Source of the DNA: an uncultured Mailhella sp.
GTDB lineage: Bacteria; Desulfobacterota; Desulfovibrionia; Desulfovibrionales; Desulfovibrionaceae
Length of the DNA stretch: 43,772 nt
Assembly (NCBI GenBank): GCA_944322695.1
Contig: CALUPQ010000004.1
Coordinates: 1-43,772 of the forward strand
Direction: 5' to 3'
In this document: piece by piece, positions 1 through 43,772 of the stretch
Layout of the letters: every line of letters begins with the position of its first letter
Position numbering within the stretch: the stretch's first letter is position 1
Notes under the pieces: generated by a model
What the model saw: only the letters and a program-made list of their open reading frames with translations
Told to the model about the DNA's origin: nothing
The model's database searches: none
Position numbers and translations under genes: made by a program

Positions 1-90
1 GCCTATGGGCGCAGTTGCCAGACCGCACCTCTTTTTTAGCAAATCAAAAGGAGTCTTTATCACTTACGCATAACTATAAGTTTTCGGGAA

Positions 91-118
91 CCCCCAGCCT
101 AGCTGGGGGGGTTCTTTT
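91..118 (+). terminator. Rho-independent terminator of an upstream plus-strand gene
   Basis: An 8-bp perfect stem (91-98 CCCCCAGC with 102-109 GCTGGGGG, 3-base loop) is followed by GGTTCTTTT. It would stop plus-strand transcription entering from outside the window. No coding frame is recognisable in bases 1-90, so the gene it serves cannot be named. Confidence 0.7.
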
Positions 119-120
119 AA

Positions 121-156
121 CCAAAAAAACAGGCCGTCCGCATATGCGGACGGCCT
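121..156 (-). terminator. Rho-independent terminator of the HU gene
   Basis: A 26-base perfect palindrome at 131-156 (AGGCCGTCCGCAT and its complement) is followed on the minus strand by GTTTTTTTGG. It lies 26 bases after the HU stop codon, in the right orientation to end that transcript, and stands back to back with the plus-strand terminator at 91-118. Confidence 0.8.
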
Positions 157-181
157 GTTCCACAGACACTCTGAAGCGCTG

Positions 182-457
182 TTACTTAATGGCATCCTTG
201 AGCGCCTTGCCGGGAAGGAACTTCACAACGGAGCAGGCGGGGATTTCAATCTTCTCATTGGTACGAGGGTTACGGCCGGTGCGAGGCGCGCGCTTGACAA
301 CCTTGAAGCTGCCAAAGCCCATCAGAGTGATGGAGTCGCCAGAAGCGAGGCACTCGGAAATGGCAGAAATGACAGCGTCCAGCGCCGCTTCCGATTTCAC
401 TTTCGTCTCAAGTCCGCTTTTGGCGTAAATCTTCTCGACCAGTTCAGCTTTCGTCAT
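182..457 (-). CDS. hup: HU family DNA-binding protein
   Basis: Nucleoid-associated histone-like protein that binds and bends DNA as a dimer in the cytoplasm. The 91-residue product has the usual HU length. It begins MTKAELVEKI and carries the HU signature around residues 46-70 (GFGSFKVVKR followed by GRNPRTNEKI), including the beta-arm with the intercalating proline in the RNP segment. The start at 457 is preferred over the longer frame because GGGAG sits 9 bases before this ATG and the extra upstream residues are not HU-like. The gene is monocistronic: it has its own terminator (121-156) and a perfect -35 box upstream. IHF subunits share the fold, but the Gly-Arg-Asn-Pro context with unmodified ends is generic HU. 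Confidence 0.93.
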   Translation of the reverse strand: MTKAELVEKIYAKSGLETKVKSEAALDAVISAISECLASGDSITLMGFGSFKVVKRAPRTGRNPRTNEKIEIPACSVVKFLPGKALKDAIK

Positions 458-506
458 GGTTTCACTCTCCCAAAAATTTTTTGACTCTTTCACTGAGTCA
501 CTTTTC

Positions 507-533
507 AGTAGAATGAGAATCCACGTATGTCAA
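507..533 (-). promoter_or_regulatory. Candidate promoter of hup
   Basis: Read on the minus strand, a perfect TTGACA (528-533) is followed after 15 bases by TCTACT (507-512). The spacing is short, so the -10 assignment is uncertain. Between it and the start codon the leader contains a small hairpin, GACTC-N7-GAGTC (483-499). Confidence 0.4.
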
Positions 534-561
534 GCTCGCCACAGCTAACCAGAGAAAATTT

Positions 562-1575
562 TTATGGAAAAGCCTTTTCATCACCTTCCGGGGAGCCGCC
601 TTGGAAGCCGAAAACACTAGCGCTGCAAGCCTTGGCAAAGGCCTCGGAACTTTCCCGCCAGCGCCTGAAATTCACCCATGTCAGTTCGTGCTTGTTGCAC
701 GAAAGGTGCACGACCTGCGAGCCCGGAATCTCCCGGAACGCCTGCACCACATGGTGGTCCGTCGCCCCCTGCAACTTTATGGTGCAGACCATGTTGCCCA
801 CGGCCCCGGCGTCCAGCCAGTGCTTCACCGCTCCGAGCAGGCGCTCCGGGTAGCAGGCCATGTCGGAAAAAAGCCAGTCCACGTATCCCGCCGTCTGAGG
901 TTCCAGTCCGAACCCGCTGCCGAGACAGTGCTCCACCCCGGGCATGGCCGAAACCCGGCTGTCCAGAGGAGACTTGTCGATGCTGAACACCTTCGCCCCC
1001 AGTCCGGCAATCACCCATGTCCAGCCGCCGGGAGCGGACCCGAGGTCGAGGCAGAGCTCGCCCGGGCGCGGAGCGCAGCCGAAAAGCGTGAACGTCTCCC
1101 ACAGCTTGAGATAGGCACGGCTCGGCGGGTTCACCCTGTCTTCCTCAAAACGGACGTCCCCATCGGGAAACGCGGAGCTGCACTTGGCGGAAACAAGAAG
1201 CGTGTCATGGTCCCACAGCGTCCACGACCCCAGAGGCGAGGAAGGCGCCGCCTTCCCGAAGGGAAGAGGCTTCGACTTCACCGGGGGCAGCTGCTGCTCA
1301 ATGAGCGCCGCACGACGGTGAAAATCCACGGCATGCAACTTCCAGTTGCGCTGTATGGACTTGAGCGTGCGCACCGCATCGCCCACGGAGGTGATGGGCT
1401 GAAAGAAGGGCTCAAGCCAGATATTCTGCGCCCAGGCCGAAGGAAAAAGCCCTTCGGCCAGAACAAGCCTTTCCTTCACGTCGCGTACGTGCACGCCGTG
1501 AAGGGACAGCTCATCCAGAAGGTCCTTCTCAAAGCCCTTCGCCGCCAGATAGGCAATGAGAGGCCTACTTGACAT
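562..1575 (-). CDS. RlmM-like 23S rRNA 2'-O-ribose methyltransferase (FtsJ/RrmJ fold)
   Basis: SAM-dependent RNA 2'-O-methyltransferase; the nearest characterised family is RlmM, which modifies C2498 of 23S rRNA in E. coli. The 337-residue product has an N-terminal RNA-recruiting region (1-150) and a Rossmann methyltransferase domain. Motif I DLGSAPGG is at 177-184, and the K-D-K-E tetrad typical of FtsJ enzymes can be traced as Lys156, Asp238 (FSDM), Lys267 (TIKLQG) and Glu297. The open frame runs on upstream to 1881, but that part is the shadow of the overlapping ligase gene. The start MSSRPLIAYL at 1575 overlaps the ligase stop by 11 bases, indicating translational coupling. Exact rRNA target is inferred. 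Confidence 0.82.
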   Translation of the reverse strand: MSSRPLIAYLAAKGFEKDLLDELSLHGVHVRDVKERLVLAEGLFPSAWAQNIWLEPFFQPITSVGDAVRTLKSIQRNWKLHAVDFHRRAALIEQQLPPVKSKPLPFGKAAPSSPLGSWTLWDHDTLLVSAKCSSAFPDGDVRFEEDRVNPPSRAYLKLWETFTLFGCAPRPGELCLDLGSAPGGWTWVIAGLGAKVFSIDKSPLDSRVSAMPGVEHCLGSGFGLEPQTAGYVDWLFSDMACYPERLLGAVKHWLDAGAVGNMVCTIKLQGATDHHVVQAFREIPGSQVVHLSCNKHELTWVNFRRWRESSEAFAKACSASVFGFQGGSPEGDEKAFP

Positions 1576-3214
1576 TGGGGAACAGCTCCGCGGCCATCTC
1601 GCGCAGTTTGTACTTCTGCACCTTGCCGTTGGCCGTTTTGGGGAACTCGTCCACCACGGCGACGTAACGCGGAATCTTGTGCCAGGCCACACGCCCGCGG
1701 CAGAAGTCGCGCACGTCTTCGGGGCGGAGAGTCTTTCCCTCGCGGGCGATGAGGAAGGCCGCCACATCCTCGCCGTAGCGGCGGGAGGGAATGCCAAGGA
1801 CCTGCACGTCGCGCACGTCCTCCATTTCCAGCAGAAATTCCTCAATTTCACGCGGATAGATGTTCTCGCCGCCGCGCACAATCATGTCCTTGATGCGGCC
1901 GGTGATGCGCAGGTACCCTTCAGCGTCCATCACGCCGAGGTCGCCGGTGTGGAGCCAGCCTTCGGCGTCGATGGTTTCCGCCGTGGCTTCGGGCATATTG
2001 AAATAGCCCTTCATCACATTGTAGCCGCGGCAGCAGATTTCGCCCTGACTCCCCGCTTCCACCTTCTGCCGGGTCACGGGGTCGCGCAGTTCCACTTCCA
2101 CGCCTTCCAGCACGCTGCCCACGGAGCGGCAGCGGTGCTCGTCGCTTTCCGAGATGCCCGTCATGGTGATGACCGGAGAGCATTCGGTAAGGCCGTAGGG
2201 AATGACTATGGCCTTGAGGTTCATGGCCTCCATGACCTGCCGAATCAGAGGTTCGGGGCATACGGAGCCGCTCATGAGTCCGAAGCGCAGGCTGGAGAAA
2301 TCGTACTGGCTGAAGCGGCGATGCCCCAGCATGGAAATATAGGTGGAAGGAACGCCGTACACGCCGGTGCACTTTTCATCCTGGATGGCGGCCATCACCC
2401 GCTCGGGAGAGAAGGTTTCCGTGATGACCATGGTCGCCCCGTGGCTCACGCAGGCCAGCACGCCCACCACGCAGCCCAGACAGTGGAAAAGCGGCAGCGG
2501 AATGATGACGCGGTCCTTTTCGGTGAGCTCCTCGCGTTCGCCCACCCAGTAGCCGTTGTTGCCGATGCCCACATGGGAGAGCATGACGCCCTTGGGGAAG
2601 CCCGTGGTACCCGAAGTGTACTGCATGTTCACCACGTCATGCGGCTTCACGAGGGCCTTGCGCGCCTCGTACTCCTCATCGGAAACGTCTCCGGCCCGGT
2701 TCAGGATGGCGGAAAGCGGCAGGACGCCCGGATGAGGAATGTCCTTGAGGCTCATGACGCGACGCAGATGGGGGAACTTCTCGCAGTGCAGCTCTCCCTC
2801 GTGCTGGTCCTTCAGGTTGGGAATGACCCGGTACAGGGCCGACACGTAGTCGTAATCCAGAAAGCCGTCGATGCAGAAGAAATTTTCGCACTCGGACTGG
2901 CGGATGAGATATTCCAGCTCGCTGTCGCGGTAGTTGGTGTTCACCGCCAGAAGCGTGGCCCCTATGCGGGCGGCGGCGAACATGAGGGACACCCAGTTGG
3001 GCACGTTGGTGGCCCAGAGGGCAATTTTTTCGCCGGGCTGCACGCCCAGCGCCATCAGGCCCCGTCCCAGCCTGTCCACAGTGTCGGCAAACTCGCTCCA
3101 GGTCTGCCGGTAATCGTGCCCCACATAAACAAGGGCCTCACGTTCAGGAAAACGCCTGACGGTTTCGTCCAGCATCTGGCCGAGGGTGCGTTCCTGCAAT
3201 TTAAATTCTGACAT
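1565..3214 (-). CDS. Acyl-CoA synthetase (AMP-forming), fatty-acid--CoA ligase type
   Basis: ANL-superfamily adenylate-forming enzyme that activates a carboxylic acid, probably a medium- or long-chain fatty acid, with ATP and joins it to CoA. The 549-residue product has the P-loop YTSGTTGFPKG at 199-209, then YGLTECSP, WLHTGDLG, a GRIKDMIVRGGENIYP hinge and the C-terminal KTANGKVQK containing the catalytic lysine. The start MSEFKLQERT at 3214 is chosen for its AAGGAAC site; the frame extends to 3349 without ligase-like sequence. The gene is divergent from hypF and overlaps the downstream rRNA methyltransferase gene. Chain length cannot be read from sequence; a methylmalonyl- or benzoate-type ligase is less likely. 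Confidence 0.88.
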   Translation of the reverse strand: MSEFKLQERTLGQMLDETVRRFPEREALVYVGHDYRQTWSEFADTVDRLGRGLMALGVQPGEKIALWATNVPNWVSLMFAAARIGATLLAVNTNYRDSELEYLIRQSECENFFCIDGFLDYDYVSALYRVIPNLKDQHEGELHCEKFPHLRRVMSLKDIPHPGVLPLSAILNRAGDVSDEEYEARKALVKPHDVVNMQYTSGTTGFPKGVMLSHVGIGNNGYWVGEREELTEKDRVIIPLPLFHCLGCVVGVLACVSHGATMVITETFSPERVMAAIQDEKCTGVYGVPSTYISMLGHRRFSQYDFSSLRFGLMSGSVCPEPLIRQVMEAMNLKAIVIPYGLTECSPVITMTGISESDEHRCRSVGSVLEGVEVELRDPVTRQKVEAGSQGEICCRGYNVMKGYFNMPEATAETIDAEGWLHTGDLGVMDAEGYLRITGRIKDMIVRGGENIYPREIEEFLLEMEDVRDVQVLGIPSRRYGEDVAAFLIAREGKTLRPEDVRDFCRGRVAWHKIPRYVAVVDEFPKTANGKVQKYKLREMAAELFPNVK

Positions 3215-3495
3215 ATTCCGTTCCTTTACATCAGTACGCGGAAATTCCGGGACCCGGTGACGGACAACCGCCGCCATGGGAGCAAACCTCGAAAGGGAAG
3301 TTTCCCGGAGGAAACCGCCCTTTCCGCCAGCGAAACACGCATGACGCAAAACCTCTCTCGGCAGTTTCCAGTCCGGGTATCTTATGTTATTGCGTACGCT
3401 TTCTCAAGGAAAAATGCTGACCTGCCCCTGCCGGAAAGCCTCCCGCCGCTTTCCTTCGAAGGTCCTGAGAGCTATACTCCCGTCCGGAGGAATCC

Positions 3496-5901
3496 ATGAC
3501 GGCAAGGCATATTTATACGGTGACAGGTCAGGTTCAGGGCGTGGGCTTTCGCCCCTTCATCTACCGGGAAGCCTCGAAACTGGGGCTGACGGGAAGTGTG
3601 GGCAACACCCCCGAAGGCGTACGCATAGAGGTTCAGGGAGAAGAAGAGGCCCTTGCGCTCTTTTCCTCCTTTCCCGAACGGGTACCGCCGCTGGCGCGCA
3701 TAGCATCCCTGACGCGAGAGGTCGCAGAACCGCTGCCGGACGAAAACGTCTTTCACATCCGCACCACGCACTCCGGCGCGCACCGGGGACACCGCGTGCT
3801 CGTCAGCCCGGACGTGGCCCCCTGCGACGCATGTCTTGCCGACATGGCCGAAAAGAGCAACCGCCGCTTCGGCTACGCCTTCACCAACTGCACGAACTGC
3901 GGTCCGCGCTACACCATCACCCGTTCCATCCCCTATGACAGGCCGGTGACCAGCATGGCCTGCTTTCCTCTGTGTCCCCCGTGCGCCGAAGAATATCACA
4001 ACCCGGCAGACCGACGTTTCCATGCCCAGCCCAACGCCTGCCCGGACTGCGGCCCCGTGCTCTGGCTGGAAGGGGCGGACGGAGTCCCCGGCATCGACCA
4101 GGAAGCCCCGGAAAAGCAGCGCGCCATGCAGGAAGAGCGCAGAAAGCGCTACGGCCTGCCGGAACATGCCGTCATGGGGAACGCCGCCATTCCCGCCCTG
4201 CTTGCCGCGCTGAAAAAAGGACGCATCGCAACCGTAAAAGGCCTCGGAGGTTTCCATCTGGTGTGCGATGCAGGGAACGCCGACGCCGTGGCGGAACTCC
4301 GCCGCCGGAAAAACCGCCCGCACAAGGCGCTCGCCGTCATGGTGGCGGACGTGGAAAGCGCGCGGCGCTTTGCCGTACTCAGCGAAGATGCGTGCAGACG
4401 CATCTCCTCGCCGAGACGCCCCATCGTCATCTGTCCCCGCCGTCAGGGAGCCCTGCCCGACATCCTTGCGCCGGACACATCAAGCATCGGGCTCATGCTG
4501 CCCTCCACGCCGCTTCATCATCTGCTCTTTCATCCCGAATGGACGGGCGGACGGAAGGAAGACGCCCTGCCCGCCCTTGTCATGACCTCCGGCAACCCCC
4601 ACGGAGCGCCCCTCTGCCTGGGCAACCGGGAAGCGCGGGAACGCCTCGGCGGCATGGCCGACCTATTTCTGTTCCACGACCGCGACATTCTCGTACGCGT
4701 GGACGATTCCGTGCTCTTTCCCGCCGACGACGTCCACCCCTCCCTCATGGTGCGCCGGGCGCGCGGTTTCGTTCCCGAACCCATGCCTCTGCCGGAAAGA
4801 CCGAACAGAAATGCCGTGGACTGCGTGTTCGCCGCCGGAGCGGAGCTCAAGCATACCTTCTGCCTCACCCGCGGGGGAGAAGCCTTCGTCAGTCAGCACA
4901 TCGGAGACGTAAGCAGAGCGGAAAGCCTCGCCTTTTTCGAAGAGACGCTGAAACACCTCCTCGCGCTTCTCGAAGTGGAACCGCGCCTTGTCGTGCGCGA
5001 CCTGCACCCGGACTACCTCTCCAGCCGTCTTGCGGACGAGTTCGCCCGTGAGCGGGGACTGCCGGAACTCCCGCTTCAGCACCATGCGGCCCACGTCTGC
5101 GCCGTCATGGCGGAACACGGCCGCACCTCTCCCGTGCTGGGGCTTGCGCTGGACGGCTCCGGCCTCGGAGACGACGGCACCGTCTGGGGCGGCGAACTTC
5201 TGCTTGTCCGGCCCGGAAGCTGGCAGCGTATCGGCCGTCTTTCCCCCTTTTCGCTGCCCGGCGGCGAAGCCGCCATACGTTCGCCGTGGCGGGTGGCCGA
5301 AGCGCTCCGGTACGCCTCCGGCCTGCCCGAAAGCTGCCGCCCCTGGCTTGCCGGCTCCCCCGAGAGGGCAAAACTCTCCCCCATGGTGGAGGAAATGCTG
5401 AAGCGTGACGTACGCTGCCTGCGCACGTCGAGCTGCGGCAGGCTCTTCGATGCCGTTTCCGCTCTTGCCGGACTATGCTTCGACGTCACCTACGAAGGTC
5501 AGGCTGCCATCAGGCTGGAAGAAGCGCAGGACTTCGGGGAAACGGGGGGCTACCGCCTGCCCGTGCTGGAAAGAAACGGCCTTCTGGAGGCGGACGCGGC
5601 GGAACTCTTCCGTCAGGCCGCCCGGGACGCAGCGCAGCCCGCGCGCCTTGCCAGGCGCTTCCACAAAGGCCTCGCCTGCGGTCTGGCCGCATGGGCGCGC
5701 GCCGCGGCAGACGGCACGGGCGTAACGGACGTGGCGCTGTGCGGCGGCGTGTTCAACAACCGTACGCTGCTGACGGAGCTGCCCGCCGAACTTCGCCGTC
5801 TCGGCCTTACCCCCCTGCTGCCCTCCCGCTTTCCGTCAGGAGACGGGGCCATCGCCCTCGGGCAGGCGCTGTGGGGAGACTGGTTCCTCGAAGAACAGTG
5901 A
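3496..5901 (+). CDS. hypF: Carbamoyltransferase HypF, [NiFe] hydrogenase maturation
   Basis: Cytoplasmic enzyme that turns carbamoyl phosphate and ATP into carbamoyl-adenylate and loads the carbamoyl group on HypE, the source of the cyanide ligands of [NiFe] hydrogenases. The 801-residue product shows the full domain order: acylphosphatase (1-92, VQGVGFRPF), two zinc fingers with CxxC pairs at Cys110/113, 132/135, 160/163 and 182/185, a YrdC-like domain (about 205-395, with HKALAVM), and a C-terminal Kae1-like domain with HHAAHVCAVMAEHG and LALDGSGLGDDGTVWGGE. GGAGG six bases before the ATG fixes the start. No other hyp gene is adjacent, so it stands apart from any maturation operon. Confidence 0.97.
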   Translation: MTARHIYTVTGQVQGVGFRPFIYREASKLGLTGSVGNTPEGVRIEVQGEEEALALFSSFPERVPPLARIASLTREVAEPLPDENVFHIRTTHSGAHRGHRVLVSPDVAPCDACLADMAEKSNRRFGYAFTNCTNCGPRYTITRSIPYDRPVTSMACFPLCPPCAEEYHNPADRRFHAQPNACPDCGPVLWLEGADGVPGIDQEAPEKQRAMQEERRKRYGLPEHAVMGNAAIPALLAALKKGRIATVKGLGGFHLVCDAGNADAVAELRRRKNRPHKALAVMVADVESARRFAVLSEDACRRISSPRRPIVICPRRQGALPDILAPDTSSIGLMLPSTPLHHLLFHPEWTGGRKEDALPALVMTSGNPHGAPLCLGNREARERLGGMADLFLFHDRDILVRVDDSVLFPADDVHPSLMVRRARGFVPEPMPLPERPNRNAVDCVFAAGAELKHTFCLTRGGEAFVSQHIGDVSRAESLAFFEETLKHLLALLEVEPRLVVRDLHPDYLSSRLADEFARERGLPELPLQHHAAHVCAVMAEHGRTSPVLGLALDGSGLGDDGTVWGGELLLVRPGSWQRIGRLSPFSLPGGEAAIRSPWRVAEALRYASGLPESCRPWLAGSPERAKLSPMVEEMLKRDVRCLRTSSCGRLFDAVSALAGLCFDVTYEGQAAIRLEEAQDFGETGGYRLPVLERNGLLEADAAELFRQAARDAAQPARLARRFHKGLACGLAAWARAAADGTGVTDVALCGGVFNNRTLLTELPAELRRLGLTPLLPSRFPSGDGAIALGQALWGDWFLEEQ

Positions 5902-6204
5902 ACTGGCAGCCTGCGGCCGCTTCCACCTCTTTACGGGCAGGTTCGACAAGCATGCTCCCGGCCGAGAGCCGCCGTTCTCTGCCATGACACAGGCCGCACG
6001 CCGGGGCTCTTCGGCCGGCTTCCTTCCGCATGAGCCTTCCGTAAAAAGGGGCGGGGCAGATAAGCACTTCTTCGACCAAGCCTCAAAACCTCCGCTGTCC
6101 GCACCTTTTTTTGCGCCTCCTCCAAAAAGATTCTGCCGCAAAATTTTTCCAGCATGTCAAAGAGGTTAAAAGCGCATGAGAAGAAGGGCTGGAGGTCTCC
6201 ATCC
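5902..6204. other. Non-coding stretch between hypF and the sahR promoter
   Basis: No convincing gene or hairpin terminator was found here. The part after about 6100 becomes AT-rich as it approaches the sahR promoter. Short open frames in this interval have neither ribosome-binding sites nor recognisable products. Confidence 0.6.
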
Positions 6205-6233
6205 TTGACTATATACAGATAACCGGATATAGT
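6205..6233 (+). promoter_or_regulatory. Sigma-70 type promoter of sahR-ahcY
   Basis: TTGACT at 6205-6210 and TATAGT at 6228-6233 are separated by exactly 17 bases, 40 bases before the sahR start codon. This is one of the two best-looking promoters in the window. Confidence 0.72.
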
Positions 6234-6235
6234 AA

Positions 6236-6251
6236 ATCGATAAATCTTGAT
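6236..6251 (+). promoter_or_regulatory. Candidate SahR operator
   Basis: An AT-rich imperfect inverted repeat, ATCGATAAATCTTGAT, lies 3 bases after the -10 box, where a bound repressor would block initiation. Ten of 16 positions are symmetric (ATCnAnA half-sites). ArsR-family regulators bind such dyads near their own promoters. The site is inferred from position and symmetry, not from comparison with an aligned consensus. Confidence 0.45.
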
Positions 6252-6273
6252 ATTCATGTCCTGACAGAAGGTT

Positions 6274-7218
6274 ATGAAGGCTCTTCGATATTTTAAAGCC
6301 CTTTCGGATGAAACACGCCTGCGCCTCGCGCTGGTTCTTTTCCATTACGAGCTGTCCGTCAACGAGCTGGTCTCGCTTCTCGGCATGGGGCAGTCGCGCA
6401 TCTCCCGGCACCTCAAGATTCTGACCGAAGCCGGGATTCTCCAGTCACGCAGAGACGGCCTGTGGGTGTTCTATTCCGCCGAACCGGAAGGTCCGGGCCA
6501 TGAATTTCTCGCCGGCGTCATGCCCTTCATGCAGGATGACGACGTCTGCCGCGCGGACCTCGACATGGCTTCGCACATCATTGAGGAACGGGCGCTGAAG
6601 ACCCGGCAGTTCTTCAATGACATCGCCGACGACTGGGACGAGATGAACCGCGAAATTCTCGGCGACTTCTCCCTGCCGGACGTGATTCTGCACGCCGTGC
6701 CGGAAAACTGCGGCGTGGCCGCGGACCTCGGCTGCGGCACGGGCGAGGTGCTCGAACATCTGCGCGGCGCCTGCCGCGAGCTCATCGGCGTGGACGATTC
6801 CCCGCGCATGCTGGAGCTTGCGCGCCGCCGCTTCGGCGACAACATGAACGGCATTTCCCTGCGCATAGGCGAGCTCGACTACCTGCCCCTGCGCGATGGA
6901 GAGGCCGATTTCATCTGCATCAATCTTGTGCTGCATCACCTCTCCCGCCCCTCCATGTCTCTCGGGGAAATAGCCCGGGTGCTGCATCCGGGAGGGCTTG
7001 TTCTGGTGACGGATTTCGACCAGCACAGTCAGGAATCCATGCGCACCATGTACGGCGACCGCTGGCTCGGCTTCTCCCTGGACGAGCTTTCCGCGGCTCT
7101 GGTCAAAACCGGTCTCACCATCGTGGACTATCGCCGTCAGCCGGTAAAGAAAAATCTGGCGCTGCATCTCATACTGGCCCGCAAGAATGCCGCAGGCGCG
7201 GCTTCTTCCGCGCTGTGA
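6274..7218 (+). CDS. sahR: SahR-type regulator: ArsR HTH fused to SAM-methyltransferase domain
   Basis: Transcriptional regulator of the SAM/methionine cycle. SahR proteins are known in Proteobacteria as ArsR-family repressors that respond to S-adenosylhomocysteine. The 314-residue product has an ArsR winged helix at about 1-85 (ALSDETRLRLALVLF, then SRISRHLKILTEAGIL) and a class I methyltransferase fold after about residue 105, with motif I DLGCGTGE at 151-158, VDDSP at the end of the second strand and NLVLHHL. The domain is probably a ligand sensor rather than an enzyme. It is directly upstream of ahcY (39-base gap) behind one promoter, as in Desulfovibrio. The start has AGAAGG unusually close (2 bases). 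Confidence 0.88.
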   Translation: MKALRYFKALSDETRLRLALVLFHYELSVNELVSLLGMGQSRISRHLKILTEAGILQSRRDGLWVFYSAEPEGPGHEFLAGVMPFMQDDDVCRADLDMASHIIEERALKTRQFFNDIADDWDEMNREILGDFSLPDVILHAVPENCGVAADLGCGTGEVLEHLRGACRELIGVDDSPRMLELARRRFGDNMNGISLRIGELDYLPLRDGEADFICINLVLHHLSRPSMSLGEIARVLHPGGLVLVTDFDQHSQESMRTMYGDRWLGFSLDELSAALVKTGLTIVDYRRQPVKKNLALHLILARKNAAGAASSAL

Positions 7219-7257
7219 TCTCGTTTCAACATTCTGCCAACCTCTTATGGAGCTCTC

Positions 7258-8682
<1,425 letters not shown>

Positions 8683-8691
8683 TATCCCGCT

Positions 8692-8717
8692 TTTTCCCCG
8701 TACCCAACAGGGGAAAA
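8692..8717 (+). terminator. Hairpin after ahcY
   Basis: TTTTCCCC (8692-8699) and GGGGAAAA (8710-8717) form an 8-bp stem with a 10-base loop starting 9 bases after the ahcY stop. No clean T-run follows, so termination would be weak unless helped by the larger hairpin at 8728-8776. Confidence 0.45.
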
Positions 8718-8727
8718 GTCTTCCGCA

Positions 8728-8776
8728 AAGGGCCATGAATCCGGGCGACGAAACGCTGCCCGCATTCATGGCCCTT
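8728..8776. repeat. Large near-perfect hairpin downstream of ahcY
   Basis: AAGGGCCATGAAT (8728-8740) is exactly complementary to ATTCATGGCCCTT (8764-8776). Inside, after a single C/C mismatch, CGGGC (8742-8746) pairs with GCCCG (8758-8762), leaving an 11-base loop. The 18 paired positions make one of the largest hairpins in the window. It is followed by CTGCATGAAAGACTTCTTC rather than a T-tract. It may stabilise the ahcY mRNA, aid termination, or be a dispersed repeat. Confidence 0.6.
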
Positions 8777-9289
8777 CTGCATGAAAGACTTCTTCTTTGC
8801 CTTGTCCCCTGGTTGCTCTCGGCCATGCCGTCAGAGACGGCCTGCATCACAAAAACGCAAGGGAACGACGGAACGACGTCCCATGCCCTACCCGTCAGAA
8901 AAACGGCGCAGAATGGACCGTCTCCCTGCTGAAAACTCCGCGCAGAAAAGAAACGTTGTGGCCATTCCGCACTTCTGTCTGAAGAGCTGCCCTTTCCGGT
9001 TCTTATACGAAGCCAGAACTGCCCCTTCAGGCGACGGTTTGATTTGACGCCGTAAGGCTCTGATACTCAGACGCCCTCATGCAAAAAGCCCCTGGCTCAG
9101 CCCATGCGGAACGGCCATTTTCAGCGGTCCGTCAATGAACGGACGGGCAGGTTATTTTAAATCCGCGGAAGTTACGGCATTTCTCTTTTTTGAAAAAAAT
9201 TAACAGACCACAAAAGCAGTACTGTTGCCGTACTCTTTTTCGGCGGGCGACCCAGCGCCGGGCATTTTCCCTGCCGCCCCGCATACCCA
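8777..9289. other. Long non-coding stretch between ahcY and the broken MFS gene
   Basis: About 510 bases without a supportable gene. It contains a small hairpin (GTCCGT 9127-9132 with ACGGAC 9139-9144) and an AT-rich stretch near 9150-9205. The broken transporter gene ends at 9290 on the minus strand and no clear terminator was found for it. Confidence 0.55.
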
Positions 9290-10485
9290 TCATTTTCCGT
9301 TCTCACTTATGATTATTCTGGAAGACATATCAAAATACAGCATAGGCACAACCGCAAGAAAAGACACTGCCGCCATGATGATATAAACCACGTTGATATT
9401 CCATATCGATGCGATAAAGCCGAACAGCAGCGGTGTGAAAATATTTATCATCCCTCTTACAAACGAATTTATGGAAAAAATTTTGTCGTACTCGCCTATA
9501 TCCTGAAAAGGAACAGTGATAATGGCCTGAATGACGGGAACGGTGCCTTTCGTTAAAAGCCCTATAAAGAATGCAAGAACCATGATAACCGGTAACGATG
9601 TTGAATGGACAATAAAAAACAAAAGTATGGCCACCACGCTCTCTGCAACGATAAATACGGTTTTCGGCCCATACATATCCAGCAGTCTTCCACAGGCCAT
9701 CTTTCCCACAAAAGAACCGACCGTGAACCCGACGGCAAAAGTTCCTACTATTTCGGGGGAAAAACCTTTGAAAAGTATGAGCATCGGTAAAAACGTAAAT
9801 ATTTTTTCATTCCCGAAGGCATTAAGAATACTTGCCGCCATGGAAAGAACAACAGACCTGTCCCGCAATATTTTAAAAGAAGGCATGGTTGATTCGGCAT
9901 GTCCGACTCTGTCTTCGACAGTATCGTCCCTTGCATGCACGAACAGGAAAACGGCAGAGATAATTCCTGTGATTCCAAATAGAAAACTGACAAGTTTCCA
10001 TCCAGAAACATTTAAAAAGGTAAATGCGGACATATATCCGGCAAGAGCTATGAAAGGTATTCTTCCTATGTCTCCTACGGCGGTAAAGTCGCTCAATATT
10101 CTTCCCAGCTTCTTTCTTTCCGTATGTACGGTCAGATAGGAAAAGCATATGTTATGAAATACGCTGTATCCGAACATGACGACCGTAAAACTTACGCCTG
10201 CAAAAAGAAAACCCGAAGAAAAAGAAGCGGCCACGAAACCGGCTCCGCCCACACCAATCAGCAGGGAGATGGCTTTCAGAGGACTTAGATACCGGGAAAG
10301 GAACATGGTTCCAGACCCGCAACGGTCCCCAGGGCAGTTCCGAAGGAAACAACCATGCCGATTTCCTTTTCACCCAGTCCATACGCCAGTGCTACGAACA
10401 TCAGAAGCACGGGGACGGCATCAAAAAAGCCATCGTTCATGATATGATATATATTCAGAAGAGCATATTTCTTTCTGGATAGCAT
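9290..10485 (-). pseudogene. MFS transporter broken by a one-base deletion
   Basis: Major facilitator superfamily membrane transporter split over two frames. The 5' part (10485 to about 10310) encodes MLSRKKYALLNIYHIMND and runs to TVAGL; the frame then ends in EPCSFPGI and a stop at 10285. The rest continues in the next frame from MFLSRYLSPLKAI to the stop at 9290, with about nine further hydrophobic helices. Together they give about 398 residues, a normal MFS length. Restoring one G near 10311 (CTGGAACC to CTGGGAACC) would read ...AGLGTMFLSRYL. GGGAGG precedes the ATG. The region is distinctly more AT-rich than its neighbours, suggesting foreign origin. A sequencing error is the main alternative to true inactivation. 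Substrate unknown. Confidence 0.8.
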
Positions 10486-10617
10486 AAGACCTCCCTGAAC
10501 TATGGCTTCAGTTCGAGACCGCAAAAGCAAAAACCTACTTTTGACAAGATATCGCTGCGCCAAAAGTAAGCTCCGGCAATTCCCCGTCAAGGCCGTTGAA
10601 AATCGTGCTCGATTCAT

Positions 10618-10657
10618 AAAAAATGAAGACTCCTGCGGACAAATGTCCGCAGGAGTC
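10618..10657 (-). terminator. Terminator of the ABC transporter-SLOG operon
   Basis: GACTCCTGCGGAC (10628-10640) and GTCCGCAGGAGTC (10645-10657) form a 13-bp perfect stem with a 4-base loop. On the minus strand it is followed by TTCATTTTTT. It lies 27 bases after the SLOG gene stop. Confidence 0.82.
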
Positions 10658-10683
10658 GACATTCTGCTTCAACGGAATCGGGC

Positions 10684-11307
10684 CTAGGCCTTTTCAGGAA
10701 GCCCCAGCACGGCGCGGCAGAGCTCAGGCTCGAGTTCCTCCAGAGAATCCACAAGGCACAGGCCCTCCACATACGGAGGACGGCAAAGGCCGAACACACG
10801 CTTGCCGAACTGCAAAGACAGGGCGATTTCGGAAATGGTCCCAAGCCCGCCGCCCACGGCCACCACGGCCACGGCGGCACGGGCGATGAGCGCATTGCGC
10901 GCTATGCCTATGCCGGTGGATACCGGCACGGTGACATAGGCATTGCCCTTGCGCCAGTCGTCTTCAGGCAGAAGTCCCACGGAAACGCCGTGCCCTTCCT
11001 TTACACCGAGGCACACGGACTCCATAACCCCCTGCCGACCGCCGCAAAGCACCGTCAGTCCGAGTTCTGCAAGACGGGTTCCCAGCCTGCGGGCCATGGC
11101 CCGCTCTTCATCGGAAGCCTCGCGCGGCCCTATGACGGCCACCGGGGGACGAAGCGGCATGCCGGACTCCTTCTGGAGCCAGCGTACGGCTTCGACTTCC
11201 GAAATTTCCCGTCCCTGCCTGAGAGAGGCATCGGGCACCCAGGTCATGGTTTCAGGCTCCAGACGCAGACTTCCGTCATGGAGCACACCTTCCGTCAGAT
11301 ACAGCAT
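10684..11307 (-). CDS. SLOG-family protein, TIGR00725-like
   Basis: Rossmann-like protein of the SLOG/LOG (lysine-decarboxylase-like) group; cytoplasmic, function unknown. The 207-residue product has an N-terminal piece of about 50 residues unlike the core family, then PPVAVIGPREAS, CGGRQGVMES and GGGLGTISEIALSLQFGKRV, the nucleotide-binding loops of the fold. SLOG proteins bind nucleotides or cytokinin-like ligands, and LOG members cleave nucleoside monophosphates. It is the last gene of the ABC transport operon: AAAGGAG precedes the ATG and only 10 bases separate it from the permease gene. The context suggests that it acts on, or senses, something linked to the imported substrate, which is inference. 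Confidence 0.75.
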   Translation of the reverse strand: MLYLTEGVLHDGSLRLEPETMTWVPDASLRQGREISEVEAVRWLQKESGMPLRPPVAVIGPREASDEERAMARRLGTRLAELGLTVLCGGRQGVMESVCLGVKEGHGVSVGLLPEDDWRKGNAYVTVPVSTGIGIARNALIARAAVAVVAVGGGLGTISEIALSLQFGKRVFGLCRPPYVEGLCLVDSLEELEPELCRAVLGLPEKA

Positions 11308-11317
11308 ATCGGCTCCT

Positions 11318-12148
11318 TTACGCTCTCTTCAGGCGCTGTTCTCTGCGCATGGCAATGACTTCCGCAACGCCCATAATCATGCTGCACGCTCCGAGAAGCA
11401 CCAGCGAAATGGCGGCGGCCTGTGAAAAGTTGGTTCCCGTATCGGAAATGCTGCTGTAGAGGAGCAGCGGCAGGATGTTCACCTGAGAGCCGACCAGCGC
11501 AAGAGCCGTACCGTAGGCGCCGAAGGCCACGGCGGCGACAAGACAGAAGGATACGCCGATGGTCGGCATAAGCTCCGGCAGGAGCACGTCGAAAAAGGCC
11601 CGCAGTCTGGTCGCACCCATGGAATTGGCCGCCACCAGCAGGCTCCGGTCGAAGTTGGTCAGAGCCGGAAGAAGAAGCAGAACAACGCGGGGAATGAGGT
11701 AATAGCAGTAAGCAAGGGCAAGGCCGACGGGGCTGTACACGAGCCCGGCCACCCAGTCCGGCGAAACGCCGACTTCGGCCAGAAGCAGCGTGATGAAACC
11801 AGCCCGGCCGAAGCAGAGAATGAAACCGTAGGCCACGATGAGGCCGGAAAAGGTCAGAGGCAGGGAAATGCAGAACATGGCCAGGAGCCTCGCCTTTTCC
11901 TTCATGACGGAAAGACGCAGCGCCACGGGCACGCCGACGAGCACGGAAAGCACCCCGGCCGTCAATGCGAGCAGCGTACTGCCCTTGAGCCCTTTAAGAA
12001 ACAAAGGGTCGCTCCACAGGCCGAAAAACGCTTCCCCCTTGTCGAGGAAGGGCTCCACCAGAACGCTGCCCAGAGGAACCAGAAAGAACATGACCAGCAC
12101 AGCGAAGGCAGGCAGGGCCAGCAGCATTATCTTCATCGTCTTATTCAT
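11318..12148 (-). CDS. ABC transporter permease (second subunit)
   Basis: Inner-membrane subunit of a type I ABC importer. The 276-residue product has an N-terminal signal-anchor helix (MLLALPAFAVLVMFFLVPLG), five further hydrophobic segments and the cytoplasmic EAA-type loop around AANSMGATRLRAFFDVLLPEL, which contacts the ATPase. It resembles PotB/PhnU/FbpB-type permeases. It follows the binding-protein gene after a 50-base gap holding a strong hairpin (12163-12192), which probably lets the binding protein be made in excess over this subunit. The substrate cannot be told from sequence. Confidence 0.87.
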   Translation of the reverse strand: MNKTMKIMLLALPAFAVLVMFFLVPLGSVLVEPFLDKGEAFFGLWSDPLFLKGLKGSTLLALTAGVLSVLVGVPVALRLSVMKEKARLLAMFCISLPLTFSGLIVAYGFILCFGRAGFITLLLAEVGVSPDWVAGLVYSPVGLALAYCYYLIPRVVLLLLPALTNFDRSLLVAANSMGATRLRAFFDVLLPELMPTIGVSFCLVAAVAFGAYGTALALVGSQVNILPLLLYSSISDTGTNFSQAAAISLVLLGACSMIMGVAEVIAMRREQRLKRA

Positions 12149-12162
12149 AGTTCACCTGCCCA

Positions 12163-12192
12163 GGTCCGCCCCGGCAAACTCCGGGGCGGACC
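12163..12192 (-). promoter_or_regulatory. Intergenic mRNA hairpin after the binding-protein gene
   Basis: GGTCCGCCCCGG (12163-12174) and CCGGGGCGGACC (12181-12192) form a 12-bp perfect stem with a 6-base loop, 6 bases after the binding-protein stop and without a T-run. Such hairpins in ABC operons typically protect the upstream message and raise binding-protein yield relative to the permease. Confidence 0.65.
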
Positions 12193-12198
12193 GCGGGA

Positions 12199-13275
12199 TT
12201 ATTTACCGAGGATAAGTCTGGTCCAGTTCTGGTCGATGAAGGTCTTCTGAGCAGAAGCCTTCACGATGTCCAGAGGCTGCACCTGAGGAGCATCGGGCAT
12301 GTAGGCACGCATCTTTTCGGGAATCTGCACCGTGGGAACGGAAGGACGCACGAAGCCGTCCACGAACACGGCCTGTCCGGCATCGGACATGACCCAGTTC
12401 AGCCAGAGCTTGCCGCCGTTGGGGTTCGGACCATTCTTGACCAGACTCATGGCATAGGGAGCGGCCACGCTGGCTTCCTTGGGAATGACCACCACGCAGT
12501 CGTCGCCCATGCCGTCGATGAGCTTGGCCTTCAGGCCGTCGCCTTCATAGGCAATCCAGATGGGAATCTCGCCCTTGATGAACTTGGCGTAGGGCGTGGT
12601 GCCTTCGGTACGCAGCACGTTGCCGTTCTTGTGCAGCTTGGCGAGATATTCGATGCCGGGCAGCACGTTGTCCACGCTGCCGCCGTTTCCGTAGGCCGCG
12701 CCGAAGGTCAGCACCTGACCCTGACCGGTGGAGCGGGGGTCAAGATACACGATGCTGTTCTTGTATTCGGGCTTGAGCAGGTCTTCCCAGGACTGAGGAA
12801 CGTTTTCCACCAGCTTCTTGTTCACGAGGAAGGCCACCACGAGCTGATGCACGATGAACCATTCCGCATCGCCGTCACGATAGGCTTCGGGAAGCTTGTC
12901 GAAGTTGACGGGCTTATAGCCTTCCAGCACTTCCTTGGCCTTGGCGTCGATGGCGGAAGCGGCGAAGTAATAGGCGGTATCGGCCTGAGGACGGCGGCGG
13001 GTCTTGTCCAGAGCCACCACGGTGGCGCCGGAGCCGATGTCGTTGTACACGAGTTCCACGCCTTTATAGCGCTGCTGGAACGCCTTGAACTGGTTGGCCC
13101 AGTTGGCCCAGGTGGGACCGGTATCGAAGGAGACAACCATGCCTTCCTTCAGAGCTTCCTCATACAGCTGGCGTTCCCCGGGATACAGCTCGGGCCCTTC
13201 AAAGGCCGTCGCCACCGAAGGAATAGTCAGAGCGGCAGCCATGACCATACCCAACAAACCGGACATCTTCTTCAT
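12199..13275 (-). CDS. ABC transporter periplasmic substrate-binding protein
   Basis: Extracytoplasmic solute-binding protein that delivers its ligand to the adjacent permeases. The 358-residue product starts with a Sec signal peptide (MKKMSGLLGMVMAAALTIPS, likely cleavage after Ala24 of VATA). The mature part has the bilobed family 1 (iron/polyamine/phosphonate-type) pattern: YNDIGSGATVVALDK, VPQSWEDLLKPEYKNSIVYLDPRSTGQG and LWLNWVMSDAGQAVFVDGF. The start at 13275 is chosen for GAGGAG 6 bases upstream and the proper signal peptide; the frame is open to 13329. It lies between the ATPase and the second permease genes. Ligand unknown; iron, spermidine and 2-aminoethylphosphonate systems share this layout. 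Confidence 0.88.
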   Translation of the reverse strand: MKKMSGLLGMVMAAALTIPSVATAFEGPELYPGERQLYEEALKEGMVVSFDTGPTWANWANQFKAFQQRYKGVELVYNDIGSGATVVALDKTRRRPQADTAYYFAASAIDAKAKEVLEGYKPVNFDKLPEAYRDGDAEWFIVHQLVVAFLVNKKLVENVPQSWEDLLKPEYKNSIVYLDPRSTGQGQVLTFGAAYGNGGSVDNVLPGIEYLAKLHKNGNVLRTEGTTPYAKFIKGEIPIWIAYEGDGLKAKLIDGMGDDCVVVIPKEASVAAPYAMSLVKNGPNPNGGKLWLNWVMSDAGQAVFVDGFVRPSVPTVQIPEKMRAYMPDAPQVQPLDIVKASAQKTFIDQNWTRLILGK

Positions 13276-13315
13276 TATCTTCTCCTCTAGGGAAAATGCC
13301 GCTTTCACGGCGTTC

Positions 13316-14347
13316 TCAGGCTTCTTCAAACGGCAGCAGCTGCACTGCTTCCGGAGGTATGCCGACTCTGGTGAAAGGCTTTCTGCGCGCCGTTTCGCCC
13401 TCTATGCCGCTGCCGCCCACGGAAAAGGTGTAGCGACGCACGGCGCCGAGGAAGGAATCCGCGGAAATGGCGCCGTCAAACACATTGACCGTCCCGTCAG
13501 CATCGGGCATCACCCTTTCGGGCCGCACAAGCACGGTCACCTTGTCGCCGCTGACGTACGGCGAGCAGGAACAGCGCAGCTCACCGAAGGGCACGCGCAC
13601 GGTATCGGCGTCCACGACGACGCCGTCCCAGAGGTTGGCATGGCCCACGAAGGCCGCCACGCGACGGTTCACGGGCCTGTCGTACAGCTCCTGCGGCGTG
13701 GCTATCTGGATGAGACGCCCCTGATGCATGAGCGCGACCTTGTCCGCCATGGAAAGCGCCTCTTCCTGGTCGTGCGTCACGTGCAGAGCGGTAATGCCCT
13801 GCTCCTTCTGAAGGCGACGAATCTCCCTGCGCAGTTCCACGCGCAGGCTGGCATCGAGGGCGGAAAGCGGCTCGTCGAGCAGCAGCACGTCAGGGTTGAA
13901 GCCGAGCGCGCGGGCAAGGGCCACGCGCTGCTGCTGACCGCCGGACATGGAACTCGGCAGTCTGTCGGCAAAGGCGGCAAGCCCCACCCTCTCCAGCATA
14001 TCGAGCGCCTTGCGCCGACGTTCCGCCGGAGGAACCTTGCGGATTTTAAGAGGGTAGGCCACGTTTTCAGCACAGGTCATGAGCGGGAAGAGCGCATAGG
14101 ACTGGAACACCATGCCCACATTGCGCAGTCTCGCAGGAACGCCGCAGACGTCCCTTCCGTTGATGAGGATTCTGCCGCTGTTCGCCTGCTCGAACCCGGC
14201 CACCAGCTTGAGCATGGTGGTCTTGCCGGAGCCGCTGGAGCCGATGACGGCCACGAGTTCCCCGTCATCGGCGGAAATATTGACATCATGAACGCCGATT
14301 CCCGACGAAGGATACACAAAGGAGCAATTTTCAATCACGATGCTCAT
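13316..14347 (-). CDS. ABC transporter ATP-binding protein
   Basis: Cytoplasmic ATPase that drives the importer. The 343-residue product has Walker A GSSGSGKTT, the Q-loop QSYALFP, the signature MSGGQQQR (Met in place of the usual Leu), Walker B DVLLLDEP, the D-loop SALDASLR and the switch histidine HVTHDQEEA. A C-terminal TOBE-type domain follows (about 240-343), as in PotA, FbpC and PhnT. It lies between the first permease gene (18-base gap) and the binding-protein gene. The C-terminal domain suggests regulation or stabilisation of the dimer, as in related CUT1/MOI-type ATPases. Confidence 0.92.
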   Translation of the reverse strand: MSIVIENCSFVYPSSGIGVHDVNISADDGELVAVIGSSGSGKTTMLKLVAGFEQANSGRILINGRDVCGVPARLRNVGMVFQSYALFPLMTCAENVAYPLKIRKVPPAERRRKALDMLERVGLAAFADRLPSSMSGGQQQRVALARALGFNPDVLLLDEPLSALDASLRVELRREIRRLQKEQGITALHVTHDQEEALSMADKVALMHQGRLIQIATPQELYDRPVNRRVAAFVGHANLWDGVVVDADTVRVPFGELRCSCSPYVSGDKVTVLVRPERVMPDADGTVNVFDGAISADSFLGAVRRYTFSVGGSGIEGETARRKPFTRVGIPPEAVQLLPFEEA

Positions 14348-14365
14348 ACGATTTCTGCGTGCCTC

Positions 14366-15139
14366 TTAATGCTTCTTGGCTCTGGAGGCCGAACGGGCCG
14401 TGAGCGCGCTTCCGGCCGCACTGGCACAGGCCAGAAGCAGCAGGACCATGGTGGTGGAACAGGCAAAGCCCGTGGCTCCGTAGAAGGACTGCAGCAGGAC
14501 CACGGGATAGGTTCTATTCAGGAATCCGGCGATGAGGTTGGTAATCTGAAATTCCCCGATGGAAATGGCGGAAACCACCACCAGGCCGGAAAAAATGCTG
14601 TGCTGAAGAGAAGGCAGGATGATATGGAAGAAGCGCTGCCCGAAGGAGGCTCCGAGAGATTCCGCCGCCAGCTCCAGCTTGTCCAGATGGAGATGACGTA
14701 TGTCCGCCACCAGCGTCTGGAACATATACGGCAGCGTGGACACCACATGCGCTGCGATGATGAGCCAGGTCGTGCCCAGATACGGCATCGCGTCCGTGGA
14801 GAAAATGAGGATGTAGCCGAAGGCGAGCACGGCCGGAGGCGCGGCAATGGGCATGATGGCCAGAAAACGGCCGGCAAGCCCCGCAATCTTCCCCATGCTG
14901 CGGGTAAGGGCATAGGCCAGAGGCACCGCCAGCGCCGTCACAATGACGCAGGTGGACACGGCCACCTCCAGACTGACGATGAAGGCCCTTCTGAAGCTGG
15001 GGTCGTTCCAGACGTCCAGATACCAGCGCAGGGTGAAACCGGTGGGCAGAAACGTGTTCGTCCAGGTCTCACCGAACGAGCCTATCAGCAAAAGCGCGAT
15101 GGGCAGAAAGATGTACACAAGATAAGCGATGACGAGCAT
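14366..15139 (-). CDS. ABC transporter permease (first subunit)
   Basis: First gene of the import operon; an inner-membrane permease subunit of 257 residues with six predicted hydrophobic helices. The EAA loop is visible around ELAAESLGASFGQRFFHIILPSL. Its shape (N-terminal LVYIFLPIALLLIGSF, then a periplasmic WYLDVW segment) resembles PotC/PhnV-type subunits. AGAGG precedes the ATG. A short hairpin (GCCGGAA with TTCCGGC, 15151-15171) lies in the leader. The pairing of two different permeases with one ATPase and one binding protein is the standard heterodimeric arrangement. Confidence 0.88.
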   Translation of the reverse strand: MLVIAYLVYIFLPIALLLIGSFGETWTNTFLPTGFTLRWYLDVWNDPSFRRAFIVSLEVAVSTCVIVTALAVPLAYALTRSMGKIAGLAGRFLAIMPIAAPPAVLAFGYILIFSTDAMPYLGTTWLIIAAHVVSTLPYMFQTLVADIRHLHLDKLELAAESLGASFGQRFFHIILPSLQHSIFSGLVVVSAISIGEFQITNLIAGFLNRTYPVVLLQSFYGATGFACSTTMVLLLLACASAAGSALTARSASRAKKH

Positions 15140-15364
15140 GATACCTCTTTGCCGGAATCATCCTTTCCGGCAATCTGTACTACTACGGGCAAAGGTTCGC
15201 ACACCATAGCACGCATTTATGTCAGTTAGATTACGCCAGCAAAATAAGTTTAATCAACCCCAAAAAAACATATCTTTTTCGTAAAATTTCGAAAAAAGCG
15301 ACAAGGATGGACCCATTTTCCGAAAGGTCGTCAAACTTGTCCTCCGCCTACCGGAAAATACGGT
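15140..15364. other. Intergenic region between the ABC operon and the kinase terminator
   Basis: The stretch holds the 5' leader of the ABC operon, with the hairpin at 15151-15171, and an AT-rich segment (about 15215-15300) that probably contains its promoter. A weak minus-strand match (TTGCTG, 17 bases, TAAATG) is the best I could find. No gene is supported. Confidence 0.4.
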
Positions 15365-15392
15365 AAAAAAAAGGACGGCCCGAAGACCGTCC
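15365..15392 (-). terminator. Terminator downstream of the pyridoxal/pyridoxamine kinase gene
   Basis: On the minus strand GGACGG-N8-CCGTCC (15373-15392) is followed by eight T. It lies about 200 bases after the kinase stop codon; bases 15393-15588 between them contain no recognisable gene and would be a long 3' untranslated region. Confidence 0.72.
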
Positions 15393-15588
15393 GAAATGCT
15401 GCAGTTCTGCGATACCTGTCCGCCGTAAAAAGCCGCCCGCTCCCGTACGGCCGCCCCGCGGGCCTTCCGGCCTCTTGGCAACGACGGGAGAGCAGTAAGC
15501 TCCGAGAATGGGGCAGAAAGATTCATCCATTAATACATGGAGCGGGCTGCGTCGGGCATCGCCGGATTCCGGCAGCAAAGCAAGGCTC

Positions 15589-16455
15589 TCAGAATTCCGT
15601 ATAGCTTCCGCCCGTAAACGGCATGCGCAGAGAAGGCAGCGTACGCTCCAGAAGCACGCCGTCACGATGCGGCGTGTCATATCCGTACGTGGCCTGTATG
15701 CCGAGATAGACAAAATGCACGGCCCTGTCCACGGCCACGGGCAGCGCATCGCCCTGCAGGAGGCTCCCGGTAAGCACGCTTGCAAAGGCATCTCCGGTAC
15801 CGGGATAAAAAGCGTTGAGATGCGGCACTTCCACCTGCCAGAAGCGGCGGCCGTCATAGGCCACGGTGGCCGTGTTTTCCGGGCAGGACGCCGGAGCACT
15901 GGTGATGACCACGGCCGAAGGCCCCATGGACGCAAGGGCGCAAAGCTGGTCGCGCAGGCCCTGACGGCTGATGTCCGGCCTGTAGGGTTCATTCAGAAGA
16001 AAGGCCGCTTCCGTAAGATTGGGAGTGATGATGTCCGCCTGCTTCACGAGGCGGCGCATGGCCTCCACCATTTCCGGCGTCTGCGTGGGGTCGAGACGGC
16101 CGTTGTCGCCGAGAACCGGGTCCACCACGGCTATGCCTCCCGGCGCGCGGAACTCCCGGATGCAGCGGCCCGCAAGCCAGGACTGGTCCGGGCTTCCCAG
16201 AAAGCCGGAATACACGGCATCGAACTTGAGGCCCATCCTCGCCCAGTGGTCCATCATGGGCCCCATCTGGTCCGTAAGGTCGAGAAAGGTGAAATCATCC
16301 ACTCCGGATGTCTGCGAGGAAAGCACGGCCGTGGGCAGAGGACAAACCTGTATGCCCATGGTGGCGAGAATGGGAATGGCCACGGTAAGAGAGGCCCGGC
16401 CGAACCCCGAAAGGTCGTGTATGGCCGCAACGCGGAGAACGGGAACACCCTGCAT
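15589..16455 (-). CDS. Pyridoxal/pyridoxamine kinase (PdxY/PdxK type)
   Basis: Ribokinase-superfamily kinase that phosphorylates pyridoxal, pyridoxamine or pyridoxine for PLP salvage. The 288-residue product begins MQGVPVLRVAAIHDLSGFGRAS, contains the substrate-loop region TAVLSSQTSG, VVDPVLGDNG and ITPNLTEAAFLL, and ends with the anion-hole/catalytic motif PGTGDAFASVLTG. AAAGGAG precedes the chosen ATG; the frame runs on to 16509 without family-like sequence. It is transcribed alone, divergent from rpmH, with a downstream terminator at 15365-15392. PdxY and PdxK cannot be told apart here, hence no symbol. Confidence 0.88.
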   Translation of the reverse strand: MQGVPVLRVAAIHDLSGFGRASLTVAIPILATMGIQVCPLPTAVLSSQTSGVDDFTFLDLTDQMGPMMDHWARMGLKFDAVYSGFLGSPDQSWLAGRCIREFRAPGGIAVVDPVLGDNGRLDPTQTPEMVEAMRRLVKQADIITPNLTEAAFLLNEPYRPDISRQGLRDQLCALASMGPSAVVITSAPASCPENTATVAYDGRRFWQVEVPHLNAFYPGTGDAFASVLTGSLLQGDALPVAVDRAVHFVYLGIQATYGYDTPHRDGVLLERTLPSLRMPFTGGSYTEF

Positions 16456-16695
16456 GTCTGCTCCTTTCGCCGCAGAGGCGGCTTTCGTGATGGCGCAGTC
16501 TATGCGCAAACGCCCTTTTTGTCACCCGCGAAGAATGCCGATTTTTCCTGAAAAGACGCGGTATTTACCGAATCGGCGAATTTTATGGCGAAAAGCTCTT
16601 TTTAACGCTTGCCCGAAAAAGCCGCTCGGCATACACATAGGCCAGCCCGGCTCTTTTCCGGGCATGTTCCCGAACAGGACGCCCTGCCTTCCGAC
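16456..16695. other. Divergent intergenic region, kinase to rpmH
   Basis: Between the kinase start and the rpmH promoter there is no supported gene. It should hold the kinase promoter on the minus strand, but I could not assign one with confidence. Confidence 0.5.
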
Positions 16696-16724
16696 TTGAC
16701 TAGGAGGGCAAGGCGCGCTATATC
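16696..16724 (+). promoter_or_regulatory. Sigma-70 type promoter of the rpmH operon
   Basis: TTGACT (16696-16701) and TATATC (16719-16724) are separated by exactly 17 bases and lie 35 bases before the rpmH start, with an AAGGAG ribosome-binding site between. Confidence 0.75.
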
Positions 16725-16759
16725 TGCATGTTCCAATCTCAGTAAGGAGACCGCGCGTC

Positions 16760-16894
16760 ATGAAAAGAACGTATCAGCCCAGCAAAATCAGCAGAAAGCG
16801 TACCCACGGCTTCCGCGCCCGCATGAGCACCCCCAACGGTCGCGCCATCATCAGCCGCCGTCGTGCCAAGGGCCGCAAGAGCCTGTCCGCCTAA
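16760..16894 (+). CDS. rpmH: 50S ribosomal protein L34
   Basis: Small basic protein of the large ribosomal subunit. The 44-residue frame reads [20 protein letters not shown], then [20 protein letters not shown] and ends LSA, matching L34 over its whole length (the family is usually 44-46 residues). AAGGAG is at 16744-16749. It heads the conserved rpmH-rnpA-yidD-yidC-jag block and has a strong promoter upstream. Confidence 0.98.
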
Positions 16895-17027
16895 TAGCGG
16901 TGCGCCTTCCCGGTTATCCACCCTTTCAGGGTCGACCCGGGCAGACCATGCAAATGTTTCGGGCGCGGCATTTTGCCACGCCCACATTTTGCGTTTAAAT
17001 CTGTCAAAGCGCAGCATGGGTCCATCC

Positions 17028-17417
17028 ATGTCACTGACCTGGCCCAGAGAACGGCGCATCACCCGCAGGGCGGAATACACCGCCTGCTACAATGGGGGAG
17101 AACGCCGCTCCACGAAGTACTTCATTGTATTCGCCCGCCATTCCGACCTGTCCGGAACCGGGCGTCTCGGGCTTGCTGTCACCAAAAAATGCGGCAATGC
17201 CGTCGCCAGGAACCGCATCAAGCGGGTTCTCCGCTCCTTCTTCCGCCTGCATCAGCACAAGATGCCCCCCATGGACATTGTCGTCACGCCGAAAAAACAC
17301 CTCCGTGCCGACAAATTCAGTCTCAGCCTCGCGGAAGACGAGCTTCTGCCCCTGCTCGCCGAACTCTCGGCCTCAGGCGTGCAGTCCGTTTCCGATTCTT
17401 CGGGAGACGCCGCATGA
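17028..17417 (+). CDS. rnpA: Ribonuclease P protein component
   Basis: Protein subunit of RNase P, which helps the catalytic RNA process tRNA 5' ends. The 129-residue product starts [20 protein letters not shown], contains [23 protein letters not shown] and the RNR signature [17 protein letters not shown], diagnostic for RnpA. The start is the least certain part: neither this ATG nor the in-frame one at 17016 has a good ribosome-binding site, and the open frame extends to 16863. The chosen start fits the usual MLxFPRERRL-like beginning. Its stop overlaps the yidD start (ATGA). Confidence 0.92.
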
Positions 17418-17689
17418 ATCTCGCCCAGCGGCTTCTCATCCTGCCCATCCGGTTCTACAAGCGCTGCATCTCGCCGCTTTATCCCCCCTGCTGCCGCTTC
17501 TACCCCTCCTGTTCCACCTACGCCATCCAGGCCATTGAACGGCACGGGCCGCTCAAGGGACTCTGGCTGGCTATCCGGCGCATCCTGCGCTGCCATCCCG
17601 GCAATCCGGGCGGCTTCGATCCTGTGCCCCCCCTTTCAAACGCTCATCCCTCTGCGCACGACGCAGACTCTCAGGAACGTCATGGATAA
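17414..17689 (+). CDS. yidD: Membrane protein insertion efficiency factor YidD
   Basis: Small membrane-associated protein that aids YidC-dependent insertion of inner-membrane proteins. The 91-residue product begins [20 protein letters not shown] with an amphipathic N-terminal helix, then [20 protein letters not shown] and [10 protein letters not shown], the conserved YidD motifs with the cysteine cluster. Its ATG overlaps the rnpA stop and its end overlaps the yidC start by 8 bases, so the three genes are translationally coupled. Confidence 0.95.
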
Positions 17690-19283
17690 CCGTCGCCTCA
17701 TCCTTTCCGTCGTCATCTGTATCGTCCTGCTCTTCGGCTGGCAGGCATTTTCCGAATATATGGGCTGGATTCCGGAACAGCCCCAGCCCGTGGCCACCGA
17801 ACAGCAGCCGCAGGCTGAAGCCCAGGCGCCCGTTCCCGCCGCGCCCGCGCTGCCGGTGGCGAAGTTCGTTCCCTCCGAAGGCCGCGAAGTCCGCGTGGAT
17901 ACGCCCCTTTACGAAGCCGTCTTCCATTCCGGCGGCGGCGTGCTCCAGTCCTTCAAGCTGAAGAACTACAACGCCACCATCATTCCCGGTTCTCCGCTCT
18001 TCAACATGGTCTCCCCCGCCGCCGCCACCGTGGCCCCCATGGGCCTTCTCGTGAACGGCCAGCCTTCCTGGAACATGGGGCAGTGGAGCTTTGAAGGTTC
18101 CGACGTCAAGCTGGACAGCGGCGAAGCCACCCTCGTCTTCGAAGGCGAACTCAACGGCATCCGCATCACCCGCGCCATCACCTTCCACGCCGACACCTAT
18201 CTCATGGATGAAAAGGTCACCCTGACCTCCGCCGCCGGCACTCCCGCCGCCCGCGTGTCCTACAGCCTCGGCGCCACCGACTTCAGCGGCAAGAGCAACT
18301 ACGACACCATGAGCATGGCCTGGAACCTGAAGGGTTCCCTTGAACGCGACATGGACGTGGAAGACCTCACCAAGGAAGGCGTCATGAGCTCCGGCGACAT
18401 TTCCTGGGCCGGCCTCATGAGCAACTACTTCCTCTCCGCCGTTCTGCCCGAAGCCGGTCAGAACACCGTGTTCACGGGCCGCATCACCGAAGGCGGCGTC
18501 TGGCGCGCCGCCGTGGAACTGCAGGACATCAGCCTGACCGCCGGTCAGCCCGCCGAACTTTCCACCGCCTGGTGGCTCGGCCCCAAGAGCCGCGACCTTC
18601 TCGACGCCGCTCCCAACGACCTCAAGTCCTCCGTGGACATGGGCATCTTCACCTTCCTCGCCGTGCCGCTGCTCAAGCTCCTCACCTGGTTTGAAAGCTT
18701 CCTCGGCAACTGGGGTCTGGCCATCATTCTGCTGACCATCCTCATCAAGATTGTCTTCTGGCCGCTTTCCCGCAAGAGCTTCAAGTCCATGGAGCAGATG
18801 AAGAAGCTCCAGCCCCGCATGAAGCAGCTGCAGGAAAAGTACAAGGACAACAAGGAAGCGCTCAGCCGTGAAATGATGCAGCTCTACAAGACCTACGGGG
18901 TGAACCCCATGGGCGGCTGCCTGCCCATTCTCATCCAGCTGCCCGTGTTCGTGGCCCTGTATCAGGCGCTCCTGAACTGCATCGAACTGCGTCACGCCGC
19001 CTTCATCACCTATCTGCCCGGCACCGACCTGCTCTGGCTGGCCGACCTTTCCGTCAAGGACCCCTTCTACATCACGCCGCTCGTCATGGGCGCCACCATG
19101 TTCCTGCAGCAGTGGCTCAGCCCCGCCATGGGCGACCCGCAGCAGCGTAAAATCATGATGATTATGCCCGTGGTGTTCACGGTCATGTTCATCAACTTCC
19201 CCGCCGGTCTCGTGCTGTACTGGCTCTGCAACAACATTCTGTCCATCATCCAGCAGTCCTGGACCCTGCGCAACACCAAATAG
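17682..19283 (+). CDS. yidC: Membrane protein insertase YidC
   Basis: Inner-membrane insertase and chaperone acting alone or with SecYEG. The 533-residue product has an N-terminal signal-anchor helix ([18 protein letters not shown]), a large periplasmic beta domain (about 60-330) as in Gram-negative YidC, and the C-terminal insertase core with [39 protein letters not shown] and [18 protein letters not shown]. The start at 17682 is chosen for the transmembrane start and AGGAA site; the open frame begins at 17535 inside yidD. It is co-transcribed with jag 12 bases downstream. Confidence 0.97.
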
Positions 19284-19295
19284 CAGGGGAAAGAC

Positions 19296-20372
19296 ATGAG
19301 CGAATCCAAAGAATTTCTGGGAAAAACGCTGGATTCCGCCATTGCGGAAGCCTGCGCCTTCTACAACGTTCCCAGAGAAAAGCTGGAAATTGAAATCATC
19401 GAAGACGCCAAAACGGGCATCTTCGGCATCGTGGGCGCACGAAAGGCAAAAATACGCGCCCGGCTCGCCACCCTGCCCGACTTCATGCAGCAGGCCGGCG
19501 CTCCGGCACAGGAAAAGGCAGAAAAGCAGGAAGGCCGTCGCCGCCGCGACCGTCGCCGTGACAAGGCGGAAACTTCCGACGCCCCCAGAGAAGAAGGCAG
19601 GGAGCGGCAGAAGGAAAACCGCCAGGAGGCGGACAAGGACGACTCCGCCCAGCCGCAGAAGACCCTTCCCGCCATCCGGACAGCGTCCGTCCCCGCCATC
19701 GCGGCGGACAAAGGCGAAGCGCCGAACGCCGCTCCGGATGAAGAGCCCCGTCAGGAAGAGGCTGTCGAGGAAAATCCGCGCGGCCGTCACGGACGTCAGC
19801 CGCGTCAGTCGCGGACGTCCTCCCGCAAGGAGGCCGCGCCCAGAAACGACGAGGCCGATGCGCTCGAAAGCACGCTGCCCCGTGTGCCCCTGGCGGAGCT
19901 GAACCAGGAAAAGCTCATCGAAACCACCAGAAACATCATCAGCAGACTCGTCGCGCCCGTGCTGGATTTGGAGCCCGAAGCCGTGGACCTCTCCCTTGAA
20001 ATAGGAGAAGACCGCCTTCAGGTTTCCGTGAAAAGCGAAGACACCGGTCTTCTCATCGGACGTGACGGGCAGAACCTGGCCGCGGTGCAGTACCTGGCCT
20101 CGCGCATGATTACGCGGGCCATGGGAGCACAGGTACGACTGCAGGTGGATGCCGGCGACTACCATGTCCGGCAGGATTCGCGTCTGCAGGAACTGGCCCT
20201 GGCTCTGGCCGAAAAGGTGAAGGCCACGGGCAAGGTGCAGACCACAAGGCCGCTCAGCGCCTACCAGAGAAGGGTCATCCATCTGGCCCTTCAGGACGAC
20301 CCGGACGTGCAGACGCGCAGTTCCGGCGAAGGGGCGCTCAAGCACGTCGTCATCCTGCGCCGCAAGGACTGA
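19296..20372 (+). CDS. jag: Jag/KhpB family RNA-binding protein
   Basis: Cytoplasmic KH-R3H RNA-binding protein, often encoded after yidC. The 358-residue product has a Jag_N domain (1-55, GKTLDSAIAEAC to FGIVGARKAKI), a long charged low-complexity linker (about 60-195, rich in Arg, Glu, Lys and Ala), a KH domain with the GxxG loop GRDG at 255-258, and an R3H domain with Arg325-x3-His329. The linker is longer than in Firmicutes KhpB. GGGGAAAG precedes the ATG. It ends the rpmH block, with a hairpin terminator after the stop. It is known elsewhere to affect cell elongation and mRNA stability with KhpA; its role here is inferred. Confidence 0.92.
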   Translation: MSESKEFLGKTLDSAIAEACAFYNVPREKLEIEIIEDAKTGIFGIVGARKAKIRARLATLPDFMQQAGAPAQEKAEKQEGRRRRDRRRDKAETSDAPREEGRERQKENRQEADKDDSAQPQKTLPAIRTASVPAIAADKGEAPNAAPDEEPRQEEAVEENPRGRHGRQPRQSRTSSRKEAAPRNDEADALESTLPRVPLAELNQEKLIETTRNIISRLVAPVLDLEPEAVDLSLEIGEDRLQVSVKSEDTGLLIGRDGQNLAAVQYLASRMITRAMGAQVRLQVDAGDYHVRQDSRLQELALALAEKVKATGKVQTTRPLSAYQRRVIHLALQDDPDVQTRSSGEGALKHVVILRRKD

Positions 20373-20379
20373 CCTTTAC

Positions 20380-20415
20380 GCGCCCGGCAGTCACGCTTCT
20401 GCCGGGCGCATTCTT
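20380..20415 (+). terminator. Terminator after jag
   Basis: GCGCCCGGCAG (20380-20390) and CTGCCGGGCGC (20399-20409) form an 11-bp perfect stem with an 8-base loop, followed by ATTCTTC. The weak T-run means partial read-through into psd is possible. Confidence 0.65.
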
Positions 20416-20531
20416 CATGACCCGGTCTATCCGGCTTTTTCCACGGCATGGGAAGCCCGCGCGGGGCATTCGCCGCTCCGGCATGCCGCACCCCTTTTTC
20501 AGGGGCACTTCAAACCATAAAGGAGTTTTCG

Positions 20532-21188
20532 ATGAACAAGCCCGGCATTGGTCTCGCACCCGAAGGCGCGCCCATCATCGGCCTGCTCACGGTTCTTTCC
20601 CTCTGCTTCGCCATCCTGGACTGGTGGCCCGTCACCCTCGTGACCCTGCTTGCGCTGTGGTTCTCCGTCCACTTCTTCCGCGACCCCGAGCGTGTCGTTC
20701 CGCAGGATGAGGGCATCGCCGTCAGCCCGGCGGACGGTCGCGTCATCCGCATCGAACGCCGTACCGACCCCATGAACGGTGAAGAGCGGCAGTGCGTTTC
20801 CATCTTCATGAACATCTTCAGCGTGCACGTAAACCGCACGCCCGTTTCCGGCACGGTGACCGGCATACGCTACCTGCCCGGCAAGTTCTTCAACGCCGCA
20901 TGGGACAAAGCCTCCACCGACAACGAGCAGTGCATGTGGCAGATGAGCGACGACGACGGCAGAAGCTGGACCTTCGTTCAGATTGCCGGACTCATCGCCC
21001 GTCGCATCGTTCCCCATGCCGAACAGGGCGACGCTCTCCGCCGCGGACAGCGCTTCGGCATGATACGTTTCGGCTCCCGCGTTGACGTCTATCTGCCCAC
21101 CGACTATACTCCTGCGGTCCGTATCGGCGAACAGGTCTTTGCCGGCCAGACGGTTCTGGCAAGGAAAACCGCTTCCGAAGAAGCGTAA
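20532..21188 (+). CDS. psd: Phosphatidylserine decarboxylase proenzyme (short type)
   Basis: Makes phosphatidylethanolamine from phosphatidylserine at the inner membrane. The 218-residue product is the short form of the enzyme: two N-terminal hydrophobic helices (about 15-48), [34 protein letters not shown] and PGKFFNA. The self-cleavage site is RFGSRVD, where Ser182 would become the pyruvoyl group. The start at 20532 has AAAGGAG 8 bases upstream; the open frame extends to 20448 without family-like sequence. It forms an operon with pssA (11-base gap), the preceding enzyme of the pathway. Confidence 0.96.
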
Positions 21189-21199
21189 GAGAGGCTTCC

Positions 21200-21994
21200 A
21201 TGCGCGACCCCAACAAACCGGTCCCCCGCGGCGTCTATATTCTGCCCAATCTTTTCACGACGGCCAGCCTCTTCGCAGGCTTCTTCAGCATCATTCTGGC
21301 CTTCAACCGGCATTTCGACCTGGCGGCATGGGCCATTCTCGTGGGTGCCGCCATGGACGGACTCGACGGCAAGGTCGCCCGTCTTACCGGCACGGCCAGC
21401 CAGTTCGGCATAGAATACGATTCTCTGGCCGACGACGTGACCTTCGGCGTGGCCCCGGGCATGCTGGCCTACGCCTGGCAGCTGCATGAATTCGGCCGTC
21501 TCGGCCTTGCTGTGGCCTTCCTCTTCTGCGGCTGTGCCGCTCTGCGCCTGGCCCGCTTCAACGTGGGCGTATCCACCACGTCCAAGCGCTTCTTCGTGGG
21601 GCTTCCCAGCCCGGCCTGCGCCTGCGTGCTGGCCACGTTCGTGCTGTTCATGCCCTACTTCCCCGACGTACTCAAGCCCATACTGCCGGGCCTGACGCTC
21701 GTCATTTCCGTCATCGTCCCGCTGCTCATGGTCAGCCGCGTGCGCTACTTCTCCTTCAAGGAATTCGGCTTCATCAAGGCCCATCCCTTCCAGACCATGG
21801 TGGCCACCCTCATCGTGCTCAGCATGGTCTTCTCCCTGCCGCGCCTGTTCTGCTTCATCATCCTCATGGGCTATGTGATTTCCGGTCCGGCCTATACGTT
21901 CCTGCTGCGCAGAAGAGGCCGTCAGCTCGACCCCGAAGCGGCCGACGCCGCAAAGGCGGCCGCCAAGGCCGAAGAGCAGAAAAAGGCCGTGTAG
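21200..21994 (+). CDS. pssA: CDP-diacylglycerol--serine O-phosphatidyltransferase
   Basis: Integral membrane enzyme making phosphatidylserine from CDP-diacylglycerol and serine, feeding Psd. The 264-residue product has the complete CDP-alcohol phosphotransferase motif: Asp56-Gly57-x2-Ala60-Arg61-x8-Gly70-x3-Asp74-x3-Asp78. About eight hydrophobic helices follow and the C-terminal tail is rich in Ala, Lys and Glu (about 245-264). GAGG precedes the ATG. Its linkage to psd supports phosphatidylserine rather than phosphatidylglycerophosphate synthesis. A strong terminator follows. Confidence 0.95.
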   Translation: MRDPNKPVPRGVYILPNLFTTASLFAGFFSIILAFNRHFDLAAWAILVGAAMDGLDGKVARLTGTASQFGIEYDSLADDVTFGVAPGMLAYAWQLHEFGRLGLAVAFLFCGCAALRLARFNVGVSTTSKRFFVGLPSPACACVLATFVLFMPYFPDVLKPILPGLTLVISVIVPLLMVSRVRYFSFKEFGFIKAHPFQTMVATLIVLSMVFSLPRLFCFIILMGYVISGPAYTFLLRRRGRQLDPEAADAAKAAAKAEEQKKAV

Positions 21995-22018
21995 CCTCCC
22001 CCCCATTGTCAGTGACAG

Positions 22019-22053
22019 AAGAGGCCGTCTCCTTATGGAGACGGCCTCTTTTT
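22019..22053 (+). terminator. Rho-independent terminator of psd-pssA
   Basis: GAGGCCGTCTCC (22021-22032) and GGAGACGGCCTC (22037-22048) form a 12-bp perfect stem with loop TTAT, followed by a run of five T. It lies 25 bases after the pssA stop. Confidence 0.9.
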
Positions 22054-22142
22054 ACAGGTCCTCCGGCACTCCCCGCCGCGAAACCGCGGCGCACGCCTCG
22101 TGCGGCGGGGCCCCTGCCCCGGAGGACATTCGGAAAAACTCC

Positions 22143-23213
22143 CTACAGATTGGCGCGGAAGAAGGCCTCCATGGCGTCAAAGGGAATCACGTCCGTCCTG
22201 TCGTACAAATCCACGTGGCTGGCTCCGGGGATAATCATGAGCTGCTTGTTCTCCCCCTTGAGCTTCTTGAAGGCGTCCTCGCTGAAGTAGCGGGAATGAG
22301 CCTTTTCACCGTGGATGAGAAGCACCGCGCTGCGGATTTCTCCTGCATAGCTCAGAAGCGGCATGTTCATGAACGACAGCGAAGAGGTGGCGTTCCATGC
22401 CCCGTTGGAATTGATGGAGCGGGCATGAAAGCCCCGCTTCGTCTTGTAATAGTCGAAGTAATCCTTTACGAACTGCGGCTCGTTCCCGCTGAGCTTCTCC
22501 GGCAGGCCGGGAGCAGGCGCAATGGAGCCGGAACGGGCATCTCTGGTTCTCTGTTCGTTGAGCTGTCTGCGCAGGTCATAACGCGCATCGGCGTCCATGG
22601 CGTCAAAGTAGCCGTTGGCGGTCACACGGCTCATATCGTACATGGTGGATGCCACCGTCGCTTTGATGCGGGTATCCATGGCCGCCGCATTAAGGCCCAT
22701 GCCACCGAAGCCGCAGATGCCGATGATGCCGATTCTATGCTCGTCCACACCTTCCAGCGTGGTGAGAAAGTCCACCGCAGCACTGAAATCCTCGGTATTG
22801 ATGTCGGGCGAAGCCACATGACGCGGTTCTCCGCTGCTTTCTCCGGTATAGGAAGGGTCGAAGGCCAGCGTCAGAAAACCACGCTCGGCCATGGTCTGCG
22901 CATACAGGCCGGAAGCCTGCTCCTTCACCGCGCCGAAGGGACCGCTCACGGCAAGCGCAGGCAGGGGGCCTTCCGCTCCTTTCGGGGTGTACAAATCCGC
23001 CGCCAGCGTGATGCCGTAACGGTTCCGGAACGTCACCTTTCTGTGTTCAACCTTGTCACTTTTTGCAAACGTCTTATCCCAGTTCTGTTCAAGCTTCATA
23101 GGTGCGCCTTCCTTTACCGCATTGTTATGGGGCAGATTGCCTTCCGCCGCCATGGCGTTTCCGGCAAAAAGCATCGAGCTCATAAAAAGAGCAACCTTCG
23201 TGCAGATATTCAT
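22143..23213 (-). CDS. Exported alpha/beta hydrolase, dienelactone-hydrolase/YcjY-like
   Basis: Predicted periplasmic hydrolase of unknown substrate. The 356-residue product has a Sec signal peptide (MNICTKVALFMSSMLFAGNA, cleavage near Ala22). The mature protein has SGPFGAVKEQ, AFDPSYTGESSGEPR and the nucleophile elbow GICGFGG, where Cys167 takes the place of the usual serine, as in dienelactone hydrolase. The later VLLIHGEKAHSRYF and IIPGASHVDLYD segments would supply the acid and histidine of the triad. The gene is monocistronic. An AT-rich leader precedes it, and GGGAGAAACC stands before the ATG. Related proteins are often annotated only as alpha/beta hydrolase. Confidence 0.8.
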   Translation of the reverse strand: MNICTKVALFMSSMLFAGNAMAAEGNLPHNNAVKEGAPMKLEQNWDKTFAKSDKVEHRKVTFRNRYGITLAADLYTPKGAEGPLPALAVSGPFGAVKEQASGLYAQTMAERGFLTLAFDPSYTGESSGEPRHVASPDINTEDFSAAVDFLTTLEGVDEHRIGIIGICGFGGMGLNAAAMDTRIKATVASTMYDMSRVTANGYFDAMDADARYDLRRQLNEQRTRDARSGSIAPAPGLPEKLSGNEPQFVKDYFDYYKTKRGFHARSINSNGAWNATSSLSFMNMPLLSYAGEIRSAVLLIHGEKAHSRYFSEDAFKKLKGENKQLMIIPGASHVDLYDRTDVIPFDAMEAFFRANL

Positions 23214-23618
23214 GGTTTCTCCCGGTCTGACTGTTCCGGCCGCAGATGATGAAACACACAGGGCCCTTGATTCATACTTACGGGAAAGCTTAATTTATAG
23301 CAAATACCTATATCAAATATATTTTTATAGACAAAAAGCATATTTAAAAAAGCATCGAACTGCCGCCGGCTCAAAGGCCCGGCTGGAGCAAAGAGAACAC
23401 GCCTTTTCTGCAACAGAAAAAAGGGCACGGCACAGCAGCCTTTCCTGCGCTGCTCCGGCAAAGACACGCTTTTTCCGTCCGTCTCTTCTGTCTGAACGAT
23501 GCGCTGTCTGGACCGTCCTTCCGCACGCGGACGCACGTCTGCCGTGGCCTCTTTCCAGAAGGGGCGACGCCTTCACCACATCGCTCCATCGAAAAAATGG
23601 CTGCGTCCGCGGCTCAAA
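23214..23618. other. Non-coding stretch upstream of the exported hydrolase gene
   Basis: Bases 23280-23350 are strikingly AT-rich compared with the surroundings and probably hold the minus-strand hydrolase promoter (TTGAT and TATAAA-like boxes occur, but no pair with good spacing). The remainder up to the terminator at 23619 shows no supportable gene. Confidence 0.45.
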
Positions 23619-23663
23619 ACGACAAAGGCCGTGTTCCTTTTCAGGGAACACGGCCTTTGTCGT
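23619..23663 (-). terminator. Long terminator hairpin after the two-helix membrane protein gene
   Basis: A 19-bp perfect stem (23619-23637 and 23645-23663, 7-base loop) includes AAAGGCC and GGCCTTT arms, so the stem itself carries the A- and T-tracts. On the minus strand it continues GTCGTTTTGAG. It lies 16 bases after the stop of the gene at 23679 and could work in both directions. Confidence 0.75.
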
Positions 23664-23678
23664 CGGTCTTCGACCAGG

Positions 23679-24692
23679 TTACTGATAGTTTTCCAGAAGA
23701 AACATGGGCTTGATGGCCACGACCTCATCGTACTCGGTCTGGCTGACCCGGACATCGGAATTGAGCGACCGCAGGACGGCCTTCATGTCCTCATAGGCTT
23801 CGGGAATGGTTTCGGAGCGCCCTTCCCGAAGAGAGCGTATCATTCTCGAAAGCGTGGCAGGGTGCGCATAGCGCGCGGGCAACGGAAAATCGGGATAGCC
23901 TGCGATATACTCCGCCATGTCGGCTCTCGCCCGCTCCAGCGCGGCGGCAATGGCCCGCCGGTTGTTGCGGGCCGTGGGCAGCACGTTGGCACCGGCAAAG
24001 AAGAACAGGGCGGTCAGACCTGCAAGAGTAATGTAAAGTCCGTAATCCCCGGAGTCCGAAAGCCAGGTATAGGCGCCGTACACCGCCGCCACCAGCGCAA
24101 AGCAGAAAATAGCAAGAGCCACCCACTTGTGCACGGGATTCGTCATGGCATCGACTCTCTTGGCCTTGCTGGCCGCCGCAAGACGCGTGGAAAGGTCGGG
24201 CCGCTCTTCCAGAAAGGCCCTGGCGCGCCGAAGTTCATCCACGCTGGCCTGCGCCGTGGCGCTGAGATTCTTCTTATAGCGCGCCTCTTCCGCAGCCTCG
24301 GCCTCGGCCAGTTTCTTTGCCGCGGCTTCGGACATGGTCTTGATGTGAGGAAAGCGCCGCCGTATCTCGGCAAGCATCATGTCCACATGGTTTTCATGCT
24401 TGAACGTGCACTGCACGCTCTCCCCATTACCGTATTCCACCACGAGATAGGGAATGGAGCCGAAAATTCCCTTGCCGGTAAACGCGCCTTTGCTCATGGC
24501 CACGCGCTTATAGGCACGCCGGATGTTGGACACCGGCACATAAAAACGGCGGTCCATGAAAAGGCTGCTCAAATACAGGGCCTTTTCACCGACACCGCAG
24601 GGGCCGAAGGTCAGGCACGCCTTTTTGTCCGCTTTGAGCTGCCTGTCGTCCAGGCCGACCTCACCCAGCCGTGCGGGCTTGAAATACAGCAT
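23679..24692 (-). CDS. Hypothetical membrane protein with coiled coil and two helices
   Basis: I do not recognise this family. The 337-residue product has three visible parts. Residues 1-118 look like a compact beta-rich, PH-like domain (ALYLSSLFMDRRFYVPVSNI, then SIPYLVVEYGNG). Residues 118-180 are a charged Ala/Glu/Lys-rich stretch, likely coiled coil. Two adjacent transmembrane helices follow (about 190-211 and 217-238) separated by a 5-residue turn, then a 100-residue soluble tail. The pattern suggests a membrane-anchored protein with both ends in the cytoplasm. The start at 24692 is chosen for CGGAG 8 bases upstream. It lies 112 bases downstream of cstA, separated by two hairpins. Confidence 0.7.
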   Translation of the reverse strand: MLYFKPARLGEVGLDDRQLKADKKACLTFGPCGVGEKALYLSSLFMDRRFYVPVSNIRRAYKRVAMSKGAFTGKGIFGSIPYLVVEYGNGESVQCTFKHENHVDMMLAEIRRRFPHIKTMSEAAAKKLAEAEAAEEARYKKNLSATAQASVDELRRARAFLEERPDLSTRLAAASKAKRVDAMTNPVHKWVALAIFCFALVAAVYGAYTWLSDSGDYGLYITLAGLTALFFFAGANVLPTARNNRRAIAAALERARADMAEYIAGYPDFPLPARYAHPATLSRMIRSLREGRSETIPEAYEDMKAVLRSLNSDVRVSQTEYDEVVAIKPMFLLENYQ

Positions 24693-24716
24693 CAATCCAC
24701 TCCGGGAGGAAAACCC

Positions 24717-24787
24717 GCGTTCCCGCCCCTTCGGAAGGAAGAGGCGGGAACGCACACAGGGGAAGGGGCCGCCCCGGAAGGCGGCCC
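24717..24787 (-). terminator. Two tandem hairpins between cstA and the next gene
   Basis: GGGCCGCC/GGCGGCCC (24766-24773 and 24780-24787) and GCGTTCCCGCC/GGCGGGAACGC (24717-24727 and 24743-24753) follow the cstA stop in order on the minus strand. Neither has a strong T-run (GGGTTTTCC after the second), so partial termination with read-through into the downstream gene is likely. Confidence 0.5.
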
Positions 24788-24804
24788 TGTTTCAGACAAG
24801 GTTT

Positions 24805-26250
24805 CTAGGCGCGCTTCTTCGTCGCACGCAGGAAGAGGGAAAGGAACAGCGCAGCGGCGGCAACACCCAGGATGTAGGCCACGGCCACCGGCAGCTTCAC
24901 GATGAGGCCGAGGCACTCGGGGGCCATGCAGAAGTAGGTGATGGACACGGCGCTCATGAAGGTGGCGGGCACGGCGGTAATCCAGTAGTTCTTCTTATTG
25001 AGGAAGAGGTACATGGAGGCGGCCCAGAGCACAATCATGGCCAGAGTCTGGTTGGTCCAGCTGAAGTAGCGCCACACGATGGAGTAGTCCAGCTGGCTGA
25101 TGAGGGCGCCGGCGCCAAGCAGCGGCACGCAGAAGATGAGACGGTTCTTGTAGCTCGTCTGGTTGACCTTGAACCAGTCGGCCAGCACGAGGCGGGCGGA
25201 ACGGAAGGCGGTGTCGCCGGAGGTGATGGGGCAGACGATGACGCCCACCATGGCGAGGCCGATGCCTATGCCGCCCATGGTCTTGCTGCACACGTCGTAG
25301 ATGGCGGCGGACTGACCGGCGCCCAGGCTGGCGAGCAGACCGGTGGTCTGGCCGTTGGTGATTTCGTAAATGGTGCAGCCGGCGGCGGCCCAGATGAGGG
25401 CGATGATGCCTTCACACACCATGGCGCCGTAGAACACGAAGCGACCCTGATGCTCGCTCTTCATGCAGCGGGCCATGAGCGGGGACTGCGTGGCATGGAA
25501 ACCGGAAATGGCGCCGCAGGCCACGGTAATGAACATGAAGGCCCAGATGGGCGTGCCCTTGGGATGCATGTTGGCGAAGTTGTCCCAGATTTCGGGAATC
25601 TGATAGGCGGGGTCGATGACGATGCCGGCGCCCACGCCCACGGCCATGATGATGAGGCAGATACCGAACAGGGGATAAATCTTGCCGATAAACGTGTCGA
25701 TGGAGATGAAGGTGGCGATGAAGTAGTAGGTCAGCACCACGACCAGCCAGAAGGAAGCGTTGAGAAGAATGCCGCTGGCACCGGCTTCGCTGCACAGCTT
25801 CACGATGAGGCCGGCGGGGCCCACGGCGAACACGGTGCCCACCATGACGAGCAGCACCACGGAGAACACGCGCATGATGGTCTTCATGGTGTCGCCGAGA
25901 TAAATGCCGGTGATTTCGGAAACGGAAGCGCCGTTGTTGCGCTCGCTGGTCATGCCGGAGAAGAAGTCATGCACGGCACCGGCGAAAATGGTGCCGAAGG
26001 TAATCCACAGAAAGACTACCGGACCCCAGAGAGCGCCCTGAAGCGCACCGAAGATGGGGCCGAGACCGGCGATGTTCAGAAGCTGGATGAGAAAAAGCTT
26101 CCACTGAGGAAGCACCACATAGTCCACGCCGTCGTTGATGACAACGGCGGGAGTCTCCCGGTCGTCCGGACCAAAGGTGTTCTCTACCAGTTTACCGTAG
26201 GTAAAGTACCCGATGATGAGGAGCGCCAGGCACAGAAAAAAACTAACCAT
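24805..26250 (-). CDS. CstA/BtsT family carbon-starvation transporter (short form)
   Basis: Inner-membrane carrier of the CstA family, whose characterised members import pyruvate or peptides. The 481-residue product is the short form found in many anaerobes (E. coli CstA is about 700). It has a dozen or more hydrophobic helices. Family motifs include LLNIAGLGPIFGALQGALWG, VHDFFSGMTSERNNGASVSE, SGFHATQSPLMARCMKSEHQ and GDTAFRSARLVLADWF. The gene has a long leader of about 200 bases. The substrate (pyruvate versus peptides or amino acids) cannot be settled from sequence. No LytS/LytT-type two-component pair was seen nearby. Confidence 0.9.
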   Translation of the reverse strand: MVSFFLCLALLIIGYFTYGKLVENTFGPDDRETPAVVINDGVDYVVLPQWKLFLIQLLNIAGLGPIFGALQGALWGPVVFLWITFGTIFAGAVHDFFSGMTSERNNGASVSEITGIYLGDTMKTIMRVFSVVLLVMVGTVFAVGPAGLIVKLCSEAGASGILLNASFWLVVVLTYYFIATFISIDTFIGKIYPLFGICLIIMAVGVGAGIVIDPAYQIPEIWDNFANMHPKGTPIWAFMFITVACGAISGFHATQSPLMARCMKSEHQGRFVFYGAMVCEGIIALIWAAAGCTIYEITNGQTTGLLASLGAGQSAAIYDVCSKTMGGIGIGLAMVGVIVCPITSGDTAFRSARLVLADWFKVNQTSYKNRLIFCVPLLGAGALISQLDYSIVWRYFSWTNQTLAMIVLWAASMYLFLNKKNYWITAVPATFMSAVSITYFCMAPECLGLIVKLPVAVAYILGVAAAALFLSLFLRATKKRA

Positions 26251-26455
26251 ACAAACAACCTCTCATGTGGCGGCGCCATCACCGTACACCCGTAGTACGG
26301 GACTGCGCCGCGCCTTTCATTCCAGAGCGGATGATGGGGAAAACGCCGGACGTTCTCCCGCCGGCCGGGGAACCTGACATTCCGTCCGTCTGCCCGCAAC
26401 CGCCTCTCCCGCAATCACTCGGGCCCTTTCGCCCCAGGCGAAAAAACCCTAACAG
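26251..26455 (-). other. Long 5' leader of cstA
   Basis: About 200 bases between the likely promoter and the cstA start contain no gene. A hairpin TTCGCC-TGG-GGCGAA (about 26426-26441) lies near its 5' end. A leader this long suggests post-transcriptional control, but I recognise no known riboswitch. Confidence 0.4.
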
Positions 26456-26484
26456 GCAATATTCCACCTGACAAATTTATGCAA
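26456..26484 (-). promoter_or_regulatory. Candidate cstA promoter
   Basis: On the minus strand TTGCAT (26479-26484) and TATTGC (26456-26461) are separated by 17 bases, in an AT-richer segment upstream of cstA. Confidence 0.45.
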
Positions 26485-26600
26485 GGCGTCACATGGTTCC
26501 GAGGCGACTGTTTTTCCCGATAATGAAACCCTAATTCATCAATATCATGACTGTTTTAGTTTTGCGTTTTTTTTCTCGAAAAAAAATGCGCCGCAAAAGG
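26485..26600. other. AT-rich intergenic spacer upstream of cstA
   Basis: Includes T-rich and A-rich runs (26566-26586) facing each other. No gene is visible. Confidence 0.4.
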
Positions 26601-26626
26601 AAAAAGGACGCGAACGGCTCGTTCAC
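26601..26626 (-). terminator. Possible terminator of the GNAT-radical SAM operon
   Basis: On the minus strand GTGAACG-AGC-CGTTCGC (7 bp including one wobble pair) is followed by GTCCTTTTTCCTTTT. It lies 54 bases after the GNAT stop. Confidence 0.45.
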
Positions 26627-26679
26627 GCCCTCTCTTTTTTGCGGCACTCCTTTCCGGGACAGAAAGCTCCGCATCCCCA

Positions 26680-27168
26680 TCAGGAAGGGAATGAAAGACG
26701 CATCTGATGCCAGGCCACGTCCCCGTGAGTAGAAGAGGAAAGTCCCTCGTCCACAAATCCGAAGGAGGCATAATAGGGAATGAGCCTCTCCTTGCAGGTA
26801 AGGACCACGCCCTTCTTTCCCCTTTCGCGCGACGCCTGAACCAGAGTTCTCACCAGCATGGCGGCATAACCTCTTCTGCGGTATTCGGGCAGCGTATTGA
26901 GACCGAACACCATCTGCCAGCAGCCGTCCGGCCTGTGCAGGGAAGCATCGGCATACATCTCGTCCCGCAGGTCCGGCTCGTCCGTGGCCATGCCGTCAAT
27001 GAAGGATACAAGACGCCCTTCCTCGAACAGAAGCCAGAAGCAGTCCGCATAGGACTCAAGCCTTGCTCTGAGCTCCTCTTCCGTGGCCGCCTCCTGCAAA
27101 GGAAAACAGCGTCTTTCCACTTCGGCGACGGCCGCAAGGTCGGCCATGGTCGCATGACGTATCAGCAT
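26680..27168 (-). CDS. GNAT family N-acetyltransferase
   Basis: Acetyl-CoA-dependent acetyltransferase with unknown acceptor. The 162-residue product has the GNAT order: an N-terminal MLIRHATMADLAAVAEVERR, the central strand FGLNTLPEYRRRGYAAMLV with the acetyl-CoA pyrophosphate loop RRRGYA, and the C-terminal IPYYASFGFVDEG. AAAGGA 9 bases upstream selects the ATG at 27168; an in-frame TTG immediately before it is unlikely to be used. It is the last gene of the operon with the radical SAM and TraB-GNAT genes (51-base gap). Linkage suggests it modifies a product of the other two. Confidence 0.85.
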   Translation of the reverse strand: MLIRHATMADLAAVAEVERRCFPLQEAATEEELRARLESYADCFWLLFEEGRLVSFIDGMATDEPDLRDEMYADASLHRPDGCWQMVFGLNTLPEYRRRGYAAMLVRTLVQASRERGKKGVVLTCKERLIPYYASFGFVDEGLSSSTHGDVAWHQMRLSFPS

Positions 27169-27219
27169 CAATCCATCCTTTCCGGCAAAGCCCTTGGGCC
27201 TGCCGCATTTTCCCCGCGA

Positions 27220-28266
27220 TTATCCCGCGCAGGGAGCTTCAAAACGTTTGGCACAGGAAACACAGGCTTCGGGCGGACACGCCGTCTGCACTCTGGCGCG
27301 AAAGTCCGCGTACTCCGCCTTATCCCATATGTCCACCGGACTTTGCTGAAGAACGTTGCCGAACACCGTGCGTCCGCGTTCCACCGCATTAATCGGCACG
27401 TTCAGATACACGCAGGGAGAAATCTGTCCCTCCGCATCCACGTACATGGTTCTGTGCGCCCTCTCCCGGCAGCACGGAGCCGGTTCAGGAGCCGGAAGCG
27501 AGGCGTAGAAATCGCGCCCGAGAGCGCGCACCTTTGCCCCCACATCCTCCAGCACCACGCGCGCGGCCTCAATCTTTTCCCTTTCATGAGGAGCGAAGGC
27601 CTCCTTCGCCATCTCGGGAGAAGGAATGTAGTCCATGGTGCTGATGACCGCCGCATGCACCCCCCAGTCCTCCATGAGCCCGGGCAGTCCCCGCACGGCC
27701 TCCACGCCGGAAGAAAGCATGAGATAGGCCAGGTGGATTTCCAGATGTACGGCATTCTTCTCCTGCCGCGCCTTCTGCAGAAGACGCACGGCTTCTTCCA
27801 CGCGGGAAAAGGGCACGTTCGCCCGCGCACTGTTGCTGACCTCGTCCGTTCCCGTCAGGGAAAAGGCCACGATGTCCATGCCGCTCTCCACAATGCGCCC
27901 GGCGAGCTCCTCATCCATGCGCAGCCCGCAGGTCGTGGTGGACACGGCGCACCCGGCCTTTCTTGCCAGAGAGACGAAATCCATGAAATGCGGGTTCAGG
28001 AAAGGTTCGCCCCAGCCCTGCAGGTGCACGCGCCGTGCCTTGAGCAGCACGGGCCAGAGCGCGGCAAAGGTTTCGGGCGCCATGTGACGGCTCTTCCATT
28101 CGCCGGAGCGCGTGGTATGCGGGCAATAGGTGCATTTTCCCATGCAGCAGGAAGTCACTTCCACCTGCAGGCACTCCAGCGGCCGCGGATGAAAAAACTC
28201 CCTCACATCCTGCCACAGGCCTGGCCCGCGAAACTGCGCAAACAACCGTTCCACATCAGATGCCAT
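27220..28266 (-). CDS. Radical SAM protein with SPASM-like C-terminus
   Basis: Iron-sulfur enzyme generating a 5'-deoxyadenosyl radical. The 348-residue product has the CxxxCxxC cluster motif at Cys41, Cys45 and Cys48, then HLQGWGEPFLNP, the typical GGEP-like SAM contact, STTTCG and FSLTG. The C-terminal third has seven more cysteines: Cys265, 266, 285 (ISPCVYLN), 330, 335, 338 and 346. This is a SPASM/twitch-like arrangement for extra clusters, as in peptide-modifying enzymes and anaerobic sulfatase-maturating enzymes. GGAGGAG precedes the ATG. Only 12 bases separate it from the 888-residue TraB-GNAT gene, so the two almost certainly act together. The substrate is unknown. Confidence 0.85.
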   Translation of the reverse strand: MASDVERLFAQFRGPGLWQDVREFFHPRPLECLQVEVTSCCMGKCTYCPHTTRSGEWKSRHMAPETFAALWPVLLKARRVHLQGWGEPFLNPHFMDFVSLARKAGCAVSTTTCGLRMDEELAGRIVESGMDIVAFSLTGTDEVSNSARANVPFSRVEEAVRLLQKARQEKNAVHLEIHLAYLMLSSGVEAVRGLPGLMEDWGVHAAVISTMDYIPSPEMAKEAFAPHEREKIEAARVVLEDVGAKVRALGRDFYASLPAPEPAPCCRERAHRTMYVDAEGQISPCVYLNVPINAVERGRTVFGNVLQQSPVDIWDKAEYADFRARVQTACPPEACVSCAKRFEAPCAG

Positions 28267-28278
28267 GATTCTCCTCCC

Positions 28279-30945
28279 CTAAACCATCCAGCTCGTTTCC
28301 AGATGCGGCATGGACTCGAAGGCGCCCCACTTCTTCTTGAAGAAGGTAATGCCTCCGTCTATGCCGAGGCCGAGGTTCAGCACCGTCTGCCCCCGCTTGC
28401 CGGCCTCTTCCGCCAGCTCATGCAAAAGAGCGTCGCTCACGCCGGGCGGACAGTCGTCATGCCGGAAGGCGAACATGTAGAACGCCGTGCCGAGGGCGCT
28501 GTAATCGCCCACGGCCATGGCAAGCAGCCTGCCCGAAGGGTTGCGCGCGGCAAAGAGCACGGCGTCTGGAGAGCTTTTCACATACGTCCCCACTCGGCCG
28601 AAAATATGCCGCGTGCCCGGAGCGAGGGTTCGCACCTTGAGATAATGGTCCACCAGCGCGTCGTGCTCCGGCCCCCATTCCTCCACGGACACGACGGCCT
28701 CGCGTTCCGCCCGGCGCAGCATGTTGCGCAGCTTCTGCCCGGGGGTATGCGGAAGATTCACGCACCACCACGCGTCGCGCTCCACCACGGCCTGTGCCGG
28801 AGCCGAGGAAGGAATGGCCGCGGCCAGAACCGTGATGCGCCGGAGATTCGGCATGGCAAGCGCACAGGCCACGGCCTTCTCAAGCCGCTCCTCATAGGCT
28901 GCGCCGGCGACGCCGCAGACGGAAAGCTCGTCCTGGGCGGGAAAGGCCACAAGGGTGCAGCTGTCCTCCGTGGTCCATGCCGCAAAGCCCTCGCAGGAAC
29001 GAAGCGTTCTGCCGGACACGGGCCGCACGTAGGAAGGAATCTGCTCCGGAACAATGGCCCGGGCGCCGAGGTCGGCAAGCTGGCGGCCGGAAGAGGGACC
29101 GTGCATGGCCGTCCGGCCGGAATGCGAAGCCGAAACTTCCCGCTCCAGCGCGGAGGAGCGCACGTTTTCCGGAGCCTTTTCCCACACGGGAGCATCGGGA
29201 TTGCCGGGCAGCACCACGGAATCGTCACGGCGAATCCAGGCCGAAAAGCGATGCTTCATCGTCGGCAGCACGCGCGTGACGGTAAAGCCGTCCTCGGCCA
29301 GCATGTTCCGCAGATTTATCATGTGGGCCGCTCCCACGAACACTGCCGTGCCGCCCCGCTCGATATAGGGACGCATGCGCTCGCGGAAGCGCTGGTCGCG
29401 CACGCTGATGATGGTTCCCGTACGGGTGGGGAACTCGGCGCTCGTGCCCATCATGCCCATGAGGTCCCCGGCCAAGTATCGCGAACAGTTGCTTTTCATG
29501 AGCTTCGGCCAGAAGGAGCAGTCCTTCATGAACTTCACGATACGCGGCATGGGCGCGGATTCCAGCGAGGCTATCTGTTCGGCAAGGCTTTCCATGCCCA
29601 TGACGGACTTGCCCATGTCCAGCGCTATGTTCCACACCTCAAGGTCCACGGAATTCGTCCAGCCGTTGCGCTCAAGATAGGCCGTCCAGAGGGAGAAGAA
29701 GGCGTACCACTGGCGGCTTTCGGCAAGGACCTTGCGCACGTCGATGGTGCGCTCCTTCTGAAATCCCGCCAGTTTCGCCCAGAAGCCCTCCGGGCCGTAA
29801 ACCGTACGCTCGAGACGGCAAATCTCCTCCTCGGAAAGAAACTGCGCCACGCGCGGGGCGTCCGGCTCCGGCGTGCGGCCTATGCGGGCCACCTCGTCCA
29901 TGCTGTCGGAATCTATGGGGCCCTCCAGAAGCACGGTGTCCACCTGCTCGAAAAGACGACGCAGGGAATGCTCGAAGGAATAGCAGAAAAAGTGGGCGGA
30001 ACCGCCTATCCACGACGTACGGCCGTTCTTGTCCAGCCGCCAGAGCATGGCGCAGGGGCGCTGCTTGGGCAGAGAGTCGAAAAACTTCCAGCGAGAAATC
30101 TCCTGCCCCCCGGAAGAGGCCATGTTCATGGCCAGCAGCGCGGCCATGTCGGAAAGCGCGGCCTTCGCTCCGTGTCCGGCGGAAGGCTGCCATACCGCAA
30201 GGCGGTACGGAGCGCTCTCCACGCCGCCCCACTTGCGCTTGAAGCGGGTGATGCCCTCGTTCACGCCGAGCCCGAGCAGGATGGAGTCCTTTCCTTCGGC
30301 GCGGGCCCTCTCCAGCATTTCGGCGAAAAGCAAATCCGGCGCATGAGGCACGTAATGGGCTTTGGAATGGGCGCCCAGCACGTAGCTTACCTGATGCGGC
30401 AGGGAATAATCCAGGAGCAGGCAGGCTGCGAGCTGCCCTTCGGCATCCCAGGCGTTGAGCAGACGTATGTCCGCATCGCCTGCAAGAGCGGCGGCCGTTC
30501 CCGAATAAAGCTGACGTATGCGCGGAGGCAGAGGAAGACGCCCCATGAACTCCGCCCACAAACGCCGGTGCTCCGACGTGAAGACGCGCGTCTCATCCAC
30601 CACGAGGCGCTCGCGAGCATGGCGCACCGGCCCGCGCAGGCGGGAAGGCACGGGAGCGGCGGCATCGAGCGTGTAGTACACGTCGCTGTCCTGCACGTAT
30701 TCCTTCAGGTGTTCCGGCATCTGCGGCGCAATGGCAAAGCAGTCTTCGGGCTTCACTCGCCGCATGGCCTCCTCCAGAGCAGCCTCAAAGCGCCGGGTGG
30801 AGAACTCGCCTTCCAGCGGATAGCCTATGGCCATGAGCCAGTCGTCCGCCGCAACGAAGACATGGCCGTCCACCTCGAAGGAACGGCCGTGGGAAAGAGC
30901 TTCCAGCAGAGGACGGGAATGTTCGGGAACAGAGACTTCGGGCAT
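28279..30945 (-). CDS. Three-domain GNAT/FemAB-like - TraB/GumN-like - GNAT/FemAB-like protein
   Basis: An 888-residue protein with an unusual build. Residues 1-255 are a GNAT/FemAB- or DUF2156-like acyltransferase domain ending in LGLGVNEGITRFKRKWGG (224-241). Residues 297-570 resemble the TraB/PrgY/GumN family, linked to Tiki-type metalloproteases: WIGGSAHFF (312-320, GSAH motif), LLEGP (339-343) and VFVGAAHM (535-542). Residues 640-888 are a second acyltransferase-like domain with LGLGIDGGITFFKKKWGA (858-875), clearly related to the first. No signal peptide or transmembrane helix is apparent. AAGGAG precedes the chosen ATG; the open frame extends to 31182 in non-coding sequence. Domain assignments are by motif recognition; the cellular role is unknown. 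Confidence 0.75.
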   Translation of the reverse strand: MPEVSVPEHSRPLLEALSHGRSFEVDGHVFVAADDWLMAIGYPLEGEFSTRRFEAALEEAMRRVKPEDCFAIAPQMPEHLKEYVQDSDVYYTLDAAAPVPSRLRGPVRHARERLVVDETRVFTSEHRRLWAEFMGRLPLPPRIRQLYSGTAAALAGDADIRLLNAWDAEGQLAACLLLDYSLPHQVSYVLGAHSKAHYVPHAPDLLFAEMLERARAEGKDSILLGLGVNEGITRFKRKWGGVESAPYRLAVWQPSAGHGAKAALSDMAALLAMNMASSGGQEISRWKFFDSLPKQRPCAMLWRLDKNGRTSWIGGSAHFFCYSFEHSLRRLFEQVDTVLLEGPIDSDSMDEVARIGRTPEPDAPRVAQFLSEEEICRLERTVYGPEGFWAKLAGFQKERTIDVRKVLAESRQWYAFFSLWTAYLERNGWTNSVDLEVWNIALDMGKSVMGMESLAEQIASLESAPMPRIVKFMKDCSFWPKLMKSNCSRYLAGDLMGMMGTSAEFPTRTGTIISVRDQRFRERMRPYIERGGTAVFVGAAHMINLRNMLAEDGFTVTRVLPTMKHRFSAWIRRDDSVVLPGNPDAPVWEKAPENVRSSALEREVSASHSGRTAMHGPSSGRQLADLGARAIVPEQIPSYVRPVSGRTLRSCEGFAAWTTEDSCTLVAFPAQDELSVCGVAGAAYEERLEKAVACALAMPNLRRITVLAAAIPSSAPAQAVVERDAWWCVNLPHTPGQKLRNMLRRAEREAVVSVEEWGPEHDALVDHYLKVRTLAPGTRHIFGRVGTYVKSSPDAVLFAARNPSGRLLAMAVGDYSALGTAFYMFAFRHDDCPPGVSDALLHELAEEAGKRGQTVLNLGLGIDGGITFFKKKWGAFESMPHLETSWMV

Positions 30946-31407
30946 GGGCAGACTCCTTGGCTCGCTTGTGACGAATATGCCATAATGCCGCCCATGGGTA
31001 AAGAAGCGCTTCCCCTTTCCAGAGGGGAGCCACATGCTTCCGCCGCCCCTGAGACACAGCAGACCGAGTGCTAGATTATCCTTGCATAACAGCAAGATAG
31101 CCTTCACGAAAAAACTTGAAAAATCTGTCTTCCCTCCGGCCAGGCCTTTTTGCCGCACTATCCCAGCCACGGGCCTCCGCACAGATTCAAAAACGTTGCC
31201 GCGCTTTTCATGCCGAAAAAACCATGACGGACAGGTCCGCCTGAATACCGTATCCGTACCCGGTCTTCTTCATTAATATATGAAGAGCTCCCTTCCGGCA
31301 TAGCCTGTTCAGGGCCTTCGGCTCTTTCCGTCATGCCTTTCCCCGCCGAAGTATGAAAATACCGGCAGCACGGCAGGCCTTTTTTCAGCGCCAGGTCATG
31401 TCCGGCT
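30946..31407. other. Divergent intergenic region, TraB-GNAT operon to tauE-like gene
   Basis: No gene is supported. It holds a leader hairpin for the minus-strand operon (CCCCT-N6-AGGGG around 31013-31028). A weak minus-strand promoter-like pair (TTTACC, 17 bases, CATATT) lies near it. A 7-bp inverted repeat TCTTCAT-N6-ATGAAGA is at 31267-31286. Confidence 0.4.
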
Positions 31408-31465
31408 CCTTATCCCCCGCCCGGGGGAGCTGTTGCTCCTGATTGCCGGAGAGAAAGGGATAAGG
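31408..31465 (+). promoter_or_regulatory. Structured leader upstream of the TauE/SafE gene
   Basis: CCTTATCCC (31408-31416) is exactly complementary to GGGATAAGG (31457-31465), enclosing an inner hairpin GGAGC-TGTT-GCTCC (31426-31439). The element lies 42 bases before the start codon, which itself has no visible Shine-Dalgarno sequence. It may be a regulatory RNA structure or overlapping operators; I match it to no known riboswitch. Confidence 0.4.
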
Positions 31466-31507
31466 TAAAACTCCTGTTGTCCCCGTTCACCCCTTTCCCC
31501 TCTTGCT

Positions 31508-32320
31508 ATGTCCAATCTTCTGTCCATCCTGCTTGTTCTCGTCTGCGGCGGTTCGCTGGTGGGACTGCTCTCCGGCCTCTTCGGCATAGGCGGGGCGCTC
31601 ATCATCGTCCCTCTGCTCAACATTCTCTTCACCCACATGGGCATACCGGAATCCATGGTGCAGCACCTTGCCGTAGGAACCGCACCTTCCACCATGCTCG
31701 TCACATGCTTCACCACTTTTCTCGCCCACGCACGCATGGGCTCCATGAGCTGGGAGGCCTGGAAAAAGATGACGCCCGGCATCGTGGCCGGCTCCATCTG
31801 CGGAGCCCTGCTCGCACACGTCATCGACGGGCGCACGCTGGAAACGCTCTTCGGCGTCATCATCGTCATCATGGGCATACAGATGCTTGTGGGCTTCACG
31901 CCCAAGCCGCACGCCTTCATGAAGAAGCTCTATGTTCCCGTGAGTCTGTTCATCGGCATGCTGGCCAGCATGACCGGCGTGGCAGGTTCCCTTCAGCTCA
32001 TCATATTTCTGGCCTGGGCGGGCTACGCCTGGTGCGACTGCGTGGGTACCTCCGCAGCGCTGACTCTGCCCATTACCCTCACCTCCACCATAAGCTACAT
32101 GATTGTCGGCTGGAATGCCCCCTCGCTTCCCGAGTACTCCCTCGGCTACGTCTATCTTCCCGGCACGCTGGCCCTCATGATTCCGGGCATGATTATGGCC
32201 GTCGTCGGCGCAAAGCTCGCCCACTGGTCGAACCTGCCTACCGGCCTGCTCAAACGGGGGTTTGCGCTGTTCGGCATAGGCGTCGGCATCTCCATTCTCT
32301 GCAGAACGCTGGGCGCCTAG
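31508..32320 (+). CDS. TauE/SafE family sulfite/organosulfur anion exporter
   Basis: Inner-membrane permease of the TauE/SafE (DUF81) family; characterised members export sulfite, sulfoacetate or related anions. The 270-residue product has about eight hydrophobic helices arranged as two repeats, with the first-repeat motif GLLSGLFGIGGALIIVPLL and second-repeat GMLASMTGVAGSLQLIIFLA, the family hallmark. No ribosome-binding site is evident before this ATG; a structured leader stands upstream. In a sulfur-metabolising organism sulfite export is plausible, but the substrate is not shown by the sequence. Confidence 0.88.
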   Translation: MSNLLSILLVLVCGGSLVGLLSGLFGIGGALIIVPLLNILFTHMGIPESMVQHLAVGTAPSTMLVTCFTTFLAHARMGSMSWEAWKKMTPGIVAGSICGALLAHVIDGRTLETLFGVIIVIMGIQMLVGFTPKPHAFMKKLYVPVSLFIGMLASMTGVAGSLQLIIFLAWAGYAWCDCVGTSAALTLPITLTSTISYMIVGWNAPSLPEYSLGYVYLPGTLALMIPGMIMAVVGAKLAHWSNLPTGLLKRGFALFGIGVGISILCRTLGA

Positions 32321-32468
32321 GAACGGAAAGGCCGCCTGTCCACGGGTCCCGGCAAAACCGGCAAGGGTCTCACCCTCTTGTGTTCCCTTTGCGGGAAATC
32401 TACAATGACCCCGTCGGGTTTCCACTGTTGCGGCCCGTCTTCGTCAACCGAAAGCCCCCGAGGTCACC

Positions 32469-33977
32469 ATGTTTGAAAACGTCGTCCTGGGCAGACGCTG
32501 CAGCGACAAGGATTACAAGGAACAGGCCCCCCTTCTGCGCATGAAGCTCTTCGAAGCCCAGCGCCAGTGCATAGAACGTCGCATTCCCCTGCTCGTCACC
32601 ATTGCGGGCATCGATGGTTCGGGCCGGGGCGCCGTGGTCAACCTGCTCTCGGAGTGGATGGACAACAAATACGTGCACAACCACGTGTTCTGGATGGAAA
32701 CCGACGAAGAGAGGGAGCGCCCCCTCGACTGGCGCTACTGGCGCCGCCTTCCCGCCGCAGGTACCGTGGGCGTGTTCTTCGGCGGCTGGTACGGTCCGGC
32801 CATACGCCGCTTCTGCACAGGCGACATGAGCGAACTGGAATTCAACGCCCGTATGCACCACTACCGGGGACTGGAGGAAAGTCTTGCGGCCTCAGGCATG
32901 GCCATGGCCAAGATATGGCTGCATCTGGACGGAAAGGAACATGCCCGGCGCCTCAAAAAAAGACTGGAGCATAAGGAAGACCGGCACTTCACGCCGTACG
33001 ACAAAAAATCCTCGGAGCAGTACGGAGCCCTGGCCGACGCCGCCGCCAGCGCCATTACCATGACCGACAGGGCCTGCGCTCCCTGGACCGTCGTGGATGC
33101 CGCCGACGCCAATTACCGCAATCTCTCCGTGGCCCGCGCCGTCATTGCCGCCGTGGACAGAGCCGTTGCGGAACAGGAGGCAAAGAAGGCCGGCACCAAG
33201 GAAAAAATCACGCAGGAGTACGTGGTGTCCACACTGGACGCCATAGATTTGAGCGCCAAGGCCGACGGCGACACCTACGCCAAGGAGCTTGAAGAGCTTC
33301 AGACCGAACTTCGCGAGCTTTCCTACCGCGCATACCGGAAAGACATTTCGAGCACGCTTGTCTTCGAAGGCTGGGACGCCGCCGGAAAGGGCGGCTGCAT
33401 CCGCCGCCTCATGGCAGGCATAGACGCGCGCATAAGCAGGGCCATTCCCATAGGCTCGCCTTCCGATGAAGAACTGGCCCATCACTACCTGTGGCGCTTC
33501 TGGCGTCACATTCCCCGTGCGGGCTTCGTCACCGTGTACGACAGGTCATGGTACGGCCGCGTTCTGGTGGAGCGGGTGGAAGGACTCACCGCTCAGGAGG
33601 ACTGGAGCCGGGCCTATTCCGAAATCAACCTGTTCGAGGAACAGCTCATCGGTCAGGGCAACATTCTGATGAAGTTCTGGCTGCACCTCTCGCCGGAAGA
33701 GCAGCTGCGCCGCTTCCATGAGCGGGAACAGACGCCGTGGAAAAGGCACAAGCTCACCCCCGAAGACTGGCGCAACCGGGAACGCTGGCCCGACTATGTG
33801 CGCGCCGCGGACGAAATGTTCCTGCGTACGAGCACCTCCTACGCTCCGTGGCACATCATCCCCTCGGAAGACAAGAAATATGCCCGTCTCTCCGTACTGC
33901 GCGCCTACCGCGACCAGCTGAAACGGGCGCTCAAACATGCGGAGGACAAAAAAAAACAAGGCAGAGACAAAAAATAA
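32469..33977 (+). CDS. pap: Polyphosphate:AMP phosphotransferase (tandem PPK2)
   Basis: Transfers phosphate from polyphosphate to AMP, giving ADP. The 502-residue product contains two PPK2 domains, as in class II PPK2/PAP enzymes. The C-terminal copy has the intact Walker A-like FEGWDAAGKGG (299-309), DRSWYGR and a lid region rich in Arg and Lys. The N-terminal copy has a degenerate loop GIDGSGRG (47-54) and VFFGGWYG in place of DRSWYG, so it is probably structural. GAGGT precedes the ATG. It ends with a strong terminator. A role in energy or nucleotide balance during stress is inferred. Confidence 0.92.
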   Translation: MFENVVLGRRCSDKDYKEQAPLLRMKLFEAQRQCIERRIPLLVTIAGIDGSGRGAVVNLLSEWMDNKYVHNHVFWMETDEERERPLDWRYWRRLPAAGTVGVFFGGWYGPAIRRFCTGDMSELEFNARMHHYRGLEESLAASGMAMAKIWLHLDGKEHARRLKKRLEHKEDRHFTPYDKKSSEQYGALADAAASAITMTDRACAPWTVVDAADANYRNLSVARAVIAAVDRAVAEQEAKKAGTKEKITQEYVVSTLDAIDLSAKADGDTYAKELEELQTELRELSYRAYRKDISSTLVFEGWDAAGKGGCIRRLMAGIDARISRAIPIGSPSDEELAHHYLWRFWRHIPRAGFVTVYDRSWYGRVLVERVEGLTAQEDWSRAYSEINLFEEQLIGQGNILMKFWLHLSPEEQLRRFHEREQTPWKRHKLTPEDWRNRERWPDYVRAADEMFLRTSTSYAPWHIIPSEDKKYARLSVLRAYRDQLKRALKHAEDKKKQGRDKK

Positions 33978-34019
33978 CGGAACCTTACGCGCACAACACT
34001 TTGCACGGATTTTCCCGGA

Positions 34020-34062
34020 GAGCATAAATGTCGAATGACGACATTTATGCTCTCTTTTTCTT
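34020..34062 (+). terminator. Rho-independent terminator of pap
   Basis: GAGCATAAATGTCG (34020-34033) and CGACATTTATGCTC (34039-34052) form a 14-bp perfect stem with loop AATGA, followed by TCTTTTTCTT. It begins 43 bases after the stop codon. Confidence 0.9.
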
Positions 34063-34133
34063 GCCACCCTATCTATTAACGGATAAGGTGCGTAGAACAC
34101 ATCCTTATATCTTTGATTTCCAAAGGAGGCCAC

Positions 34134-35321
34134 ATGGCTGAAGTCTCTCAAGAAAAGCTCCTCTTGCAAGAGGAAATCAACAATCTTTCCGCACAGATGA
34201 GGGAGATTGCCGCCGCCATTTTCGCCGAGCCTGAGCTGGGATATCAGGAATTCAAGTCCTCCGCCCGTCTTGCCGACTTCCTGGAATCCTGCAACTTCCA
34301 GGTCGAGCGCGGCCTCCTGAACATGCCTACCGCCTTCCATGCCACCTTCGGCTCCGGCGAAGGCCCCCATGTGGCGTTTCTTGCGGAATTCGACGCGCTG
34401 CCCAACCTCGGCCACGCCTGCGGACACAACCTGTTCGGCACGGCCTCCTGCGCCGCCGCCGTGGCGCTCTCCCGTCATCTGCCCGCCGGTACCGTGCACG
34501 TGTTCGGCACCCCCGCCGAAGAAGGCAACGTGCGTGACGCCGGAGGCAAGGTTCCCATGACGGACGCCGGTCTCTTCGACAAGATGGATGCCGTCATCGC
34601 CGCCCATGCCGAAGGCCGCACCATTCTCAAGCAGCAGCTCATTTCCCGCGCCAACCTGGAAATGGACTTCAAGGGCAAGGCGGCCCACGCCGCCGGCGCT
34701 CCCGAACAGGGCATCAACGCCATGGACGCCGCGGCTCTCGCCGTCATGGGCATCAACAGCCTGCGCCAGCACATGACCCGCGACGTGCGCATACACGGTC
34801 TGCTCACCGATACCGGCACCTCCATCAACACCATTCCCGAATTCGCCCGCCTGCGCTACGGCGTGCGCGCCCGCAAGCCCGAAACCCTCAACAACGCCAT
34901 AGAACGCGTGGTCAACTGCGCCCGCTGCTGCGCCCAGGCGCTCGGCTGCCAGTTCTCCTACCGCCACTCCGCCCATCCCTACTACACCATGCGCCACAAC
35001 ATGCCCCTGCTGGAAGACTTCGCCGCCAACCTCGACCTCCTGGGCGAAAGCTATATTAAGGAAGTGCCGAGCAGCTACTCCACCGACATGGGCAATGTCA
35101 GCTTCAAGGCTCCCACCATCCATCCCTACATCTCCATCGGCGGCGCGCATCTTGTGGGGCACACTCCGGCCTTTGCGGAAGCCAGCAATTCCGAAGGCGG
35201 CTTCAAGGGCATGCTCGTCGCGGCGAAGGCCATGTCCATGACCGGCTACGACGTGCTCACCAGCGAAGAGCTCCGTCGAAGCATCCGTACGGCGTTCGAA
35301 ACGCTTGACGACCTCGACTGA
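34134..35321 (+). CDS. M20 family amidohydrolase, aminobenzoyl-glutamate-hydrolase-like
   Basis: Zinc-dependent peptidase/amidohydrolase of the M20D group, relatives of which split p-aminobenzoyl-glutamate, indole-3-acetyl or N-acyl amino acids. The 395-residue product has PELGYQEFKSS, FLAEFDALPN (83-91), the metal-binding HACGHN (94-99), GTPAEEG with catalytic Glu129/130, and a dimerisation insert around AAHAAGAPEQGINAMD. No signal peptide. AAAGGAGG 4 bases before the ATG at 34134 is a near-perfect ribosome-binding site and sets the start. The AbgT transporter gene follows, as in abgABT systems, so import and hydrolysis of an aryl- or acyl-glutamate-like compound is the likely task. Confidence 0.9.
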   Translation: MAEVSQEKLLLQEEINNLSAQMREIAAAIFAEPELGYQEFKSSARLADFLESCNFQVERGLLNMPTAFHATFGSGEGPHVAFLAEFDALPNLGHACGHNLFGTASCAAAVALSRHLPAGTVHVFGTPAEEGNVRDAGGKVPMTDAGLFDKMDAVIAAHAEGRTILKQQLISRANLEMDFKGKAAHAAGAPEQGINAMDAAALAVMGINSLRQHMTRDVRIHGLLTDTGTSINTIPEFARLRYGVRARKPETLNNAIERVVNCARCCAQALGCQFSYRHSAHPYYTMRHNMPLLEDFAANLDLLGESYIKEVPSSYSTDMGNVSFKAPTIHPYISIGGAHLVGHTPAFAEASNSEGGFKGMLVAAKAMSMTGYDVLTSEELRRSIRTAFETLDDLD

Positions 35322-35341
35322 TACCACTTATCCAGACTCCC

Positions 35342-35377
35342 GGCATCACGTCGCGGGGCCACCCGCGGCGTGATGCC
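35342..35377 (+). promoter_or_regulatory. Intercistronic hairpin between amidohydrolase and AbgT genes
   Basis: GGCATCACG/CGTGATGCC (35342-35350 and 35369-35377) enclose CGCGGG/CCCGCG (35352-35357 and 35362-35367) with loop GCCA. No T-run follows, so it more likely tunes message stability or partial termination between the two genes than ends the transcript. Confidence 0.6.
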
Positions 35378-35418
35378 TTCCTCTATCTACTGCAACTAGC
35401 CCAAGGAGCTTTCAGGCC

Positions 35419-36933
35419 ATGGCGAAAGAACAAGTTGAAAACCTTACCGGCATACTCGGCTTTATTGAGCGGGCCGGCAACAGGCTTCCTCATCCCGTCA
35501 CCATCTTTCTGATACTTACTCTGGTCGTCATGGTTCTCTCCTTCCTGCTGCAGGGAACCAGCATGGTCGACCCCAAGGGCAAGACCCTTGTCGTGCAGAG
35601 CCTTGCTTCGGCCGACGGCCTGACCTGGTTCCTCAAGAGCTGCGTGGACAACTTCGTGAAGTTCAAGCCTCTCGGTCTTGTGCTCGTCATGATGCTCGGT
35701 CTCGGCGTGGCCGAAGAAATCGGCCTGCTCTCCGCCGTGCTGCGCGCCTCCATCCTGAGCGCCCCCCGCAGCATGGTCACCGCCATCATCGCCTTCTGCG
35801 GCGTCATGGGCAACATGGCCTCCAGTGCCGCCTTCGTGGTGGTTCCTCCCCTCGGCGCCATGATTTTCAAGGGTCTGGGCCGCAATCCTCTGGCCGGCAT
35901 GGCCACGGGTTTTGCCGGCTGCGCCGCCGGTCTCAACGCCAACATTCTCGTGGTGGGAACGGACGTGGGCCTTGCGGCCATCACCCAGCAGGCCGCTCAG
36001 ATTATCGACCCCTCCTTCACCGTGCATCCTGCCGTGAACTGGTACTTCATGGCCGCCTCCACCTTCGTGGTCACCGCCGTCATCGTCATCCTCACGGAAA
36101 AGTTCGTTGAACCCCGTCTCGAAGGCGTGGCCATGCACGAAGGCGCCATGGAAACCGAGGACATGTCCCTCACGCCCGAAGAACGCCGCGGTCTGCGCGC
36201 CGCCCTCATCGGCGGTCTCATCTACATCTTCCTCATCCTGCTGACCGTGGTGCCCGAACACGGCATCCTGCGCCACCCCAAGACGTTCAGCATCGTTCCC
36301 TCGCCCTTCCTCGACTCCCTGGTTCCCATTCTTCTGGGCTTCTTCCTGGCCCTCTCCATCCCCTACGGCGTGAGCACCGGCACCATCCGCAGCGATAAGG
36401 ACGTGGTGCGCTACATGAGCCGCTCCATGAGGGAATTTGCTCCCTTCATCGTGCTCTGCTTCGCCGCCGGTCAGTTCGTCTCCAGCTTCGCCTATACGAA
36501 CCTCGACATGTATCTGTCCATCAAGGGCGCAAACTTCCTCAATAATACGGGCTTCTCCGGCATTCCGCTGGTGGTGGCCTTCCTCATTCTCACCGCCTGC
36601 ATCAACTTCTTCATCGGCAGCGCCATGGCGAAGTGGGCCCTTCTCGCTCCCATCTTCGTGCCCATGCTCATGCAGATGCAGCTCTCCCCCTACTTCATTC
36701 AGGCCGCCTACCGCGTAGCCGACTCAACCACCAACGCCATCTCGCCTCTCGAACCGTTCATGGCCTTCGTCATCGGCGTGGCGCAGAAGTACGCGAAGAA
36801 CGCCGGCCTCGGCACCATCATCTCCCTGATGCTGCCCTATGCTCTCGGCATCCTCTGCTTCTGGGGCCTGTTCCTCATCATCTGGATGCAGCTCGACCTG
36901 CCTCTCGGCCCCGGCGCTCCCGTCTATCTGTAA
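35419..36933 (+). CDS. AbgT family transporter
   Basis: Inner-membrane carrier of the AbgT family; E. coli AbgT takes up p-aminobenzoyl-glutamate and other members export sulfonamides. The 504-residue product has the family N-terminus GFIERAGNRLPHPVTIFLIL, the conserved GVMGNMASSAAFVVVPPLGAM and GCAAGLNANILVVGTD, and a C-terminal domain with KWALLAPIFVPM. A dozen or so hydrophobic helices are visible. AAGGAG lies 11 bases before the ATG. It stands between the M20 amidohydrolase and a phosphoribosyltransferase gene, supporting a catabolic import role. Confidence 0.92.
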   Translation: MAKEQVENLTGILGFIERAGNRLPHPVTIFLILTLVVMVLSFLLQGTSMVDPKGKTLVVQSLASADGLTWFLKSCVDNFVKFKPLGLVLVMMLGLGVAEEIGLLSAVLRASILSAPRSMVTAIIAFCGVMGNMASSAAFVVVPPLGAMIFKGLGRNPLAGMATGFAGCAAGLNANILVVGTDVGLAAITQQAAQIIDPSFTVHPAVNWYFMAASTFVVTAVIVILTEKFVEPRLEGVAMHEGAMETEDMSLTPEERRGLRAALIGGLIYIFLILLTVVPEHGILRHPKTFSIVPSPFLDSLVPILLGFFLALSIPYGVSTGTIRSDKDVVRYMSRSMREFAPFIVLCFAAGQFVSSFAYTNLDMYLSIKGANFLNNTGFSGIPLVVAFLILTACINFFIGSAMAKWALLAPIFVPMLMQMQLSPYFIQAAYRVADSTTNAISPLEPFMAFVIGVAQKYAKNAGLGTIISLMLPYALGILCFWGLFLIIWMQLDLPLGPGAPVYL

Positions 36934-36972
36934 ACAGCAACACCCATCACCCAATATGCCTCAGGAGGCCAT

Positions 36973-37560
36973 GTGGAATACTTCGACTTTGAAATCATGG
37001 GGCTCAAGCGCAAGCTGCCCTTCGTCAAGATTGGGGAAAATCTCGCCCTTGCCAGCTTTGTGGTGCTCTCCGACACCGAGCTCATCCAGACCGTCGCGCC
37101 GGAGCTCATGAAACGTCTGCCCGAAGTGGACGTGCTCATGACCGCCGAAGCCAAGGGCATCTGCCTCACCTATGAAATCAGCCGTCTCATGGGCATGAAG
37201 GACTTCGTGGTGGCCCGCAAGAGCCGCAAGCCCTACATGCAGAACCCCATCTCCCATTCCGTGTTCTCCGTCACCACCCAGAAGGAGCAGACCCTCTGGC
37301 TCGACGGCTGCGAAGCGGAAAAAATCCGCGGCAAGCGCGTGGCGCTCATCGACGACGTCATCGCCACCGGCGAATCCATTGAAGCCATCGAAACGCTGGC
37401 CCGCGCCGCAGGCGCCAACGTCGTGGCCCGCGCCGCCATTCTGGCCGAACTGCAATCCGTGCACCGCAAGGACATCATCTTCCTGAAGGAGCACTACGTC
37501 TTCCGTCCCAATCCCGACGGAACCTACACCCCTCTGGACAGACTCGAGCCAAGCAGATAG
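36973..37560 (+). CDS. Purine-type phosphoribosyltransferase
   Basis: Type I PRTase related to adenine/xanthine phosphoribosyltransferases, transferring the ribose-phosphate of PRPP to a base. The 195-residue product carries the PRPP motif ALIDDVIATGES (124-135), a TAEAKG pyrophosphate loop (57-62) and VARKSRKPYM (80-89). The start is GTG at 36973, with AGGAGG 4 bases upstream. An overlapping ATG at 36971 is out of frame and gives no matching product. It follows AbgT by 39 bases. A purine salvage enzyme is unusual next to AbgT; the actual base is not certain. Confidence 0.88.
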   Translation: MEYFDFEIMGLKRKLPFVKIGENLALASFVVLSDTELIQTVAPELMKRLPEVDVLMTAEAKGICLTYEISRLMGMKDFVVARKSRKPYMQNPISHSVFSVTTQKEQTLWLDGCEAEKIRGKRVALIDDVIATGESIEAIETLARAAGANVVARAAILAELQSVHRKDIIFLKEHYVFRPNPDGTYTPLDRLEPSR

Positions 37561-37605
37561 TCTCTGAAATCGCATGATTTCAACGAGGTACGCATGCGTC
37601 TGCAT

Positions 37606-37654
37606 GGCCTGTGCGCTTTAGTTCAGCACTGAATCGCACGCCGAGGCCTTTTTC
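37606..37654 (+). terminator. Terminator of the amidohydrolase-AbgT-PRTase operon
   Basis: GGCC and GTGCG (37606-37609, 37611-37615) pair with CGCAC and GGCC (37635-37639, 37645-37648), with a small inner hairpin TTCA-GCAC-TGAA. TTTTTC follows directly. It lies 46 bases after the PRTase stop. Confidence 0.65.
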
Positions 37655-37662
37655 TTGAACGG

Positions 37663-37687
37663 CCCGTGCAGGAGATTCCTGCACGGG
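37663..37687 (+). promoter_or_regulatory. Strong hairpin in the aminotransferase leader
   Basis: CCCGTGCAGGA (37663-37673) and TCCTGCACGGG (37677-37687) form an 11-bp perfect stem with loop GAT, 79 bases before the aminotransferase start. There is no T-run. Its function is unknown. Confidence 0.55.
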
Positions 37688-37766
37688 CTGCGGCATAAAG
37701 GCCCGGACAACCGGACCGGATACCGCGCGGCTCAACACTTTGAACATTTCCAAGGAGCGATTTCGA

Positions 37767-39032
37767 ATGGACACGCCTTCCTCTTTCCCCATGGTCAGGG
37801 ACGTGCCTTACATGGGCGTCATCTGGGTCGTCCATGAAGCATCCAAACTGGGCTTCTGGAACGGTCATCCCGACTGGTGCAACCTGGGTCAGGGTCAGCC
37901 TGAAGTAGGCGACATGCCCGGCGCCCCCGAACGCATCAGCCACATCGACATCGAGCCCGGTGACCATGCCTACGGACCCGTGGGCGGCACCGGCGAAGTC
38001 CGCGAAGCCATAGCCGACATGGTCAACAGAACCTACCGCCGCGGCAAGTCCAAATATACGGCAGACAACGTCAGCTTCGCCTGCGGCGGCCGTCTCGCCC
38101 TTACCCGTCTCTACACCATTCTGGCAGACGGGGCCCGCATCGCCTACAAGAACCCCGACTACACCGCCTACGAAGACTACCTCTACAGCCTGCGCAACCG
38201 CTGCGTGCTGCTGCCCATCCGCGCCGCGGAAGAGGATGCCTTCTCCATTCCCGCGGAAACGCTGGAAAACTTCATTCATCAGGAACGCGCCAACGTCTTC
38301 GTGTTCTCCAACCCCTGTAACCCCACCGGCGAGCTCATTTCCGGTGAAACGCTGGAGAGCTACGTAGCCACGGCCCGCAGAGAAAACTGCCTGCTCGGCA
38401 GCGACGAATTCTACTCCCACTTCATCTACAACGAAGACGGCACTCCCGGCGCCGGTCCCGTGTCCGCCGCCGAATTCGTGGAAGACGTGGACAAGGACCC
38501 CGTGGTCATTTTCGACGGTCTCACCAAGAGCCACCGTTATCCCGGCTGGCGTGCCGGATGGGCCATCGGCCCCAAGCACATCATCGAAATGCTGAACCGT
38601 GCGGCCAGCGCCGTGGACGGCGGCCCCTCCATGCTCGCCCAGCGCGCGACCCTTGCCGCTCTCGAGCCTTCCCGCGTGGAACAGGAAACCACCGCCCTGC
38701 GCGCTGAATTCGCCTACAAGCGCAAGCTCATGCTGGACGGTCTGGCCGAACTCGGCATCCGCCCCGCTGCGGAACCGCGCGGCACCTTCTACATCTGGGC
38801 CAGCATCCGTGACCTGCCCGCGCCTCTCAACGATGCCGACGCCTTCTTCCATGCCTGCCTCTCCCGTAAGGTGATGACCGTGCCTGGTCGCTTCTTCGAC
38901 GTGCGTCCCTACAGAACGCGTCCCGCCGAAGAGCCCTATCGCTCCTGGGTGCGCTTCTCCTACGGTCCTTCGCGCGATGTGGTGAAGACCGGCATCGAGC
39001 GCATCGCCGCGCTCATCCGGGAATACCGCTGA
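37767..39032 (+). CDS. Class I/II pyridoxal-phosphate aminotransferase
   Basis: PLP enzyme of the aspartate aminotransferase fold (type I). The 421-residue product has the cofactor lysine Lys254 in DGLTKSHRYPGWRAGWA, SNPCNPTGE, SDEFYSHF with the aspartate that contacts the pyridine nitrogen, and GTFYIWASI. The C-terminal WVRFSYGPS holds the substrate carboxylate-binding arginine. The start at 37767 is preferred over 37740 because AAGGAG lies 9 bases before it. The specific amino donor is not readable. It follows the AbgT operon after a terminator, so it may be a separate unit that uses the same pathway. A terminator follows. Confidence 0.9.
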   Translation: MDTPSSFPMVRDVPYMGVIWVVHEASKLGFWNGHPDWCNLGQGQPEVGDMPGAPERISHIDIEPGDHAYGPVGGTGEVREAIADMVNRTYRRGKSKYTADNVSFACGGRLALTRLYTILADGARIAYKNPDYTAYEDYLYSLRNRCVLLPIRAAEEDAFSIPAETLENFIHQERANVFVFSNPCNPTGELISGETLESYVATARRENCLLGSDEFYSHFIYNEDGTPGAGPVSAAEFVEDVDKDPVVIFDGLTKSHRYPGWRAGWAIGPKHIIEMLNRAASAVDGGPSMLAQRATLAALEPSRVEQETTALRAEFAYKRKLMLDGLAELGIRPAAEPRGTFYIWASIRDLPAPLNDADAFFHACLSRKVMTVPGRFFDVRPYRTRPAEEPYRSWVRFSYGPSRDVVKTGIERIAALIREYR

Positions 39033-39051
39033 GCCTTTTTCCGTTCATGAG

Positions 39052-39089
39052 GCGCGCCGGTCTGCTCCCTCCAGGCCGGCGCGCTTTTC
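39052..39089 (+). terminator. Rho-independent terminator of the aminotransferase gene
   Basis: GCGCGCCGG (39052-39060) and CCGGCGCGC (39076-39084) form a 9-bp perfect stem with a 15-base loop, followed by TTTTCT. It starts 20 bases after the stop codon. Confidence 0.8.
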
Positions 39090-39137
39090 TCCGGAAAAAG
39101 AAAGGAATGTTCCTTCCGCTCCCGCTTCAACCTTCAC

Positions 39138-39167
39138 CGTGTGCTTGAAAACCACGTAAAAAACAAG
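39138..39167 (+). promoter_or_regulatory. Candidate preQ1-I riboswitch
   Basis: CGTG (39138-39141) pairs with CACG (39153-39156). The loop carries CTTG (39144-39147), complementary to CAAG (39164-39167) in an A-rich tail TAAAAAA, giving the H-type pseudoknot layout of preQ1-I aptamers. A cytosine (39152) precedes the closing strand where the ligand-contacting C would be. The tail ends 2 bases before the start codon of a queuosine-precursor transporter gene, fitting translational control. Only 4 bp support the first stem, one fewer than usual. Confidence 0.5.
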
Positions 39168-39169
39168 TC

Positions 39170-39853
39170 ATGAAAAGCAGTTCCGTTCCTCTTTCCTTCA
39201 TGCTGCTCGGCATCGCGTTCTGCGCATGCCTCATCGCCTCCAACCTTCTGGAAACCAAAATCATCCAGCTCGGTCCCGTTACCATCACCGCGGGCTTTCT
39301 GGTCTTTCCCATCTCCTACATCATCAACGACTGCATCGCCGAAGTGTGGGGTTTCCGCAGGGCACGCCTGCTCATCTGGCTGGGCTTTGCCGTGAACTTC
39401 ACCATGCTGGCGCTCTTTCAGCTGGCCGTCGCCCTGCCCTCCGCTCCGTTCTGGGAAGGCGAAGCCGCGTTCCGCTTCGTTTTCGGCCTTGCTCCCCGCA
39501 TCGCCGCGGCCAGCCTCATGGCCTTTCTGCTGGGCTCCTTTCTCAACGCCTATGTCATGAGTAGAATGAAAATCGCAAGCCGGGGCAGAAACTTCTCCGC
39601 CAGAGCCATACTTTCCACGCTCGCGGGAGAAAGCGCGGATTCGCTCATCTTCTTTCCCCTCGCTTTCGGAGGCCTTGTCCCCGTGCAGGAGCTCCTCAAA
39701 CTGATGGCCATCCAGATTGTGGCCAAAACGGCGTACGAAATCGTCGTGCTGCCCGTGACCATCCGGGTGGTGAACGCCCTGAAGATTCATGAGGGATGCG
39801 ATGCCTACGATACCGGCATTTCCTACAACATCATGAAAATACGGGATATCTGA
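39170..39853 (+). CDS. Queuosine precursor transporter, YhhQ/VUT family
   Basis: Inner-membrane importer for queuosine precursors (preQ0/preQ1, or queuine in some bacteria). The 227-residue product has about six hydrophobic helices and the family pattern ASNLLETKIIQLG, FPISYIINDCIAEVWGFRRA and a C-terminal AIQIVAKTAYEIVVLPVT. The start codon has no clear Shine-Dalgarno; the preceding ACAAG belongs to the candidate preQ1-I riboswitch tail. The gene is monocistronic after a terminator. Confidence 0.9.
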   Translation: MKSSSVPLSFMLLGIAFCACLIASNLLETKIIQLGPVTITAGFLVFPISYIINDCIAEVWGFRRARLLIWLGFAVNFTMLALFQLAVALPSAPFWEGEAAFRFVFGLAPRIAAASLMAFLLGSFLNAYVMSRMKIASRGRNFSARAILSTLAGESADSLIFFPLAFGGLVPVQELLKLMAIQIVAKTAYEIVVLPVTIRVVNALKIHEGCDAYDTGISYNIMKIRDI

Positions 39854-40428
39854 AGCATTCGCCTGTCGGCCGAAGCGGCATGGAACGCCGCCTGCCGGCA
39901 GACGGAAAAGCATTCTGCGTCACGTGCGGACGTACGCATGGGCAGCCGCAAGCCTTTTTCATCAAAACATATTCGGATGATTCTCCATGGCGGGAGCCGC
40001 CGAACCTATAAAACATCGTCGGGCCTCAGAGCGAAGGCATCAGGTTCTGCCGCACCACGCCTTCTCTCCGGCGGCAGGCACCGGGCAGAAGCAGAACCTA
40101 TTCCGCATTCAGGCAACAATGGCATGAATTCCCGGTGACGCCGGCGAAAGTCTGTCCGGCGGAAAATGCCTCGCCACTTCCCCACGGCTGAGCCTTCCGC
40201 AGAGTCCCGCCATCAGGCAGGCACGGACGGAACGAACCGACATTCTCCACAAAACGTTGCCCCCTTCCGAGCCCGCGTTCGCTGTACCGGAAAACGGAAG
40301 CGAAGTCCTGCCGGAAGACGGCTCTTCCCCCGCCGGGCACAGGCTCCGGGTTCTTAGCAGCGGCACGTTCTCCTGCTCACGTCCGCAGAAGCGGGCCTTC
40401 GCTGAAAAAGCGCGTACAAGAACGGCAA
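39854..40428. other. Long non-coding stretch between convergent yhhQ-like and lysE-like genes
   Basis: About 575 bases lie between two converging genes without a supportable ORF, RNA or clear terminator. Short frames exist on both strands but lack ribosome-binding sites and recognisable products. It may be decayed sequence. Confidence 0.5.
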
Positions 40429-41061
40429 TTATTTCAACAGATGCAGAATATCTGGACACAAGGCCAGAAAGTTCAGGAACAGCCTGCCGCCGTAATAGAG
40501 GATAATCACTCCGGACACCACGTTGATGCCCTTCAGCACTTTCGGATGGAATACTCTGCTGAAGGCGGACACGAGGCCCGTAAGCGACAGAAACCATATC
40601 ACCGAAGCACCTGTCACGCCCGAGATGAACGGCAGGGCGCCCTGCTCCGCAAGGGTGACGTGAAAGGCGCCCAGCATCATGGTTCCGTCGATGAGCGCCT
40701 GAGGGTTGAACCACGTCACCACGCAGGCGAAGACCACGGTCTTTACGGGCGAGAGGGAAACGTCCTGCCTGTCTTCCGTCGAAGGCTCGGAGCGCAGAAG
40801 GCCGAAACCGATATGGAGCACCACCAGACTGCCGATGAGGAGTATCGCCTTCTGAAGCCACAGGTGCTCCTGCATGACGGCTCCCATCCACCAGAAGCAG
40901 GCCAGCGCCAGCGTCACGTCGAAAAATATGACCGTCATCGCCGTCAGAAACGCATAGCGACGTTTCAGGCTCAGCGCCGCATTGATGACGAAAAGGTTCT
41001 GCACTCCGATGGGAGCCACATAGGCAAAGCCCATGATGAGCCCCTGAATGAAATATTCCAT
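40429..41061 (-). CDS. LysE/ArgO family amino acid exporter
   Basis: Inner-membrane efflux protein of the LysE superfamily; closest characterised relatives export arginine or lysine. The 210-residue product has six hydrophobic helices, the N-terminal motif GFAYVAPIGVQNLFVINAAL (the GxxxPGPxN-like element as in ArgO), and VVTWFNPQALIDG, the second conserved loop. The start MEYFIQGLIMG is usual for the ArgO subgroup. It is divergent from the MBL-fold gene; no LysR-type regulator is adjacent. Confidence 0.88.
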   Translation of the reverse strand: MEYFIQGLIMGFAYVAPIGVQNLFVINAALSLKRRYAFLTAMTVIFFDVTLALACFWWMGAVMQEHLWLQKAILLIGSLVVLHIGFGLLRSEPSTEDRQDVSLSPVKTVVFACVVTWFNPQALIDGTMMLGAFHVTLAEQGALPFISGVTGASVIWFLSLTGLVSAFSRVFHPKVLKGINVVSGVIILYYGGRLFLNFLALCPDILHLLK

Positions 41062-41280
41062 GCCTTACCCGTGTCGCGCCGTGAAAGCGCCCGTCGTTTT
41101 CGTCTTTTTTCAAGCTGTCGCCGTCGGGGCTTCTCGCCTCTTCGCCGCGTCCCTGCCCCGGCCGGAGTTCGGCAGGGCCTTTTCCCGGAAAACCACGCGG
41201 GGAAACCTTTCCGTCCCCGCTGTGGACAGGAAGAGAGGCGGAGCATACACTCTTTTCCATCCACATGGAAGGAGCTGCCC

Positions 41281-42102
41281 ATGAAAGCCGTCATGCTGCT
41301 GGAAAACCTGTCCGCGGACAGCCGCCTTGAAGCGGAGCACGGTCTGAGCCTGTACCTTGAAACAGGCGACCACCGCATCCTGTTCGATACCGGGCAGACC
41401 GACGCCTTTGCCCGCAACGCCGAAAAGCTGGGCATAGACTTGCGCGCCGTGGACATGGCCGTTCTCTCCCACGGTCATTACGACCACAGCGGAGGACTGG
41501 CCCGTTTCCTTGCCATCAACGACCACGCCCCCGTCTATATCCACAGAGAGGCCTTCGAGCGCCGCAAGGCCGCCGACGGCAGAGAAATCGGCATACGGAG
41601 TCTGCCGGAAAGCGAAGACCGCATCGTACTCACCGGCGACAGCCTCGAACTCGGGCAGGACCTGCGGCTGTGCACATGCAACGGCGCAACCGCTCCGTAC
41701 GCTTCTCACAGCGCAGGTCTTCTCATGTTCCGGGAAGGCTGCTTCGTGCCGGACGACTTCCATCACGAGCAGTACCTGTGCATCCGCGACCAGGACAAGC
41801 TCATCGTCGTCAGCGGCTGTTCCCACAAGGGCGTTCTGAACATCCTGCACTGGCTGCGGCCGGACGTGCTCATCGGCGGCTTCCACTTCATGTCGCTTGA
41901 TGCGGAAGGCGAAGGAAGCGCCGAGCTCGACCACGCCGCCGAAACGCTGGCAGCCTGCCCCACCGTCTGCTGCACCTGCCACTGCACGGGCAAAAAACAG
42001 TTCGACTACCTGAAGCCGAAGCTCGGAGACCGCCTGCACTACCTGTCAGCAGGCATGGGTCTCATCGTGGACGAAAATGGAGTAAGGGTGACCGGGCCGT
42101 AA
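41281..42102 (+). CDS. MBL-fold metal-dependent hydrolase (COG1237-like)
   Basis: Metallo-beta-lactamase fold protein similar to the group annotated as 7,8-dihydropterin-6-methyl-aminobenzene-phosphate synthase-like hydrolases. The 273-residue product has the metal motif HGHYDH (64-69), FDTGQTDAFARNAEKL before it, VVSGCSHKGVLNIL with the later histidine, and GGFHFMSLD. A cysteine-rich CCTCHCTG stretch follows. AAGGAG 6 bases before the ATG sets the start; the frame is open upstream to 40441 only as a shadow of lysE. Substrate unknown. Confidence 0.85.
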   Translation: MKAVMLLENLSADSRLEAEHGLSLYLETGDHRILFDTGQTDAFARNAEKLGIDLRAVDMAVLSHGHYDHSGGLARFLAINDHAPVYIHREAFERRKAADGREIGIRSLPESEDRIVLTGDSLELGQDLRLCTCNGATAPYASHSAGLLMFREGCFVPDDFHHEQYLCIRDQDKLIVVSGCSHKGVLNILHWLRPDVLIGGFHFMSLDAEGEGSAELDHAAETLAACPTVCCTCHCTGKKQFDYLKPKLGDRLHYLSAGMGLIVDENGVRVTGP

Positions 42103-42307
42103 CGCCTCAGTCAGCTTTTCCGAAAACGGCGCTTCTTCGCTCCTGACCCGACGCGCCTCGGAAAAAACTTCTGCGCCCGGGCTGCCGGCATCCGCAGCAT
42201 GAGGGCCGCCTCTAGAAACAACGCGAAAAAACGCAGAGCTTTAAACAAAAAGCCCTGTTCTCAGGTCAGCATGGCGGAGAACCTGGACCGACATCCAAAG
42301 AGGCGGA

Positions 42308-43210
42308 TTACCTGCCCGCTCTGGCCCGGGCCACGCTCGAGCGCGTCAGCAGGCGGCTCTCCAGCACCGTATCCCCTTCTTCTCCACTGACTCTGTTGGT
42401 CAGAAATTCCATGCACCAGCCGGGCACGGGGCGTTTCAGAAGTTCAAGCGGTTCAAGGCGCTCCTCCTCTTCCGAAAGCCTTTCCATATAGATGCGCGCC
42501 GCAGCGGGATAGACAATGTGGTCCTCGGCAGAGGCAAGCACGATGCCGTTCAGCCAAGAAATGCCCGAACTCGCCTCCATGGGCTTGCACAGCAGCATGG
42601 TGGCAAAGTCCTCATGCCTGTTGTCCAGCGCTTCCAGTATGAGCATGAGGTTGTTGCGGGTGGGAAAAAGCTGCCCCTCATACTCCATGCACGAATCCTC
42701 CTGCATGGAAAAACAGCGCGCCATGACTACGGGGTGCTCCACGCTCTCGAAACGGATGAGCGAAACGTGAACGGAGCCGAGATTGTTCAGCACGAGATTA
42801 TAGGCCAGATACGAGCCCTTCAGCCTTTCAAACAGCCGTGCGCTGTCTGCCGGAGAAAAGGTGTCGAAGACCTTGAAGCGCAATCCCGCATACTGCAGAG
42901 AGCGGAACCTCGAAGCGTACACCCGCCGCTCCTCTTCCGAAATGCCGTTGGCATCGCAGATACGCCGCATGAACGCCTCAAGGTCGAGATGAAAGTCCAC
43001 CGGCTCGATGTTGGCGGCCCGGCAGAACTGCCGGAGTTTGGGATAGCTCGGCAGGTTCTGCCCCGCCCTCCATGCGTTGATGGTGGTAATCGTCAGCTGT
43101 CCTCCGCCGTCGAGCACCTTTTCCACAAGAACGCGGGGCGAAAGCAGAAGCAAGGAAAAGCGGATTTTTTCCGCGAAATTCTCGATATCTGTAATTCCAT
43201 ATCTGGGCAT
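42308..43210 (-). CDS. Helix-turn-helix transcriptional regulator
   Basis: Probable DNA-binding regulator of 300 residues. An XRE-like helix-turn-helix lies at about 25-75 (TITTINAWRAGQNLPSYPKL, then RQFCRAANIEP). The remaining 220 residues form an uncharacterised domain (RFKVFDTFSPADSARLFERL and SVEHPVVMARCFSM) that may sense a ligand. GGAGGGAG 5 bases before the ATG at 43210 supports this start; the frame runs on to 43576 as a shadow of the flavoprotein gene. It is divergent from the flavoprotein gene with a long palindrome between, so it probably controls that gene. Confidence 0.75.
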   Translation of the reverse strand: MPRYGITDIENFAEKIRFSLLLLSPRVLVEKVLDGGGQLTITTINAWRAGQNLPSYPKLRQFCRAANIEPVDFHLDLEAFMRRICDANGISEEERRVYASRFRSLQYAGLRFKVFDTFSPADSARLFERLKGSYLAYNLVLNNLGSVHVSLIRFESVEHPVVMARCFSMQEDSCMEYEGQLFPTRNNLMLILEALDNRHEDFATMLLCKPMEASSGISWLNGIVLASAEDHIVYPAAARIYMERLSEEEERLEPLELLKRPVPGWCMEFLTNRVSGEEGDTVLESRLLTRSSVARARAGR

Positions 43211-43305
43211 TCCCGCTCCCTCCGAGCCTGCTTCCGAAACCACAATTTTCACTGCACAGCATAGAGCAAGGAAAGGAAGGGCGTCAACAAGCTCCGTCTT
43301 CGTAG

Positions 43306-43341
43306 TTCTTTCAAAGTCTGTCGATGCAGACTTTGAAAGAA
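43306..43341. promoter_or_regulatory. 15-bp perfect inverted repeat between divergent genes
   Basis: TTCTTTCAAAGTCTG (43306-43320) and its exact complement (43327-43341) flank TCGATG. It lies 96 bases upstream of the regulator gene and 128 bases upstream of the flavoprotein gene. It may be the operator of the regulator. On the plus strand AAAAA follows; on the minus strand no T-run is formed beyond the arm, arguing against a terminator. Confidence 0.55.
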
Positions 43342-43373
43342 AAAACGAGCACGATGAAAAGAAAAAAATCTTG

Positions 43374-43402
43374 TTGAATTTATCACGAGCTTTCCCTATC
43401 AC
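43374..43402 (+). promoter_or_regulatory. Weak promoter candidate of the flavoprotein gene
   Basis: TTGAAT (43374-43379), 17 bases, TATCAC (43397-43402), upstream of the flavoprotein gene and downstream of the palindrome. Each box matches the consensus at four of six positions. Confidence 0.3.
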
Positions 43403-43469
43403 TGACTTTAATAGGAAAAGCCCCGGACCTTCGTTCGGGAATGTGTATGCCCCACACCAGGAGAACGGT

Positions 43470-43772
43470 ATGAAAACACTGCAATGCGATGTCGCCGTGA
43501 TAGGCGGCGGTCCGGCCGGAACGTTTGCCGCCGTGAAGGCAGCGGAAAACGGAGCGGAAGTGATACTGCTCGACAAGGGTTACGTCGGCAAGAGCGGCTG
43601 CGGCACGTTCGGCGCAGGCTCGTTCAAGGCCTACCTCAAGGAGGAGGACTCCCTTGACCTGTGGTACCACAAGGCCGTGGAGGAAGGGTTCTTCATCAAC
43701 GACCAGGACTGGCTGAAGAAGCATTTCGACACCATAGGCGACCGGGTGAAGGAACTGGAATCCTGGGGCGTG
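43470..43772 (+). CDS. FAD-dependent oxidoreductase, fumarate reductase/succinate dehydrogenase flavoprotein type (5' part)
   Basis: The first 101 codons of a flavoprotein cut by the window edge. It begins MKTLQCDVAVIGGGPAGTFA with the dinucleotide-binding GGGPAG motif, then VILLDKGYVGKSGCGTFGAG, the segment that binds FAD in the fumarate reductase/succinate dehydrogenase/AprA-like family. AGGAG is 6 bases before the ATG. The substrate region is not in the window, so fumarate, APS or another substrate cannot be decided. It is divergent from the HTH regulator gene. Confidence 0.8.
   Translation, partial: MKTLQCDVAVIGGGPAGTFAAVKAAENGAEVILLDKGYVGKSGCGTFGAGSFKAYLKEEDSLDLWYHKAVEEGFFINDQDWLKKHFDTIGDRVKELESWGV

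Follow-up and report, generated by a model that had tools for sequence, protein, structure and literature searches.

The window, a stretch of 43,772 nucleotides from an uncultured Mailhella sp., carries three consecutive genes on the minus strand: a fusion gene (28279..30945; 888 aa), a radical SAM gene (27220..28266; 348 aa), identified by PF04055 and PF13186 matches and by its adjacency in relatives, and a stand-alone GNAT gene (26680..27168; 162 aa; Pfam Acetyltransf_1) with its ATG at 27168. The coordinates and the gaps of 12 bases (fusion/radical SAM) and 51 bases (radical SAM/stand-alone GNAT) given in the earlier note proved right, and Shine-Dalgarno-like sequences precede all three genes, in line with the ribosome-binding sites it had described. 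Open reading frame, translation and Pfam matches resolve the fusion protein into a double-GNAT transferase 1, a TraB hydrolase and a double-GNAT transferase 2; its ATG follows AAGGAG, and this start is supported by homologues that begin with a VPEH block. Also on the minus strand, an inverted repeat read directly from the sequence (26601..26630; 11-bp stem with two G:U pairs, loop AGC, then TTTTT) would fit a terminator. The window also has a TauE/SafE gene upstream of the cassette; this possible further partner was not counted in the module because the gap in a relative (L003) is too small to hold such a gene.

Conservation of the module across two phyla

The adjacency of fusion and radical SAM genes, on which the earlier note had built, holds in relatives: the radical SAM gene lies directly downstream at 27 of 32 genomic loci, with contig-cut copies and one remnant counted; of the other five, four have a homologue at a different place in the genome, and the last is cut off by a contig edge. 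Cassette parts occur in other Desulfobacterota and in Nitrospirota as separate or half-fused genes, usually with the radical SAM gene adjacent. The separate four-gene order GNAT1, TraB, GNAT2, radical SAM is found at L031/L044, L058, L059 and L061-L063, and the half-fused order (GNAT1-TraB, GNAT2, radical SAM) in most Desulfobacterales, Syntrophobacterales and other Desulfovibrionaceae; the fully fused form is that of Mailhella and of L012. Among Nitrospirota, L096 and L098-L100 have the parts reordered or carry two TraB genes. L105 has a further GNAT1-TraB fusion that is independent by tree, fusion having occurred repeatedly. Fusion gene and radical SAM gene belong together as a genuine module, chance grouping being excluded by conservation of the cassette across two phyla. 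Many radical SAM homologues occur in genomes without a GNAT/TraB partner.

The third gene does not belong to this module. Although it lies in the operon here and had been taken as part of the system, the stand-alone GNAT gene accompanies six Mailhella-type loci (L002-L006, L010) and no others, and we regard it as a lineage-specific passenger of some Mailhella. A small co-encoded peptide, which the earlier note had suggested looking for, did not emerge either: of the short open reading frames around the cassette, none shows conservation outside close relatives, except for a 61-aa ferredoxin in one family. A RiPP system with a co-encoded precursor was rejected on these grounds; a precursor encoded at a remote site is possible. 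Outside Mailhella, neighbourhood clustering yielded no constant partner except a YeiH-type transporter gene.

Domains of the fusion protein and the radical SAM enzyme

The two outer domains of the fusion protein flank the hydrolase and are homologous to each other (about 23–30% identity), domain 3 being an ancient paralogue of domain 1, by tree, in a duplicated pair that has been kept together. Domain 1 (residues 1-255; 30181..30945, minus strand) contains an Acetyltransf_6 match (PF13480; residues 106-236, 35.7 bits versus a cut-off of 22); in domain 3 (residues 620-888; 28282..29088, minus strand; motif LGLG...FFKKKWG), a match to LPG_synthase_C (PF09924) at residues 736-860 stays below threshold (21.4 bits versus a gathering cut-off of 27.5). 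Searching PDB sequences with the fusion or a GNAT profile returned nothing useful. The profile searches and fold comparisons that the earlier note had called for gave Pfam matches and double-GNAT fold matches, respectively. Each outer domain comprises two GNAT lobes in one unit, as expected of aminoacyl-tRNA-dependent double-GNAT transferases of the FemABX/MprF/Sbb17 type (units of about 260–330 residues), and both models align over their whole length, about 240–255 residues, with FemX, MprF and Sbb17 at Z 16–19. The domain 1 model (m4bf7851e61ae) reached VIA Z scores of 19.1 to Sbb17 and 18.3 to FemX, and the domain 3 model (m99245f183819; mean pLDDT 95.8) scores of 16–19 to Sbb17/Sba18, FemX and MprF. 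The acetyl-CoA tandem-GNAT enzyme VipF matched as well, at lower values (Z 14.8–15.6). Furthermore, the Phe-Lys of an FFKxKW motif is invariant in both outer units, and its position, before the last strand of the model, makes it a candidate equivalent of FemX Lys305 and of DhpH-C Phe328-Lys329, residues described in PMC12945691. The outer domains are thus probably aminoacyl-tRNA-dependent transferases, as predicted from models whose shared fold alone is no proof of a tRNA donor; the earlier view of two related acyltransferase domains holds with regard to their kinship, but fold matches favour aminoacyl-tRNA transferases over plain acetyltransferases.

Two other readings start from the same domains. 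Ordinary CoA-dependent acetyl- or acyltransferases might have been fused by chance to TraB beside an unrelated radical SAM gene, consistent with the acetyltransferase labels that Pfam assigns to the outer domains and with the matches to VipF and other tandem GNATs at Z about 15. The chance element of this proposal is contradicted by conservation, as the same four parts stay together across two phyla, whether split, half-fused or fused, and have fused repeatedly; as a whole, we consider it improbable. Alternatively, a lipid head group or a precursor of the cell wall might be aminoacylated in the manner of MprF or FemX and tailored by the radical enzyme, giving protection from sulfide, sulfite or another stress. 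FemX and the catalytic domains of MprF rank high among the structural matches, and lipids can be modified by radical SAM enzymes (PMC11186832). On the other hand, the fusion shows no membrane domain, the neighbourhood analysis found no conserved envelope genes nearby, and the cassette is associated with sulfur genes (see below); we consider this envelope reading distinctly unlikely.

The central domain (residues 300-558; 29272..30048, minus strand) matches TraB_PrgY_gumN (PF01963) over the full profile (1-263 of 263; E 4e-31, 109 bits versus a cut-off of 26.8). Its two GxxH motifs (GSAH, residues 315-318, and GAAH, 538-541) and glutamate E341 correspond to what we take to be the catalytic residues, and putative metal site, of the TraB/GumN (Tiki) family, and G315, H318, E341, G538 and H541 are invariant over 43 TraB homologues. 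Judged by these motifs, the domain is a probable metal-dependent hydrolase, in line with the earlier suggestion of a TraB/Tiki peptidase between the transferase domains, as is a peptide-type chemistry. In fold searches with a model of residues 1-575, the matches listed were GNAT proteins and included no solved TraB relative, a result without bearing on the TraB fold.

The radical SAM protein matches Radical_SAM (PF04055; 6.7e-17) and, above cut-off, SPASM (PF13186; 2.8e-9). Its CxxxCxxC motif (C41, C45, C48; 28123..28146, minus strand) is invariant in homologues. The seven C-terminal cysteines noted previously are present, but those that are invariant, in homologues as in the wider subfamily, number four (C266, C285, C335, C338) and are located in a twitch-like auxiliary-cluster region (27253..27471, minus strand). 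A seven-cysteine SPASM enzyme was therefore rejected, and the cysteine pattern would fit a radical SAM protein with a single twitch-type auxiliary cluster. The best NCBIfam matches were TIGR04311 (116 bits; cut-off 400) and TIGR04317 (114.5 bits; equivalog cut-off 380); with a score this far below cut-off, identity as a tungsten-oxidoreductase maturase (TIGR04317) was not adopted.

Association with dissimilatory sulfur metabolism and a proposed pathway

Among anaerobic respirations, the dsr pathway ranks as a major one, with core enzymes that have been under study for decades. With homologues of the radical SAM subfamily defined by a score of at least 260 bits, and in raw counts that ignore the kinship of genomes, dsrA was present in 47 of 50 genomes with a radical SAM homologue versus 96 of 247 others, in 33 of 36 genera with a homologue versus 60 of 163 others, and in 22 of 25 genomes with a cassette GNAT. 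In 17 of 50 cases, where about 0.1 would be expected, a gene for a YeiH-type 'sulfate exporter' lies no more than 5 kb from that of the radical SAM protein. Cassette parts lie near or beside dsr genes (dsrAB) in three genomes (L118, L117, L116), and TusA-YedE is next to or near the cassette at L058 and L119. In Nitrospirota dsrA was not enriched (7 of 11 carriers versus 9 of 20 cassette-negative genomes) and was not found in four cassette carriers, whose genome completeness is not established. In Mailhella neither dsr nor YeiH was seen adjoining the cassette; the draft genome to which the window belongs, 77% complete, yielded no dsrA, which is present in five of seven related Mailhella genomes. 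Many dsrA genomes lack the module, which accordingly is not essential for sulfite reduction. Since the cassette travels with sulfite-respiration genes, it probably makes or modifies a molecule used in sulfur respiration. The modification or processing of a peptide or envelope precursor, as originally proposed, is in line with the peptide-type chemistry, but had left this sulfur context out of consideration.

We tentatively propose, with a confidence somewhat short of even, that the four-part module of fusion and radical SAM gene serves dissimilatory sulfite/sulfate reduction through tRNA-dependent aminoacylation and radical tailoring. In the order of steps that we infer, each double-GNAT domain would transfer an amino acid from aminoacyl-tRNA to an acceptor, forming an amide bond; small amines, amino acids or peptides, and protein ends are candidates for this acceptor. 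With its one auxiliary cluster, the radical SAM enzyme would introduce a radical modification into the product or an intermediate, and the TraB/Tiki domain would cut an amide bond, thereby trimming or releasing the product. The cargo of the YeiH-type transporter that neighbours the cassette in many species may be this product, or else a sulfur oxyanion connected with the product. It is possible, but rather doubtful, that all this amounts to a new pathway for dissimilatory sulfur metabolism, in which tRNA-derived amino acids are built on a carrier, modified by the dsr-associated radical SAM enzyme and released by the Tiki/TraB hydrolase; the outcome would be a novel compound that bacteria respiring sulfite use as a cofactor, a sulfur carrier or a metabolite for export.

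The sulfur context also accommodates two further explanations. Amino acids might be added to an amine of a sulfite-pathway protein such as DsrC or the transporter, in the manner of leucyl/phenylalanyl-tRNA-protein transferase, with the radical enzyme adding a further change and TraB acting as a maturation protease. The presence of LF-transferase among the GNAT-fold matches of the outer units (Z about 13) and the dsr genes near or beside cassette parts are consistent with this, and as no precursor gene is co-encoded near the cassette, the acceptor may be encoded elsewhere. Yet the double-GNAT matches FemX and Sbb17 score clearly above LF-transferase, and the YeiH link is broader than the physical dsr link; we rate such protein modification as unlikely. 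Alternatively, the radical SAM protein could be a maturase for some enzyme or cofactor of the sulfur pathway, the other domains being auxiliary. Its best NCBIfam families, TIGR04311 and TIGR04317, and the NifU- and NifS-like genes that neighbour the radical SAM gene at L060/L118, L076-L078 and L117 would support this notion; scores far below the cut-offs argue against it, and two conserved double-GNAT transferases plus a hydrolase would be left unexplained; we regard a maturase as improbable. If a subfamily of radical SAM enzymes follows dsrA in this way, coupled to a YeiH-type transporter and in many genomes to two probable tRNA-dependent transferases and a Tiki-type hydrolase, this would suggest that dsr physiology includes a step or a molecule that has gone unrecognised. 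Because the module is found fused, half-fused or split in related species, with or without the transferases, its function is open to genetic and metabolomic testing in sulfate reducers.

Relation to known systems

A gut sulfate-reducer relative carries a conserved, undescribed cassette in which two probable tRNA-using amino-acid transferases are combined with a radical enzyme and a hydrolase of Tiki/TraB type. The earlier note knew of no described system with this set, and neither the papers searched nor the NCBIfam equivalogs contained a matching combination. At L081 the genes for YeiH and for a universal-stress-like protein stand in a row with the radical SAM gene, resembling DVU0542-DVU0545 of Desulfovibrio vulgaris, a putative sulfate exporter cluster with a PSE-family (YeiH-like) transporter and universal stress proteins, whose description includes neither a radical SAM nor a transferase gene (PMC10102598). 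Graspetide RiPP loci with a SPASM radical SAM maturase and a Tiki/TraB peptidase (PMC8939145) share this enzyme combination; the cassette differs in lacking an ATP-grasp ligase and a detectable conserved precursor peptide. TIGR04317 and TIGR04311 (rSAM_Geo_metal) are the nearest named radical SAM families, matched over most of the length, whereas the cassette enzyme keeps different gene company and has four conserved auxiliary cysteines. The catalytic domain of MprF/aminoacyl-phosphatidylglycerol synthase (LPG_synthase_C, DUF2156) is alike in fold and weakly similar to PF09924, but the cassette remains below the Pfam cut-off and is devoid of a transmembrane flippase domain. The TraB domain resembles the TraB/GumN (Tiki) family PF01963 in its full-length match and both GxxH motifs, yet sits between two transferase domains. 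Sbb17/Sba18, streptothricin-type aminoacyl-tRNA-dependent peptide synthases, and FemABX/FemX share the whole-length double-GNAT architecture with each outer domain (Z 17–19), whose invariant Phe-Lys near the C-terminal end is a candidate counterpart of the FemX lysine; the cassette domains are about 11–17% identical to Sbb17/Sba18 and FemX, no antibiotic or peptidoglycan genes were seen near the cassette, and, with a tRNA donor that is only predicted, the cassette is set apart by the fusion of a paralogous pair of units to a hydrolase that lies between them.

Gene run, conservation and arrangements

The window comes from a draft genome of 2.27 Mb (206 contigs, 77% complete, Mailhella-like Desulfovibrionaceae). 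Coordinates and Shine-Dalgarno-like sequences bear out the earlier note's description of three consecutive minus-strand genes with ribosome-binding sites: the fusion gene (888 residues, 28279-30945) is followed after 12 bases by the radical SAM gene (27220-28266) and after a further 51 by a stand-alone GNAT gene (26680-27168), each with such a sequence, and a terminator-like hairpin closes the run. In Pfam, the first part of the fusion matches Acetyltransf_6, the middle part TraB_PrgY_gumN (E 4e-31) and the last part, below threshold, LPG_synthase_C; Radical_SAM and SPASM are matched by the second gene, and the third is an ordinary GNAT. Upstream of the fusion lies a divergent TauE/SafE gene (sulfite exporter family, 31508-32320, plus strand), which would not fit the corresponding gap in relative L003, this being too small. 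The window also holds a fused ArsR regulator-methyltransferase gene (6274-8682, plus strand) followed by S-adenosylhomocysteine hydrolase.

Among 84,980 species genomes scanned, 32 loci were recovered, in Desulfobacterota and Nitrospirota. The radical SAM gene lies directly downstream at 27 of them, a count that takes in contig-cut copies and locus L018, where only a 49-residue radical SAM fragment follows the transferase genes (L018 2733-3095); the pair is thus commonly adjacent in relatives, whereas rare adjacency was what the earlier note had named as refuting its idea. The L018 genome holds no good radical SAM homologue elsewhere, and gene decay is possible there. For L024, L026, L027 and L029 the homologue sits at another place in the genome (491, 317, 495 and 488 bits, respectively), and L012 stops at a contig edge. 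The third gene, previously counted as part of the system, adjoins only L002-L006 and L010 and is therefore a passenger. The GNAT family occurs in 25 of 297 genomes of our Desulfobacterota sample, mostly as two copies at a single locus, in 17/119 genomes of the window's family and in 11/245 Nitrospirota genomes.

At L031/L044, L058, L059 and L061-L063 the four genes are unfused and run GNAT1, TraB, GNAT2, radical SAM (the cassette, GNAT1 and GNAT2 corresponding to the outer domains of the fusion). In most Desulfobacterales, Syntrophobacterales and other Desulfovibrionaceae, a GNAT1-TraB fusion precedes GNAT2 and the radical SAM gene; the full fusion occurs in Mailhella and at L012. In Nitrospirota, the parts are reordered or TraB is doubled (L096, L098-L100), and the GNAT1-TraB fusion at L105 is, judged by the tree, an independent event. 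A single 659-aa frame at L045 (G052 C10, 5453-7429) combines GNAT1 with a portion of TraB and the radical SAM C-terminal part, lacks the CxxxCxxC region, and may be a deletion chimera, a remnant or a misassembly. L053, L061, L062 and L063 (family f20) share, just upstream of the cassette, a gene for a conserved ferredoxin-like protein of 61 aa; this protein is a candidate source of electrons for the radical SAM enzyme. Small membrane-like proteins (96 and about 192-201 aa) without a Pfam match recur beside YeiH and the cassette (L016 5028-5318 and 5392-5970; L046, L050, L109).

Domains of the encoded proteins

The last domain was modelled as a double GNAT (mean pLDDT 95.8), with best whole-length matches at Z 16-19 to 2hqy (from Bacteroides, with no known function), two peptide synthases that use aminoacyl-tRNA (Sbb17 and Sba18), FemX and MprF; the acetyl-CoA enzyme VipF ranks below these (Z 14.8). 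The first-domain model gave the same list, headed by Sbb17 (Z 19.1). Within an FFKxKW motif, Phe-Lys is invariant in both domains; in FemX and DhpH-C a lysine at such a position is essential (PMC12945691), to which the lysine of the outer domains is likened by motif and position alone. Fold matches and motif therefore suggest that the outer domains are probably aminoacyl-tRNA-dependent transferases rather than acetyltransferases. Of the earlier view, the relatedness of the two domains stands, as by the tree they are old paralogues maintained as a pair, and their reading as acyltransferases probably shifts to the tRNA-dependent kind, these enzymes scoring above VipF. It is unlikely that ordinary acetyltransferases came into this company by chance, the same parts keeping together in both phyla; envelope or lipid aminoacylation is an alternative that would sit well with the MprF match. 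In the TraB domain, the two GxxH motifs and one glutamate are present in 44/44 aligned sequences. Conserved in the radical SAM protein are CxxxCxxC and four auxiliary cysteines (C266, C285, C335, C338), a twitch-like pattern; the named families closest to this protein, TIGR04311 and TIGR04317, give scores well short of their cut-offs.

Sulfur genes and dsrA

In 17 of the 50 sampled Desulfobacterota genomes with a radical SAM homologue scoring 260 bits or more, that gene has a YeiH-type transporter (PF03601, labelled 'putative sulfate exporter') no more than 5 kb away, against about 0.1 expected; orientations vary, and genomes without the transferases are included. Genome G177 has the order GNAT, radical SAM, YeiH, NifU-like, NifS-like, dsrA, dsrB, dsrD, dsrN, dsrC, dsrM, dsrK (dsr names at these loci, except dsrA as TIGR02064, being read from translations and gene order), with no adjacent TraB gene and the second GNAT elsewhere; G125 repeats it as far as dsrA, where the contig ends. 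In G081, a few kilobases separate the dsr genes from YeiH and a complete cassette of four genes; in G062, TusA and a YedE-type sulfur transporter directly adjoin a complete cassette; and in G245, such a pair has the radical SAM gene and YeiH close by. NifU-like and NifS-like genes follow the YeiH-radical SAM pair at L076-L078, L060/L118 and L117, running straight into dsrA at L118 and L117. YeiH-type transporters are close to dsrAB, with neither radical SAM nor GNAT/TraB genes adjacent, also at L120, L121, L122, L123 and L128. Metalloenzyme maturation, which the NifU-like and NifS-like neighbours would fit, is a rival account of the module.

Detected as TIGR02064, dsrA is present in 143/297 genomes of the Desulfobacterota sample: in 47 of the 50 whose radical SAM homologue reaches 260 bits (a line placed after a gap in the score list was seen) versus 96/247 others, and in 22/25 GNAT-family genomes. 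By genus the figures are 33/36 (radical SAM) versus 60/163 others, and 16/19 (GNAT); counts at both levels ignore shared ancestry. Outside the sample, dsrA was found in 5/7 Mailhella genomes and in 15/15 other Desulfobacterota carriers checked, one by a partial match only. In Nitrospirota no enrichment is shown, as 7/11 carriers and 9/20 non-carriers have dsrA. That the module modifies a dsr-pathway protein is a rival reading.

Proposed pathway and known systems

The favoured account is a pathway in which the two transferases would attach amino acids from tRNA to an acceptor, their product would then be modified by the radical SAM enzyme and trimmed or released by TraB, and YeiH would transport either this product or an oxyanion of sulfur. 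The tie to sulfur respiration has better support than this chemistry, which we infer.

In some graspetide loci, radical SAM enzymes likewise co-occur with Tiki/TraB peptidases (PMC8939145); the cassette differs in that no conserved precursor peptide was found at it, which answers the earlier note's proposed check for a small co-encoded peptide. In Desulfovibrio vulgaris, an operon that combines a PSE-family transporter with universal stress proteins has a molybdate phenotype and an unclear role (PMC10102598). In agreement with the earlier note, which knew of no described system with this set, a search of open-licence papers found none on the combination, though it may be described elsewhere. 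Within that literature, the cassette presents an undescribed combination and context built from kinds of enzyme that are known.

Follow-up and report, generated by a model that had tools for sequence, protein, structure and literature searches.

The yhhQ leader compared with described preQ1-I riboswitches

To our knowledge, preQ1-I is the smallest riboswitch class. In its type II, represented by T. tengcongensis and B. subtilis, P1 has 5 bp, against 4 bp in the Mailhella element described here, and the tail of the T. tengcongensis (Tte) RNA is AAAACAAGG. In class I structures as described in PMC11625349, preQ1 pairs with the C before the P1 3' strand and has its edge read by a U of L1 and an A of L3; the floor of the pocket is a G-C pair. 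The same source gives an AC preceding the P1 3' strand as the type II rule and places type II also in phyla including Bacteroidota. Type III, known from E. coli yhhQ and from gamma-proteobacterial hosts (PMC10622847, PMC11625349), is marked by a UU motif behind P1, a loop rich in pyrimidines and, within P2, an AAGG/GGA Shine-Dalgarno sequence (PMC11625349), and the E. coli yhhQ switch is described as burying a Shine-Dalgarno sequence (PMC10622847).

The locus studied here lies in a 43,772-nt stretch of DNA from an uncultured Mailhella sp., the whole of which we call the window. Read directly, positions 39138-39167 of its plus strand are CGTG-TG-CTTG-AAAAC-CACG-TAAAAAA-CAAG, i.e., 30 nt in the layout of an H-type pseudoknot. 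The last G of the P1 5' strand (CGUG, 39138-39141) is the partner of C39153 and the expected floor of the preQ1 pocket. In L1 (UG, 39142-39143), U39142 would be the counterpart of U6, which reads preQ1 in class I structures (PMC11625349), and this position is a T in 30/30 aligned elements. The P2 5' strand (CUUG, 39144-39147), assigned from the sequence and from alternative pairings in Bacteroidales leaders, is followed by L2 (AAAAC, 39148-39152), whose C39152 lies immediately before the P1 3' strand with an A ahead of it (the AC motif) and is the expected specificity base, predicted to pair with preQ1. Next come the P1 3' strand (CACG, 39153-39156), assigned from the sequence and from two-sided P1 changes, and the A-rich L3 (UAAAAAA, 39157-39163), which is conserved in the element alignments and whose last A would correspond to A30 (Can), the reader of the minor-groove edge of preQ1 (PMC11625349). 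The P2 3' strand (CAAG, 39164-39167), our proposed expression platform, ends 2 nt ahead of the start codon; TC follows, and then the ATG of yhhQ at 39170. By sequence inspection, no Shine-Dalgarno sequence of the AAGG/AGGA type is present from P1 to the ATG. A15 and C16 (alignment numbering) of the AC motif are invariant in both element alignments, one of which comprises 24 distinct elements, and in these 24 the C before the P1 3' strand, the U opening L1, the G-C pocket floor and the A ending L3 are all invariant. All four class I pocket features are present, and by the features tested the element belongs to preQ1 class I.

The gene behind the element (39170-39853, plus strand) encodes a 227-aa queuosine precursor transporter of the COG1738/QPTR family, with matches to NCBIfam TIGR00697 (queuosine precursor transporter; E 4.2e-32, over cut-off) and to Pfam Vut_1 (E 9.2e-50). 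A first-pass annotation of this DNA had described a preQ1-I-like pseudoknot with a 4-bp first stem, ending 2 bases before the ATG of a YhhQ-family transporter and lacking a Shine-Dalgarno sequence apart from its tail, and we find each of these points as it was described. No close gene on the same strand is evident downstream among the window ORFs, and yhhQ looks monocistronic. A strong G+C hairpin followed by TTTT lies 3' of an aminotransferase gene at 39048-39090 and is likely, judging by its sequence, a terminator isolating the yhhQ unit. No sigma-70 promoter turned up in a scan of the DNA preceding the window element.

With type III (PMC10622847, PMC11625349) the element shares an H-type pseudoknot right before yhhQ, a canonically paired P2, the AC before the P1 3' strand and, as we infer for Mailhella, a translational OFF switch. 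Unlike type III, it has UG as L1, CUUG/CAAG as P2 and no Shine-Dalgarno sequence, and its hosts are Mailhella and Bacteroidales instead of gamma-proteobacteria. Assignment to type III was rejected because there is no UU after P1 and no AAGG, the P2 3' strand being CAAG. Type II is alike in the AC before the P1 3' strand, the single pocket and the A-rich tail, and unlike in that the P2 of the element is fully paired, that it has no Shine-Dalgarno sequence and that it goes unscored by RF00522. The AC rule favours type II. The published type II covariation model takes in 521 sequences, and some of these leaders may already figure in published lists of that type; the novelty sits in the tandem arrangement described below and in the platform without a Shine-Dalgarno sequence, and the window element alone is closer to another member of preQ1-I.

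A generic preQ1-I descriptor, which asked for a paired P2 and an A-rich L3, a G-C floor, a U following P1 and a C ahead of the P1 3' strand, fitted the 43.8 kb window twice on both strands taken together, with a 4-bp P2 only at 39138-39167, and first-order Markov versions of the window gave 0.2 fits with a 4-bp P2 on average. Such geometry is uncommon but does not settle the matter by itself; conservation does. The P1 hairpin alone is not unusually stable (z -0.36), as expected of a ligand-dependent pseudoknot, and near the ATG the single copy folds no more stably than shuffles do. A pairing of CGUG with CAUG at the start codon, taken from the fold, was dropped owing to its mismatch with other start contexts. 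The Rfam PreQ1 model RF00522 (gathering cut-off 39 bits) had no match in the window or the whole genome, although B. subtilis, among 14 control genomes, was detected; it had none on the 61 bases around the element even at E<=10, and it matched 0/31 Bacteroidales loci (18 + 13 scanned). With no match at gathering or at E<=10, we rejected placing the element in RF00522. The first-pass annotation had suggested a divergent or minimal variant, and the latter term is right. Matches near the site to ar7, PtaRNA1, gyrA and other Rfam families were set aside as well, as they fall far under the gathering scores and mostly cover the upstream hairpin. At the contig edge (window 1-113, minus strand), the Salmonella sRNA family STnc490 exceeds its gathering score, with no match in E. 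coli; this is possibly a terminator look-alike.

Conservation in Mailhella and pairing changes in Bacteroidales

A protein search of 99 relatives with the window YhhQ retrieved 25 yhhQ copies from 19 Mailhella genomes, at 58-100% identity to the query. The sequence CCGTGTGCTTGNNNACCACGTNAAAAACAAG lies 0-3 nt ahead of the ATG in 24 of the 25, including copies whose proteins are just 58-66% identical to the query. The one exception (L007, on G013:C35) is a stand-alone yhhQ with a decayed element; the other yhhQ of that genome carries a tandem pair. The element is absent from the more distant COG1738 genes of the same genomes (L037, L038), and exact matches in the genus occur exclusively beside yhhQ or at contig edges. 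Scans of the family (288 genomes) and the order (348 genomes) recovered it in Mailhella (19/19) and Candidatus Avidesulfovibrio (2/3 genomes) only, so that it is found in 21/348 Desulfovibrionales genomes, always adjoining yhhQ or at a contig edge. P1 and P2 are invariant throughout Mailhella, and the pairing evidence therefore comes from Bacteroidales. A comparison across Desulfovibrionales for compensatory changes, as proposed in the first-pass annotation, reaches only the two genera that have the element, and the two-sided changes were supplied by Bacteroidales instead. That annotation had also named the joint lack of a covariance match and of conservation in close relatives as speaking against its reading. 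The first is what RF00522 returned; the second is contradicted by stems and tail that are kept in both Mailhella and Bacteroidales.

Scanning a wide collection with P1 left free yielded at least 120 matching stretches, mostly in Bacteroidales, and 80 sites were examined. Fifty-five of these precede YhhQ (52) or QueC (3), with four P1 pairs in 52, three in 2 and the last cut by the locus end. Among the remaining 25 sites, just 4 have four P1 pairs: L120 and L150, which are yhhQ-like ORF starts cut by the locus end, L156, which precedes a nucleoside hydrolase gene, and L101, without such a gene. Covariation in P1 was assessed on the 24 distinct elements, which were hand-picked and held in a fixed register, with P2 fixed by the search pattern and hence uninformative there. 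Pairs 2-20 (CG and AU) and 4-18 (UA and AU) change on both sides, and 99.5% of P1 cells are paired, a value equalled by 0/500 shuffles.

For P2, we searched 198 Bacteroidales genomes with the YhhQ protein alone (80 had a match) and then fitted the pseudoknot descriptor to leaders of 34 close orthologues (48-100% identity to the Bacteroidales query), of L317 as the one intermediate case (42%) and of seven distant paralogues. The descriptor fits 33/34 close orthologues, the intermediate (1/1) and 0/7 of the distant COG1738 paralogues, and 0/840 shuffled leaders fit with at least three P2 pairs; because the fit picks registers that pair, the P2 counts lean towards pairing, and full P1 pairing is required by the descriptor itself. 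L278 is the non-fit, and P2 is down to three pairs in L266, L271 and L317. The P2 variants are CTTG/CAAG, CTAG/CTAG, TTCT with GGAA or GGAG, TTCC/GGAA and TTGG/TCAA, part of which variety depends on the register chosen by the pairing-maximising fit. L254, L255 and L260, which share a TTCTAG loop motif and a CAGGA tail motif, form a sub-group that resembles what we take to be the classic preQ1-I consensus. Spacing from element to start codon in Bacteroidales is mostly 2-6 nt. In a phylum-wide Bacteroidota sample, mostly of distant COG1738 proteins, 3/30 leaders (L219-L221) carry the element and 27, judged by eye, do not; a viral contig scan and a plasmid search found no element.

The genes fronted by the element serve queuosine synthesis or uptake: yhhQ, the queC-queF operon and, in Bacteroidales, queC, which lies immediately downstream of it in L249, L311, L312 and L314. 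In L134, L165, L282, L285 and L301, also from Bacteroidales, queC begins 81-169 nt beyond the same aptamer, and with such a gap the expression platform must differ from the start-codon-adjacent type. Directly behind the element of L156 (2861-3982) is a lipoprotein-like inosine-uridine nucleoside hydrolase (Pfam PF01156, IU_nuc_hydro, E 1.6e-59), perhaps a queuosine salvage enzyme. Of the 19 Mailhella genomes, 17 retain tgt.

The window element shares its ancestry with the Bacteroidales leaders. Against the three nearest Bacteroidota proteins of the phylum-wide sample, its YhhQ shows 62-67% identity, and against that of Avidesulfovibrio 73%, but the proteins of other genera of its own family reach at most 42%. 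In a tree of 67 YhhQ proteins, all those of Mailhella and Avidesulfovibrio nest within a Bacteroidales clade, apart from other Desulfovibrionales, with support of 100/96, 99/99, 100/99 and 96/98 at the nesting forks. The simplest account is a transfer of the gene together with its leader, in a direction suggested by the nesting, and yhhQ and its leader were probably acquired together from Bacteroidales, which would account for only two genera of Desulfovibrionales carrying the element. The case looks like a riboswitch moving between phyla along with its gene.

Proposed control of yhhQ and rival readings

We read 39138-39167 as a compact class I preQ1 riboswitch aptamer that would close over the start region to repress yhhQ translation, and put the probability of this at about 0.88. 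The sequence-level support lies in stems and tail strongly conserved before yhhQ, together with the two-sided pair changes, and it favours the riboswitch proposed at first pass. Ligand, pocket geometry, OFF direction and translational level are modelled on solved relatives. When preQ1 is plentiful, it would pair with C39152 between P1 and P2; the A-rich L3 would then dock into the P1 minor groove, and P2 (CUUG/CAAG) would close 2 nt ahead of the AUG, so that the 30S subunit could not load and no transporter would be made. Under preQ1 shortage, the A-rich tail would be single-stranded and translation would start without a Shine-Dalgarno sequence. Bacteroidia ribosomes are described as making no use of Shine-Dalgarno sequences (PMC6847099, PMC9976891), and in Flavobacterium johnsoniae adenines at -3, -6, -12 and -13 are reported to favour initiation (PMC6847099). 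P2 and the A-rich L3 fill most of the initiation stretch, and closure of the pseudoknot should therefore block initiation. Counting against this reading are a P1 of only 4 bp, the blank RF00522 result and the one decayed Mailhella copy (L007).

The same switch might instead be tuned to preQ0 or queuine, since YhhQ-type transporters take preQ0 as well as preQ1 (PMC10622847) and some leaders front queC, whose product is preQ0. We regard this as unlikely, given that every class I residue reading preQ1 is kept and that the type III switch of E. coli yhhQ has a strong preference for preQ1 over preQ0 (PMC10622847). More improbable still are two readings that dispense with a ligand-binding RNA. P1 can be read as an inverted repeat (CGTG-N11-CACG) and thus as a DNA operator for a transcription factor, and operators may also occur in tandem; yet P1 and P2 interleave and both stay complementary while their letters change, the spacing to the start codon is tight in Mailhella and Bacteroidales alike (0-3 nt and mostly 2-6 nt, respectively), and exact matches in the genus keep to the yhhQ neighbourhood or to contig edges. 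It is equally hard to see the element as a mere A-rich translation enhancer, favoured in Bacteroidales mRNAs without a Shine-Dalgarno sequence and carried over by gene transfer: the initiation-promoting adenines of F. johnsoniae (PMC6847099) would suit it, but it leaves unexplained the conservation and co-variation of P1 and P2, the upkeep in Mailhella and the restriction to queuosine genes.

Tandem copies in Mailhella yhhQ-queC leaders

The second yhhQ of the same genome (G000:C155:7310-7990) has a leader with two complete elements, 33 nt apart. Such a tandem pair is found in five Mailhella yhhQ leaders, those of this genome, G013, G014, G016 and G018 (L031-L034, L036), and a sixth lies at a contig edge in G004 (L079), while the corresponding leaders of G007, G008 and G010 have a single element. 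Since G018 is assembled as a single contig, its tandem argues against an artefact of assembly. A queC match over cut-off is present in 10/19 Mailhella genomes and lies directly behind yhhQ in 9, with tandem leaders in five of the nine; in this genome, queF comes after queC. The heptamer AAGGAGG is conserved about 50-60 nt upstream of the first aptamer in L031, L032, L034, L035, L036 and L079, and is perhaps a leader peptide or a decoy ribosome site; a promoter-like CATAGT occurs farther upstream in most leaders whose sequence reaches there.

Table 3 of a 2022 review (PMC9481103) lists preQ1-I among the classes not found in tandem, and the Mailhella leaders contradict that table. They resemble the tandem glycine, TPP and c-di-GMP riboswitches treated in that review in that a single leader carries two aptamers for the same ligand, and differ in that preQ1-I had no tandem there, whereas Mailhella has two complete aptamers 33 nt apart. 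A literature search for tandem preQ1 riboswitches, also in connection with yhhQ, found no counter-example; McCown 2014 fell outside its scope. In a survey of 393 Bacteroidales genomes, about 90 places were listed, and there was no tandem by fit in 27 loci (L337-L363), the others being judged by eye only.

The tandem RNA has a strong nested alternative fold (-17.9 to -19.1 kcal/mol; z between -2.2 and -4.0). At its centre, the P2 3' strand of the first copy pairs with the P2 5' strand of the second in a 7-bp junction hairpin (-7 kcal/mol), which takes in the conserved CG linker and leaves neither pseudoknot able to form. Some such folding arises in any repeat of a self-complementary unit, and we offer a function for the junction hairpin as a hypothesis. 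It is conceivable, if somewhat doubtful, that the tandem yhhQ-queC aptamers form a coupled switch, in which the junction hairpin would force the joint binding of two preQ1 and so give a steep, cooperative OFF response on the biosynthesis operon, with the single copy of the window giving a shallower response on a stand-alone importer. If this were true, preQ1 riboswitches would have their first tandem example, and one that acts with no Shine-Dalgarno sequence at the start codon. The tandem leaders also offer a one-ligand system in which to test if aptamer doubling sharpens the response.

Translational riboswitches have been predicted in organisms with mRNAs lacking Shine-Dalgarno sequences (PMC11625349), and the Mailhella and Bacteroidales leaders are direct, short and testable candidates for them. 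As Rfam does not see this 30-nt version, annotations of gut Bacteroidales and Mailhella probably understate queuosine regulation.
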